From Alloascoidea africana (lineage: Eukaryota; Ascomycota; Alloascoideomycetes; Alloascoideales; Alloascoideaceae), in contig JAKTTT010000041.1 in NCBI GenBank assembly GCA_030581615.1, positions 143,561 to 207,560 of the forward strand: a DNA stretch of 64,000 bases. Direction: 5' to 3'. The notes beneath the pieces are model-generated. The model did no database searches. It saw only the letters and a list, made by a program, of their open reading frames with translations, and had not been told where the DNA came from. The position numbers and the translations under genes were made by a program. Below are positions 1 to 64,000 of the stretch, piece after piece. Each line of letters starts with the position of its first letter. Within the stretch, counting starts at the first letter, position 1.

Positions 1-1459
1 CTGAAGAGACAATCATTTTAACTACTCCAATGTCTGCCGGTTGTAGAAATCTCATAGGGAAGGGGACATATTCAAGTTAGGATTAATTACTGTGGATATG
101 GCAAAATTCCAAAGTAAGAACATCCCATATTACTAACAAGTATTAATACAATATAATGCATGTTTTAAGTTTGCTTTATTTGTTGGTGCATTGCCTGCCA
201 GTCTGGTTGACCTTCTTCTGAAGATGTTCATCCCTGATTTTGCTACCAACCGGCTAAAACAAACACTCAATGGAGCAAAATAGCAATACCTAACAGAATT
301 GTAGTAAGTTTGACGCTTTTCAGATTTATTGGCATGATGCTGTTAATGCCATTCTACCTATTACCAAGTGACAATAGAAGAATTTAAGTCTTTGTTCCAT
401 TTTCTAGTACCATGTCACTGTACGACAAGTGGTCAAGTTCACATCCAGATTAGCCAAATCCAACTGCCTAGATAGCTCTAAGATCCCCCGACAAATCCTA
501 AAGATGAGGATTACTTTTTGACTGGAGTTATTCCCGAACAAACTAAATACCACACTCAGAATAACTTTGGCACTATTTTACATTCTATAAAAGTAGTTTT
601 CCAAAGTGTTTCGCCATTAATAGTAATAGCAGGAAGCCAAGATAAGGCAAACACACACTGCTCAATACACATTCTACGTAAGTTAAAAAGGACCTCGTTG
701 AAAACAAGTCATATGGCATGGATTGTAAAAAATTTGCGCATCAAGACATGTGCTTCAAACGCAAGTGGAGTTTTGATATATTTCTTGAAAACAGTTTCCT
801 CGTTTCATTTTGATCATGATCTCCCTAGCAATACTACAGCTCTTCACCAAGTATTGGTCAACATTGTAGTCATACATGCGGTAGGCTAGGATGTAAGTGC
901 TCCTAATAGCCTAATTCCACAGAGTAGTCGCTAAAACGGCGCTTGGATAGAAAATTCCTAGTTCAACAGTTCTATTAGCATTAATCCATTTGAACCGATT
1001 GCTGAGTTTCCTTGCGGATTGACAAAAGGTAGGAAGGGCAATGTACAGTGGCGGACACAGGAAACTAGGAAAGGCTACCACGAATGCGGTCTGATTAATG
1101 AACACAAAAGGAATAGGGAGTCACAACCAACTACGGAAAAGATCTAAAGACTATGTAGTAGATCTGAAGATCGGAGCACGAAGAAAACCTGGTACTAAAG
1201 AGCATGATCTCCTTCTAACATAGATCATATACCACACCCATACACCCAAAACCATGCTTCGGATGAAAGTAAAGTTGTTCGGACCGAACTTCTGAATTAC
1301 ACTGACTTGCTCGGATGTTCACAAAACAACGACCCATAAGATCTTTAAATTAGTTCTTCTTCTCTGTTTTTTCTCCATATGCGTTGATAACATTTCATAA
1401 ACCAAGATATCATTTGTTTTTATGAATTCAACGACCCTTCGAATCAGCTTTGGGTTGTA
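1..1459. other. Left intergenic region, no supported gene
   Basis: AT-rich sequence upstream of RCH1. The longest open frame (518-889, +) begins with TTG, has no recognisable motif and looks like chance. A TACTAAC-like string near 131 has no exon I could pair with it. The promoter of RCH1 should lie in the last few hundred bases. Confidence 0.6.
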
Positions 1460-2851
1460 ATGGTATCATTATCACCTTCTCCGAGCTCTCGATCTAAAGA
1501 GATTTTTGAACGAAAGGCATCATTAATCGAGGAAGATCTTAAAAACATTGAGGAATACAAAGAAGAAACCAACAAAATACCTGTTCCTTATCAAATAGAA
1601 ACCCCGGCAGACCAGGAGAATGTTTGGTGCAAAAGATTAAGAGTTGTTGTCCAGTTTTTGATTTCTCAGTGGTTTTTAATTGGATTAGGCGTCTTCATCG
1701 CCCTCGCACACTTCTTCCCCCATTTTGCAGGGTCTGGAGGAATAATCGCGGGAGAGTACACAATTGGTTGGGGTGCCGTCGCAGTGATATTTTTGATTTC
1801 GGGGTTATCAATGTCAACAAAAGGACTTTTAAAGAATGCGGCGAATTGGCGCGCTCATATTGTTACGCAAACAATTTCATTTCTGGTGACTTCATCAATC
1901 ATGTTTGGATTGTCAGTGGCTATCAAGAGTGCGAAAAACAAACGTATAAGTGACTACATGCTTGCTGGAATGATTATTGTAGGATCTACCCCTACCACTG
2001 TCTCCTCGAATGTTGTTATGACCAAACAAGCAAATGGAAATGATTTACTGGCGTTGACCGAAGTCGTCATTGGAAATCTCATGGGGGTGTTTCTGAGTCC
2101 GGCCCTATTGCAAATGTACCTCACCAATTCCACTGGATTTGGTTTTGCAAATCCAGCAAATGAAGAATCCACTGGAACTGTTTATAGAAATGTGCTGAAA
2201 CAACTGGGAATATCGGTAATGATTCCCCTTTTTGTGGGGCAGGCCTTACAGAATTTATTCCCTAAACAGGTTGACTGGACTTTGAAAACGTTTTATCTAA
2301 ACAAACTGGGATCTTGTATGTTGCTTCTGATCCTTTTCAGCAGCTTTTCCACTGCATTTGATCAAAAAGCTTTTCAATCTGTCTCAACTGCTGCTATTAT
2401 AATGCTCGTTTTCTTCTGTGTCAGCATTTACTTGTTTTACACTCTCATATGTCTGCTCTGTGCTAGACCTTTTTTAATACCTATCTTGTTCCCGAGATGC
2501 CCTATCGAAAGCGACTCTAAAGCCTACAGGGTTTGTTTTAAGATTTTTAGACCGTTTTATTATAGCAAACCAGATAGCGTTGCGATAATGCTCTCCGGAG
2601 CTGCAAAAACTGCTGCCCTGGGCGTCTCACTCTTGACCGCTCAATTCGGAGCAGATAATGTACACCTTGGGATTTTACTTGTGCCAATGATGATATACCA
2701 AGGGGAGCAGCTCGCAGCTGCCCAGGTTTTGATTCCCATCTTTAGAAAATGGATTGCAAAAGGTGAAAATGGGTGGGACGTTATCGTTACCGAGAATGAA
2801 AACAATTCAGACTTTAACGCAAGGACAAGAAATGACGAAGAGGGAAGTTAA
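1460..2851 (+). CDS. RCH1: Rch1-like SBF/bile-acid:sodium symporter family protein
   Basis: 463 residues, ATG start. After a hydrophilic N-terminus of about 65 residues comes a polytopic membrane protein with roughly ten hydrophobic segments. The family signatures of SLC10A7/Rch1 proteins are visible: the GSTPTTVSSNVVMT stretch (about residues 175-188), the EVVIGNLMG segment after it, and a late SGAAKTAALGVSL segment. In S. cerevisiae and C. albicans, Rch1 sits in the plasma membrane and limits calcium uptake; that role is inferred here from family membership. The gene converges on ARP9, with 150 bp between the two stop codons. No intron is needed. Confidence 0.9.
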   Translation: MVSLSPSPSSRSKEIFERKASLIEEDLKNIEEYKEETNKIPVPYQIETPADQENVWCKRLRVVVQFLISQWFLIGLGVFIALAHFFPHFAGSGGIIAGEYTIGWGAVAVIFLISGLSMSTKGLLKNAANWRAHIVTQTISFLVTSSIMFGLSVAIKSAKNKRISDYMLAGMIIVGSTPTTVSSNVVMTKQANGNDLLALTEVVIGNLMGVFLSPALLQMYLTNSTGFGFANPANEESTGTVYRNVLKQLGISVMIPLFVGQALQNLFPKQVDWTLKTFYLNKLGSCMLLLILFSSFSTAFDQKAFQSVSTAAIIMLVFFCVSIYLFYTLICLLCARPFLIPILFPRCPIESDSKAYRVCFKIFRPFYYSKPDSVAIMLSGAAKTAALGVSLLTAQFGADNVHLGILLVPMMIYQGEQLAAAQVLIPIFRKWIAKGENGWDVIVTENENNSDFNARTRNDEEGS

Positions 2852-3001
2852 CAACAGTAGAGGCACTTCCTCGAGCTCGGAAAATTTGGTATCTGGACCT
2901 CATTTCAGATAAGGAGACTAGGAAGCAGAAAATTCCTTTACTATATCATTGTAACAAATAGTGAATTATATAATTACAGTTAGAAAAACAATAAGACAAG
3001 T

Positions 3002-4491
3002 TTAGATATCCCAAATGGCTAATGGGCCGACTTCATTATAATCATTTCTGCTGACATATGAGCCCTCTGAATGTCCTCCAAAAATCTGTTTTGCGGCGAT
3101 TTGGGCACCTAAGAAAGAAGCATTATCGTATCCATAATGTTTCCATTCCGAAAAGTAATCGGGCATTTTTCCAAGCTTTATCGCAATTGGCGCTTGTCCG
3201 TGTGATACTGGCTGTGGGAACTGATTTAATCTAAAACTTGGAGTCGAAGCTCCATTTCTTGGAGTGTTTTGTCCCGAAGTATTGAATGCTGATGGCACCT
3301 CAGAGTACGTGTTTGTCCTCGATATAAGGTACTTGTCTTGTAAGGCAGAATAAAAGGCCTCTTTGAATCCTTTAATGGATGCGCCGCGACCAACAAGAAT
3401 AAGACCCTCCCAGCAATTTCCTCGTTTTACTATTTCATCAACCTTGGAAATGGATTTAAAAGTTGCATCAACTATCCTGTTTATCAACTCTTCTGTTCCT
3501 TTAAACCGTTCCTTGCCAACCGTGATTTCTTCATTATTGGAATCTAAAAAGGTATTGGTTTCTCTTTCGGCATTTGGCTTTTCAGCCTGCTTCTTGCCTT
3601 GCTTTTTCTCTTTCTCTCTTTGCTCAAGTATTTCCCGTGTATTTCCGCTGGTAACAATAGCGGCAACATCAACTATTCCCTCTTCTTCTTTGTCGGCATT
3701 CTCATAAAGAAATGAGTTCTTTGCCGCATCTGCACTATTCAAAATCTCAAAAATGTTGGATTTCTTCAAGTCATCAATTCTCTTAGCTGGCCAGTCTGGC
3801 AAGAGCGCGGAGAGTGAGTTATTCATGGTGTTTCCACCATAGTTTATCGTGACAATAGCATGCTCAACAGGGCAGAACTCAACGATCGGAGTAATTTCCG
3901 TCTTCTCATAGCCAACATCAACTACACACGTACAACTTTGCAACCCATAGGCAAACGAAGCAGCTAAAGCATTTGAAACAATCGTAAAAGCTGGAATCTT
4001 TAGGGTCTCAAACACGTACTGTGTGATTTTCTCGATGTTTACGCGTGACCATCTACTATCTGACACCAAAAGCAAGGGAGTATACGGAGTGACGCTGAAG
4101 GTTTTCGTAGATGACTTGAAAATAAGTTTACTTCCAGTTGGGAGGTTAGCATTCAGCAAGTTTATGATTTTTCATGGGTGGGCCACGCTACTTACATCAG
4201 GTAATTCAGGGCGTCAACATTCACGATCTTACCCTTGACAATAGGGTATATAACATGCTCGTCATCTCCAGTCGATGAAAAATATTTATCATCATCCAAA
4301 TGTTCGGGATGCCTGTATACTTTTGTCGCAACTTCAATGCTTGGCGGAGTCAAAGAGTCCTGGAGACCCAATTGAGCAAGTGTGGTTCGAGAACCCGGAG
4401 CAATGACCTACAAAACATCGAGTTAGAAACTTTGATCTAAAATAAATTCAAGCACACTTACGAGGTAGTGGTCTTCTCTGAAAAGAGGCAT
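3002..4491 (-). CDS. ARP9: Actin-related protein Arp9, SWI/SNF and RSC subunit (3 exons)
   Basis: Exons at 4462-4491, 4196-4407 and 3002-4130 give 456 residues (S. cerevisiae Arp9 has 467). Intron 1 (54 bp) has GTAAGT, TTCTAAC and TAG. Intron 2 (65 bp) has GTAAGT, TGCTAAC and an unusual AAG 3' splice site; this is the choice that keeps frame and restores the family stretch DALNYLIKLIF. The N-terminus MPLFREDHYLVIAPGSRTTL, the ITQYVFE motif, the VDVGYEKTEITPIV nucleotide-fold strand and the C-terminal GPLAIWDI all match Arp9. A charged insert near residues 240-290 is lineage-variable. Arp9 pairs with Arp7 on the HSA helix of the Snf2/Sth1 ATPases. The start is 147 bp from the divergent gene at 4639, suggesting a shared promoter. 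Confidence 0.92.
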
Positions 4492-4638
4492 GCTTTCTCT
4501 ATTATGTTGAACAAAACACGTCCTTCCTCGAAATGACGGGGCGAGATCTCATTCATACCTCCTGTTACCCGGTTATCACCGACCTTTCACCTTCCAAAAG
4601 AACTATCACTCTTCACGTCGCCAAACCACATTTGCGGC

Positions 4639-7600
4639 ATGAGCGATTTCGATGAGAGGTTGACTTGGTCGACCGGCCTTCATCACTGGTACATATCTAT
4701 GATACCTCGTACCGCTCGAAAGTTCTTTCCTTGTATAGACATATTTACAAATCTTATGGGAAAGAGCGATTGGAACGCGTACGATATCGTAACATTTAAG
4801 GACAGTGCGAGGTACAAAAATTTGCAGGAAGTTCTGAATGCCTATTTCGAAAGAGCTTACTATTACGGAAATAACGCGTCTCAGACAGTGGTTCGCGAGC
4901 TTTTTGCCAATGAGAAAGATAAAACGAAAGGAGGCAAGATAAAGGTTGGAAGATGCAGGGGTGGAGATTATCTCAAAATGCTCTGGATAGCATTTCAAGC
5001 TTATTCTCACATAGGAAACTCTCCTGAACTAAAGCCACAAATAGATGAACGGTTTAGAGCTGCTTGCGAGAGGCTAATTCCGACGTTAGACACGTTTGGA
5101 TTCGTTGTAAGCGAAGAAGCTCTCACAGCATTTCACGAGATTAACTTGGCCTTCATTGAATGTCCGTTTTCAGGAACCCTTTATGACAACCGACCTGAAA
5201 AGAGCAAGCTACCATTAGCTTTGAATTCTCCTTTTTGCTTTGCCCTGAACTATCAAGCTAGTAAAACCAATGCCGAGAATAAACCATTCAAAAGAGTGCA
5301 AGAGGTGATCATTACTTTGCGGAATATATACCTCTACGACTGCTGTATTCGGTCAGATAGTGATGATTTAGAGCAACATTTGAAAAAGATTTCGGAAGAG
5401 AAGCTTGCCCTACACTCAAATACCTGTTTTGGATATTTAAATGAGTTTAATATGTCATTGACTTTGGCAAATCGAATATTTTCAAGAACAGATGAGGATT
5501 TTATTGGCTGGGGTGTTCCACTAAATGACGAGATACGCTGTTTTGTATCGGATTTAATCGTGGATTGGCACCAAATTTTCAGAGAGGAGATCTGTCTTGA
5601 TATAGAAGTTATTGAACCCGAAGAAAAGATTTCGGATGAACAGCTGATAACCTTTCATGATGATTATAGCAACAAAGAACCAGGATATTGGTTTGGTGCT
5701 GATCCATCTAATTATCTCAATTCAACTTATTTATTCGATGCTTTAATGAAAAGGGAAAAGTTTAAAAAACGATTTTATCCAAACAACACATTGAACAGAG
5801 GAATGGCAGAAAAGTGGATTGAATCAGCGGGGAATCTACTTTCGCTTTTGCTAGGAATGATGCATTATACTGCTTGCCCGATGATTGGCGTTTCTCAGTT
5901 TTTTCAAATTGCTTATGCAAATGGGAATGGCGAAAATCAGATCAGAAATCTTTTTGCTACAAAGTCGGGAATACACTACATCATTCACACTTTGGTCAGG
6001 GGAGGCACAGATGAGACTCGTTCAATGACAAGATTATTACCTACATTGATAAGCAAAATTTTGACCTATACTTTAGTCTACATTCGTCCCATTGAAATAA
6101 AGTTTTCAACAGAGCTTGGGTTGGATTTGAATGGGAAACAGACAAAGCTTCAAAATGACTATGAATATCATTTGTTTTCAAACAGCATAAGAAAATTCAA
6201 TTCCCGTGGAACTTCGATTGTGACTGGACTATGTGATGATTATCTGCATTTTGAGAATATCCCATATGCCGATTACAAATCCAAGGCAGAGCAGTATTTT
6301 TGCAAGCCTAGTTCATTGGATTATCAGGGGTATCTTATGCTTCTCGCTTGGTGCTTAGACTCCGCTACTTCTGTTTCATTTAGTTTCTTTGATAGACTCA
6401 CGAATTTGCAAGTGGAGGACGAATCGCTATTGAAATTTATTCGCAAACAACTTGAGCATTTAGAAACAGATATTCCAGGAATATCTCCGGGGCTGTATGG
6501 TTTAACGACATATGCTACCCAGTCGTTTCTGCAGCAGTTGAGTCTTCCGTCAACTATGAAAGAGTTGGAGTCCCATGAATCATTTCATGATAATGTTGTA
6601 GCTAGAAAAGTTGACTGGAAAAACAAACAGCTAGGTTTAGCTGCCACATCAGAATTTTTTAGATTGACGACGCTTTCTTCTCGTCTGCAGTCACCAAAAT
6701 TAAAGACCCGAAGGAGATCTTCAAGCCCAACAAAAAAAGGAAACAAAAAAGCAAGGCTATGTAAGGAACTGGATGAGTTACAGGAAGGGATGTCTTTTCT
6801 CGAAACTAAGCCAGCTCGAGTTTCTACCGCCCCTAAAATCTCAATTGAGGAAAACGAAGAAGATTACGCTCACGATCCAGACTTTGAGCCGAAAGAAGAT
6901 TCGCCTTTCCTTGAAGAAGAGCCTGTTGAGGAGAGTCTCGAAGAAGAGGAAGAGACCTCTGAAGAAGAGCCTCTTGCAGAAGAGACTTCGGAAGAGGAGC
7001 CTCTTGATGAAGAGACCTTTGACGCAGAGCATGCAAAGTCAAATGAGGAAGATAACCAGAACCAAGACGATTTAGCTGGGGCAACGGATGTTGAAGGACA
7101 GCTTTCGTTTGGTACCAGTAGTCTTCAGTTTTCATTTAAACTCGACGACGACGAAGACGACGAAGACGACGAAGACGACGAAGAGGAAGAAGAAGAAAAG
7201 CATGAAGAACATGAAGAACATGAAGAACATGAGGAACATAAGGAACATAAAGAACATAAAGAACATGAAGAACATGAAGAAGAGAAAGTAAAAGACGAGG
7301 AGGAGGAAAAAGAGAAAGAGAGTCAATTCGAAGAAGAAAAAGAACAAGAGAAAGAGAAAGAGAAAGAGAAAGAGAAAGAGAAAGAGAAAGAGAAAGAGAA
7401 AGAAACAGACGAGGAGGAGAAAAAGATGGAAGAAAGGAAAATAGAAGGGTCTAATGCTACTAATGAAAGAACAGATAGTTCTCAAAATCTTGGGCCATTC
7501 ACAATTATGAACAATAACAGTGACAAGCAGCAATTAAAGAGAAGGAAATCAAATGATAGAGTAAATGATAATGGACAATTGGATTTACAGCACAATCAGA

Positions 7601-9332
7601 AATCAAAGAGACGAAAGTTGAATGATCAAAATAGTACAGCTGAGGGTTTGCTAAACCCTTCAAAAACGCCTGATAACTTATCAGAAGCTCCGAAAAGGAA
7701 AACCGTGGGATCAGGGGATGAGACATCTAAAACGTCTCGAATAAGATCGGAAATTTTTGATCGTAAAAATGAAGCACACGAAAATAATATAGCCAAAGAA
7801 AATATGCTTTTGAAAAAAAGGGTGAAAGAACTTACAGCAGAGATGAAAGAGCAATGCAAGATAATTAGCGGATTGAGGAATACAAAAAACCAGCTCGCTA
7901 ACCAAGTCAAAACTTTGAAAGAAACAATCAATGACCTTCGAGAATCAGCGAATAGTAGTAATAACGATAAGCAAATAACAGAATTACAAGATTCTCAAAG
8001 CGATATTCATTCAACTATGAATAGACTCAAAGAACTTATTGAATTATCCAACGTTTCAATGGACGACAAAATGGCTGCCTGGGAAAAAACAAAAGAGTCA
8101 ATTACCAGACTAGTAGAAAGTTGTTCATCTAGGTATGTATACCAATGCATTGACGCTCTTTGATTCTACACTAACTATTTATCAGATGTGAAATACTGTT
8201 TGATAATAATAGAAAGTTGTTTGAAATGGTCAAGCAGCTGGAACCAAAATTAGGAAAGGGGAAAAAAGCCAGTTCAGAGGGATTTTCGGATGCCACCCAG
8301 GAAATCAAATTGAAGAAGAGTTTTAGGGGCTTACAAGAACGACTATCATTTGAAAAGTCGGACAACCCTGATATGAGCAAAAAAAGATCAGAATCAGACC
8401 CGAACATTTCTTCTAAGGGCCGAAATAGCAAAAGAGTGTCGTTTAGCGATTCTATTGCTGCGCCAGATCCTCAGATTACAGACAGCCGAGAGGGATCCCG
8501 CTCGTTGTCACTACAAGGTGGAGACAAAATATCGAAGGGCCCCTATCGCAACCCTGCTGTCGTCACTGGTGCTAACCGCATTCCTAACCAGCTTTCTGTA
8601 AGGCTCGACACAAATTCACATCGTCTTTCACCTGTTCAAAAAGATGCTAATAGATCCCCTCGCTCTGAATACTCCAGCATGTCGCAATCACCTAACCCAG
8701 ACAAACATCCATATCCAAAAAATGATGGCTATTTACGCTCAAAAAGTGTGAGGTCCCCGTACCCTAAGCATACCGACCTTCAATCACGACCCGAAGCGAG
8801 GAGGAGCCTTACACATGACGATATAGCTCCTCCACGCGCAGCATCTCGAAGCTCTTTAACTTCAGATTCGTTTCCAAACGTATCGTCTAAAGGTTCAGAG
8901 CTTCTGACTCGAAAACCTATGGCAGATACTATTCGCTCTCCACAAGCTGCAAATGCATATAAATCGAACAGACCCGACCAAATAAGTTCAACCTCAGACG
9001 CCCGGAGTTTGAGAAATCAGAATGATAGAAGGCGCTCCTCTGACAACAACGATACAGGAACCCCACGGACCACTATCCCACAAAGGCCAGGAACGAAGCC
9101 AAATCCAAGCAGTACCAGCATATTTATTAAAGCCAATAATTATCGGCCAAGTCCAAGAAATGAGAGTGTTTTCCGTGTGCCCAAGACCAGTAACCTGAAA
9201 CCTGGCGGAGATGAAGCCAATAAATTGAATGTTCACCCTAGCACACAAACCTTGGACCCAAGAACACAAACGTCTCGGCATGCCATGTTCCGAATCAAGG
9301 ACAGCGCTGCTGAAAAGTCCTCCCAAACGTGA
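4639..9332 (+). CDS. Large acidic coiled-coil protein with a recombinase-like central region (2 exons), unidentified
   Basis: Exon 1 is 4639-8132 and exon 2 is 8186-9332. The 53-bp intron has GTATGT, CACTAAC and CAG and joins in frame, giving 1546 residues. I do not recognise an orthologue. Residues about 385-490 (an AEKW...LLLGMMHYTACP...RNLF...RLLPTLISKILTYTLVYIRP pattern) resemble the recombinase-like domain that precedes RecQ-type helicases in fungal telomere-linked or mobile elements, but the usual Arg after the His/Thr motif is absent. A basic patch near residue 690 may be a nuclear signal. Residues 736-950 are Glu/Asp/Lys repeats, including (GAAGAACAT)n and (GAGAAA)n tracts at 7141-7410. 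A heptad-rich segment lies near 1049-1104. The last 380 residues are Ser/Pro/Arg-rich and probably disordered. A chromatin role is only a guess from composition and from ARP9 next door. Confidence 0.75.
7141..7410 (+). repeat. In-frame acidic microsatellite block
   Basis: Three consecutive repeat types lie inside the large acidic gene: (GACGACGAA)n coding Asp/Glu, (GAAGAACAT)n coding Glu-Glu-His or Lys-Glu-His, and (GAGAAA)n coding Glu-Lys. All have lengths in multiples of three, so length changes would not break the frame. Confidence 0.9.
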
Positions 9333-11045
9333 TTGAAAACTTGGTCAAATTTATCGTTAGAATAGTTTGGAAATGTTGGTTTCTCTTTTCCTCTCCTGGT
9401 AAAGGCGTTCAAATGAGCTTGATTTTTTTGGACTCGATTATTATCTATTCCGGTACAAGCATTTGCTTGTCATATATTTCTCTCATTTTGCTGAATGTTA
9501 CTTGTACGATTATGTATTCTACTGTGAAGCAATCTTCATTTTTGAACTAACTGTGTAAAACAACGCTGGTATAAATGCGATTCTTGCAGCATAATGCCTG
9601 TTCGGTTTTTGTCTTTTGTGAAATTATTGTAAAGGCATGTTTAGGGTATACCTTCAATGCAACCTCTCGATAGTTAGGGGCTTTGATATGTCACCAATTT
9701 GTTGTCCTCCCTGAGGGGAGCAGATGGCGGCTATTTACATAGTAGCCTTAAACTAGTCTGCATTAGGTTTCGATGTTTTTAACTCTCAATAGTGGAATCC
9801 ACTTTCAGGTTCTATTTTGATTCAGACAGTAGTCAGGCTCATCACTGAAGGCACTACAGATTTCAAATAGACTTTTGAGTGGGTTTTAGGTGTTACGACT
9901 TGGTTTGATGACTAGAACTCCTTGGTTGTTGTGTCCTCAAAACGCTGTGGCCTGTACTAAGCGTTTGTAATAAAGCCAATTGTCTTGGTGATCGGGAATT
10001 GCCATACTTGTTTATCAAATTCTTTTTAAGAGAACTTTGACTGTTTGTTATTATCCTGTTGTGGTAGATAGGCAAATCCGGAACCAAAGGAAGTGAAAAA
10101 TAGGGTGGTTACGACACAAAAATTTTAGGTTTTGATGTGTTCTATCTCTTTAATATGGAAGAGAAGAGGCTGTTGTCTCCCAGAAAGTATCCTCTAGTGT
10201 AAGACTGAGAGAATACCATGTAGCAAGCCTTCCGATAATGCACAAGGGGCGTTTGACATAATTCTCACTAGATATGAACGCTTCTAAACAGCCAGAAGCA
10301 GAAAGATACTAGAGAGGATAAACTTCAATGCCTGTTCCCTTACAATTTGGCATGTAGTAATTGATTTCAAAAAGCATCTAATACCACACTGTCATCGCTA
10401 TCTGCTGCTGTTTCATGATAGTCTAGCCTTTGTGATTTGCATTGCTATCTCCGGTGTACTGAAGGTTTAAAAGATTGTTAGGAACTGACATGAGTGATTA
10501 GCAAGCATCCTGTCTTGTTTGACAAAATTCACAAGCAGTACGATCAATCAATGGGAGCAACTAAGCAAGAGCAGCTTTACAAAAACACAAAACTTTTGAA
10601 GGGTATATTGTATTTCTTTAGAAAAGATGAGACTTCTCTATAATTTACCAAACAATGCCCTTTAAAATCAATGCATCCCCATTCATGTAATCTGGCTCAA
10701 TTTTGCGGCTTCTCTGGAACCTCAAGCAAGTCATCTCTTTGTTGATTAGGGTCAAACACTCGTTATGACAGCAATTGGATTATGTCCCGTTGAGATTGTA
10801 ACTATCAGGTCCACAAACAATGGAAAAAGACTTTTCTTCTTTTTCTATATCCGGTGTAAGCTTTTGATCTGTCTCAAACTTTCGTGGTACAGATGCCCGT
10901 TTACAGAAATGCTACGGCTAGGCCAGCCATTTATCGTAAAAACATAAGATCTCATTAATGATCATTCGATCGCTAAAATCTGTCTACAGCTATATCATGA
11001 AATACACAGATAGAAGCGAGGAGGCTAGAAGCCAAATAACCTAAA
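9333..11045. other. Convergent intergenic region, no supported gene
   Basis: About 1.7 kb between the 3' ends of the large acidic gene and GAPDH. It is AT-rich; open frames are under 75 codons and unconvincing. Terminators for both genes must lie near its edges. It is long for a convergent yeast intergenic region. Confidence 0.6.
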
Positions 11046-12426
<1,381 letters not shown>

Positions 12427-15400
12427 CTAGTCCAGAGTCCGCTTTGCAACCATGTAGAACCCTATGGCTCCGAATATCAGAGCGGCCGTAATGCTCATGA
12501 ACCAAGTTAAGCCTGGCTGATCCTGGCCGGGAACTATAACGTTCATCCCCCATAATCCGGTGACAATGTTCATTGGCAGCACAATCGTACCCAGTATCGT
12601 AATCTTCCCCAAAACATTGTTCATGTCGTTGTTCACTTTCGTCATGTCGATGTTGATTTGGGCGAGATAGTTGGAATGGGACCTCGCAAGCAACTTTTCG
12701 TAGTGATTCAGCGACTGGACCATGGTGACAACGTGGTCTTGAATATCGCCTAGGAACATTCCTATTTCACTCCGAGGTGCAACATCCCAGTTTTCATTGC
12801 ATCGCTTAGAAAGGCCCTTGATAACGTCGGCTTTGTTGCCCAACAGTCGAAGCACCGACATTACCCGCTTCCTACACTCTCCAACCCGCCTAAGCATGTC
12901 TCCTTTCCTCTTCCATCCTACAATGTTTGAATTCGCAGAAGACGAGGAAGAAGACGTGCTGCTTGAACCGCTGAGGCTAGAAAACACGGATTTTTCATCC
13001 TGCTGGTCGTCCTCACTGTCCGAGTCTAAGCTTTCACCAGAGTGCATACGAAGAATTGCGTCTTCAATGCTGTTAACCTCGTCCTCAATTGAGTCGATAA
13101 GTGGTGCAAATCCATCTGTAATGTCATCGATTAGAGCGTAGCCAATCCAATCAGATGAAACTGTGAGATAGTCACGAAGCAAACGTGCGCGTCTTCGAAC
13201 ATTAATGGGGTGAGGCGAAGGAGCAAAATGAAAGGTTAGAACGCCCTCTCGAAACACAATTATGTACATGTTCAACGGCTCCAATTCTGCTTCTCTGGAC
13301 CCCTTGGCCTTTCGGGACCGATCTCCACCGGACTCGGACTTTCTTCTGCTTCGTGATTTTACGCTTGAGCGGTCGCTCTTGGTGGTTGAATTTGTTCGTC
13401 GTCTTCTTCGAAAGTGGTTCTTGATCGCTTCAAAAGAGGAAATATTGGCGGAGTTAGACTCGGGGTCGTAGTTCCCCCAGCGGATATCCTGTTGTTGTTC
13501 CTCTTGTTGTTGTACAAGATGGCGTTGAGTCAACTGTTGATTCACATTTCGTCTCTCTCTTGCCTCTCTTTTCCTCTTTTCATGTGTCACATCAAAACTC
13601 CTGAAGCAAACGAGATAGTAGTTTCTGAAAAGTTCAACTTTTTCACGAGTTTCACCCAGAAAAATGTCTTCTGTTGTCAAAGGGTGAATTCCAAACGCTC
13701 GGCTCAGCGTCTTCATCTCTTCCTCTGTTGGGTTTAGAACATCTAACCAGAATGGGACAGGATCTCTTCCCGCCGTTATAGACTCATTGCCGCCTCCCAA
13801 ATCTGGAACCTCGCTGTTAGATCTAGTTCTTATAATGCCACTGTCGCCAGTATCTTGGCTGAGAAGTGCTCGTTGGCGCTTTTGGGATAGAGAAGAGCTC
13901 CCCAAAAGAGGTTCAACTGCAGAAACAGGAGTCTCGGTTCGACTATGTTGAACACTACCAGACTTTGAATTAGCAGGGACAGAGTTGTGATGTTCGGACT
14001 CTGGATAAGTAGGATGGGAACTGAACAAATCCCCAAATGTCTGCCCTGGTTGGAGTAATCCTGAGATTGTAGGGGAATGGATTGTTGAATCCAAATCTTC
14101 TCGAAAATAGGTAAAACGATACTGCACAAAGGATTTTTCATCATACACTCCAGGAACTCCATTTATGTACAGAGATGTGTCACGATGTTTGTGTTTTTCC
14201 CAAGGAACGTATCGATGAGGCTTGCTCATAATTTCAGTTTCATTTACTTTTTTCTGATCTCTCAAGTATCCTGCCGTGCTGGGTGTCAGTAACGGCTGCT
14301 TGAACTGGACCACCTCATTCTCAAAGGAAGAAACGCTTCCTGGGTGATTATGAGGGACCCCTGCCTTTCGTAAAGACTCTGCCTCTTGCTCTCTAAGTTC
14401 CAGAATCTCCTCCAGCTCTTCTCGTTCTTCCTCTGCAAACTCGTTCAAGACATCCAGATCTGGCCAGGAGGTTTTATGTCCAAGATCAGAGTCTTCGTGA
14501 TTCGTTAGTGGGAAACAGACATCAACAAGCGATGAGTCACTCGAAGAGTCAGTGGAACCATTAGAACCTTCAATGCTCGCTGTCCTATGAGACGTTATGC
14601 TTCTATTGTCAAAAACACTGAATCCCCTTGGGTGCTGTAAGGAAAAGCTGCTATTCTCGTAGAATCCATCTATTAACGGCTTGTTGTTGCTGCCGTTCGC
14701 AAGAGGGTCGATATCCGCGGTACTTCCTCGTTTTGTTGATGATATTTCATACCTTCCTCCAGAAGAACCAATCCCATCGTCATTCGTAAAAGACCGATTG
14801 TAAACCGGTGGAACTGATGTTGTAGGACGACCAAAATTGTTTGAATACTGAGATACTGGCCCATTTCCATAGTCTCTATACCCAAACGTTTCGTTGGTAT
14901 CTGCTGGAACTCTGCTGGTGATTCTTGGTTTGATGCCAGAGGCATAATGAGCGCTTCCTCCCAGTGAACCTCGTCGTTTTGCAGTCGATAAAAGAGGAGT
15001 CTGGTTAGTGGCAAAGCTATTTTGGTTGATATTCTGTCCTTCTGTAGGGTTCTCAGGAGCTTGATGAGTTAGCGGGTCGGCAGAGGAGGACGAGGGAAAA
15101 GTTTTTTGAACCCCTTCTTGCCTGTTGGGTATCTTTGACTGACTGGATCTGCTTCCCTCGGCCCCGTTTGCCCCCTGTGCAAGGCTAAAGCTGGTCATAT
15201 CTCCAGTGGCCTCAAAATCAACAGTGGTGCCAGTGGTAGGGAGGGCCTTTCCGTGATTTCTCCTGTTTCTGTTGCGGTTTCGATGTCTCTGTCTATGTTG
15301 GCTGGGGCAGGAGTGCTCAGCTTCCTGTCTCGCTTGGCTTGGCCGGTGGTCGAAAATATTATAATCCGCAGATTCAAGAGATGACTCAGAGGAGCTCTTA

Positions 15401-15792
15401 TTGGAAGATCCCAGGTCCAAGTCCAAAAGATCGGAGTCTTGTTGGTGCAGATGAGGAAGAGCTTGGTTGGAAATCCTCCTTGATAAAGAATGTGAAGCAC
15501 GGGTATGCGTTGGGGAAGTTGCCAATACCATCTGAATCTCGCCTAGGGTCGGACGCCTCTGTGGGGCCGCTACTCTGATAGATTGTGCTTCAGACTGGCG
15601 TTGTTCTTTGCCTTTGCCTTTATCTCTGTGTTTTGAGCCGTTGCCTTTCGCTCTCACGGGCGATGTCTTTATTTTCTTGCCCTGTGATGAAAGGGCGCGA
15701 TGGCCAGGCGATTCCGGGCTCGTTACCGCGTCATTCACTTCGTTCAGTGATGCAGAATCGGATTTCGTAGCCGTCACACTATCTTCTCCCAT
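12427..15792 (-). CDS. CorA-type Mg2+ transporter, Alr1/Mnr2 family
   Basis: 1121 residues from the first in-frame ATG at 15792; the open frame extends to a TTG at 15879, just after an upstream stop. The N-terminal half is Ser/Asn-rich and low complexity. The core includes PFWLDVLNPTEEEMKTLSRAFG and HPLTTEDIFLGETREKVE, then a long charged insert, then VLTFHFAPSPHPINVRRR and the C-terminal pair of membrane helices with the diagnostic GMN triplet (residues 1082-1084, LWGMNVIVPGQD). CorA proteins are pentameric Mg2+ channels; Alr1 works at the plasma membrane and Mnr2 at the vacuole. The length fits Mnr2 somewhat better, but I cannot separate the two, so no symbol is given. Confidence 0.93.
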   Translation of the reverse strand: MGEDSVTATKSDSASLNEVNDAVTSPESPGHRALSSQGKKIKTSPVRAKGNGSKHRDKGKGKEQRQSEAQSIRVAAPQRRPTLGEIQMVLATSPTHTRASHSLSRRISNQALPHLHQQDSDLLDLDLGSSNKSSSESSLESADYNIFDHRPSQARQEAEHSCPSQHRQRHRNRNRNRRNHGKALPTTGTTVDFEATGDMTSFSLAQGANGAEGSRSSQSKIPNRQEGVQKTFPSSSSADPLTHQAPENPTEGQNINQNSFATNQTPLLSTAKRRGSLGGSAHYASGIKPRITSRVPADTNETFGYRDYGNGPVSQYSNNFGRPTTSVPPVYNRSFTNDDGIGSSGGRYEISSTKRGSTADIDPLANGSNNKPLIDGFYENSSFSLQHPRGFSVFDNRSITSHRTASIEGSNGSTDSSSDSSLVDVCFPLTNHEDSDLGHKTSWPDLDVLNEFAEEEREELEEILELREQEAESLRKAGVPHNHPGSVSSFENEVVQFKQPLLTPSTAGYLRDQKKVNETEIMSKPHRYVPWEKHKHRDTSLYINGVPGVYDEKSFVQYRFTYFREDLDSTIHSPTISGLLQPGQTFGDLFSSHPTYPESEHHNSVPANSKSGSVQHSRTETPVSAVEPLLGSSSLSQKRQRALLSQDTGDSGIIRTRSNSEVPDLGGGNESITAGRDPVPFWLDVLNPTEEEMKTLSRAFGIHPLTTEDIFLGETREKVELFRNYYLVCFRSFDVTHEKRKREARERRNVNQQLTQRHLVQQQEEQQQDIRWGNYDPESNSANISSFEAIKNHFRRRRRTNSTTKSDRSSVKSRSRRKSESGGDRSRKAKGSREAELEPLNMYIIVFREGVLTFHFAPSPHPINVRRRARLLRDYLTVSSDWIGYALIDDITDGFAPLIDSIEDEVNSIEDAILRMHSGESLDSDSEDDQQDEKSVFSSLSGSSSTSSSSSSANSNIVGWKRKGDMLRRVGECRKRVMSVLRLLGNKADVIKGLSKRCNENWDVAPRSEIGMFLGDIQDHVVTMVQSLNHYEKLLARSHSNYLAQINIDMTKVNNDMNNVLGKITILGTIVLPMNIVTGLWGMNVIVPGQDQPGLTWFMSITAALIFGAIGFYMVAKRTLD

Positions 15793-17840
15793 ATTGAGAT
15801 GCCGAGGCGTACGTTTTTGGTTTGCGTTTCTTCGTGCTTTCTTGACTGTGAAGAAGGAGACGATGGAGATGGTGGGCAAGGAAGATAACTAAAACCTTGC
15901 TGCGCCGCCATTTTTTTTTTCTTTACATAGCTCTTTTCTAGACACAATGAACTCTTCTACAACTGGAGTCTACGCAATGCGTTGTGCTCAAATTTTTACA
16001 TCTTCACCATTAATGAGAAATTAGCATTTAATTCTTAGTCTATTCTTCTATACATTTCTATCTTAGTGCTTTGTTTGACAACACCAGTGTTAGTAAAACT
16101 GTTTCCAAGTAAAATCAAAAAGTGATGCCGTGAGGTGAAAAAAAAAATAAAAAAAAAAAGCAGAAACCTTGCACTTTCAATTCAAAATCAGATTAGGAGT
16201 TCTTCTCATGTGAATAAATTCGACGAGCTGGGTTTATGTTGAGCCATTTGGCTCGTTATCATCATTTAAAAAGGTTTCAAAACATCAATAGAAATGGCAC
16301 TTCCGGGAGGTAAAAATTAGTATCGTACCTCTCATTCATATAAAGCAATTGTGTAATCGATGAAAATACAATCAAGTCCCACGTGGGGATAAGTTGAAGG
16401 TATTGACAAGTTGGAAAAGTGAGGAGAGAGAAGATTTTCAAGCTGATTTTAATGGTTCTTTGGGTGCTGACATTTACGCTGAACAGTTTTCATATTACGC
16501 AGTGTTCTTTGACAAGATCAGCAGCATTCCAATAGATCAGAGTGATTTACTAACAGGTATAATTGTTACAGGAAAGCGCTGTCATGTTTGAGAGTGTTAA
16601 AATGTGAAATTGTCATCATCATATAGAGTCTATCCAGCTGGGATATATCTATAGATCCATCTCTAGATGTAAGACCTGCACAATGGCCAATACAATAATA
16701 TATATCTGGTGGGTGTTCAAACTTCATTTCTCATGGAATTAAAACGTTGATAATGAAATCGATATGCAATTATCCAGGATTGTAAAGACATTGTATTCCA
16801 GAACAATTGTTAGGATGCTTTGTGGGGATTTTTGCGGAGTTTGATGATCAATGAGCTATACAATTGTAACTACTTTGCTTGATACTCCTATCTCAAGGAT
16901 TGATATGCTGTTATCAACTTTTTGTGCAAAAAACTGATCTATTGAACAAAGACAATTGTAGAGCTTAATCTGTCGCCAATTAATGTCCTTCAAAGTGCCT
17001 AATGAGCAACAGTCCCAGGTCTGATAGGAGATCCAAAAGGTTCTATCAGATCAAGACATGTGCGTGAGAATCAACCACGAACCTACTCTGACAATGCATA
17101 GGTTTCGCCAATCACACAAAAGAATGGTCCAAATCAATCCATTATGCATACCGTATTTTTTTTATGTATATTTTCTTCCTGTTGTTCATCAGATACTAAT
17201 TGGGGGGTATATCTAAATAAATTCATTAAACGCTCCCTTAACCAATGGATACGCTTACTAACACTAAGAGTATCTCCTCTATAATATCAAATACTTTAAA
17301 ACAAAGAAACAAAACAAGACAAGACAAAAAACGAGATATACATTTAAAGAGGGGGTTGTGGGGTGCGCATTCTTGTGAATCCATTTGGTTTTCTCCATAT
17401 CCTTGTTTCATCATTATATTTATCATAAAAATAAAAAGAACGTCATGAAAAAATGATAAAAAAATAAAATAAAAAAGACAAAAAGAAGTGAAAGATGAAA
17501 ATGTTCTACAAAAATTGTAGGAAAAACAAAGGAAGGGAAGTTCTAACATTCTATAAGTTCAAATCATAAAAGGAAAAAAAAGAAGATAATCGTGCTTCAG
17601 AAGGTATCATTTTTTTGTTATCATTCCAACTCTGAATCACTGTGTTCGTATAAGTTTTATCACAATAGAGTAGTGTAAACCATTGGATCGATAAGGCATT
17701 GCTTTAAACTTAAAGCTCCACTTAATTTTTCGTTATTCAAAAATTTCTTTTTTCCTCCAGAAAACCATGAAGCTTCAATTCTAGATACTATCCACTTACA
17801 TGCACTTACTCATAAAATTCATTCTCCCCTATTGGAGGTC
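15793..17840. other. Intergenic region upstream of the Mg2+ transporter
   Basis: About 2 kb between the transporter start and the TYE7 stop. It holds long A-runs (16138-16160, 17440-17590) and a perfect CCCACGTGGG palindrome at 16378-16387. The open frame at 16394-16591 starts with TTG and shows no homology I recognise. No RNA gene seen. Confidence 0.55.
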
Positions 17841-19085
17841 CTAAGAACTGCCATTTCCGTTGGTAAGTCGCTGTATTTCATTTTTCAAATAAGTGTTCTC
17901 ATTGTGCATCTTCATGTTTAAATCCTTTAGGTATAGGATATAGGAGGTCGCTTTCTCCAGGATGATGCTTTTGTTCAACTTTAAAGAGTTAGAATCACTA
18001 TTATTAGAATCAGGTGTATCACCATTCACATTTACATTTGTATTTCCAGATGACGGAGAGGACTCTTTCCTGTTATCGCCAGTGGTCCCAGTCTCAAACG
18101 CTGTGGGCTCGTTGCTTAGCCAAGGTATGATATCTTTCAAACCAGCAATCTTGTCGTTAATATTTGTTCGATACTTCTTTTCGATTCTGTTGTGTGCTTG
18201 TTTCTGATGCTGTGTTAATCGCTTTCTTGGCGCTCGCTTCTTTTTAGGTTTTTGTTGCGGGTTCTGGCTTGGATCGTGCTTCATAACTGTGGCCGAGGAT
18301 GAAGGCGATAACGATGAAGAAGAGGGCGAAGATGAACATGATGGTGCATTTTGCATAGTTTGTGGCAGGGGACATATCGAACTAGGATCTTCTAGTTTCA
18401 CCTGAACTGCAGAGTAGTCCATCGATAAGTCTAGTGGGGGCCAGTAGTTTAGTTTGTTGGTATCCAGGGCACTGGAGGTGGCCACTATAGGGGAATTGAC
18501 GAGAGATGAGACCTGGGAGGAAACATTGGAGGTTGCATTTGATGATACTCTCGAGGATGTAGCGGAAGACATCTGTGAGGCTACTCTGGCAGTGGAATAG
18601 CCGGATCTCATTTGCTTGTTGTAAGTGACTGAGCCATCGCTGGGTTTGTTATAATATCCGACATTCCCAGAATCTGAAGGAAATTGGTCGATATCGTAGA
18701 GATTTGGCAATTGACTTGCCATTGAGCGGGCATTAATGTCAACAAAGTCGTTGAACCATATATTGTCATTCATCCCCGATGAAAGTTCATTGTTGGTGGT
18801 GGTTTGGCTATTGTTTGCACATTCGTCGGCCAAATCTCTAGGGCGCTGCTGATTTGGATCGCAAAACTCTTGAGAGATGTCGCCTTCCGTACGAGACAAG
18901 GAAGGCGAATGGGAGGTTATTACAGGGGTGGATCTGGGAGAGATGAGCACGTTGTCATCGTCCATCTGCTGGGGGTCTTTTTGGAGTTGGGAATGGGAAG
19001 GTTTCCAGGCGGCGTCAGGAATATAGTTAGTTGAAGTGGGAAAAGAGATAGAAGCAGAAGTGTTTGTAGAGACAAAAGAAGCCAT
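17841..19085 (-). CDS. TYE7: Tye7-like bHLH transcription factor
   Basis: 414 residues, ATG start. The N-terminal 270 residues are Ser/Thr/Asn-rich with short serine runs, as in activation regions. A basic stretch (KKKRAPRKR) leads into a bHLH with HNRIEKKYR in the basic region: His, Glu and a Tyr in place of the usual Arg, as in SREBP-type factors. Helix 1 continues as DKIAGLKDIIPWLSNEPTAFE; a polar loop of about 45 residues follows, then LNKSIILEKATSYILYL as helix 2 and a leucine-zipper-like tail. The IIPW...TAFE and NKS-ILEKA motifs point to Tye7 rather than Hms1 or Cph2. Tye7 activates glycolytic genes through E-boxes, and a GAPDH gene with an E-box lies 6 kb away. Confidence 0.82.
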   Translation of the reverse strand: MASFVSTNTSASISFPTSTNYIPDAAWKPSHSQLQKDPQQMDDDNVLISPRSTPVITSHSPSLSRTEGDISQEFCDPNQQRPRDLADECANNSQTTTNNELSSGMNDNIWFNDFVDINARSMASQLPNLYDIDQFPSDSGNVGYYNKPSDGSVTYNKQMRSGYSTARVASQMSSATSSRVSSNATSNVSSQVSSLVNSPIVATSSALDTNKLNYWPPLDLSMDYSAVQVKLEDPSSICPLPQTMQNAPSCSSSPSSSSLSPSSSATVMKHDPSQNPQQKPKKKRAPRKRLTQHQKQAHNRIEKKYRTNINDKIAGLKDIIPWLSNEPTAFETGTTGDNRKESSPSSGNTNVNVNGDTPDSNNSDSNSLKLNKSIILEKATSYILYLKDLNMKMHNENTYLKNEIQRLTNGNGSS

Positions 19086-19453
19086 TTGCTCAATTGGTCA
19101 AGTTGTCAGGTATTGGTTACAAGCAGTATCAAAGAAAACGCCTGGGTATGAAGAACAGGAGAAAAGAGAAGAAGAGGAAAATAGGGGGGAAGAAGCGAGG
19201 TGAAATATAACAATTGGACACAAGCCTGTTCTTTTCGCCCAAGGCCCAGCGAGACACAAACACAGCGATGGGAGGATTAAATTGGGAGTAAATTAAATTA
19301 GGATTATACACTCGCACAAAGCTAAGTTTGCGAAAAGTGGAACCATCGTCATAAAAAGAAAGACGCATGCCTGTCTTTCCACGTGCGTGCGTTTGTGATC
19401 GGGATGACCTGGAAAGCCGCAGCAAGGGATTGGAGCTGGAAGAAGGACTGGCA

Positions 19454-19480
19454 CTGGCATCGCTGGCATCGCTGGCATCG
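19454..19480. repeat. Three tandem CTGGCATCG units
   Basis: Three perfect 9-bp units in tandem, flanked by partial copies (CTGGCA before, CTGGC after), in the GC-rich part of the TYE7 upstream region. On the minus strand they would read as a Met-Pro-Ala repeat, but that frame lacks an ATG start, so I treat it as noncoding. Confidence 0.8.
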
Positions 19481-22400
19481 CTGGCCGGTGCTGGCGGCCT
19501 GGTCGGGCTTGGGCTTTGTTTGTTCGCTGGCCCCTACTCGTGGTCCTTGGCGGTTCAAAGCAAGCAGCGGCAGAGACGGTTTTGCCAGATCTGTGCTCTG
19601 GTGCTCGCATTAAGGTTTCCTGATTATTCGCTGGCATAGGCTTTCTGGAGGTGTTTGTGCCATTGAAGACTTGATACAGAATTGGTGTCGAGCGGGCCAA
19701 TGGGAATCGAACATCTTGGTTCCTTTTTGCTCCAGCATCGACTTCTAGAGCACCCCCCAAGGCTTCCTTTCTCTCCGAGTGCTGGGTGCAAAAGGTGCTC
19801 GAAGAAGCAATTGCCGCTATACTGCACTTTTCTAGTATCCTCACGCGCTAGTAAGATCTTCCTGCATACATGAGTTAAAGGGGTTAATGTTAATGGAAAG
19901 GACATAGAAAAGCGAGAGAAAAAAAAAATTTAAAACTAGTATTTCACAAGTAGTACAAGTACTTAATAGAACCAATCAATTGAAGTTAATGCAATTGAAC
20001 CTGGCAGTAGACTCTCTGTATCCAACTAGATCTCGTTTCGGTCTACTTATTCCGTCGAACCCACTGGACTTGCCTCTAGATGGGCAGTGAGGTTTTCCAG
20101 TGGCTAGGACTTCTATTTGATTGTCAACGTGAAGAAATATAAATTATAATAACAGGCACAGACTTAGTCTATACGGAGGATCTACGGCCTTGTTCTAAAG
20201 CAATTGAAGGTGCTTCCTCAATCTCGCAACCGGTAGACTTCAATGATAGTAGTTCATGTTTCCAAAAAAAAGAAAAAAAAAACTTGAGGGAAAAAAAAAT
20301 TAGAGAAAAGTGAAGGATGTTGGACATGGTGGAAAGCTTTCCATGTCTGAGTTTTCTCCTCTTTTGCCTTTGGCCGTAACGAGGGGGGGATTTATGAGAT
20401 AAGCTTTTTTTTTCATTCAAATTGAAATTTAGTCACCTAGAAGCCAAGGAACGTTTGTTTTATCTTATCGGCACTGGGAAGAGCATGCCCTTTCGGAATT
20501 CGTATGATTCGTGGATAAAAAAAACGAAAAGCAATCTGCTACGACAAAAATGTTGATCTTATTTTTACCGTTTTGAGATTTGCAAAAGGAAACTCTTGAT
20601 CTGAGCTGTGCCACAGATGATTGATGTATGTACGTATGCTGTATGGCTGCTGATACTGGGAAAGAATAACGGCAAGTCCAATCTGGTGGATCGATTGCTA
20701 TTAATACGTTCATGGACAGATCTGCCAGATCAGTTTCGATGGTCGAAGCGCTTGATCTGAGTCGATTTAACCCTTTTTTTTTTAGCTATCCAAGAATACG
20801 TGCATAACCTAGGCGACCTCCTAAAACAAAATTAAAAGCGCAAATGGATTGGTATTGTAAGTGAAACGTAAGATACGACTACTGGCATTTCCGTGTTACA
20901 TGGAATTGCGCATTATCAACTTCAATCCATTTCCATGGCATACAATGATAATTAACAATCCACTTGCGAGAACATAGAAACCAGCCATATTATTACAAGT
21001 CAAGTTGAAAAATTGCATCCGCATCTCACTAGCCACCGCAATGGGTTCTGATGATCAATCCTTTAAAAAGAGCCCTTTGCCCTTTGCTTTTCTACGCCTT
21101 TAATGTGGAACTACACAAGACAGTCATCTACTTTTACTCCTATTTTGACCCTCTATGACAATACCATGGCTTATTAACTGAACCATAAGCTTTTCCCGAC
21201 GCATTTTGGAAAACAAAGCAGGGGATTTTTGGTAACAGTCCAAGGAGATGTTGGCACGGTAAAACATTCCAACTTATTACAAGTCTCGACTGATAGCTAC
21301 AACATTTAGAACCTAATAGCTTTGGCGTTTAGCCGCTCTTTCACTACTTGCAACAAGAAATACATTGCAAAAGCTCATCTCAAATCATTTACCGTGTTGA
21401 ACCCACTATAAAATAGCTTTTGTGAACGTGAAGACGATGGTAGACATTCATGCAAGATGTCATACATACACCCGGTTGTATTCGGATAACACTGAGATTA
21501 ATCATCAATCTTCATTGCGACTTGACCGATGACCTTCCACTTTAGCATTCCCTCTAGGCATTTGCTTCCCAATACCCGAGAAAAACTCCGAAAACCACAA
21601 ATAGACAAGCTCCTGGAATGGGTGAAATTTATTTCAAGACTAGCCTCCGACAATTGCCCTAATCCTATTAGACTACAATGACACAAACTCTCTCCTGAAC
21701 ACCAGGCGTAAAGGCAATTCAGAAATATATGAAAATAGCTTAAATTTCATCAGGGTTTAAGCCATACGTAGAAAAGAAAAAACCTTCCTCCTAAATGAAC
21801 TGTCTGTTCAATGGCGCTGAAATGGAATTACTCCGTCATCATTTGAAATCTAAAAAGAGTATGGTGTTAGGTTCGTAGACACAAAGTTGCAACCATAGCT
21901 TTTAAGTCGTGAGATATCAAAGAGAATGGCGAAACTTGAAACCCAGGGTCACAAACAAAATAAGGGATAAGCGGCTTTGCAGAAGGAAAAAAAGAAAAAA
22001 AAAAAAGAAGATGCTGTGTGCGTATACCTGTCTATCAAAGTAGAAAAAAACCTGAAACGGCTATATCTATCGTGCCAAACTCAATTTAGTAAAAAAACGT
22101 TCTGTTGTTGACACAGATTAGAATGAACCGTTACAATGACTTGTCTTTTGACATACTGAAAATTTTTCAATCATGGTGAATAAAGAAATTTGGTTCCACA
22201 ATTTCCTTGTTGAAGATTAAGAGATTTTGGCTGAAATTGTTCGTTGCAAGAGTATATACCCGCACTTCAAGATTTCAGAGCAAATTGAGTAAAGCAAATC
22301 GGAATTGTAAAATTACTCTTCTCTTCTAAAACGGAGCAAGGAAAGGCAATTACAGCATTGGTTGGAGAAAAACATTCATTTGTGTCAGAAATAGACTAAG

Positions 22401-24073
22401 ACTAACTGCCCTTCCATCTGTACCATAAACGGGGTGTTGGCACAGGATAAAAAAAAGCTAGGGAGATGGGCTCAGTATCCGTTTAGAGTTCTGAAATTTT
22501 CTAGTAAGAGTGTTCCTGAGTGAATTAAGGCATGACTTGAAAATTATACTCAGGTTAGTGACGTAGTTGCAAAATTCATCCATGGACATCGACGGCGATA
22601 CAATAAAGACCAAAAATGAACAGAAATGTAAGAAATTGTTACTGCACTTTAGACCCTTACCGCAAGTCGATCGTATATCATTGTTTTAATATACGTTTAG
22701 TACACTATAGGAAACTATTTTAACAAAGAGAAGCACTGGGAAATAATGCGTTTTTTCGGAGTTCCTTGTCATCCCATGTATATATGTTGTACCTTATTCT
22801 GCAGTTTTTCCGTGAGCTTCGCATAAACGTTTTTCCGAGAACTGGGAAAAATTGCGTATTATAATTATCCATTTAGGCGGACAGTCCTTTATTTTTTTTT
22901 TTTCTTGGCTCACTTCAACCTTAGATAAACTTCATCATCGTGCCTCAGAGCCTTTTGTCGGGCCATTCAACAAAACTTTTCTCTCGAAAATGATCCAAGG
23001 GAAATCGCATAATAACAGTCTAGTTGCATAGTCTGCATTTCCAAGTTTACAACCACCAAAAACATGCGTTCTTAATTAACACACAACCTATTGAAAGAAA
23101 CCATTCTTGATCTATGTCTAAATAAAGCTTGATCTCAAGGCCACTAACCTTTAACAAAAACAAGAACCAATGGCTAAACTTTTATTAGAATTTCAAGTGG
23201 TTTGGGACTGGCTGAGACGTTGTTGCATTAAGGGACGAGCTCATCTATTGTTTTCCCTGATATTTTAAACTCTGATCTCCTTATAAACGTTCCACTAGAC
23301 ATGACGATGCCAGTAAAAGCTTAAAGGTTAAACCACTACACTCGTAATGTTTGATTTTCATAACAACACGTCACGGAGTAGTTCATGTATATAGCAATTT
23401 GTTAGGACTCGGGTGATATCCACTCCGGGTAAGCTTCAGATAAGTAGTTAGATCCCTATTCTATAGGAATTCAGCATCCATGTGTGTGAATCCCTGATTC
23501 CTAGCTTCCTCCGGACCTAACACAAGTGACTAGCGTCCGTTCAGACACAATTCGCTCTGTGATAGAATAGTTCACTGATAATAGATGCATAGATGTAACT
23601 TATACCAAGCAGCAACACATTTAGATCATCGAAAAGCCGCGAAGAGTTTTTTACCTGTCATTCCTAACCAAATAAGCGTTTTGAATCACCAAAGAATCCC
23701 AGTTAAGGTTGCAAACGAACGAACTTTTTAGTTACGCAATTTTGGACTAGTGGCGCAACATATTCAACAATAAGTATCACAAGGACTGGACATTTGGAAA
23801 TTGTAAAGAATTCAACAGAAATAACTTGAACTGAAATCATAAGAACAATTGCAAGTCCTCTTTGCAAATTTGTTTTCAAGTGAACATGCATCATAGTGCT
23901 CAACTCAACTACAACACCCAAAAAATCAATTACGAGTCCAAGTTGATATCCGGCGTAATGAAAAACACTGCTCAATAACCAACAGCTCATTGCGAGTTAT
24001 TATTCACTTCCCCTTAGGACTTCTTATGACTTGGGTTTTTTTTGGCGTTCTACGCTCATAACCTGTTAAATCT

Positions 24074-24093
24074 CACGTGCTCGATGTCACGTG
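24074..24093. promoter_or_regulatory. Paired CACGTG sites upstream of CYC3
   Basis: CACGTG at 24074-24079 and 24088-24093, starts 14 bp apart, about 240 bp upstream of the CYC3 ATG. Both are preceded by T, and the second reads GTCACGTG, the Cbf1/Tye7-type core. Spacing of just over one helical turn would suit cooperative binding. Confidence 0.5.
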
Positions 24094-24327
24094 CCTTGTA
24101 TCAAATCTTTTTTTTTCGTAATCGGTGCGTTTGGAGAGAAATTTCTTGAATCATAAAGGACCTTTTTGGGTGTTCAATCGATTGCTGGTGATAGGCCAAA
24201 CACAAACAGAAAGACCACTTCCATTTGAGTACCAAGACTTCCTTAGTTCCAGTTCGCCAATAGCGCTACCCTCTTTTGGATTATCATTACATTTCTCGAT
24301 TCCATAGTATCTCACTAATCAACAAAA

Positions 24328-25269
24328 ATGGGATGGTTTTGGGCCGATAACGTTGACAGCCCCTCTGCAAGTGCTGCTTCATCTCGTGTATGTAACGGCA
24401 TGAATAAGGGTTATCTACAGGAATTCAATGGGCTTATTCTAACTAAAATTTAAATTTAGGAAGCTACTTGTCCTATAGATCATACAAAATTCCAAAACTT
24501 GTTCTCCAGAAAGGAGCAGATACAGGAGGACCCCAAGAAACAAGCAGCTGTTTGTCCTGTCGATCACTCAAAAATGCAAAGCTCGCAAAAACAAGAGGAT
24601 ATGAAGTTGGTCTGCCCTGTTAATGGCGAAGATCTGAATCCTCTGAATAACATGCCATTTCTTCCCTCATCAAGGGCGCCTGGCCAGAAGATAGATCTCT
24701 CAACTGAACGAACGTTTTCTACCATACCAAGGGGTGAAAAGGATGAGGAAGGGGTTTGGGAGTACCCTTCGCCACAGCAAATGTATCATGCGATGATACG
24801 AAAAGGTAAAGGTGCTGTACCTGAGGATGCGGTTGGTTCCATGGTGGATGTTCACAACTTTTTAAATGAAGGTGCTTGGGATGAAATCTTAAAGTGGGAG
24901 GCTCCATATATCATGAAGTCTCAGAGAATGTCCAGGTTGTTAAAGTTCACAGGAAAGCCCAATGAATTGTCTCCGAGAGCTACAATCTATAGCTATCTTG
25001 GCCAAATTTTCCCAGAGAGATTTGGCACTATGCCACCTTTTGACCGACATGATTGGACGGTACTGCGACCAGTTACTGGCAAGGAGGAGTGGAAGCAGGT
25101 CCGATATGTAATTGACTACTATGCTGGTCCTGATGACGAAAACGGGATGCCCACTTTCTTTCTCGACGCCAGACCTGCTTTTGATTCTGTTGAAGCGGTA
25201 AAAGATAGGGCAACCAAATGGAGTTCCAACATTTGGGCCAAAGCAATTGGCAAATCTGATCAAAACTGA
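24328..25269 (+). CDS. CYC3: Cytochrome c heme lyase (2 exons)
   Basis: Exon 1 is 24328-24387 (20 codons), exon 2 is 24460-25269; the 72-bp intron has GTATGT, TTCTAAC and TAG. The spliced protein has 289 residues. It attaches heme to apocytochrome c at the mitochondrial inner membrane, facing the intermembrane space. The N-terminus MGWFWAD is the signature of Cyc3. Three CP heme-regulatory motifs follow (CPIDH, CPVDH, CPVNG), then [29 protein letters not shown] and [12 protein letters not shown]; the conserved heme-ligand histidine falls at residue 152. The C-terminal FDRHDW and [14 protein letters not shown] blocks are intact. The S. cerevisiae gene has no intron, as I recall, so the tiny first exon is a local feature. 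Confidence 0.95.
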
Positions 25270-26319
25270 TGGAAATTACCATTGTTGTCCTAATGCGGGT
25301 TACGAGCGAAATTTTATGGGCATTATGTTTCTTTTTTATGTGTTTAGTTGGCTTTGTAATTACATCTCATACTCCAATACTATACCTGATCATCTTGTAG
25401 GTCTCATCAAGCGTTCCTTTTAAAATTAACCTCTAGCGTTTCATGCCCAATAATCATTAAATAGAAACAAAATGTTTCATCCAATTACGATAGTACTTCT
25501 ATATTCCGAGTATCAGGTCAAAAAGCAGTCTGTGGCAAGCTAATATTGTCTATGATGCTTCTATTGCAAATACTCCTAAGCAAGGAATATGCACATATAC
25601 TGTATTTCTAAGGATTTAACTGATGAATTGGGCTTCTATTGATGTAATAAATTGAATCTCACGAGTATGAAAGATCTATTCAGACCGGTTACAAGCATGT
25701 GAAATGAGGCAATAGAAACATTATTCTCTAATTGTATTGAAACTTTATAGTCTCGGATGATTTGTAGATGAGTTATTAATGCACTAGAAAAAGTTTCAAG
25801 TACAAAAACACTGGCGTCTTCCTCAAGGACATCCAGTATAAAAACAAAAAAAAGTTTGCACTGTCCTATATGAATTTACTGTTGGTAGCGATTAATTTCT
25901 TAATCTCAGTGTTTCTTAATTATTTGCTCAACTTCAAATATTGAGAAGCTTACTTTTAAGGTTCTCCTTTATCAACATCCGTAGTGTGTTTCACATAAAG
26001 CGGTTTGAAAGACTTTTCAATATAATTTCCTGTTAAAAACACTTTATGGACTTCTAGAGCTTTGAAAATGCTTGATGTTACCTCTAGATATTGTGAACTT
26101 GAAGGCAATAACATTTTCCGGAAATTATTTTACAAGAATACTAGTCGTCAAAGCTTTCAATGGTCATGGTAAGAGCAATTGGCTTTATCAACTCTTTCCT
26201 GCAGGATGTAACCATTGCAATTTTTTGGTTTCCATTAGAAACGGTTGTGTATTTGTACTGCTGTGTTGTTTTTTGTTTCACTAAATATGGTAACTGCTTT
26301 ATTCAGTCTTTCTGTCATT
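25270..26319. other. Intergenic region downstream of CYC3
   Basis: About 1 kb of AT-rich sequence with no gene I can support. Short open frames on the plus strand from 26072 overlap the antisense of the probable small gene at 26320-26613 and are taken as chance. Confidence 0.5.
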
Positions 26320-26613
26320 TCAGTCGTTCCAGAAGTTATGTAAATCATCATACTTGGCTCTGACGAAGACTACTTTCTTAGTGGGCACAAGCTTTCCCCG
26401 GCATAGAAAGAAGGAATCCAGAATTAGAACACCTAACCCGAGGGGCAGCAAAAACAACACAAGAACTACTCCTGGAATTAGCAAACCTAAGAATATTAGG
26501 GCTTTTCCACATTAGTTGTATATTGGATAAACTTACTGATTACCAACTCGTTTGGTCAAAACCGGGGACTTAATCCTAGTAGCAAAGCTCCAAAGATGAT
26601 CTATCACAATCAT
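26320..26613 (-). CDS. Probable small hydrophobic membrane protein (2 exons), hypothetical
   Basis: Not recognised; found by reading splice signals. Exon 1 (26544-26613) starts with ATG and reads MIVIDHLWSFATRIKSPVLT onward. A 57-bp intron (donor GTAATC, branch-like AACTAAT, acceptor TTAG) joins in frame to exon 2 (26320-26486), giving 78 residues. Exon 2 codes a strongly hydrophobic segment of about 28 residues (LLIPGVVLVLFLLPLGLGVL and on) and a basic/acidic tail ending FWND. An alternative acceptor at 26502 also keeps frame. The intron size matches others in the window. The hydrophobic run and higher GC suggest a real gene, but the weak donor leaves doubt. Confidence 0.45.
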
Positions 26614-26911
26614 TATGATTTGGTAGAAGATCAGAAACCTCTAATTATGAAATGCCAATAAAATAAGAAAAGCCCGAGTAAGAAATCAGGTCTCAAATTA
26701 ACACGTCCAAACTATGATCATCAACATCACCCCCTACAGATTTGAAACTCTGACACTAGAATTTGAGGGCAAAGTTACATTTTAACATTTTGTAACTACC
26801 TTCAGCTATTACTTCTTTCTAACTGGCAGCTTTCTTATTTACTTTCCTTAAGTACTGCTTTCAGGTTAAAAATTGATTCTTTTTTTAATGCTCAGAGATA
26901 TAAATACATTT

Positions 26912-27808
26912 TCATGAACTATAGAGCAAATATTTGACTTCTCCGCTGGTTACTCCCACTGTGCAACCGTCAGTTCCATCGCCCTTAAACGACCCATCTT
27001 CATATACGCATTCCCCACTTACTTTCGCAGAGTCATCGACACCTTCAATTCTAACATTGAAATTTGCCTTTTGATTACTGTTAGGATTTGAAGTTATTGA
27101 TAAATAACTAGTCCCTCCAACTGAACCTGCACCAAAGATTAGAGGAGCCCAGTTACCAATCGTTCCATCAGCTGTTCCCCAGATGCATCCATCTTCTGCT
27201 GAGACACCTGCGTTATTGACATAGTATTGCGCTGATGTTTTTAGACCTTTCCACTTGAAATAGGAATCTGAATCAACAACTGTCAGCCTTTGACTTCCTC
27301 CAGCTGAAACAAGAGTAGGCACATTCATATTTTCGCTTCCTGGATAATCTGTTCTGCAAATGCTCACTGAACTATCAATCTCGGATACCACTTCTGCTGA
27401 ATCGATGCCCCACTCACAGAGATTTTCACTCTCTGTGTTACTTCTATACAAGTATCCGTCTTTACAGTAAAGCCCACCAACTGTTTGACCAGAAGCGGGC
27501 TGTTCACTTGGCCACTGTGTCTTGGACATGCCTGGCTGGCATGCGTATGAACAGTACATGCCATCTTCACATTTTGTGCCTGAAGTCCCTTCTTCGTCTG
27601 AAATTGTGGTCCAACCGCCGAAACCCATCCAATCTACTGGAATAACACCTTGACCTGAAGGAAAAGTAGAGCATTCAATTTCGCCATCCTGAAAATTTCC
27701 ACTATTGCTGGCATCTCTTTTAGTAACACTCTGTTGATTTAACACTGGTATTGAAAGTCCATTGGTTGCCATATAGCCAAGGAAAAAAAGCAAATTCAGG
27801 GTTTTCAT
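26912..27808 (-). CDS. Secreted SUN-family cell-wall protein (Sim1/Uth1/Sun4/Nca3 type)
   Basis: 298 residues from the ATG at 27808; the open frame extends nine codons further to a TTG that would spoil the signal peptide. Residues 1-19 form a signal peptide; KR at 30-31 is a likely Kex2 site. The SUN domain fills the rest: [65 protein letters not shown] and [17 protein letters not shown], with the usual cysteines. SUN proteins act in wall remodelling and septation, and some bind or cleave beta-1,3-glucan. The long Ser/Thr-rich linker found in S. cerevisiae SUN proteins is missing, so this is a short form. It has 3.4 kb of gene-free DNA upstream. Confidence 0.93.
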
Positions 27809-30800
27809 TTTCAAAAGGAAAGGATTTTGTTTCAAAAGATTGTTGCAACTGATTGATGTTCTAACGAATGTCTGGTTCAGAAGATATAACTTGTTTAGTT
27901 AAGAATTTTTAGTTGATATCATTGCAGAAAGAGAAATTTATATGCTTTCTGGTTTTTTTAATAAAAGTATTATCCTCTTCCTTTGAATTGGGATCTATCA
28001 AGCAAAGGAAAAGGGTATACTGCATGCAACTGTTTAATGTTGGTGCTCTGGAAAAAGGAATCACGAAGAACAATTTCAAGCAAAAACCAAAGAATTAATC
28101 AGGCTTAGCTGGAAAGAAATGTCTTTGAGCTTTTTCATGTTTTTTTCTTGTCTTTTGTTGACCGTTACATATGTTCCTGAGATGCATTTTTCATACATAC
28201 ATCATAGTTCTTCTGGTGCATTACAATGGTATCTTTGATCTTAAAACCTGATCCTTACTTCATTGTAAATCTTAACTTGAGTATTGTCTTACCCAAGGTG
28301 TGAATTGTCTTAACGACTGCAAGCAGTCTGCAAACCGTAAGAGAATTCATTTACAATGGAAAAGCAAAAACCAACATTACAGAACACTGTGAAAGTACAA
28401 TGTCGAACGTTTAATCACTACTGAATCCTAGCATACTTGATTTCAATAACGCTTCAATGATTGTTTTGTTAATTCCATGTACCTAAGAAGTGATTCAGCT
28501 TTGCGGTAAAGGAATAGAATTTTAAGCGGCTTTTGGTGCCTATACTCAAACACCAATCTACATTCAAATGCATTTTGCCGAATGATTAAAGGAAATTTGC
28601 CTCGATAAATCAACCATTACATGTATACGGTTGGAGGTCATTGTAGCTGTGCCTAATGAGAAGGCAGGATCAAAGCGAAAATGACCTTAAAGAACCAGGG
28701 GAAGAAAGGTCAGATACGACCTATCAACTTTTTGGACAGAATAATTAGTTTGATTATACCCTTATAAAGCTTTCATCTTCCCTTTATGATCTAATAAATG
28801 ATCATAAGACGTTTTTTTAATGGGGCGGCTATATGTATTTTAAGTGATATCGTAACAAGTGCTCCTTCCTGAAATGATCCAACTTTTTGATTCACTTAAA
28901 GTCTGCTCATTTCGGTGTTTAATCATCAAGTATAATATTCAAACACCCTCTTATACTCCCAAGCTTATTACCGTGGTTCACCAACGAAAAAGTCCAATCC
29001 AACATATGTTCAGGGCAGCTTGAAAGAACTATTTGATACTAATCTTTTCAGAATCTCCTGACATTTTTGAATCTTCTATGATGCTTGGACACTATTTCCT
29101 GACTTTCCACGAGCACTACACGCCGAACTTTCGCTTATCCCGTGTCAAAAACAACCAGATGATCGACTACTCCAAGTTTCCTTCATATTTATACAGTAGA
29201 ACCAAATATTTACCTACAGCAAGGCCTCTTTCCCGTCCTATCCACGTTTCTGCTTGGTCCTTCAGCTCTCGCAAAGCCTCTCATTTACATAGCAATGTTG
29301 TTTGTGCTCAGCACACAGGTTGGTCAGTTCGTGCATTAAAGAATGAGTTTCTTTATGGTCAATCTCGCTTAAATAGGCGTTCGATAGCTGCTCTGGTATT
29401 AGAAACTTCTTTCTTTAATGTAGGCAGGCCGAGATAGACCCTAGGGAGTGTTTGCGTCAAAAAGTCTCGATAGTCTGTTTTTCGTAGTTCAGCTCAAACC
29501 TTTGGCATTTGCCCTTTACTTTTTTACAAGCATGCCAGAAAGCCGAAACCTGTCTATTCCAGGAGCATTATGAGTTCACACTTTTTCAGTAGACTTGATA
29601 CCCCAAGTGTGTAGAAACGGACCGTCACCACTGAAGCTAAGCACTGACTGTAATCTTGATAGACTGTCACACTGTTCTGATCTTCCCTGTGGTTCAAAGG
29701 TTTTTTAAGACAACCAGCTACTTTTTACAGATGACCCATTTCTCTTTAAGAAACTTATAAGTTTTATCACAATAGCTTTAATATTAGCATTAACGCAAAA
29801 GGAATGTTGTTTCCACCACAAGGCCACTGTTACAAATTGTCAAGCATTAGTTTGCCCAATACTGTGCAGATTCTCCATCCTTCCCCCAAACCGCAAAACT
29901 AAAGAATAGAGGGTCCGTATATGGGAACAAAGAGCAGGATATTAAAGCGGACTAGAGGACATTACGCTATCAGACGATATAGCAAAGACAACGGCAGAGC
30001 TCAAATTCAAGGAAGTTTTGCGCAAATGCCCGTTATTTTTTTATCAAACTTTAATGATTTTTTTCTGTGTGTAAATATTAAGGTACAAAAACATCAAATT
30101 TGTAATTAACCTCTAGAAACTAGTAAGATCCCGATACTTATTTGAAACCCATCAAACAGGAAGAAACTTTTGAGTCTAGCCTGGCAATCACGTTTTAAAT
30201 CAAAGCACAAAAAACAAATCAAACTATGTTATCGGTGGTGTAGAATAACAATTGCAGTGCCACATCTTCACAGCTGCGTTTCAACACTAAAGTAAATATA
30301 ATTCCACGATAGGCGAACAGAAAAAGGTTTTAAACTCATTATTAAAATACTGGAGATTTTATTTCAACCTATGATTAACTTTCAAATTTTCTCCGCAGGA
30401 GTGAAAAACCAGATATACCAGACATTGGTAGCCTAACAGCCACACTTTGCCAGGACATTCAGGAACAAAGTTGCCGAGCTCTTTTAATTTTAAACACAAA
30501 AACAGATCTGGGGTGTGTTTCGGCGATTACATTGCTATGCATTCTCCTTGTCCGATAAATAGATCTTTACTTTCTTCGAATTTTAGGATGACAATAGAGC
30601 TTTTTAAGCAGCCACTATCGGATAACAGTCCTAATGGATTGCTTCTTGTGGCCTAGGCTCGGGTACATAAACTTCACAGAGAAGTGTTTTATCGGTTCTC
30701 TCTCCATCTTGATAGAATTTGCTCATCAAAGCTTAGACTGTGGCTACGACTGCGTCTGGTTGCCCAGTTCAAACTTGATAGGAAATTGCATTTCTTAAAT

Positions 30801-31202
30801 ACACAGATTAAAGAAATAAAGCTTTTCAAAGTTTAAATAATAATTTCAGTATCAACGAAACATTTTTATTACCACTACGATGCCATCCATATGGCTCTAG
30901 TCTTGCCTGGAACTCAATTGATTCACTAGTAGAAGATGCGCATTCTAGCGGACAAAGTTTAAGCCATGTATTTTAGGGAAGCCACCAAGGAAAGAACAAA
31001 CGATATCAAGATAAAACTTTTGAAATTACTTAGTTAATTGCCCTTTGAAAATACATTGCTCTTATTTTTACAGAATTAGCAGACAACTATAAATAACAAA
31101 AAAGATTTCCAGTTCCATTAGACTTTTATGGCATTCCGTGTATTAGCCGTTACTCCAAGAAATTGTAGTATGTATTGATTAATAATGTAGTTCATGATAT
31201 TC
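27809..31202. other. 3.4-kb intergenic region upstream of the SUN gene
   Basis: It lies between the SUN gene start and the 3' end of the velvet gene, so nearly all of it is SUN-gene upstream DNA. Open frames at 29033-29437 (TTG start) and below are unconvincing. A string near 29627 (GAAGCTAAGC) recalls a piece of 5S rRNA but the flanks do not fit. No tRNA found. Confidence 0.55.
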
Positions 31203-34092
31203 TTAAAACCCAAGCGACCGTATTGAAGGAAGCTTGATTTTTTGATCCTCTGATGCGCTTTCCTGGGCTTCTTGTGTGCTTTTCCCTTCCCATACTTTCA
31301 GTTCTTTCTCATTGGAATCAGAAGACGTTCCCACAGGAACCTGTTTGGTGTGGAATGTCTGCATAGATTGATTGGCAACCGTCCTGTGATTGTCGTTGGA
31401 AGAACGAGGAAATGATAGCGGCGGCAACAAAAATTGTGTGGTCGAAGAAGCTTCCCCATCTGAATTTTTACCTTCCCCAGTCTTGGAAAGTGGGAATGAA
31501 GAATCAAAAGAAGGTAGAAAGCTTGCTTTACTTTTGGAATTCGTAGAAAAAGACGGAGTCCGTATCTGAACGCCTAAAGGACTTGGGTGTGGTTGCAGAG
31601 AAATTGGGGGGACTGCATGCGCAGATCCAAATGGAGAATGCGATATGGAACTAGGTGGATATTCTCTGAGACTTTTAATAGTAGATATTTCAGAGTATTT
31701 TGCCAGACTTCCAGTTAAACTGCGCTGCAAGTCTGGAAATGCAGTAGCGTCTGTAATGCTAGGTTTCTGCCCCATCATGTTGGAGTCGCCAAAAGTCTGT
31801 GATGATAAGAAAAAGGGGTTTTCGACAGAAGTACCGGCGTTCAAGTTTATTGGAGGAATAATATGATATGAGTTAGGAGCACTTCTTGATCTCCCCACAT
31901 TGTTGCTGTAGTTTGATCTTAACTCCTTTGCTTGCGGCTCATTATCTCCTTTTTTAACATCCATCATTTCAACCCGTTCACCTTCGTGATCAAACTCATC
32001 AGTAAAGTAGAAACTGCGCCTCTTTGTTCCGGTTGTAGGGGATATCATCAGAAGAGGAGCACGTTGATATTCTGATCGTAATGAAGACGAAGGTGTGGTC
32101 ATCTGTGTCGGTTTCTGATTGAATAAATGGCTTCCAATTGTCTGTTGAGGTTGAAGAACTGGAAGTTGTGCACTTGGTGAGTGAGGGTCAAAAAAATTCT
32201 GGGGCTCTCCAGCATTGATGTTTTTCACCAGATGTACTCCACTCGCAGGTAGAGATTTTCGGATTTCCATATGCTGCTGGTACTGCTGATAGCTTTACAA
32301 TCGTTAAAATAAAAAGCCAAATCAAAACAACAAAACTATGACTGACCTTTTTCTGTTTCCCTCTTTTCTCAGCCTTAACCTCACTCCCTGTTCACAGACA
32401 AGTCTGGTTAACGGGGTAGAAGGCAAAGCACCTGTGTATCTCTTGGGAGTAAATACTATTAAAAAGCGTGTTAGCGATTCATCCAGCTTGATGTAAGCCC
32501 TGATTCAAAAATTCCTGGGTTGCATCTGCCGACAAGGATAAATTCAATGAGGAAAAATGGGTTTCCTAAATAAGGAATAATTCTAGTAGCTCACCTGTGA
32601 AGTAGTCAGAAAATACTGATTGCTTGTATTTGAAGGATGCTCCCCTAAGATCTGTTAGTAATATGTCGCACTTTAGTTCGTTTGATTAGCATCTTACTCC
32701 TGCTCATATAAAGAGAACTTCAACCGATATTGCCCCGTGTTCAACATCGACAAGTCACCGAAAACAAAAAAAAACCCAAGCCGATCTTTATCTTGTACTT
32801 TATGCCCTGAGCTCACTCTGATCCCTATTAGTGGGTTAGTTGAGCTAAAGTTTGTTGTGTCTTTGCCTAAACTATTCTTTATCTCAAGAGTAGGATTAGG
32901 CGTTTCTGAAGTGCTGCTAGCTTTGCTACTGACATTGCTACTCGGCTTTGCCCTTAACATTTTATTCTTTTTATTTTCCTTCTTTGAAGTGGTTGAAATG
33001 AATGACGAAGAAGATGAGGGCGATGATAGCGAGGAAGATGACGATCCAACGGCTGTGTTCAGATCAGAGATTGGCAATCTTTGTCTCTCTTTCTGGTCAG
33101 GCTCTTGCTCTTCCTGCCCTTGCCCAAACTCTGGATCTGAGGTAGAATCAATATGGCATAACATTATAAAATGTTTGGTGAATAGCCAAGGGGGATTATA
33201 CTCTAAAATATGGTTAATTATTGACGCTTACATTACTTTGTCCGTGAAAATTCGTACCATTTGGCGTATTATCATGAACCGCGCCGATTGGACTATTTGC
33301 GCTGATCACTTTTGAAGCATTAAAGTCCCTGAAAACGGCCATCTTGACTATTGGTGGCGGGTCTATCGTCCTCCTATCAGCAAGTCCGCCCTTGTCGTAT
33401 CTTAAGGTGACTTTACATCGAATCGGTTGCTGTACCACCCTCAGACTGTACGGGAGTTCTGTTCCAAGCCCATGACTCTGTACCTGATACTGATTTGGAG
33501 TTGGAATAGGCCCTTGAGGGTTTATTGACAAAACATGCTGAGCCGGCACTTGTTGGTAAAGACGAAGATCCTGATGAAACATAGGAGGGGGAGTAGATGG
33601 ATTCCCAGGTTGCTGATGTGCTCCATGTTGCACAATGGGATAGCTTGACACACCACGAGCATCGCTTTCTGTCACCATTGGTCTTTGACCTGGGATGTAA
33701 CCATACTCTTGAGTCTGGGTATTTAAATACCTAGATGTTAAAAGATTGCTGTTGTTTAGTATGGATGGAGTTATCTGGCGATTTCTTGTGTTTGTTCTAC
33801 GCAGTTGGTCTTTCGAACTGTATTCTTTCTCAATGTTTGATTCTCTTACTAACCTCAAGTTTGAAGCCCCATAGCGAGAGTTTTGATGAAACGTTATAGT
33901 GTTTAGACTGAGCGACGTTGCCAAGTTAGGATCTACTGGCACAACCTGATGCTGAAGTCGATTGTTGTTGTCGCCATCTGGTCTCAGGATTGAGTCTGAA
34001 AGACGACTGTCATTATTGAAAGCTGATGAGTTAACTTTTGATCCTTCTATTCCTTTCCGCGAAGAAAAGATATTATGATCGCCAGAAGGCAT
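31203..34092 (-). CDS. Velvet-domain transcriptional regulator, VelB-like (5 exons)
   Basis: Predicted exons: 33258-34092, 32698-33202, 32595-32644, 32347-32455 and 31203-32292, 862 residues in all. Introns are 55, 53, 139 and 54 bp. Introns 2 and 3 have good signals (GTAAGA/TACTAAC/TAG; GTGAGC/CGCTAAC/TAG). Donors of introns 1 (GTACGA) and 4 (GTCAGT) are weak but keep frame. The velvet domain is split: YSLRVVQQPIRCKVTLRY and DRRTIDPPPIVKM in exon 1, DRLGFFFVFGDLSM and YRLKFSLYEQ in exon 2, then FTPKRYTGALPSTPLTRL and EQGVRLRLRKEGNRK in exons 3-4. A Ser-rich insert of about 130 residues interrupts the domain, as an insert does in VelB. The 220-residue N-terminus and 360-residue C-terminus are low complexity. 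Velvet proteins bind DNA as dimers and control spore development and light responses in filamentous fungi. Confidence 0.85.
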
Positions 34093-37000
34093 TTGTTAGA
34101 CAGCGAAACCAATTTTGGAACTTCACAAACTCCCTAGATATCTCTGAAAAGAAGCGTCCAGGCAAACCCAAGGCACGCTAAAGCTGTTTTAGAAGGAAGG
34201 CTCGAAGGGAAATAACTTCAACTCAAGGGTAGGATGTGGATGGCTTGAGTGTGTGCGTTCTTTCATAAAGTTGTATGCTGAGCTCAATCAACAGATTAGA
34301 GTAAGCTCAAGCAAGGAGGAAAACCCCTCTATTTGTCCAAACCAGTATGTGACTGATCACTCCCTGGGCTAGTGTACTGGAATAGATTGGCTCATTAATC
34401 CCAAAGATATGGGAGGGGATACTAAAACAGGCAGAGGACTCCGGTATGATAAAAGCACGGAGGGCAAGAGCAGGAGAATCGATCAGTTCAGGACCAAGGT
34501 CGAGGAAGTATACGCTTCCTGTCGATGGAGATGGAGAAAGCTAGAGGAGGTCCAAGGAGAACAAAAGTATCGAGGGTTTGGTGGATCAAGAGAAATAATA
34601 AAGAAGTAGGTGAAAGCAGTATAATAAATTATTGTTTATGTAAAATACGAAAGAGGACAATACACAATATCTGATTGTTAAATCATACAATAGCGCCAAC
34701 TGAAAATGGCAACCGTGGGAATGGCTATCAGAACCCGAAAATAAATCTGGCGCACAGAACACTTTTCACCCGTGACCCAGTATCTGGGATGACTGGAAAG
34801 GAAAACACGAGCAGTTAGCCACAGTTTCCGAGTAAGTTTATGACAGACTAGGTGAGTTCGAGAGAGGGCGATGATTAAAGGGTAGAGTGAATGGAGGTTC
34901 TCTCGATAATGCACCTTTTGAGGAATCTGGATTCCAAAAAGCCGAAGAGCTCTTCCTTTTCGACCCCCTTCTTCTTTCTCTGATTTTTCCCTCTGCTGGA
35001 TACGCCACAGTAATGCCAGTATCATACCTTGAGGGTTTACCAAAGAATGCATTAGTTTTAAATGTCGGTTTGGGAATCGGCAGACCGGTACTTCACGAGC
35101 CTAAGAGTTAATACCGAATGCTATTCTCTTCTTTTTCTTTCTAAGACCTTACGCACATATACTGATTATAACGCTGTCAAGCTGCGTGATGTCTTCATGA
35201 TTACTACGACTTGCTCGGGTTCTAGTCTCTCCATAAGGTTCGCGGCCATGTTGGAATGTGTGGTAAAAGTGGGACTTGAGAATCTCCAAAAATAAAACAA
35301 AAACACAAAAAAATATGCCATTATCAATTGAGGAAACACATCACTATGCCTCCAAACGTTGGTAGAATTCTGGGGTTTTCAAAGTCCGATTTCTTAAGTT
35401 TAGGTTATAATAAACTGACTAACCTCGAACCACAGAAAGGATCCGGTATTAACCCAACCAGGCGACCTGGACATTTATTTGGAAGATAGAAAAGAATTAG
35501 AACAAGAACGGAAGAGGAAGGACCCTGAATCAAACCAAAGATCCGTTGTAATATAACTTTCTGGCCGTCGGGCAAAGCTTCAAGCCATTGCTTCCCATTT
35601 TGGAACGTTCACGTTCGCTCTTTGTCAATCCACAGTTTTATCCAGGAAATGCCTTTTTTCCCAACTGAATGCCAGTGACAACCTCAAACTTAAGTTTTGG
35701 AAAGATTCTGAGTAGAATGTACAGTAGATATTGATAATTTTTAATCTGATGTGACTATTAACTTGTTCCAAACTTTGGGGTAGTGGACGTAAACATTATT
35801 AGTTACGGCGGTTCAACGATCATCTGCTTTATAAAATTTGTGGGAGTAAACGGGAAGAGAATAAAATTTTTATTCAAAGGTCAAATATTACACAACAGGA
35901 AAACATTGTTACCTATATTGTCTACATTCTATTCTGTTAGCTAAGCTTACAAATCTGTTTTAGCTTATCAGTAATTAAGGGATGCTGGGATATAGTCAAC
36001 TTAATAGACCTTTGGAAAGCTAACATTGCGCACTATCTAGTAATTTTGGTGCAGGTAACATGACAGCTTTAATTTCATAGAATGAATTTACTAATGGGCT
36101 TGCTCCACAATCTGAATTTTCTCCAATCAAGTCGAGAAAATTTTCCTTTTTCTAAGGCTTGATTTGAGTATTAAAGGGTTTTCAATATTACTTGACGGTA
36201 AAAAGATTCAAATAAAGTCTAGATTCCCAAATATGAGGTATTTAATAGGGGCCTCCAGTTTTAGAAAAAAATATCTTACAGGCTAATAATTCTCAGACTG
36301 AGCATGAAGTTACTGTCCAGTAAAACGAAGCTCAGGGTGCCCCATGTGTATATATCCTATACACTCGGTGGTATTTGACTCACTAGTTAGGAATTATTGA
36401 ACAAACTTGGTGCTCTTTCTTTCAAGACTTTTGACTATTGTCAACATATGGATATGAAATTTCTGAGGTGTGAAACTTTGTTTAACGAAGAATGAAGCTT
36501 CATGCATATCCAGCACTAGACTGAAAAGAAACTAGCATAAAGGAAATGCTCGGCAACGTTATGTTTCAGCCCCACGGAACACTCAGCCTTTCCCTTAAAA
36601 CAAGGGAAAAAACAAAAAATACGCTTACAGTCTGTATCCCTCATTATTGTATAATAAACCTTTTACCAGTCACGCCTGTATGGTAAAAATTTGAAAACCG
36701 AGCAAATATGAGCGCTCTGGTGGTAGAAAAGATCATTCATCTCCAATGCCTACATTGAAATGCAATCGCCGGATAGTCTAAATCTTCATGCATAAAATAT
36801 ATGGTCAATTAAGTAACTATTTGCAAAGTTAGATTTTTGCCATTTAAGGTTCTCAACAAGTAGTATATTCTAACTGATTTTCATATTATTGGAACATCTT
36901 TGGTTTTGAAAGAATTATTGTTTCGTCTCCGCGTTTAAAAAGACAAGTTTACTGGATGAATAAGATTTTTAAAGAGTTGGTAAAATATCAACATAGAATC

Positions 37001-38831
37001 TTGAAGCAAAAAGTAGTTCCCAACTAATTATGTCCCCAAACAGATTTCTTGGGGAAACGGTCCGAACAAATACTAGCTAAATAAAGTACTGTTACATAGC
37101 TCGTTTCAAAAATATGAGGCTATAAACCATTTACCATGGCAAGAACGTTCCAATTTAGCATTTGAAAGACATACTTATCTGACGTATGCGACTCATGGCT
37201 ATGTGAACTCGGAGACTCAATTTCAATATCAGACCATAGACTGTAATCTTTGTCAACACCTTCCTATTTTTAGATGTATCGATTAAGGCATTAAACAAAA
37301 TTTCTACCATCTTTACAACTTTACCTAGATATAGACCATTCTATGTTTCAAAAGTTTGTACAGTCATTTGGAGAAGCATCAGTGAACTAAAAGATGTGTA
37401 AGCTTATACATCAAAATTCAAACGGCAGTTAACCATCCCACTCCGAGGATTACATAGGTTAGTAACGGCAGAAAATATGTTAGAAAGTACATGTTCTTTT
37501 GTGCGTTTATGCTTGTTTGCCCCACTGCGTCGACTATTACATTCTGAGTTTGATTTTCACATAAGTAAAACACCAGGGTTTCTACAGATCGGAAGAAAAT
37601 TTGCGGTTGCACCCTTTCAACTTTTAAATAGGTTAAACAATTGGGAGAATAAATTTGACCAAGTTTCTCCAGGATTCTTACACAAAAGTCTGAAGAAAAA
37701 GCATGATCGTAGGGGCTTAAGTTAACTATACATCGATTCACGCAGAGTCATCCCACTTTGATAGAAATGGACATGTGAAAACCAGGCTCAATTTCCAGTT
37801 AAAGATTGAAATTTAAAGGTGAGAACTTGTATTTTGAAGGCCCTTTTTTAAGGGCGATGAGGGAGCCCCATTAAACTTTCATTCTAAGGCAAAGACGGGA
37901 ACAATAGAGCTAACCACTTTTAAAGTGGTAATGCTTGTTCCCAAAACTGTGCGAAAGTTTACACTACAGCTTAATCGTGCATACCGCTCAGAGGTTAATG
38001 GTATTGCCATAGTGTAGCATCGAAAGTTGAAAAGTATTCTTTCAGGTACTATATCCCTTTACTTGGCGACTATTGTCCACCATTGAGCTTCGAATAAAAC
38101 ACATTTTTATATCTGTACTTTCCTTGGTTTCACAAATAAAGAACCTCTTGTTAAGAGCAAAATTTTGATCGTCATTCGACTCTTGTGTGAATAAAAGCTT
38201 GCCGATTTTGTTGGATGTATGACCTTTAACAAAGATTCTTTGAGAAAATCAGAGATCAATTCGATTTGGACAATTATTAAGCGTTTATGCCAGTAATACT
38301 TTATTGTACGTTTATGAGTCCCAAGATTTGGGAAATCTTGTTATCGATATCCTTTCTGAAGGGATGAATAGTATCCGCAGCTTTATAATTATATCTGGAA
38401 CACTTTAAAAGTTGTTCACCTGCCACGAGATAATTGTAATAGGAAAAATCATTAAAATCTCGGAGGCAGCCTCTCCGGCTTGTGCACTACAAGAGCAAAA
38501 TACCCTTTCGAGAAGAATGGCAGAGGCGTAGTCGGAGTCCTCTCTTGGGAAATCCCGTGTTCTTTCGGCTCAAAGTGTGCTCCATCTAATCCAAAGAGAC
38601 ATGCCATGCCCTAAGATCAAGCTATCCTAATTGCTTAATGAGCTACTGTGAAGCAAAACAAAGCCTGGATTGTGATCGAAAAGGTGAAAGGCAATGCCAA
38701 AGCATTTGATACTTGGTGAATTGTTCACTATACTACTACGTATTCATCTACTAATGTGGCGATCACTCATCAGCATAGTACAATGCATTTTCTGGGACAA
38801 AAACATTGCTTGCGATTTGCTGTGGATCATC
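34093..38831. other. 4.7-kb intergenic region upstream of the velvet gene
   Basis: It lies between the velvet gene start and the catalase 3' end, so almost all of it is velvet upstream DNA. The first 1.2 kb is somewhat richer in G+C and purines; open frames there (34409-34609 +, 34678-35052 -) show no homology. Beyond 35.3 kb the DNA is AT-rich. The 107-codon frame at 37418-37741 starts with GTG. No RNA gene recognised. Confidence 0.55.
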
Positions 38832-40526
38832 TTAGAACTTTGTCAGGCCAAGTTTAACCCTTTTCTGGTATTCCTCGAGAGAAAGGTGTCGATATTTGAC
38901 TCCTAATCCCTCGGCTACCTTTTTGCCTAGCTCAGGATCAATCAGTCCCATTACAAGAGAAACATTCTCTTTGATCCAAGGAACCCTAACTTTGTCTGCA
39001 TTTCCAACCACATTTGATACAAATCTTTCTTTAACAGCATCGTCATATACTCGCTGGTACAATTCTCTTGGCTGGTCCAAATCCGCTTCTGTGATACCAG
39101 AGATGTAAAAGCTTGCTTTGCTCCATAATATCTCCTCGTGCATATTTCTTTCTGCTTCAGTTTCAAAGGTCTTGGGAACAACACCCACGTATGACTCAAT
39201 ACTCGAGTTGGTATGGCTTCGCAGTGGCCTCAAGGTACTCAAGTATGCTGGCCTGTTACCTTGGTTGTCGAAAGCCATGAATCCATCCCTTTGAAAATTC
39301 CCCCCGAGAAAAGGACAACCTGATCCCTTGATCATTGTCAGCGGCTTGTTCACAGGCAACTGTTGATAGTTCACTCCCAACCTATACCTATGAGTATCTG
39401 GATAGGAAAAAAGGCGGGATTGTAACACAGGATCATTTGAAGGGTAAATTCCGTCAATCAAATGAGAAGGACTGAAGGCAACCTGCTCTATTTCGCTAAA
39501 AAAATTGGTGGGGTTCTTGTTCAGAGTCATTTTCCCAAACTTCCTCAATGGAAAGTCTTTATGAGGCCAGATTTTCGTCAAATCAAAGATTGAAAACTTG
39601 AACTTTTCTGCCTCTTTCATAGTCATAGTTTGGATGTAAAAGGTCCAGCTTGGATAGTTCCCTTCCTCAATAGCATCAAACAAATCCTTATGGTGAATAT
39701 CAGGGGCGGACCCTGCTAACTCGAGTCCTTCTTCTTGGGTGTAGCATTTGATGCCTTGGTCAGAAATAGCATGAATTTGAACGTAAGTTAATTCTCCTTT
39801 GGCATTAACAAAATTAAAGGTGTGGCCTGAGTATCCATTCATATGTCTCCAGCTATAAGGGATGCCACGATCGCCAAACATATACGTGATCTGATGCAAG
39901 GCTTCAAGGTTTTGTGTCCAGTAATCCCAAGCCATTGTGGAGTCGGTATTCAAGTTCAAATGTGTTTCTGGATCCCTTTTTTGAGTATGTATGAAATGGG
40001 GGAACTTGTTTGGATCTCTAAGAAAGAAAATTGGAGTGTTGTTGAAAACCCAGTCTAAATTCCCTTCTTCTGTCCTCATTTTAATCGAGAAGCCTCTGGG
40101 ATCTCTTAACGTATCTGCAGATCCCATTTCTCCCCCCACGGTACTAAACCTAACGGTAACTGGAAACTGAGTTCCTATTTCTGCAAAGGACTTTGCAAAC
40201 GTCACATCTGCGAGTGAATCTGTGACTTCAAATATGCCATGAGCACCACCTCCTTTAGCATGGACAACTCGTTCTGGGATTCTCTCACGGTCAAAATGAG
40301 CAAGTGAGTCCAACAAATTGAAATCTTGAAGAAGCAATGGCCCATTTGGACCTGCTCTCTGCGAGCCATAGGGATGCAAAGGTGATGCCCAGCCATTAGA
40401 CGTTACATATACTGCATCGTCTTGGGAATTATTTAACAACTCTTTCGAAGGCATTTTTGAGTCAATTGTATTTGCAACAATCTGGTGCAAGCGTGAGATA
40501 GCAAGAAGACACGGCAAAAATCTCAT
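38832..40526 (-). CDS. Monofunctional heme catalase, CatC-like
   Basis: 564 residues from the ATG at 40526, or 540 from an ATG at 40454 (residue 25) in the better AAAAATG context. It dismutates hydrogen peroxide. Active-site elements are present: distal His in RVVHAKGGGAHG, distal Asn in DWVFNNTP, and proximal Tyr in RLFSYPDTHRYRLG. The GAHG and HMNGYSGHTF variants differ from GAFG and GYGSHT of S. cerevisiae Cta1/Ctt1 and recall the CatC group of filamentous fungi. The C-terminal TKF resembles the SKF targeting end of Cta1, suggesting peroxisomes. The extra 24 N-terminal residues (MRFLPCLLAISRL) are hydrophobic and basic, so the long form could be targeted elsewhere. Upstream sequence is duplicated (40521-40609). 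Confidence 0.95.
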   Translation of the reverse strand: MRFLPCLLAISRLHQIVANTIDSKMPSKELLNNSQDDAVYVTSNGWASPLHPYGSQRAGPNGPLLLQDFNLLDSLAHFDRERIPERVVHAKGGGAHGIFEVTDSLADVTFAKSFAEIGTQFPVTVRFSTVGGEMGSADTLRDPRGFSIKMRTEEGNLDWVFNNTPIFFLRDPNKFPHFIHTQKRDPETHLNLNTDSTMAWDYWTQNLEALHQITYMFGDRGIPYSWRHMNGYSGHTFNFVNAKGELTYVQIHAISDQGIKCYTQEEGLELAGSAPDIHHKDLFDAIEEGNYPSWTFYIQTMTMKEAEKFKFSIFDLTKIWPHKDFPLRKFGKMTLNKNPTNFFSEIEQVAFSPSHLIDGIYPSNDPVLQSRLFSYPDTHRYRLGVNYQQLPVNKPLTMIKGSGCPFLGGNFQRDGFMAFDNQGNRPAYLSTLRPLRSHTNSSIESYVGVVPKTFETEAERNMHEEILWSKASFYISGITEADLDQPRELYQRVYDDAVKERFVSNVVGNADKVRVPWIKENVSLVMGLIDPELGKKVAEGLGVKYRHLSLEEYQKRVKLGLTKF

Positions 40527-40587
40527 ACTTATAGCGTTTAACCAAAGAGGGTCTAGCTTCAGGGACGGGTCTAAGATCGGGTCTCAT
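40462..40587 (-). other. Out-of-frame upstream ORF overlapping the catalase start
   Basis: An ATG in the second copy of the upstream duplication opens a 41-codon frame, out of frame with the catalase. It runs over the first catalase ATG and ends at a TGA only 8 bases before the internal ATG at 40454. If transcribed, it could favour initiation at the internal ATG. No transcript start is known, so this is inference. Confidence 0.4.
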
Positions 40588-40609
40588 TTATAGCGTTTAA
40601 CAAAAGAGG
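40521..40609. repeat. Direct duplication at the catalase start
   Basis: Copy A (40521-40550) and copy B (40582-40609) share TCTCAT plus a 22-bp core, TTATAGCGTTTAACCAAAGA and two more bases, with one mismatch. GGGTCT recurs between and after the copies. Copy A contains the first catalase ATG (minus-strand CAT at 40524-40526). Confidence 0.85.
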
Positions 40610-41746
40610 ATCGGGTCTCAGATTTGTAAATCAACTTTTCTAATTGCCCTAAATCTAGGCCTGGAGAGGAAGACTCTTACTAGTAAGTTATCAATCTTTT
40701 CAATTGCTTCTTAATCCTTAGTGTACGCTTGCACATCCTTAAAATGCTCCTGAATCATAAATTAGAATGAATGCTAACATGACAAACACATGCGAATCAC
40801 TCAGGATGGTCCTCAAAATGGAGATTTAAAAGATGCACTTTTCCACATTTAGTAATAATAGGACAAATTTGGAAGTACCACGTGATTAGATTATGCATAG
40901 AAAACCGATCTAGATCACGAGTAGGTAGTTCAGACGCTAGTATAGCCAATCCGGAAAGTGCACGTGAGTTTTACGGTTATACAAAGATAACCGATCTAGA
41001 TTAAAAGTTCTACTCCCCAGAAATGCTGACGAAGGAAAACGTTCCAAAGCTTGTAGAATTCTACAGGCTGAGGTATGTGGCCAGTCTGAGCAGATGGAAC
41101 TCTCAGAATGAGTAGCAAGATCTAAGTACCCGGTTGAGATATAAAGCCCGGGTTGCTGGTTGATTAAGAGCGCTTTCATAATTGCTTGATTTTATTAAGA
41201 AATCCACCAAAGGCTCTATGTGGGTGCCCCTCTCGAGCAAATAAGAGGAGTGCAGGTGTTTAGGTAGTTAATCATTCAAGGCACAGTAATATAAACGAAA
41301 AAACCGGAAAAAAGTTGGCGATTTAGACACTATTGTTACACTAGCTTCCAGAGCAATCCAATTAACACAAACTGAGACATTGACATAAGATGAAGTAATG
41401 CAAATTTCCCCCTTACAATTGGTCAATTGGTGCTTGGAAGCAACATTTATAAAGTATTACCGGTCTTTTTCCTGTAAACAACTGAAAACGAAAGAAAAGA
41501 CCGTTTGATGTTTGCTCCAAGACCGATTTACTTCTCACGCTTGCAGTAACGTCTATTCGTTTGAAGTACTGTTGGAGTAACCAGGCAGTGGTTTCTCTTT
41601 GTTCCCCTTGGTCCATAAATGCTTTTTGCTTACTCTAAGTTTCCGATAGAAGCGCATTTAACAGTTAAGAATTGCTTGACCTCTCCAATGTATTGATCTA
41701 TATAAGACGTTGATGAACATGCATTATTTTCAAGTATATTCCAGCA
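40527..41746. other. Intergenic region between catalase and BNI1
   Basis: Upstream DNA of the catalase and downstream DNA of BNI1. It holds the duplication near 40.55 kb and the paired CACGTG modules near 40.9 kb. A 67-codon ATG-started frame (41413-41616, -) has balanced composition but no homology I recognise; it could be a small gene or a first exon and is left uncalled. Confidence 0.5.
40879..41001. promoter_or_regulatory. Two repeated modules: CACGTG followed by ACCGATCTAGAT
   Basis: CACGTG at 40879-40884 with ACCGATCTAGAT at 40904-40915, then CACGTG at 40961-40966 with ACCGATCTAGAT at 40990-41001. The order is the same in both, with start-to-start spacing of 25 and 29 bp. They lie 350-480 bp upstream of the catalase start. 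The pairing suggests a composite binding site for an E-box factor and a partner. Confidence 0.55.
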
Positions 41747-44700
41747 TCAATAATCATAATAAGAATCTAAAACAAAATCATCATCATAACTGTCATCTTC
41801 CTCATTCTCTTGTTGCTTTTCTTTTTGTTCTACTTCGTCAGGTACTTTCATCTTAGCTTGAACAGTTAAATCAATTGCTGGTGATAATTTAACCCCCTTT
41901 TCCTCACTTTCCGACGGATTTTCCTCATTAACCTTAATCACTCCATCTTTTTCTTTATGAGCAATGAGGACTGTCTCGTTTAATGATGACGAGGAAGAGG
42001 ACCTTGTTGTTATATTCTCCAGTTTCTGAGAGCTTGCCAGAATACCCAAACTGCTTGATCGCGAATGCCCTAATTGCCTTTCTAACATTTGTTTTCGCAA
42101 CTGTTTTGCACTGAGAGTCTTTGAATCTCTATTTTCTCTGCTAGATGGTGACCTTTTACGCAATTCATTCAACATCTCTCTAGCTCTAGAAGCACCTACC
42201 TTTTCATCGTCTCCTGAATCAATGCTGTGGTCCATTTTTTGCTCATTATTGGTTTGATCAATAGAATTTAGCGGAACGGATAAACTCTCCACAGAAGAAT
42301 TCCGAGAATGGGAATTAGGGGTAGCAGTGACCATGTTGCTTGTATTATCTGAACTGCTCTTGTTTTCATCATCGACGGAGCTGAGAAGATTTCTCTTGTT
42401 CTCCACCATATTTTTACGAGCCAAAGCTCGTTTTCTAGCCGAAATACCACCACTCCCACTTTTCATTGGTCCAGCAGCCTTCAATCTCTCAAGAAGCGTA
42501 TCCATAACAGCTACTTCTTCAGTTTGACCTTCCTCTAGACTTTCGCCCTTCTTTTTCTTTTCTTCTATCATGGCGGCCTTTCTCTTTGAATTCTGTTCAA
42601 CCATCTTCTTTCTCATTTCATAAGCACGCTGTTCATCTTCACGAATAAGATTCTCCTTATTCGCCTTTTTGAGCTCTTCGATAAAACTAGCAAATTTCCC
42701 AAAGAATCCATTGCGTGCATTCTCGTCTCTTGAATCCTCACCAAAGTACTTCATCATTTTCTCAAATTCATTCATCGTTGCTCTAATCTGGTCATCCATC
42801 AGCTCTGCTTTCTTTCTAGCTTTTCTTAAACCAGGTAAGACGGTTGACAACACCTTATCTTTTGGATGAAATACTGTTGGATCGCTCAACTTTCCAATAT
42901 CAATCGAATTTTGAACATTTTGAATCATTCTTATAAATTCATGGCAATCCTTCGCAACCTGTTCAACTGAAATTCTCGAAGCTGCCATAACGGCCCGTAA
43001 ATCTTCAAATACTTGCGTCAAATCAGGGAAAATATTGCGAACGATACTTTCAACATAGTGAACAAAATTCATCTTGTTCTTATCGTCCTTTGTAAATACC
43101 AGTCGTTGTAATGTATCTAATTTAAAACCATCTGCTTGCTTTGAAGAGTCGTTCATGTAGTTTCCAACCATCAAAATGATGTCAAATATTCCTTGTAACT
43201 TCTCAGATTCGTGAAGCGATACACACGCTTTATCAATAAGATCCAGTTTATGAACCAAATCCGAATATTCCTTCTCGTAATTGGTGACTAAAGTTAAGGC
43301 ATTCATTCTTGATCGCCAGTAATGGCGTAAGTTGTAGCTCAACTCCAAAAAGATACGATCAGGTTTATCCAATTCGGAAGGATTTTTATCTGGAACTCTT
43401 TCTTTCTTTTCCTCGTCACCACCTTCTCTTACAGTCCAATCTGTACTATAGGGTTGCAAATTTTGAGCCAGAGTATTGCTAATCTCTACAAACTCATCTT
43501 TTGCAAAAAAATCCAGTATGTTGGCATGGGACATAACATCCTTTTCACAGTTTAGCACTTTATCTACGATCTTTGTATCAGAAAGTGTTGAGAACATATG
43601 CAAGTTGATGCCAAACTGCTGTGCCAGATCTCTTGGGAGAAATGTGACCTTAGCATCATCTTTTCCTGCTTTTTTCTTTAAGAAAGCTAAATTCTTGGCC
43701 TCTTTTGCAGCAAATATACTATCAATTTGATCAAAAATTCCTTTCGATATCAATTCGTTAGCGACAACTTCACGTTCGTCTCCAGATTTCAAATGAGCCC
43801 AAAATGTATGCTCCACATTTTCTAGCTTCTCCCAATGCATTTGCTTTAGTTTCTTTTTTGGGCGAGGTATCAAAGAATCATCTTTAAGGTCCAAATCGGT
43901 GTCATCAAGAATGGAATTATTTAGCCTTCCAAATGGCAATAATGGGGGAGGCGGTGGTGGAGGCGGAGGTGGAGGTGGTGGAGGTGCGCCTTGTCCATTT
44001 AAATTTGGTGGAAGAGGTGGTGGTGGTGGTGGCGGCGGTGGTGGAGGAGGAGGAGCTGTTGCTGGTTCTGACGACTCAACATTAGAATTATCATCTTGTG
44101 TCAAACTTTCTGAATCTAAAGATGGCCCATTCAAAAACTCAGGCAGAGGAGGTGGCGGCGGCGGGAGACTGGCTGAATTAGACAAATCAGATGCTGAAAC
44201 CGTAGTGGCACTTGCAATGTCAGGATATTTCTTCTGATCTTCTTCATCTGGTTCTTCCTCAGACTCATCGATTACCCCGAATTTACTAGTCAGCTCAGCC
44301 AAAAAGTCTGGCTTTGCTCCAAAGAGTTGGCTATTTGATTTGGATTTTATGGATTGCCTTCTTGTCCCTGATGAAGATGGTAAAAGAGAGACAGGAGAAG
44401 AGGCAGTTACCAGTATATCAGGTTTGTTATTGTTCTCGGAAGTCTCATCATTTGATTTCTGTTGTGTTTTCAGACCGAGCAGCCCAGCCTCAATCTCCAT
44501 AAACCGTCTGGAATCTCTGAAACCTCGCTTAGGGTTGTGAGTTGATACAAGTTCCGAGGTAACAGCTTTTTCAATTTTCTTTTCTTCAATTTCCGTCTGA
44601 AGATTAGACACATATTTCAATGCAGATTCAACAGCCTCAGTGGTGGTTTCTGATTGCCCAGTTGATACAGCTTCTGTATCTTTCGCATCTTGGGCTGTTT

Positions 44701-47336
44701 CGCTTCCTATGGTTTTGATGCTCTGATCAGCTTGTCCAAATGGGCTGCTCGAATTCTTGCCAATTAAATGCTCCAGATCAATATTATGCTGATCGTGAAA
44801 CTCAGATAACAGTTTCAAGTATTTTTGTTCTACGTCATCACCATCCTTCAAACTGTTGATTAAAGTCTGCAATTTCTCCCTTAGCTCTTCTAGAATACCG
44901 CCATTTTCATTACCAAGCTTCAAAATCCGAGCCTTATCATCATTCAAATCTTCCAAGACAATATTACTGGCAGACACTGTTTTTCTATGTGTGGCCACAG
45001 AATCCCTTTGAATGATTGTCCCATTTACAATAGATTGGTTTCGAAAGTGTGAATGTCTAGCTCTTATTGCGGAAAATGATGATTTCTTATCTTCCGTATC
45101 CAGGTCTTTTTCCATGTCGCCTTCATGGTAATACTGAAAGTCTCCAGATTCCAGTTCTCGAGCTTCCACTTCCAAGCTTTCCATCTGATCGCGAAGTTGC
45201 CTCAATCTAGAAACTGTTTCAACATTGTCATCATCACCAGCGTTGAGAGAGTGATCGTTATCATCTGATGGGAACTGCCAATGTTGACCTTCGAGCTGAT
45301 ATTCTGCCTTTTTACGGGCAAGTTGGGACTTTAACTTTTCCATTAAAGCTTCCCTGTTCAATATTCCCCCATTCATTTTGATTTTTTCAGCTTCTTCAGT
45401 AGGAAAACCAGCTTCCATAGCATTATTACTTTCGTTCAACATCAAAAACAATTCACGTATTTCCAATTCCTGAGTTTGCTTTTCTTTCATGTGAGCTTGG
45501 TTCAATTCATTTATCTCCTCCTGCAAAGATTTATTCAATCTTCTTTGTTTTATCAAGATTTCATTCTGCTCTTTTAATTCTTGTTGCAAGCTTGCTAACT
45601 GATCATCTAAATTTTGTGCCATTTGCTTAGCCATTTCATCTCTAGCAGACTCAGCGAGTTCAGCTCTTTTTGCGCATTCTTTTGCATCCATCATTGCTCT
45701 TTTAGCTACATCATCGGTTTGGAGTCTATCCAACAACCGCTGGACCGAGAAACCCATAGTGGTTTTCAAATCGGAATCTGGTAATACCTTATCCATCACC
45801 ATACTTGAGACCATTCCATCCACCAACTGAAACATCTTGTTTCTGGTGTAAGGAGACGAATCTTGTCTTATCAACATCAAGTGTTGAATAGTGGAAATAA
45901 AGAAATTCTCTTCCTCGGTTCCTTTGATTTTGGACCAAATGTTGGAAACAACATCAACTGGGTTTCGAGGATCTTTGATTTCATCCAATTGTTCAGCTTT
46001 TACTAGTTCCTCGTAGTCCACGGCTTCAAACTCATCATACTTGTGTATCTGTTCCTCGATGGCAGGATATGACAATTGTTGCATTTTTCCCACAATTCTG
46101 ACAAGGCCACATGCCTTGAACTCAGACCGAATGTGAACTCGGACACGAAGATCTGAAGTACACTGGATAATTCCATTTAGCAATAACAGGGAAGCTAAGC
46201 AGTACTCTAGGACTTGAGTTTCGCTGGCTACTCCCGCATCTTTGAGTTCATCACTGGCCCCTACCATTGATCCCATCTTTCCTCTTCCATTTAGGGTATG
46301 CTCCACCACTTTAAGCCATGGCTCAAACCTCTTCAGTCTCGCTCCCTCAACAGCTAGACTTCGAAGCATGTCCATTGCATTAATGATACGATTATATCCT
46401 TTGGGGTGCTGCCAATGGGCTAAAAATGTGTAAATTTCGGTAACCAGCTTTCTTGTGGCAATTTTGGGAGATATCAATGACGCTGCCATAGTGGTGATAA
46501 ACTTTGACCTACGAACCGCATAGTCGGCTCCTTCTCCCAAGTTCATAATTGTTTTGATGCATTTGACAATTCCATACTCTTTTTCTAAAAGACTTTGGGT
46601 TTTTGATGCCTTGTGATTTATTTGCATCAACAAACTAGCCAACGCAGCAAGTCCTTGATTCTCTATAAACGATCTCACCCAAGTTACTGGCTCTGTCCGC
46701 AAAGAGGTCCAAAGATCGTTAAGCTCAATCAATGTTATAGATTCATCGTATATTCTATGAGCATACCAGATTGGATCATAGCGATTTTTATTCTCTTCCT
46801 GTTCACCAGCGACAGCATTTTTCGAGTTGGGGCCTTTGTTTCTGCGAAGCTCTGCTATATAATCTTGCTGGATAAGCATCCATTTTTTCTCTGTAGAGTA
46901 TGATTTAAAGTCTGCGCTTTTTTGTAATGCTTGAAAATCTCTTTTTTTCTATAACAATGTTAATTAATCATCCTCAACTACAAATAATTCAGATGGTCCC
47001 TACCATTAGGTGGTTAAATATTTTATCGATTACTTTGGGATCCTCAGGCATTTCAAGGCCCTTTGTGCTGCTTGAGCCAGATTGGCCTAATGGTGGTCGT
47101 GGTTTGTCACTTCTACCTCCAGGACTAGATGACCGCGAAACATGAACAGACCCGCTATCATCTTTTCCTACTTTCTGAACTTTTGAGTTTGACCGTGACA
47201 AGTGAGTTTTTTCAGCTTCATGTTTCTTTCGTGATTTTGAAGGTCCTCTGCGCAGCAAAGAGCGACTGGAGTAAGTTCGCCCCAGCTCTGAGTCTGACCC
47301 CAACCCATTTGTGTGTTGTTTAAACTGCCTATCCAT
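41747..47336 (-). CDS. BNI1: Formin Bni1 (2 exons)
   Basis: Exon 1 is 47004-47336 (111 codons), exon 2 is 41747-46948; the 55-bp intron (donor GTAGGG, acceptor TATAG) joins KIFNHLM to KKRDFQAL in phase. The protein has 1844 residues (S. cerevisiae Bni1 has 1953). Order: Rho-binding and FH3 region (about 95-500, with EKKWMLIQQDYIAELRR), coiled coil (about 500-620), FH1 with three proline runs (about 1037-1117), FH2 from KKLKQMHWEKLE (about 1139-1527) with RSRMNALTLVTNYEKEYSDL and GNYMNDSSKQADGFKL, then the tail motif VMDTLLERLKAAGP. It nucleates actin cables at bud and shmoo tips. The tail motif and the NYMNDSSKQA stretch favour Bni1 over Bnr1. The weak donor makes the splice the least certain part. 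Confidence 0.94.
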
Positions 47337-48345
47337 ATCTCTATGGCTACTGGTAAAGGGAAATTAGGGCTTAATGAGAATTATAAATGAAGTATAGTTG
47401 GTTTCAGTCTCATTGACTAGTACCAAGTCTTCATAAAATTTGGTTGTGTTCGAGAAAAGTGCAAAGGATAAAAGGGTACGAAGAAGCAGGGTGCCAGATC
47501 GCCTAGGCCCTCATCACCGTGGATAATTTTGAAACGCCTTTCCGTAGAGATGAGTTGGCTATTTTTGAAGTCTAATTACAGACTTTTCTGTCTATTTGTT
47601 TCACGATGTCCATAGTTGCATCCTTCCAACAGTTCAGCAGGGAATGTCTAGTTAACAGACTCGACATATCGTGCTGATTCTCATTTTTAAACTTAAAACT
47701 AACAAGAAAAGTTGTTGGTTCCCGTTGCCGCTCTTCTCAAGAATTTTGACCAAGCACTTTGGTGGTTCATTGAGAGACTCCTCACTGGGGTTGAATGTTC
47801 AGATTAATACCGCGGTGCTGGTTTCCATTCTTGGAATTTCTGGTTGCATGCTGCCTGAATAAAGAGGCGTGTAAGATGTCAAGTCTATGGCATTGGACAG
47901 TGCATATTTAATCTCATTGGTTGTTTAAACAAGAGATATCTTGCAGTTTCAATCAAATAAGAAGGTCACCAAAGAATCTAGTAGTGATGGAGCAACTGTT
48001 ATGAGTTTTCCTTCTTGATTCTAATAGCTATCCTACAACAATTGTGGAGGCAGTTTGGAAATCCACAACAAGACAAAGCTTTGCTCATAGTCTGTGATCA
48101 GCATATGGCTTTGGTCTAAAAGGCTAATTATTAGTGCTCAATTAGATAAAGAATCCCTTAGATCTGATCTGGGGAGGTGAGCTTGATTGGCTTGGTTGGG
48201 TGGAGATGTGAGTGGTGCCTCAGCAACGCGTCCCGTGTTCTTTCCAAGACGCGAAAATTACCCGTCCACAATAATAGACGCGTCTTTTTCTGTCACCATC
48301 TTCTCTGCTGGCTTTGATTTCTCTCAACCGCGAAAGTTTAATGAC
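47337..48345. other. Divergent BNI1-TOF1 intergenic region
   Basis: About 1 kb shared by two divergent genes. The distal part is AT-rich without a recognisable gene. The last 150 bp before TOF1 carry clustered G1/S-type boxes, listed separately. Confidence 0.6.
48226..48335 (+). promoter_or_regulatory. Cluster of MCB/SCB-type boxes before TOF1
   Basis: Two ACGCGT MluI cell-cycle boxes (48226-48231, 48278-48283) and two CGCGAAA boxes (48250-48256, 48329-48335) lie within 120 bp of the TOF1 ATG. In yeast, MBF and SBF bind these motifs to drive G1/S genes, which include many replication factors. This also argues that the open frame upstream of 48346 is noncoding promoter. Confidence 0.7.
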
Positions 48346-51300
48346 ATGGAAGAAGCAAACATAGATGAAGTCATTTCTGAGGTCGGCAGACTTGTCGAAT
48401 CCAATGCCATAGTTTCATCCGGTTCTAATCCAGTTCTGAAAGCCCATATCACCTCTCTTGTGTCAGCACTTGGTGGACCTGACCATACCGATCCGCTTTG
48501 TCCCTATGTGCTTGGCGACGATGCTTTGGCCTGTTTACGTGACTTGAAGCGTTGGATCAAGGGATATGATGAAAAGGAAAAAAAATGGGAAGTTGCTCGG
48601 GCTATAAGCGAGACAAGTCTGGTGACGAAAGACTTGTTGAGCATATTGGCACTATGGGAAGAACAAGGTGCAAAAGGAAAGGCTTCGAAGTACTTTGACA
48701 AAATTGCATTGGCATGTCTCGAATTGCTTGTTCCTCTTACATGGCCTCTTGATATTATTCCTGGTGAATCAACTATGAATCAGGTCCGGCATTTGCCAAT
48801 GTTGCAAGCAGCTCAACTCAGCTACAAACAGGCTATTCTGACCCATAAGAGCGGAAAGATTTTACACGCTATCATTAGACTGTCACTTCCTTCTATAGCT
48901 ATCAGAAGAATGGAACGGACTTCCAGGGATACAGGCATAATTCGGCTCGTTATATACATGCTGAGAAATCTTGTCATGATTCAGCCAAAGGGTCCTGATG
49001 CAGCCACCGCCCCAAGCTCCATCAAGAAAAGGCCTGGTTCAGATAGCATTGTCCCGTCAGATGTAAATCTAGACGACATTTCGACAGAGGCGGTTATTGA
49101 AGCATTTGAAAAACAGGATGTGTACGATTTTTTGCTCATGATTTGTAGTGGATTGGGAACTGAGTTTGACCCTGAGCTTCTGTCAGTTGCTTCTCTTGAG
49201 GTGATATACTACACTGTGAGATCTATCAAGGCAGACGATATTTTTGAATATCCGAAGGTGAACAACAATGTGAGCAATGTTCATACAACTACAAACGCAG
49301 CACCTAGGAAAGCAACTACAAAGTTAGCGCCAGTGGATGAAGGCATGACAACAGCAGGACTTGAACTTCAGGGTCTTCTTTCCAAAGAAGTACAAGCAAA
49401 GCGTAAAAAGGCTAGAGAATGTCCTTCAAGACATAACAGATTTGGCTCTTTATTGTCAATTCAAACCAAAAATCAGAATCGACTCACTGTATCTGGGCAA
49501 GACGCACTCTTATCAGAGGAAAAAGCGCTCAAGAAATTGAACCAAGCCAAAACTTGGAGGCTACCAAAGAAAATCAATTATGATTCAGATTTGAACTTTG
49601 CGACTTCTATTTCCATTTCATATAGATCAAGAAAAATCCTTAAAGAGTTTGTGGTGCAATTTTTGGATGGAGCATTCAATCCTCTTGTCATCGCCATGAG
49701 GAGGCAACTAGAACAAGACCAGGATTCAGTACTGAGCATTAATCAACAACAATACCTTTTAGTGATTGCCTGGTTTTTGGAAGCTGAACGGGATCGGAGA
49801 TTAAAACAAGGTTTGGAGTACCCGAGCACGAGTAAACAGGTTTCTAATGGCAGTAATGATGAGACACAAGAAACTGGGGACTTGGCTGACTTTGGTATTA
49901 TTGGAGCATCTTTACGACAAGAGAACTTTATCATTGTTATGAAAATCATGAGAGAGAGCTTTGAATCGAAGCAATTCCATCTAGTTCAGGCTGGCTTAAT
50001 TTGCTTTTTACAAATTTTGGAAACTGTGAACATGATGGAAAAAAATGGTACTGAGGAAGACCAAGAAATTGCTCAAAACATTATAACCAGGCTTTTCTAT
50101 GAGGAATATTCACTGGAGCTTTTGGCTAACATACCAAGAACAGCCTTTCAACACTCCCCAGATTATCAAAATGTTTGCATTCACTTGACACATCTGGTTT
50201 TGAAAACTCTAGAGCGCTATTCAAAAGAAGATACTTTAATGTTCATCAGGTCTAAGAGAACGAAGAGAAAAGCGAAGCAAAGGCTTGCAGCTTTGAACTC
50301 CAAAGATAACGATGCTGAGGTTCAGGCTGGTGGTTATACAAACCTACACACGGATATCAATCATTATGACGATGAAGCATCGGATGCAGACCCAGACGAA
50401 CAAGAGCTGGAAAGACAAAGTCGAAGAGAGACCGCAGATCGGAAGTTCAATTTTCAGAAGTTTGAAGCAAAGTATATCCATCAAGGAACGGTCGAAACTT
50501 ACAAAGTTTATCTCACCCGATTTAAAGAATTATCTGGAGAGCAAATTAAGAGAGCATTGTCATTTTTGCATCGCCTTTTTGTGAAGCGCGAGGCACATGT
50601 TTATCTCTACAAGATAGATATAATGTTGCTATTCCACGCCATGCTCTCGCCTTCAGAGGGACTATCGTTGAATTCCTCAATCCGAAAAGAGGTTGCTAAC
50701 TTCTTAAAGTACTACATGAAGAAGCTCAGGAAGAATCTTGAACTTGTGCCCAGTCTCTATGTTGAACTTTTATTCAAGAAAGCGAATGACTCGATATACT
50801 ACCTCCAGCACGGTGAAGCAGCAAGAAAACATATCCCTATGACCAGAGTTGCACTAGAGCTAGAGTTCAAAGGCGGGCTTGACACGGAACGCCAGTTTGC
50901 AGTTATTGTTGCAGCATTGATCGATGATGGTGACAAAGATCTTGTTGAATGGGTGTCTTCCAGCTTAAGTGTGATTCTAGACAAAAGAAAAGCCTGGGAA
51001 ATGCAATATCTATTACAAGATACAGACGAGACCTCTGAATCTCCAATATCACCAGCAGAATTGATTGTTGCAAACTCAGATGAAGAGAAAAGAGCATTGC
51101 TGAAAAATGGCCGGCTGAGGCTATTGTTGACAACTATCGGAGCTGTTGTCCCTGATTCTGCAGCTCAGAATAGTGCTGCTGTAATTAAAGGTGATGTTGA
51201 AACAGCAAAGCTTGAAGAAGCAGACAAGTTTATAAAAAAGTATCAGTACGAATCAGTTGAGTTCGATGAGTACAGGGTTGCTGACGACTTTATCAGGAAA

Positions 51301-52200
51301 AAGATACAGAGAAGCACAGACATGGTGGAAGATGATGGATGGACTGCAGAAAACAACCGATATACGTCTGAAGATGACGAACAGGATGGCACAGAGAACG
51401 AAGAGATGTCAGTTGCAGCAATAGGAAATGGAAACCGAGGAGATGGTATCACGTATGATCCGATATTGGATGATGACGGGGTACCAGTGCCTAAGGGCAA
51501 AGCTCGTACAAAAAAGAGTAAGAAGAAACGAAAGAGGAAAACAAGAGTCAATAGTCAAGAAGATGATCATGACTCTGTTCCTCGCAAGCGCAAAGCATTG
51601 GGTAAAACTACGCCTACTATGAGTGCAAAATATGTGGATTCTTCAGATGATGATTCAGATGATGAAAAATACAAGGAGTTTTTCGAAAGCGAAGAAAGGC
51701 TGCGTTCCTTGATTAGCAATTCTTCGACTTCACAGAGCATCCAAACGATGAGGGAAAGCTTAGGGATGATTAGCGGCAAAGCAGTGGAATCAACATCTGC
51801 TAATGCCGAAAACAGCCAACAGATTGACTCTCTAGTCAATGAGGAGCGAGTAGCTGAGTATGAGCGATCAACTCTGAGAGAGTCAGACAGCCAGTTGTTT
51901 TTCCAAGATTCAGATGATGAAAGTGATCACCTTAACTCTGTCACAGGGTTCAGTGCGCCTAACAAACTTGCTGATAATGACGAGGAAGATGGGGAAGATT
52001 ACATGAAGTCGAGTTCCTTACATCGAAAGCGCAGAATCTTTGAAAGTGATGATGATGAAGAAGAAGATGAAGCTCAAAACGATGGAAATGCTGATGATAG
52101 TGAAAGCTATCGCAATAAATCAAAAGGACCTTTCATAATTGAGCAGACGGAGGATATGAATAAAGTCCAGGCCATACAATCTAGAATCACTGTTCATTGA
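48346..52200 (+). CDS. TOF1: Tof1/Timeless replication fork protection subunit
   Basis: 1284 residues from the ATG at 48346; the open frame extends back to a TTG at 48187 through the MCB-rich promoter, so that start is rejected. The N-terminal Timeless region is clear (VLKAHITSLVSALGGPDHTD, DALACLRDLKRWI, RHLPMLQAAQLSYKQAIL, AIIRLSLPSIAIRRMERTSRD, RLVIYMLRNLVMIQP). ECPSRHNRFGSLLSIQTKNQ near 410 and the FEAKYIHQGTVETYKVYL block near 765 are also typical. The C-terminus is acidic with serine clusters. Tof1 with Csm3 and Mrc1 stabilises paused forks, relays S-phase checkpoint signals and binds topoisomerase I. Length is close to the 1238 of S. cerevisiae. Confidence 0.95.
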   Translation: MEEANIDEVISEVGRLVESNAIVSSGSNPVLKAHITSLVSALGGPDHTDPLCPYVLGDDALACLRDLKRWIKGYDEKEKKWEVARAISETSLVTKDLLSILALWEEQGAKGKASKYFDKIALACLELLVPLTWPLDIIPGESTMNQVRHLPMLQAAQLSYKQAILTHKSGKILHAIIRLSLPSIAIRRMERTSRDTGIIRLVIYMLRNLVMIQPKGPDAATAPSSIKKRPGSDSIVPSDVNLDDISTEAVIEAFEKQDVYDFLLMICSGLGTEFDPELLSVASLEVIYYTVRSIKADDIFEYPKVNNNVSNVHTTTNAAPRKATTKLAPVDEGMTTAGLELQGLLSKEVQAKRKKARECPSRHNRFGSLLSIQTKNQNRLTVSGQDALLSEEKALKKLNQAKTWRLPKKINYDSDLNFATSISISYRSRKILKEFVVQFLDGAFNPLVIAMRRQLEQDQDSVLSINQQQYLLVIAWFLEAERDRRLKQGLEYPSTSKQVSNGSNDETQETGDLADFGIIGASLRQENFIIVMKIMRESFESKQFHLVQAGLICFLQILETVNMMEKNGTEEDQEIAQNIITRLFYEEYSLELLANIPRTAFQHSPDYQNVCIHLTHLVLKTLERYSKEDTLMFIRSKRTKRKAKQRLAALNSKDNDAEVQAGGYTNLHTDINHYDDEASDADPDEQELERQSRRETADRKFNFQKFEAKYIHQGTVETYKVYLTRFKELSGEQIKRALSFLHRLFVKREAHVYLYKIDIMLLFHAMLSPSEGLSLNSSIRKEVANFLKYYMKKLRKNLELVPSLYVELLFKKANDSIYYLQHGEAARKHIPMTRVALELEFKGGLDTERQFAVIVAALIDDGDKDLVEWVSSSLSVILDKRKAWEMQYLLQDTDETSESPISPAELIVANSDEEKRALLKNGRLRLLLTTIGAVVPDSAAQNSAAVIKGDVETAKLEEADKFIKKYQYESVEFDEYRVADDFIRKKIQRSTDMVEDDGWTAENNRYTSEDDEQDGTENEEMSVAAIGNGNRGDGITYDPILDDDGVPVPKGKARTKKSKKKRKRKTRVNSQEDDHDSVPRKRKALGKTTPTMSAKYVDSSDDDSDDEKYKEFFESEERLRSLISNSSTSQSIQTMRESLGMISGKAVESTSANAENSQQIDSLVNEERVAEYERSTLRESDSQLFFQDSDDESDHLNSVTGFSAPNKLADNDEEDGEDYMKSSSLHRKRRIFESDDDEEEDEAQNDGNADDSESYRNKSKGPFIIEQTEDMNKVQAIQSRITVH

Positions 52201-52512
52201 ACTGGCTTACTAGCACACTCATGTAATAATAAATAATCATAACCAACTTTGTAAATTCCATTCGTTTTGTTACCTTTATCAGTGCTTTTACATCTATTGG
52301 TTCATATAATTTTTGTTTGAAAGCTGAGCATTAAATTCCAAGCATAGCCAATTCCATTACGGCTGCAGTTTTTTGAGTTTGTGCTAAACTGTATTTATGT
52401 TCGTCAAGATAAAGAACAATTTCAGCTTTCAAACAATCAAATAGATGAATGGGTGTAAAGTAACCAGTCTGTTCTCAGTATTACGCATGCATCTGGAATT
52501 ATACGCTAGCCA
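52201..52512. other. TOF1-LCL3 intergenic spacer
   Basis: 312 bp holding the TOF1 3' end and the LCL3 promoter; AT-rich, no other feature seen. Confidence 0.6.
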
Positions 52513-53421
52513 ATGGATATAGGGCAGTTTCCAACATCTCAAGCAACTACTCTGGGCATGAACAACTCTTCAAAAGATCATGAGACAAAGGAAGTTACAA
52601 AAAGCATAGATGAAAATAGAAACAATACCAATTACAAAGTCCGCTCTTCTAATGAGGATGAGAATGGGAAGGTGACGAGTGGATCAAATGTTCTAGCACA
52701 ATTCTTTGCTCCAACAACTCTCGCTGCAACTGCGATTCTTACATCTGGCATAATAGGAGGGTTTCATATCTATCGGAAGTATCTGCGACGGATTGGGGAA
52801 TCACGGAAGATACCAGCGTCTTTCTTTTCCATTTCCAGGAACCGCAACAGGTCAGGTCCTCCACAAAAGGGAAGGTCAATGCTGGGATACGTGGTGTCAG
52901 TAGGTGACGGGGACAATTTTCGTTTCTATCATACTCCAGGAGGATACCTAGCTGGATGGCATTGGCTTCGCCCTACACCAAAACTGAATCAACGAGGCGT
53001 CAGCAAAGAAACACTCCATGTAAGACTCTGTGGCATAGACGCGCCAGAGCGGAGTCATTTCGGAAAGCCTGCTCAAAAGTACGGAGATGAAGCTCTGGCA
53101 TGGCTAAGGCAATATTTATTAGGAAGAAGGGTGCGAGTCAAACCACTGTCGCTGGATCAGTACGGTCGTGTAGTGGGTAAGGTACTGACATGGCATTGGA
53201 ACGGACGCAGAGACGTCAGCGCAGAGATGCTAAAATCGGGATGGGCCATGGTATACGAGAGCAAAGCCAGTGCTGAATTCGACGGGAAAGAAGACATCTA
53301 CAGGGAGCTGGAGCGAAGAGCTAAAAAGTCAAAGTTGGGCATTTGGCAGCAGACACGAGGTCACGTGGAGACTCCAGGCGAGTACAAACAGCGCTACAGG
53401 GAGGGTAGAAAGGGTGTTTAA
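52513..53421 (+). CDS. LCL3: Lcl3 putative endonuclease, membrane-anchored SNase domain
   Basis: 302 residues, ATG start. A polar N-terminus precedes one membrane segment (about 64-87, FFAPTTLAATAILTSGIIGG), then a thermonuclease-like domain: GYVVSVGDGDNFRFYHTPGG, LHVRLCGIDAPERSHFGKPA, GDEALAWLRQYLLGRRVRV, DQYGRVVGKV and GWAMVYE. The catalytic Asp/Arg/Glu pattern of staphylococcal nuclease appears intact. The extra GGYLAGWHWLRP loop is typical of fungal Lcl3. In S. cerevisiae the protein is mitochondrial and was named for long chronological lifespan. The stop lies 58 bp before the HUT1 start. Confidence 0.95.
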   Translation: MDIGQFPTSQATTLGMNNSSKDHETKEVTKSIDENRNNTNYKVRSSNEDENGKVTSGSNVLAQFFAPTTLAATAILTSGIIGGFHIYRKYLRRIGESRKIPASFFSISRNRNRSGPPQKGRSMLGYVVSVGDGDNFRFYHTPGGYLAGWHWLRPTPKLNQRGVSKETLHVRLCGIDAPERSHFGKPAQKYGDEALAWLRQYLLGRRVRVKPLSLDQYGRVVGKVLTWHWNGRRDVSAEMLKSGWAMVYESKASAEFDGKEDIYRELERRAKKSKLGIWQQTRGHVETPGEYKQRYREGRKGV

Positions 53422-53479
53422 TTCCAAACCTTTTTCTGGCAAAAACGTGGTTTGTGATGTGTACATAGAGATCGTGAGC

Positions 53480-54589
53480 ATGGGAATGGCTGTAGAGTCT
53501 ATTGAAAAGGAGAAGCATAGTTCCAAAGAGCAGGAAAGCCATGGAGCTGAGATCCTAAAGTTTCTGGTGTCTATTTTAGGGATATACGGCGCTTTTTTGA
53601 CTTGGGCGGTACTTCAAGAGCGGATCACAGCTGTTCCCTATGGTCCCGAGAAGAGATACTTCAGGAATAGTCTCGTGATCAATACAATCCAGTCGTTTCT
53701 TGCAAGCGTGGTTTCAATGTCTTATCTCATTGTTTCAGGTCGAGGCAACAAGGGGATATTGCAAGATGTGTATGGGCCTGGATATGTCTTGTTCAAACAG
53801 TATCTTCTTGTAGCGATCTCCCAATCAGTTGCTTCCCCAATCGGCTACTCATCCCTCAAGCATGTTGACTATCTTGTTTTCTTGCTCGGGAAATCTTGCA
53901 AGCTTATTCCAGTAATGGCGGTCCAGGTCCTGATTTATAGAAGACGGTTTCCGAGATATAAGTACCTGGTGGCTCTAACTGTCACAGTAGGTGTTTCCCT
54001 GTTCACTGTTTTTGGATCAAGCGCTAAGAAGAGATCGTCATCTGGTTCCGCAGAAGGAAAATCTTTGATCACAGGTGTTCTTCTTCTCTGCACTAGTTTG
54101 TTTCTTGATGGAATTACTAGTTCAACTCAGGATAACATGTTTCGCAAAACGCCTACATTGAGCGGGCCTCATCTCATGTGTGGATTAAACATGACCACAA
54201 CAATACTTACTTCTACTGTCCTTTTGTTCTCACCGCTGTCGTCACAGCTTTCGGATTCGATTCAGTTTATATCACTTTATCCACAGGTTCTTAAAGATAT
54301 TGTCATGTTTGGCTTGTGCGGCGCACTAGGTCAACTTTTCATTTTCTATACCTTACAGCGGTATGGATCTTTAGTACTTGTCACTGTTACAGTAACGAGA
54401 AAAATGCTGTCAATGTTACTTAGCGTTGTATGGTTCAGGCATAAGCTAGGCTTGGGACAATGGATTGGAATAGTTTGTGTCTTTACAGGAGTTGGTTCCG
54501 AGGCCTATCTCAAGTATACGGAGAAATCCAAGAACAAGAAAGAAGCAAGTGGAATTGAAAAGATAGATGAGGATAAGAAGGAAAAATAG
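53480..54589 (+). CDS. HUT1: Hut1 UDP-galactose transporter family protein
   Basis: 369 residues from the ATG at 53480; the frame is open back into LCL3, but that part is the other gene read out of frame. Another ATG two codons on (53486) is equally possible. It is polytopic, with about eight to ten membrane segments. Family motifs include GIYGAFLTWAVLQERIT, VFLLGKSCKLIPVMAVQVLI (KSCK-PVM signature), SLFLDGITSSTQDNM and LFIFYTLQRYGSLVLVTVTV. SLC35B1/Hut1 proteins move nucleotides or nucleotide sugars across the ER membrane. The C-terminus ends KKEK, which fits a KKXX retrieval signal. With only 58 bp after LCL3, its promoter probably overlaps LCL3 coding sequence. Confidence 0.94.
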   Translation: MGMAVESIEKEKHSSKEQESHGAEILKFLVSILGIYGAFLTWAVLQERITAVPYGPEKRYFRNSLVINTIQSFLASVVSMSYLIVSGRGNKGILQDVYGPGYVLFKQYLLVAISQSVASPIGYSSLKHVDYLVFLLGKSCKLIPVMAVQVLIYRRRFPRYKYLVALTVTVGVSLFTVFGSSAKKRSSSGSAEGKSLITGVLLLCTSLFLDGITSSTQDNMFRKTPTLSGPHLMCGLNMTTTILTSTVLLFSPLSSQLSDSIQFISLYPQVLKDIVMFGLCGALGQLFIFYTLQRYGSLVLVTVTVTRKMLSMLLSVVWFRHKLGLGQWIGIVCVFTGVGSEAYLKYTEKSKNKKEASGIEKIDEDKKEK

Positions 54590-54900
54590 ACTTCATAGCA
54601 TAGATAGAACTGATAGAATATCTAGATCTGGCCTGAACCAGATATGATTTATGTTTGGCATTTTATTGATAGATTGAGTTAAGTGTGAAGAGCATTTTTT
54701 TCTAATGAAATGTATTAAGCACTTCTTTCTATTGCATAACGTCAAATGAGAAAAGTAAACTAAACCAGCCTCTTTTTGAACGAGGCTTTTCTTCATAAAG
54801 GCAGCCCTCTTCTTTAATCCCCTTCATCCATACAAATAAGTCAGTTGATCTCATCTCCTCCAAAAATGAAAAATCGTCAATTCTTGCTAATGAGCTCTAC
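54590..54900. other. Convergent HUT1-CAF120 spacer
   Basis: 311 bp between two convergent stop codons; it should hold both terminators. AT-rich, no gene seen. Confidence 0.6.
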
Positions 54901-57840
54901 TCATGAAAATCCATCTCCTTGTAGCAACATTTGTCTTTGTTGAAATGCATTTTTCCTTCCAGGTCCATTGGTAGGTCCATTGGCAGGTGCATTGTTATTA
55001 AACCTCGGTGGGTTTCCAGGCCGCTGATTACCTCCAGGAGAATTATGCTGTGGCATTGGTGCCGAATTCCCGGGGCCTGATGGCCTTCTTGGCTGCTGTC
55101 TGGGATGCATTGGCTGTTGTGGCATCGCTTGATACGAGGGTCCCGATTCTGGGGCTGGTCTCCTTGGTTGTGAATTCCCGTACCCAAAATTTGGATTTCC
55201 ATTCCAGCCAGGCGGCGGCTGTTGCTGATATGGACGTTGTTGTCGCTGCTGAGACTGTTGATGAGGCTGTTGAGGATGCCGTTGCTGTTGCTGCTGCTGT
55301 TGCTGTGGTGGTGGCTGTCGCTGCTGTTGTGGTGGTCGATAATTTGGAGGTCTTGGTCCACCAATTCCAGGACCAGGTTCTCGAGGTCCCTGTACCCTTC
55401 CGTTATTAATATTATAACTCTGCTGGTAATTCACATCTTCAACATCCGAGATTTCCAGGGGATTATTCCGTGATCCTGCTTCATAATTTCCATTTTTTGG
55501 GTAATTGTTCACACCACTCCTCTGATAATTCTCTTCATCGGAAACATTTATTGGCCTCGGGCCTTCTGGACGTGACCTATTTTTCATCGCTGTGTCCATA
55601 GATTTTGAGTTTTGCTCCACAGGCATATACGAAGGGTCAAAAATATCATCCTCACTCTCTGATCCAATTGTTATTGAATTGTTGAATTTATGATTACCGG
55701 TAGGTTCGGATATCGAGTCCGAACTCGAACTGGTCTCTGCATAGTAGTCGTTGAAAATTTCTTCCTCGCCAACCGCTCTGTTATTGTTACCAGGTAGTGC
55801 TGAAGCTGACTGTCCTGGATACACTGTGGGGACTCTATTCCGTTCGGTTTCTTGACTGTTGGCACTATAAGTCGACTGAGAGTGGCCAGACTCTGCATAG
55901 CTTGGTTGACCATTGTCATCACGATAGCTCATATAAATTTCAGAGAAAATAGACCTTTTGGGCTTTGTATGTTCTCCAGTGCTCAAGTTCATCTCTCCAA
56001 GTTTCTCTCGTAAGTCTTCTTCATTATTGGAATTTTGGTGATGCGATACTGGCTGTGGAGAGTAAGGAACTGGCTGTCTCATACCTGGATTCATGTCCCT
56101 GTCTCCGTTCACAGCAGAGGGCAAGGGTCCACCAGTTGGGTAGGGCCTTGGCTCGATCAACGGGCCTTGGTTTCTATTACTTGGCTGGGGTCTTGGGCCA
56201 TATCCATTATTACTATTCTGTCCCTCCTGCTGTGAGTACATGGTATCATGCATTGGTTCTCGTGGTCCTGTAGGCCGTTGTTGCTGGCCATTAGGATAGG
56301 GCAATTTAGGCTCATATCCGTTGGCATTTGCGATCGCATTCATGTATGGGTTTGGAGCATGTCTCGGATCTTGTTGAATGGGTGAAGGGCTTGAAGAATA
56401 TATGCTTGATTTGTCATCGCCGGCAGAAAGGCTGGGGAAGAAACTTGATGATGGGGTAGAGCTTGAACTATTTGAATCTCCTCCATTGTTTATATAATTC
56501 AGCTCTTTGAGATCGTTTACATTGCCATATCCCTCCCATCCCGAGTCCAGCTTCTGTCGTAATATCTCTTTTATTTTGGCAAACCATTCGCTCCAGCCCC
56601 AGTTAAGGCCTGCTCCAGTGCAGCTGTTGATCATTACTTTGATGTCTGAAAGTTCCAAATGCCCGTATTTGGGCAGTAAAGGTAGGCCGAAGAGAAGAGA
56701 GTCCGGATCTCGCTTATCGGCATTTAATGCTTGTGGTCGTCCATATAGCTTGAACGCATCCATCACGGGGATGAGCCATCGGATCAGGGTTTCAAACCCT
56801 GGGACAGCCGGATGAGGTTGAGGCATCATGAAAATATTCCCTGTTTTGCTGGGTTCGCCAGTGTTAAAGACTATTGTGGCCTCTAACTTTAACAAGGTGG
56901 AAGTTTCAATCAGTATAGGGGACTGCGGGTAGATTGCATATGTATCAGTGGCATTGATAATCGTTGCCAGTAAACTTTTTTTCTGCTTTTTCTCGCTCTC
57001 ATGAATTTGTATACACCCCTTTTTGTCACCATTTTTCTTCTTCTTTCCTGCATCGCTGGGAGGTACAACAACAGCAAAATATCGTTTCCATGGCATGCCG
57101 GAGCCTAGCCGCATCATTATCCACTCCTCTTGTTTGAATCTTGTCTCTGCCAAAAGCACTTTGATATCACCCAGTTGTTTGCCTTTGGCTGAAAGTAGGG
57201 ATGCAGTGTACGCCTTTTGAAATTGCGTGTACTCAAAAACTGCCAGTCTGAAGGCTGTGTGCCACAAGCTGAAAGCCTCTGATGTAGGAGTTTGTAACAA
57301 AAACCGATTTTTACTTGTAGTTGATATGATGATGGTATTCTCTAATTTCCCCTCATTAGCCGTAGACATAGACATGCTTTTGTTTGCCTGGATAACAGAA
57401 TCGGAAAGATTGATATAGATCGGTTTGGGGACATTAGGACCAGCTTGTGGCACACCATTCCTATCCACACAATCAACTTCGAAAACTGCCAACTGAACAC
57501 CTTGAAGAATCCCATACTTTTCGACCCATTTGGAACTTTTCTTGATGTTCGCACTACTGCCTGAATCGTTGCTCATTTCGCAAAGATACATAAAGTAACC
57601 ACTATAATACTTTCTCTTTCCATGGGCCGTGAGAAGTCGCACTATGGGTACAAGCCCTGGATCCACATCAGCCAGGTCATTGCCAACCTTGTTTGAGCTT
57701 TTACTTGTAGAACTGGAGCTACGAGTACGGCCAGAGCCTATCGTTGTGCTTGCAGATGTGTTTGTACTTGCATTTGTGTGTGAGGACAGGGGCGAAGACG
57801 AGGTCGATGGAGACAAAGGGGTTCTGTTTGGGAAAGACAT
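54901..57840 (-). CDS. CAF120: Caf120/Skg3 family PH-domain protein
   Basis: 979 residues, ATG start. The first 55 residues are Ser/Thr-rich. Residues about 60-215 form a PH-like domain typical of Caf120 and Skg3 (LLTAHGKRKYYSGYFMYLCE, KWVEKYGILQGVQLAVFEVD, NRFLLQTPTSEAFSLWHTAF). A second conserved block follows (LLAETRFKQEEWIMMRLGSG, MPWKRYFAVVVPPSD, and KYGHLELSDIKVMINSCTGA near 395). The rest is Asn/Ser/Pro/Gln-rich with a polyglutamine run (codons at 55200-55340) and probably disordered. In S. cerevisiae Caf120 associates with the CCR4-NOT mRNA deadenylase; Skg3 is its bud-associated paralogue. One ancestral copy is expected outside the whole-genome-duplication group, so the symbol stands for both. 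Confidence 0.88.
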   Translation of the reverse strand: MSFPNRTPLSPSTSSSPLSSHTNASTNTSASTTIGSGRTRSSSSTSKSSNKVGNDLADVDPGLVPIVRLLTAHGKRKYYSGYFMYLCEMSNDSGSSANIKKSSKWVEKYGILQGVQLAVFEVDCVDRNGVPQAGPNVPKPIYINLSDSVIQANKSMSMSTANEGKLENTIIISTTSKNRFLLQTPTSEAFSLWHTAFRLAVFEYTQFQKAYTASLLSAKGKQLGDIKVLLAETRFKQEEWIMMRLGSGMPWKRYFAVVVPPSDAGKKKKNGDKKGCIQIHESEKKQKKSLLATIINATDTYAIYPQSPILIETSTLLKLEATIVFNTGEPSKTGNIFMMPQPHPAVPGFETLIRWLIPVMDAFKLYGRPQALNADKRDPDSLLFGLPLLPKYGHLELSDIKVMINSCTGAGLNWGWSEWFAKIKEILRQKLDSGWEGYGNVNDLKELNYINNGGDSNSSSSTPSSSFFPSLSAGDDKSSIYSSSPSPIQQDPRHAPNPYMNAIANANGYEPKLPYPNGQQQRPTGPREPMHDTMYSQQEGQNSNNGYGPRPQPSNRNQGPLIEPRPYPTGGPLPSAVNGDRDMNPGMRQPVPYSPQPVSHHQNSNNEEDLREKLGEMNLSTGEHTKPKRSIFSEIYMSYRDDNGQPSYAESGHSQSTYSANSQETERNRVPTVYPGQSASALPGNNNRAVGEEEIFNDYYAETSSSSDSISEPTGNHKFNNSITIGSESEDDIFDPSYMPVEQNSKSMDTAMKNRSRPEGPRPINVSDEENYQRSGVNNYPKNGNYEAGSRNNPLEISDVEDVNYQQSYNINNGRVQGPREPGPGIGGPRPPNYRPPQQQRQPPPQQQQQQQQRHPQQPHQQSQQRQQRPYQQQPPPGWNGNPNFGYGNSQPRRPAPESGPSYQAMPQQPMHPRQQPRRPSGPGNSAPMPQHNSPGGNQRPGNPPRFNNNAPANGPTNGPGRKNAFQQRQMLLQGDGFS

Positions 57841-58057
57841 TTAGCTGAGGGACTCGCTGTGACAACGACAGCGTTGTGGGAGACCGTGAAGTGGAAAGGA
57901 AAGGAGGAGAATGAGGAACGAGAATTGGCGTACCAATTCTGCACTCTAATGTTGTTGGTCTTCCCAAACGGGGAATAAATGGATGTTACCCGGGGTTATG
58001 CACGCCCGCAAGATCTGGAATTGTGTATTTCCTCTTTGGGAACGCCTACATGCTAAA

Positions 58058-60550
58058 CTACCAGACGCTAACTTCACGAGAGCCGAAAATAGACATTTTG
58101 GTGCTTCCCGTGCTTCTCGACCGGGCATGAGGAGCCTTTACAATCTTGTAGACCACTCTTTCCTGGCTGCCGCTCCGGGTTCTGCTCATCGGGGACCCCC
58201 TCGTGTTCAGCGAAACATTCTCTGTCTCATGTGCAATTCTGCCAAGCGAACTTTGTGACTGCGCATGGGTAATCCTGGGCTTGGCTTGGGTCATTACAAG
58301 TGTTCTTGCCCTTGAGGTGCTGTTGAGCACAACCAGTGGAGAGTTTTCGCCGTCCACAAATAGCCCACAGCTAGATTCAGGGGAATAAAGCCGAGACCCA
58401 GACGCTGTAGTTGAGACAGCAGAACTCAAAGCTGAAGAGGGCCCTGTGCCTGGACCCTGCTGACCGACTGGAGTATGCTGACATTTTGTAGAGTCAAAAG
58501 TCACAACTTGCAAGGTAGCACAGCTAGTTCTTTTGCTATTGGTAGCATAGGCAAGAGGAGTCTTTACTTCAAAATCAAACTCATCATCTGTTGCACTATG
58601 CCTTTTTTTGGTTCTTGGCTTGGTTAAACAAACGCTGATTCTCTGTGTATCTTCACTTTTTCTTGTAAAGGCGCGTCTGATCATTGCCGGAGACAGAGCA
58701 GGCGGCGTGACCCAATACTGAGAATTGAAGGAAGATTTGGCACTAGAATTATGCCTGGGAATTCCCCTGAAGCTGGTGTGCCTCTTGACATGTGGCAGGT
58801 TGCTTCTCCTTTTGGATGCTCTCTTATGTGACGTGGTAAGGCTTGGAGCTCCACATGAGTGTTCAATGGATGGGGCGGGTACGCTTGCAGGAGTTGAAGG
58901 AATTTTGCAGCTATTCAATGACTGCTCTTGATGCCCTTCTCTCCTTGTTTCAGAAACAGGAACTGAGTAAGAAGTGAAAGAACGACTAAGCGCCTTAGTC
59001 GATCGTTGCGATGTCAAAGGTTCCTTTCCATGTCCTTCTTCTTCATTGTTATCACCATTTTCTTGAGAAAACGTTGGCATGATAGGCAAGCTGGTTTTCT
59101 TTTGGATCATCATTGAAGAGTTTCGTCCTTTTGTCCCTGCATTCTTTTCATTTTTCTTAATTTTGCAAATGATTGTAACCCCTGACTCAAGTTCGTCGCT
59201 TGATCGTCTGCATTTTCCCTTTGCTACTACACTATTGTATAGTTCTTGAACTTCTGCTTTGGCCTGTTTCTTAGAGTTTACAGCGTAAAGAGATGTATCA
59301 ATAGCAGTGCTGTTTTTTCGATCCAGCAAGCCGGAAGCGTCGCCTCCGGAAGACTCGGAGTCTCGCTTGTACTGGATCGACTGGTTGGAAAACAATTGAG
59401 AATTCGTGGATGAAGGGCTTACTAAATCATCATCTCTTGTTTGCTTTTCATCTTGAATAGGCGGTAGTCCAGGCAATTCACCCCCAAACAAATTTCTGGG
59501 TGGGAAAGAAAGTTGATTGACGTAATCTCCATTCATTCCTGGGCGTCCCCCATTGCTCCCATCATCGGGGCTTCCCTTGACATGTTCAATTTCTAAAAAT
59601 TCAAATGAATCGCAGTCTTCATCGCCAAGCTGTTTTATATCCCTGTCTTTTTCTTCGTCGTTGTCTATTTGTTTCTCTCGTCTTCTTCTTCGACATATGA
59701 AAAAGATGCTAAAGAGAAGGCCAAAAAGTAAAAGAAGCCCTATTGGAATAGCTATAGCTAATTGTACCTGGGTAGGGGATAGTCCTTTGGAAGTCGTGGA
59801 ATCGTTATCTACCGGATTCGCGGGAATGGTAGCGCTTGGCGTTGTCGTAGATGAGCTGCTAATACCATTTGACGCTGTTGCCTTTTTGGTCTCGTTCTCT
59901 GTGCTGGATGTATAGAATTCGCTGGTTAACGTTGTGGAAATAGATGATTGAGTTGTCGACCGTGTACTATACGAAAGCGTGGACGATAATCTTGAAGTAA
60001 TGGTGTCCAATGCTGAACTAGTTCTAGTTGGATCAACTACCTTTTGATTGTCGCTTGAATGCTCTTCGATAGCAGAAGTGGATGCATGATCTGCCACGAT
60101 GAGTACCCCAGTCGTCCCAGCTGTTCCAGTAGTCCCAGTAGTTTTGTCATGGATGTCTGTAGTTTCTTTGTTTGAATAAGTCGTTTCTAAAGTTGGCTCG
60201 TTTGTAGTTGAAGCTGTCGTTGGCAATGGTTTGTAAGTCGAGTTAGGTTTGTCATTATTATCAGTTGCAGAGGTAAAAATCGGTTCTTGTGTTTGTTCTT
60301 GATTTGCGGTAACAGTGACAATTTGGGTTAGCTCGATTAATGTTGTAGATTCATAATTCTGTTGAACTGTTATTGTGCTTTGTTCCAAGGTCTCAATTTG
60401 TGTGACTATCTGCGTATTTATTAACGTCTCTATCTCTTGAACGTCTCGTGCAAGAAACATTATTGACTTGGACTGCTTCGAAACAAAGTTTCTAGCCTTA
60501 TGGACTAAAGCAGGAGCATCTACAATATATTCTCTCGGGTTTATCCACAT
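58058..60550 (-). CDS. Ser/Thr-rich single-pass membrane protein, unidentified
   Basis: 830 residues from the ATG at 60550; the frame extends to a GTG at 60631, and another ATG lies at 60460. Residues 1-255 are Ser/Thr-rich and mucin-like with short repeats of the TQIVTQIETLEQSTI type; there is no clear cleavable signal peptide. One membrane segment (about 257-282, QLAIAIPIGLLLLFGLLFSI) is followed by a stop-transfer run of five arginines and an acidic patch. The remaining 540 residues are hydrophilic, rich in Ser, Lys and Arg, with many possible phosphosites. The layout recalls wall-stress sensors, Axl2 or the Skg6/Tos2 bud-neck proteins, but I cannot claim homology. If the N-terminus is outside, topology would be type III, or an upstream exon with a signal peptide was missed. 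Confidence 0.7.
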   Translation of the reverse strand: MWINPREYIVDAPALVHKARNFVSKQSKSIMFLARDVQEIETLINTQIVTQIETLEQSTITVQQNYESTTLIELTQIVTVTANQEQTQEPIFTSATDNNDKPNSTYKPLPTTASTTNEPTLETTYSNKETTDIHDKTTGTTGTAGTTGVLIVADHASTSAIEEHSSDNQKVVDPTRTSSALDTITSRLSSTLSYSTRSTTQSSISTTLTSEFYTSSTENETKKATASNGISSSSTTTPSATIPANPVDNDSTTSKGLSPTQVQLAIAIPIGLLLLFGLLFSIFFICRRRRREKQIDNDEEKDRDIKQLGDEDCDSFEFLEIEHVKGSPDDGSNGGRPGMNGDYVNQLSFPPRNLFGGELPGLPPIQDEKQTRDDDLVSPSSTNSQLFSNQSIQYKRDSESSGGDASGLLDRKNSTAIDTSLYAVNSKKQAKAEVQELYNSVVAKGKCRRSSDELESGVTIICKIKKNEKNAGTKGRNSSMMIQKKTSLPIMPTFSQENGDNNEEEGHGKEPLTSQRSTKALSRSFTSYSVPVSETRREGHQEQSLNSCKIPSTPASVPAPSIEHSCGAPSLTTSHKRASKRRSNLPHVKRHTSFRGIPRHNSSAKSSFNSQYWVTPPALSPAMIRRAFTRKSEDTQRISVCLTKPRTKKRHSATDDEFDFEVKTPLAYATNSKRTSCATLQVVTFDSTKCQHTPVGQQGPGTGPSSALSSAVSTTASGSRLYSPESSCGLFVDGENSPLVVLNSTSRARTLVMTQAKPRITHAQSQSSLGRIAHETENVSLNTRGSPMSRTRSGSQERVVYKIVKAPHARSRSTGSTKMSIFGSREVSVW

Positions 60551-61599
60551 TATAAAGTTGATTGAATTAATTGAAGGTTGAATCAAAAGTATCCGTTCAT
60601 TAAGTTGTTTTTGGTCAAGTGAACTATGCACTGTTCAAAGTGTTTCAAAAAGAAGATATAAACCAGAAAAAAGTGTTGTCCTAGAAGAGTTGATAGACTA
60701 CCTGTGAAAATGGAAACCTATCAGAAATGAAAGATAAAAATTCTAAAAGTGGATACCAGCCAGGGTATGAATAATTAGAAGCAAAGATTAGGAGAGGGGG
60801 TAGGAAAACGAGAAAGAAAGTAGAAAGAGAAGGCTCGATTTTCCAAATTCCTCCAGTGTGCCAGCTAACTGAAGAGAAAAAAGATAGCCACGCAGTTTTG
60901 CGTGTATGGTTGTTTTGAAATTCTAATGCTTGGTCCGTTGTATTTTTTGGATTGAGAATGTATTGACTCAAAATAGAACTGCAGTTGAAGAAACGGCATC
61001 ATCGACGGCCCCATGTTTCAAGTCTTGGGCATTTGCCAATTGTGGTTGTTTTGTAATGCTGCAAGCTTGAATAGGATAGAATTTGATAACCGCATTGGGA
61101 AATATTTTTGTTGTAGCATCTCTTCGATACACTAGCACAAATGATTCAACATCCGCTAACTGATTTTAAATATTTTACAAAAAAACTACCAGGAATTCAA
61201 CGGCCAATTATTTTGTGGAAGCTTCTCTCTATAATTATCACTACTGTGATGCGATTTTCACAAGTCATTTGTCAGATTAAAGTCGCTTAAACGTTAGAGT
61301 CGAGCATTTTAGAATATTGTGATTCTATTGATTGCTCTTGACTGAATCGATTCAAATGTCGAACCAGGAAAATTCCAAGACGTTCTGTTCTTGTTTTGTG
61401 CCTCTATTGATATTGAGCCTATACTTCCAGCTCTCATAGAAGTACCAAGGAAACATGCACCTAGAGAAAAGGTTTGTCTTTCCAAATAAATGAGTCGGGC
61501 GTCAAAGATTTCTTGGTTTCTATTCGGAACGTTTTTACCGTTGCTGATGGAAGCTGTGATCATGTTTAGAACCACTATCGTAAACCTATTCTATTTCTT
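60551..61599. other. Intergenic region, no supported gene
   Basis: Upstream of the membrane protein. The frame at 60681-60971 (-) begins with TTG and has hydrophobic stretches but no recognised homology; it could hide a leader exon. The frame at 61309-61575 (-) begins with GTG and matches nothing I know, though it lies downstream of the transposase relic on the same strand. Confidence 0.5.
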
Positions 61600-61918
61600 G
61601 ATCTCGTCATCATATGGGAAAATGAGCCGCTTACCAATATATAGGAGATTGGCCATATCTTCAACACCAGAGAGGCGGGGAAATTCCTTCGGCAGCAAGG
61701 TTAAGGATGAACTTGACTAGAGTCTCCTCTTCTAGCTGGGTCAGCCGCATCAAATTGGCAGGAATATCAGTACGAGCGCGGGTTCCATTCCTCCTAGTGC
61801 ATAGTGTTGAATAAGGAACATAGTAGATCTGGGCAGCTTTTCGGATGCTGAGTTTTGTATCTTGTTTGATAGCCTGGATGGCAAGGAGGAGATTGGCTTC
61901 TTTAGAATTTGAATACAT
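61600..61918 (-). pseudogene. pogo/Fot1-type transposase fragment, frameshifted
   Basis: From an ATG at 61918 the frame reads LLLAIQAIKQDTKLSIRKAA, QIYYVPYSTLCTRRNG and PANLMRLTQLEEETLVKFIL, then AAEGISPP: the psq-type helix-turn-helix plus the start of the second HTH of pogo/Fot1 (Tc1-mariner superfamily) transposases. That frame stops at 61661. One base further the family pattern resumes (SGVEDMANLLYIGKR), showing a frameshift at about 61680, then degenerates and ends near 61600. No DDE/D catalytic domain is visible. Terminal inverted repeats were not found by eye. It is a dead N-terminal relic about 320 bp long. Confidence 0.8.
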
Positions 61919-62537
61919 GTTGTGTGGCAGAAGAAATTAATATTTAAGTAAAGAGTTTGTAGAATTGTGGAAAGTGATCAGCTCGTATATGAACTATGTT
62001 AATAAGATTACTTTTTCTATGGAATACAACCAATATATGCAAATTCATTCTGTTTTTCGAGAAACCGACTTTGTTGATCTTATCACGCTTCCAATGAACC
62101 AAGAAAAAAACAAATCCTCAGAAATTACAATAATTTGAGTATAAACAACGTTTTCAAGATTCCTTTTTCAAAAACACTCTCCTTTCTCCATTCTGATGCT
62201 GCCTCCACTACAGTCCTCTTCTTTTAAAGTTCTATGATTGCTTCCATCAAGTTGGAAACCATCAAAGAATATTCACACAGCGCTTAAATTTTAACGTTGT
62301 CCAATTAGTTCAAAACTCATCACTAGATTCTAGGAAAATGACCAATGTAGATAGAAAGAACAACTTTGAATAACTTATCAAGAATTATCGAGTATCTTAT
62401 ATTTTCATATAAGTTAGTATCGAAGAATATAACGGTTCTATCTCGAACCCTCAGTGCTTACGGAACTTACCTTACAAGTGTTACTAAGCATAATCAGGTG
62501 ATCACCATTACTAATCTGACACCACTGTTCTTACTGA
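61919..62537. other. Spacer between transposase relic and gag fragment
   Basis: AT-rich, no gene. A perfect GGTGATCACC palindrome lies at 62497-62506 between TTACTAA strings. Degenerate LTR sequence is possible here but I could not define LTR ends. Confidence 0.4.
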
Positions 62538-62890
62538 GCAGGAGGGGTGGAGCGCAAATCGTGCGTACTCCAAACGTCTGACGGTTGATGCTACCTTATA
62601 GACGGCGAAGGTAGCCTCTAGTTCTCGGAGCCAGTTGCTTGCCTCCTTTATGTCTCTTTCTCCGTTGAATTTTTTTAGCTCTACTTTATAAGGAATCTTG
62701 GGCTCCGTTTCTTCCACCCGTTGATGTTTTAGCTCCCTGATTGCTTTTTGTGCCTGCGCCGATACGCTATTGCACATTTGAGCCATGCTGGTAGTCACTT
62801 CCTTCAGCGCGTTCGTCATCTCTTCCAAGGACTGAGTATGAACCGCACCTCCTGCCAGCAGTTGGTTCAAGGCTTGTACAATAACTTGTT
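62538..62890 (-). mobile_element. Inverted partial copy of Ty3-type gag
   Basis: About 353 bp that match, in reverse orientation, the 5' part of the intact gag (62981-63334). Its minus-strand frame codes LLAGGAVHTQSLEEMTNALK through SNWLRELEATF and then departs from gag right after ...RFALHPSC. There are only scattered substitutions between the copies (for example GCATCAACC here, GTATCAACC there). The fragment lacks the gag start codon and the zinc knuckle, so it is not functional. Confidence 0.92.
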
Positions 62891-62893
62891 ACA

Positions 62894-62910
62894 TTTGGTA
62901 GCAATTTAGG
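62894..62910 (+). other. Candidate primer-binding site of the retrotransposon
   Basis: TTTGGTAGCAATTTAGG lies about 20 bp before the gag ATG and just after TGTTACA, which would suit the CA end of an LTR. TGGTAGC matches the 3' end complement of yeast initiator tRNA-Met, the primer of Ty1 and Ty3, but only over seven bases. Confidence 0.35.
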
Positions 62911-62928
62911 CCGACCCGAGAAGACCCA

Positions 62929-63906
62929 ATGGAGAACCAACGCAATTCCGACTCTCAGGAGAATACGCCCCAAAACATTGAACAAGTTATTTTACAAGCC
63001 TTGAACCAACTGCTGGCAGGAGGTGCGGTTCATACTCAGTCCTTGGAAGAGATGACGAACGCGCTGAAGGAGGTGACTACCAGCATGGCTCAAATGTGCA
63101 ATAGCGTATCGGCGCAGGCACAAAAAGCAATCAGGGAGCTAAAACATCAACGGGTGGAAGAAACGGAGCCCAAGATTCCTTATAAAGTAGAGCTAAAGAA
63201 ATTCAACGGAGAAAGGGACATAAAGGAGGCAAGCAACTGGCTCCGAGAACTAGAGGCTACCTTCGCCGTTTACAAGGTAGTATCAACCGTCAGACGCTTG
63301 GAGTACGCACGATTTGCTCTGCACCCATCCTGCTACAACTGGTTCGACGAGCAGGTGAAAGATGTTGACGGCTGGGAAGGATTCAAAGCCGCCTTCAGGA
63401 AAAGGTACTACCCTGAGGACTACCTCGGGGTGATATTTAGGAAAATGTGGGGCTCACAACAAAGAGGGAGCGTTGCGAGCTACATCGAGTACTTCAGACA
63501 ATGGGATGACACACTTCCGGCTGGCGAACTCACATTTGCACACAGGAAGGAGATGTTTGTGGAAGGACTTCACCCATCCAATAAGGCCAATATTACCAAT
63601 GCCATCAGAGGTGTGAGCTCCTTGGAAGAGGTGTACGCGATTGCCAGTCAATATGAGGGGCCCTACTATAGTGGTACTACAAGGCAGACTAGTACACCTT
63701 CTCAACCCGTCCATAATGACCCGATGGAAGTGGATGCCATCAGACTGGGAAATGACGAGCGCGCACGCCTCCGCAGAGAAGGAAGGTGCTTTGGTTGCAA
63801 GGAAAGAGGCCATGTGATCAGGTCATGCCCAAAGAAAAGAGCTAACGTTAAATTAATGCCCTTATGGGACGAGCAGGAAGAATTAGAACCAAAAAACGAC
63901 GAGTAG
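62929..63906 (+). CDS. Ty3/gypsy-type retrotransposon Gag
   Basis: 325 residues, ATG start, intact. The N-terminal 75 residues are polar and helical. A retrotransposon gag (capsid-like) domain follows: PYKVELKKFNGERDIKEASN, NWLRELEATFAVYK, SCYNWFDEQVKDVDGWEGFK, AFRKRYYPEDY and SVASYIEYFRQWDD. A CCHC zinc knuckle, CFGCKERGHVIRSC, lies at residues 287-300. It packages element RNA in virus-like particles. The frame ends at TAG (63904-63906), and a +1 frame takes over for pol. The first 354 bp after 62981 are repeated in inverse orientation to the left. Confidence 0.93.
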   Translation: MENQRNSDSQENTPQNIEQVILQALNQLLAGGAVHTQSLEEMTNALKEVTTSMAQMCNSVSAQAQKAIRELKHQRVEETEPKIPYKVELKKFNGERDIKEASNWLRELEATFAVYKVVSTVRRLEYARFALHPSCYNWFDEQVKDVDGWEGFKAAFRKRYYPEDYLGVIFRKMWGSQQRGSVASYIEYFRQWDDTLPAGELTFAHRKEMFVEGLHPSNKANITNAIRGVSSLEEVYAIASQYEGPYYSGTTRQTSTPSQPVHNDPMEVDAIRLGNDERARLRREGRCFGCKERGHVIRSCPKKRANVKLMPLWDEQEELEPKNDE

Positions 63907-64000
63907 GAGTGCCCGCTGGTGCACCCCGGAAGATGAGATATACTCGCCCACCAGCCAAGAGACAGAACCCTATAAAAAATATGCCATATACACTTTCATT
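63887..64000 (+). CDS. Start of retrotransposon pol frame (+1), partial
   Basis: The +1 frame relative to gag opens after a TAG at 63884 and stays open to the window end. It overlaps the end of gag by 20 bases, then reads ARWCTPEDEIYSPTSQETEP. The other forward frames are closed by stops. Ty3 itself uses +1 frameshifting to make Gag-Pol, so this arrangement fits; protease and reverse transcriptase lie outside the window and cannot be confirmed. Confidence 0.55.

What the first reader, a model, noticed from the sequence alone, without database searches (positions are those of the whole stretch)
31203..34092. A velvet-family regulator in a budding yeast
The spliced gene carries all the blocks of the velvet domain (LRVVQQP, DRR-IDPPP, FFFVFGDLS, YRLKFSLYE, FTPKRYTG-STPLTR, EQGVRLRLRK). 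Velvet proteins are well known from filamentous ascomycetes and basidiomycetes, where they couple development, light and secondary metabolism; to my knowledge they are missing from S. cerevisiae and Candida. All neighbours are ordinary Saccharomycotina genes, so either this lineage kept an ancestral velvet gene or gained one. It could be a master switch for sporulation or filamentation in this yeast.
Basis: partly seen in the sequence, partly recalled or inferred. Interest (0 to 1): 0.85.

Follow-up and report, generated by a model that had tools for sequence, protein, structure and literature searches.

The report
Velvet gene family in budding yeast
The gene is a real velvet-type gene regulator in a budding yeast, one of seven velvet genes found in that genome; the family was already reported from some yeasts, but this genome shows an expanded set and no sign, in limited tests, of its usual partners.

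Summary
Confirmed: window 31203-34092 (minus strand) encodes a five-exon, 862-residue velvet protein (PF11754, 136.3 bits, E 2.2e-39). The genome is Saccharomycotina by ribosomal protein uL3 and reads CTG as leucine. The 23.18-Mb genome holds seven velvet loci: a VelB, a VeA, a divergent VelB-like gene, and four paralogues, the window gene among them, that form one clade. The clade has a VosA-length dimerization region, lysine at VelB position 71 and a C-terminal [KR]LPS[IL][RK]xLG peptide; the window copy also has a VelB-length variable region with a serine-rich insert. A SUN-family gene lies downstream of all four, pointing to block duplication. No polyketide synthase, no above-threshold NRPS domain and no phytochrome were found; LaeA and white-collar tests were weak and negative. 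Velvet genes in part of the Saccharomycotina, and twelve in Saccharomycopsis, are already published, though a 2026 review calls them absent. Whether the clade is VosA, VelC or its own could not be decided. Verdict: new member of a known family, of moderate interest.

The parts
33258..34092 (-). Exon 1: start codon at 34092, 214-residue low-complexity N-terminal region, and the N-terminal DNA-binding part of the velvet domain (YSLRVVQQPIRCK...DKGGLADRRTIDPPPIVK)
   Evidence: translation; Pfam Velvet from residue 215; a stop lies two codons upstream of the ATG in the stop-to-stop list
33203..33257 (-). Intron 1, 55 bases, donor GTACGA, acceptor TTTTAG; phase 1
   Evidence: placed by homology with L014 and L015, which have a phase-1 intron at the same point and continue EYNPSW / EYSPSW as here EYNPPW; the Pfam score rises from 125 to 136.3 bits with it
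32698..33202 (-). Exon 2: variable region with a 103-residue insert (26% Ser), then first part of the dimerization region (NPLIG...FFFVFGDLSMLNTGQYRLKFSLYEQ)
32595..32644 (-). Exon 3 (50 bases)
   Evidence: phase and homology with L014 and L015
32347..32455 (-). Exon 4: FTPKRYTGALPSTPLTRLVCEQGVRLRLRKEG, end of the velvet domain
31203..32292 (-). Exon 5: C-terminal region of about 360 residues ending in KLPSIRSLGF and the stop codon
   Evidence: the C-terminal motif is shared by all four paralogues and had no other hit in the window and the loci fetched up to then
26912..27835 (-). SUN-family gene (PF03856) downstream of the velvet gene in the same orientation; part of the duplicated velvet-SUN block
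   Evidence: Pfam E 1.1e-96; shared synteny

Best explanation
The window gene encodes a velvet-domain transcription factor of a budding yeast. It belongs to a group of four paralogues that arose by duplication of a velvet-SUN gene block, in a lineage that also keeps a VeA and a VelB. Shown by sequence: velvet domain, group membership, retention of the residues that published work found essential for DNA binding and dimerization (one Arg replaced by Lys). Inferred: the protein dimerizes through its VosA-length dimerization region, most likely with the genome's VelB, binds DNA through its basic N-terminal part, and acts on target promoters through the long disordered flanks and the C-terminal KLPSIRSLGF peptide. 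Inferred more weakly: it controls cell form, spore or hyphal development rather than secondary metabolism, because I found no polyketide synthase and no above-threshold NRPS domain.
For: Pfam 136.3 bits; solved velvet structures by phmmer; essential residues: VelB R71/R80/R81/G240/L331 are K/R/R/G/L here, with roles taken from PMC13389560 (abstract and passages) and PMC12077163 (abstract and passages); same clade as L012, L014, L015 with support 100/100 and 100/99; canonical VelB (PDB VelB 3.1e-58) and VeA (PDB VeA 5e-20) in the same genome; third codon positions vary most in 6 of 6 pairs among the four paralogues; SUN gene downstream of 4 of 4; ketoacyl-synthase search gave 7 matches that I read as one mitochondrial-type synthase, two fatty-acid-synthase frames and four thiolases; the only NRPS-type match is 22.9 bits, under the 30.6-bit cut-off.
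Against: No expression, interaction or binding data. Loop A is four residues longer than in VosA and VelB. Position 71 is Lys, where 85% of velvets have Arg (PMC13389560). Disorder was judged only from composition. The place of the clade among VosA, VeA and VelB is unresolved, so a VelB partner is by analogy. Other kinds of secondary metabolism (terpenes and others) were not searched for.
Confidence: 0.75

Rival explanations
1. The clade is simply the Saccharomycotina VosA (or VelC) orthologue, duplicated, and does what VosA or VelC does in moulds (spore viability, restraint of asexual development).
For: VosA is the best structure match for two of two group members tested; the spacing from VelB G240 to L331 is 73, 73, 73 and 69 residues in the group, 74 in VosA, 90 in VelB and 96 in VeA; a clade with VosA is not rejected, p-AU 0.455. 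PMC10845976 names Sac-Tap-VosA and Sac-VelC clades.
Against: A clade with VeA is equally not rejected (p-AU 0.531); the branch to the group is long (1.1 to 1.4 changes per column); the variable region is 84 to 157 residues against 47 in VosA. No VelC sequence was available.
Confidence: 0.45
2. Horizontal gain from a filamentous fungus.
For: Patchy occurrence of velvet genes in Saccharomycotina (PMC10845976, passages).
Against: Seven loci on five contigs; introns at shared places in the paralogues; third-position GC 0.32 to 0.39 in the group against 0.33 to 0.44 in five window neighbours; VeA and VelB are both present. The intronless, GC-rich VelB (third-position GC 0.87) is the one member for which this stays more open.
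Confidence: 0.08
3. Decaying relic of an ancestral gene without function.
For: Neighbouring paralogue L012 could not be modelled cleanly through its middle exons.
Against: The window copy has open exons over 862 codons with consistent phases, keeps the essential residues and the C-terminal motif, and third codon positions vary most.
Confidence: 0.05

Closest known systems
VosA (Aspergillus nidulans, PDB 4n6q)
   Same: Best structure match by sequence; dimerization-region spacing 73 against 74 residues; no VelB-type linker.
   Different: 38% identity over trimmed domain columns; variable region 157 against 47 residues; loop A four residues longer, position 71 Lys; 862-residue protein with the domain at residues 215-495.
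VelB (Aspergillus nidulans, PDB 4n6r)
   Same: Variable region of like size (157 against 152 residues) with a serine-containing insert at the same point.
   Different: 33% identity; the genome has its own VelB at C14 that is 61% identical to VelB; shorter dimerization linker; a clade of the group with VelB and that gene has p-AU 0.0523, not firmly rejected.
[quoted passage not shown] twelve genes in Saccharomycopsis fibuligera in PMC5106798)
   Same: Same subphylum; same family; expansion also seen there.
   Different: Their sequences were not at hand, so orthology was not tested. This genome reads CTG as Leu; that Saccharomycopsis reads it as Ser is recalled, not tested.

Membership tests
Velvet family (PF11754) | Match to the velvet profile above its curated cut-off | tested here: met
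   136.3 bits against 25, E 2.2e-39, profile 1-236 of 237
Velvet family (PF11754) | Basic DNA-binding cluster at VelB R71, R80, R81 (PMC13389560) | tested here: met
   K, R, R: two identical, one Arg to Lys
Velvet family (PF11754) | Dimerization residues VelB G240 and L331 (PMC12077163) | tested here: met
   G and L
Velvet family (PF11754) | Dimerizes and binds DNA | not testable with these tools
VosA | Falls with VosA in a tree | tested here: inconclusive
   p-AU 0.455 for a clade with VosA, 0.531 with VeA; one VosA reference only
VosA | Short variable region (VosA domain without a long insert; Pez-VosA domains average 166 residues in PMC10845976) | tested here: not met
   157 residues between the positions of P87 and G240, VosA 47
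VosA | All four loop-A basic residues K37, K39, R41, K42 (PMC3876986, passages) | tested here: inconclusive
   the two next to DPPP are R and R and one Lys aligns with VelB K78, but the loop has four extra residues, so two positions cannot be matched safely
VelC | Falls with VelC in a tree | not testable with these tools
   no VelC sequence in the collections searched; the viral-contig scan found no velvet relative
VelB | Groups with VelB and matches it best | tested here: not met
   VosA beats VelB; another locus is the VelB (3.1e-58); tree test borderline, p-AU 0.0523
VelB | Disordered insert inside the velvet domain (PMC12614781) | tested here: met
   103-residue insert, 26% Ser, on the disordered side of the charge-hydropathy line (0.37 against 0.42); composition measures only
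Saccharomycotina genome | Core gene closer to budding yeasts than to moulds or fission yeast | tested here: met
   uL3 bit scores; organism of each chain recalled

The most novel reading that the evidence does not exclude
Some budding yeasts carry a velvet subfamily of their own that joins a VosA-length dimerization region to a VelB-length disordered variable region and ends in a conserved KLPS[IL][RK]xLG docking peptide; it spread as a block with SUN cell-wall genes and, together with VeA and VelB, runs without LaeA, light receptors or secondary-metabolite synthases, as a pure regulator of cell form and sporulation. That would show what velvet does when stripped of its metabolic role, and would break the published rule that only VelB carries a disordered insert.
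Probability: 0.3. Interest if true: 0.7.

Novelty: new member of a known kind. Interest (0 to 1): 0.45.

Why it matters
Velvet proteins are studied as links between light, development and toxin-type metabolism in moulds. A 2026 review (PMC13006574, passages seen) still says that velvet proteins are absent from Saccharomycotina and ties the loss of LaeA there to the lack of metabolite clusters. A yeast genome with seven velvet loci, and with no polyketide synthase, above-threshold NRPS domain or phytochrome found, contradicts the first statement and allows the developmental role of velvet to be asked apart from the metabolic one, in organisms that may be easier to handle than moulds.

Tried and rejected
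First splice model: intron 1 taken from 33236 to 33137; dropped because it removes a stretch (EYNPPWLFTKHFIMLC) that all three other paralogues have; the corrected model scores higher.

Assignment to VosA: not accepted; the tree tests do not separate it from other placements. The two tree runs also differ in how they join VosA, VeA and VelB.

Search for outside relatives in viral contigs: 37 stretches matched a pattern, none encoded a relative. The one genome-contig scan (bacteria and archaea) was not used.

LaeA: 19 methyltransferase matches, of which 15 were fetched and read and 4 were not; none looked like LaeA to me, with the LaeA motif (GTGIW) recalled and no LaeA sequence at hand. The 11 GTGIW pattern hits (control pattern 4) include two in frames over 100 aa, neither methyltransferase-like. 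Weak evidence of absence only. White collar: 3 hits of a recalled flavin-binding motif, all in frames of 31 aa or less; an intron in the motif would hide it. Phytochrome: 0 matches.

Whole-genome duplication: suggested by pairs of core genes but not tested. The PH-domain neighbour (window 54904-57840) has six other loci, none on C12 or C14, so its paralogues give no support for duplication of the wider region.

Species: not identified. No collection here holds named yeast genomes.

Full report
What was checked. The finding claims a velvet regulator at 31203-34092. The minus strand carries open stretches 33214-34095, 32694-33227, 32322-32504 and 31203-32294. Joined at splice sites these give a velvet protein. 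My first model scored 125 bits with Pfam Velvet. Comparison with paralogues showed that its first intron cut out part of the domain; the corrected model, with introns at 33257-33203, 32697-32645, 32594-32456 and 32346-32293, gives 862 residues and 136.3 bits, E 2.2e-39.

Whose genome. The window lies on contig 41 of an unnamed assembly of 23,180,953 bases in 138 contigs. One of its two uL3 genes scores 727.8 to 698.8 bits against the ten best chains of the PDB, then 655.7 and below; the entries I can place from memory are budding yeasts at the top and Chaetomium, fission yeast and Neurospora at 653.1, 647.9 and 643.0 bits. In the other uL3 gene, 9 of 10 CTG codons stand where the reference has Leu and 1 where it has Val, so CTG is read as leucine. 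The window's catalase is closest to entries 6rjn, 2xq1 and 6rjr, then 1a4e, two of which I recall as yeast; this is weaker evidence. Third-position GC of the velvet gene (0.39) lies within that of five window neighbours, 0.33 to 0.44. Neighbours include a formin, a Timeless-type protein, cytochrome heme lyase, catalase and a SUN protein.

The rest of the family. A whole-genome search gives 10 matches at E 0.001 or better, 14 at E 10 or better, all in the same seven loci. I fetched these and modelled six of the seven to the end. L010 is a VelB: 292 residues, no intron, PDB VelB 3.1e-58, 61% identical over trimmed columns. L011 is a VeA: 997 residues, PDB VeA 5e-20 against VosA 5.9e-14. L013 is a second, divergent VelB-like protein (VelB 6.6e-20, others about 1e-4) that has Trp in place of L331 and, in my alignment, Asn in place of R80. 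L014, L015, L012 and the window gene form one clade (100/100, 100/99). L012 could not be modelled cleanly through its middle exons and may be decaying.

Anatomy of the window protein. Residues 215-495 are the velvet domain, after 214 low-complexity residues and before about 365 more that end KLPSIRSLGF. All four paralogues end in [KR]LPS[IL][RK]xLG within five residues of the stop, and a scan of the window and the loci fetched by then found this pattern nowhere else. Between the positions of VelB P87 and G240 the window protein has 157 residues, VelB 152, VosA 47, VeA 55; between G240 and L331 it has 73, VosA 74, VelB 90, VeA 96. So the dimerization part has VosA length and the variable part VelB length. 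The insert itself is 103 residues, 26% Ser, against 36 to 60 in the paralogues, 13 in VosA and 115 in VelB; two composition measures put it on the disordered side, though the same charge-hydropathy measure puts VelB itself on the line and the yeast VelB insert on the ordered side, so it is a crude guide. Of the residues reported as essential, R71, R80 and R81 (PMC13389560, abstract and passages) are K, R, R, and G240 and L331 (PMC12077163, abstract and passages) are G and L. Lys at 71 is shared by the four paralogues and L013.

How it probably works. Velvet domains bind DNA and pair with each other (PMC3876986, passages). With both surfaces kept, the window protein most likely pairs, probably with the genome's VelB, and binds promoters. 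In VelB the insert selects VosA over VeA as partner (PMC12614781, section 7 and passages); an insert of like size at the same place could tune pairing here too. These steps are inferred.

Class. VosA is the best structure match for two of two group members tested, but the tree does not decide: p-AU is 0.455 for a clade with VosA, 0.531 with VeA and 0.0523 with VelB plus L010. Only one sequence per class was at hand and none of VelC. PMC10845976 (sections 4 part 1, 10 and 12, and passages) names VosA and VelC clades in Saccharomycotina; this group may be one of them.

How the family grew. A SUN-family gene stands downstream, in the same orientation, of all four paralogues: about 3.4 kb away at the window gene, 3.8 kb at L015, 7.3 kb at L014 and 12.5 kb at L012 (my arithmetic). 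The genome has nine SUN matches. In about 30 kb around L014 and L015, velvet and SUN were the only strong matches to the window region. This fits duplication of a velvet-SUN block with later loss of other genes. Pairs of other core genes exist (uL3, fatty-acid synthase frames, a methyltransferase), so a larger duplication is possible; it was not tested.

Partners. Ketoacyl-synthase: 7 matches, none read as a polyketide synthase. NRPS condensation domain: one match at 22.9 bits, under the 30.6 cut-off, in a 1342-residue frame that I did not read. Phytochrome: none. LaeA and white collar: not seen, with weak tests. So the classical partners and targets were not found; for LaeA and white collar this is not proof of absence.

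Prior art. Velvet genes in part of the Saccharomycotina: PMC10845976. Twelve velvet genes in Saccharomycopsis fibuligera: PMC5106798 (passages). Stated absent from budding yeast: PMC5309816 (passages, 2017) and PMC13006574 (passages, 2026). Searches of the paper library for velvet with Saccharomycotina, Saccharomycopsis, Geotrichum, Lipomyces or Yarrowia listed no functional study of a velvet gene in a budding yeast among the rows shown; the library is open-licence papers only.

Verdict. A real, probably working velvet gene; a new member of a known kind in a group where the kind is known but patchy and contested. The surprise lies in the expansion, the mixed domain lengths and the missing partners.

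Noticed in passing
L010 2673-3551 (G000 C14, VelB): The VelB gene is intronless and sits in a GC-rich island (up to 0.70 GC against about 0.30 to 0.43 in the first 2.1 kb of the locus; third-position GC 0.87).
   Followed up: partly
L023/L024, L017/L018, L032/L033: Pairs of core genes: uL3 (98% in translated alignment), fatty-acid-synthase frames (87%), a methyltransferase (78%) on different contigs; possible genome duplication or hybrid origin.
   Followed up: no
window 62929-63903: Ty3-type gag frame (PF19259, E 4.1e-15) at the right end of the window.
   Followed up: no
G000 C41:47433, 123437 and 170517: Nine SUN-family matches in the genome, three of them on the window's contig.
   Followed up: partly
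L012 (G000 C41:136.7-138.6 kb): Velvet paralogue about 36 kb from the window gene on the same contig, with middle exons that do not join cleanly; perhaps decaying.
   Followed up: partly
L013 (G000 C118): Divergent second VelB-like gene with Trp at the position of the dimerization residue L331.
   Followed up: no
window 1-64000: No tRNA gene found by ARAGORN (bacterial setting) in 64 kb.
   Followed up: no
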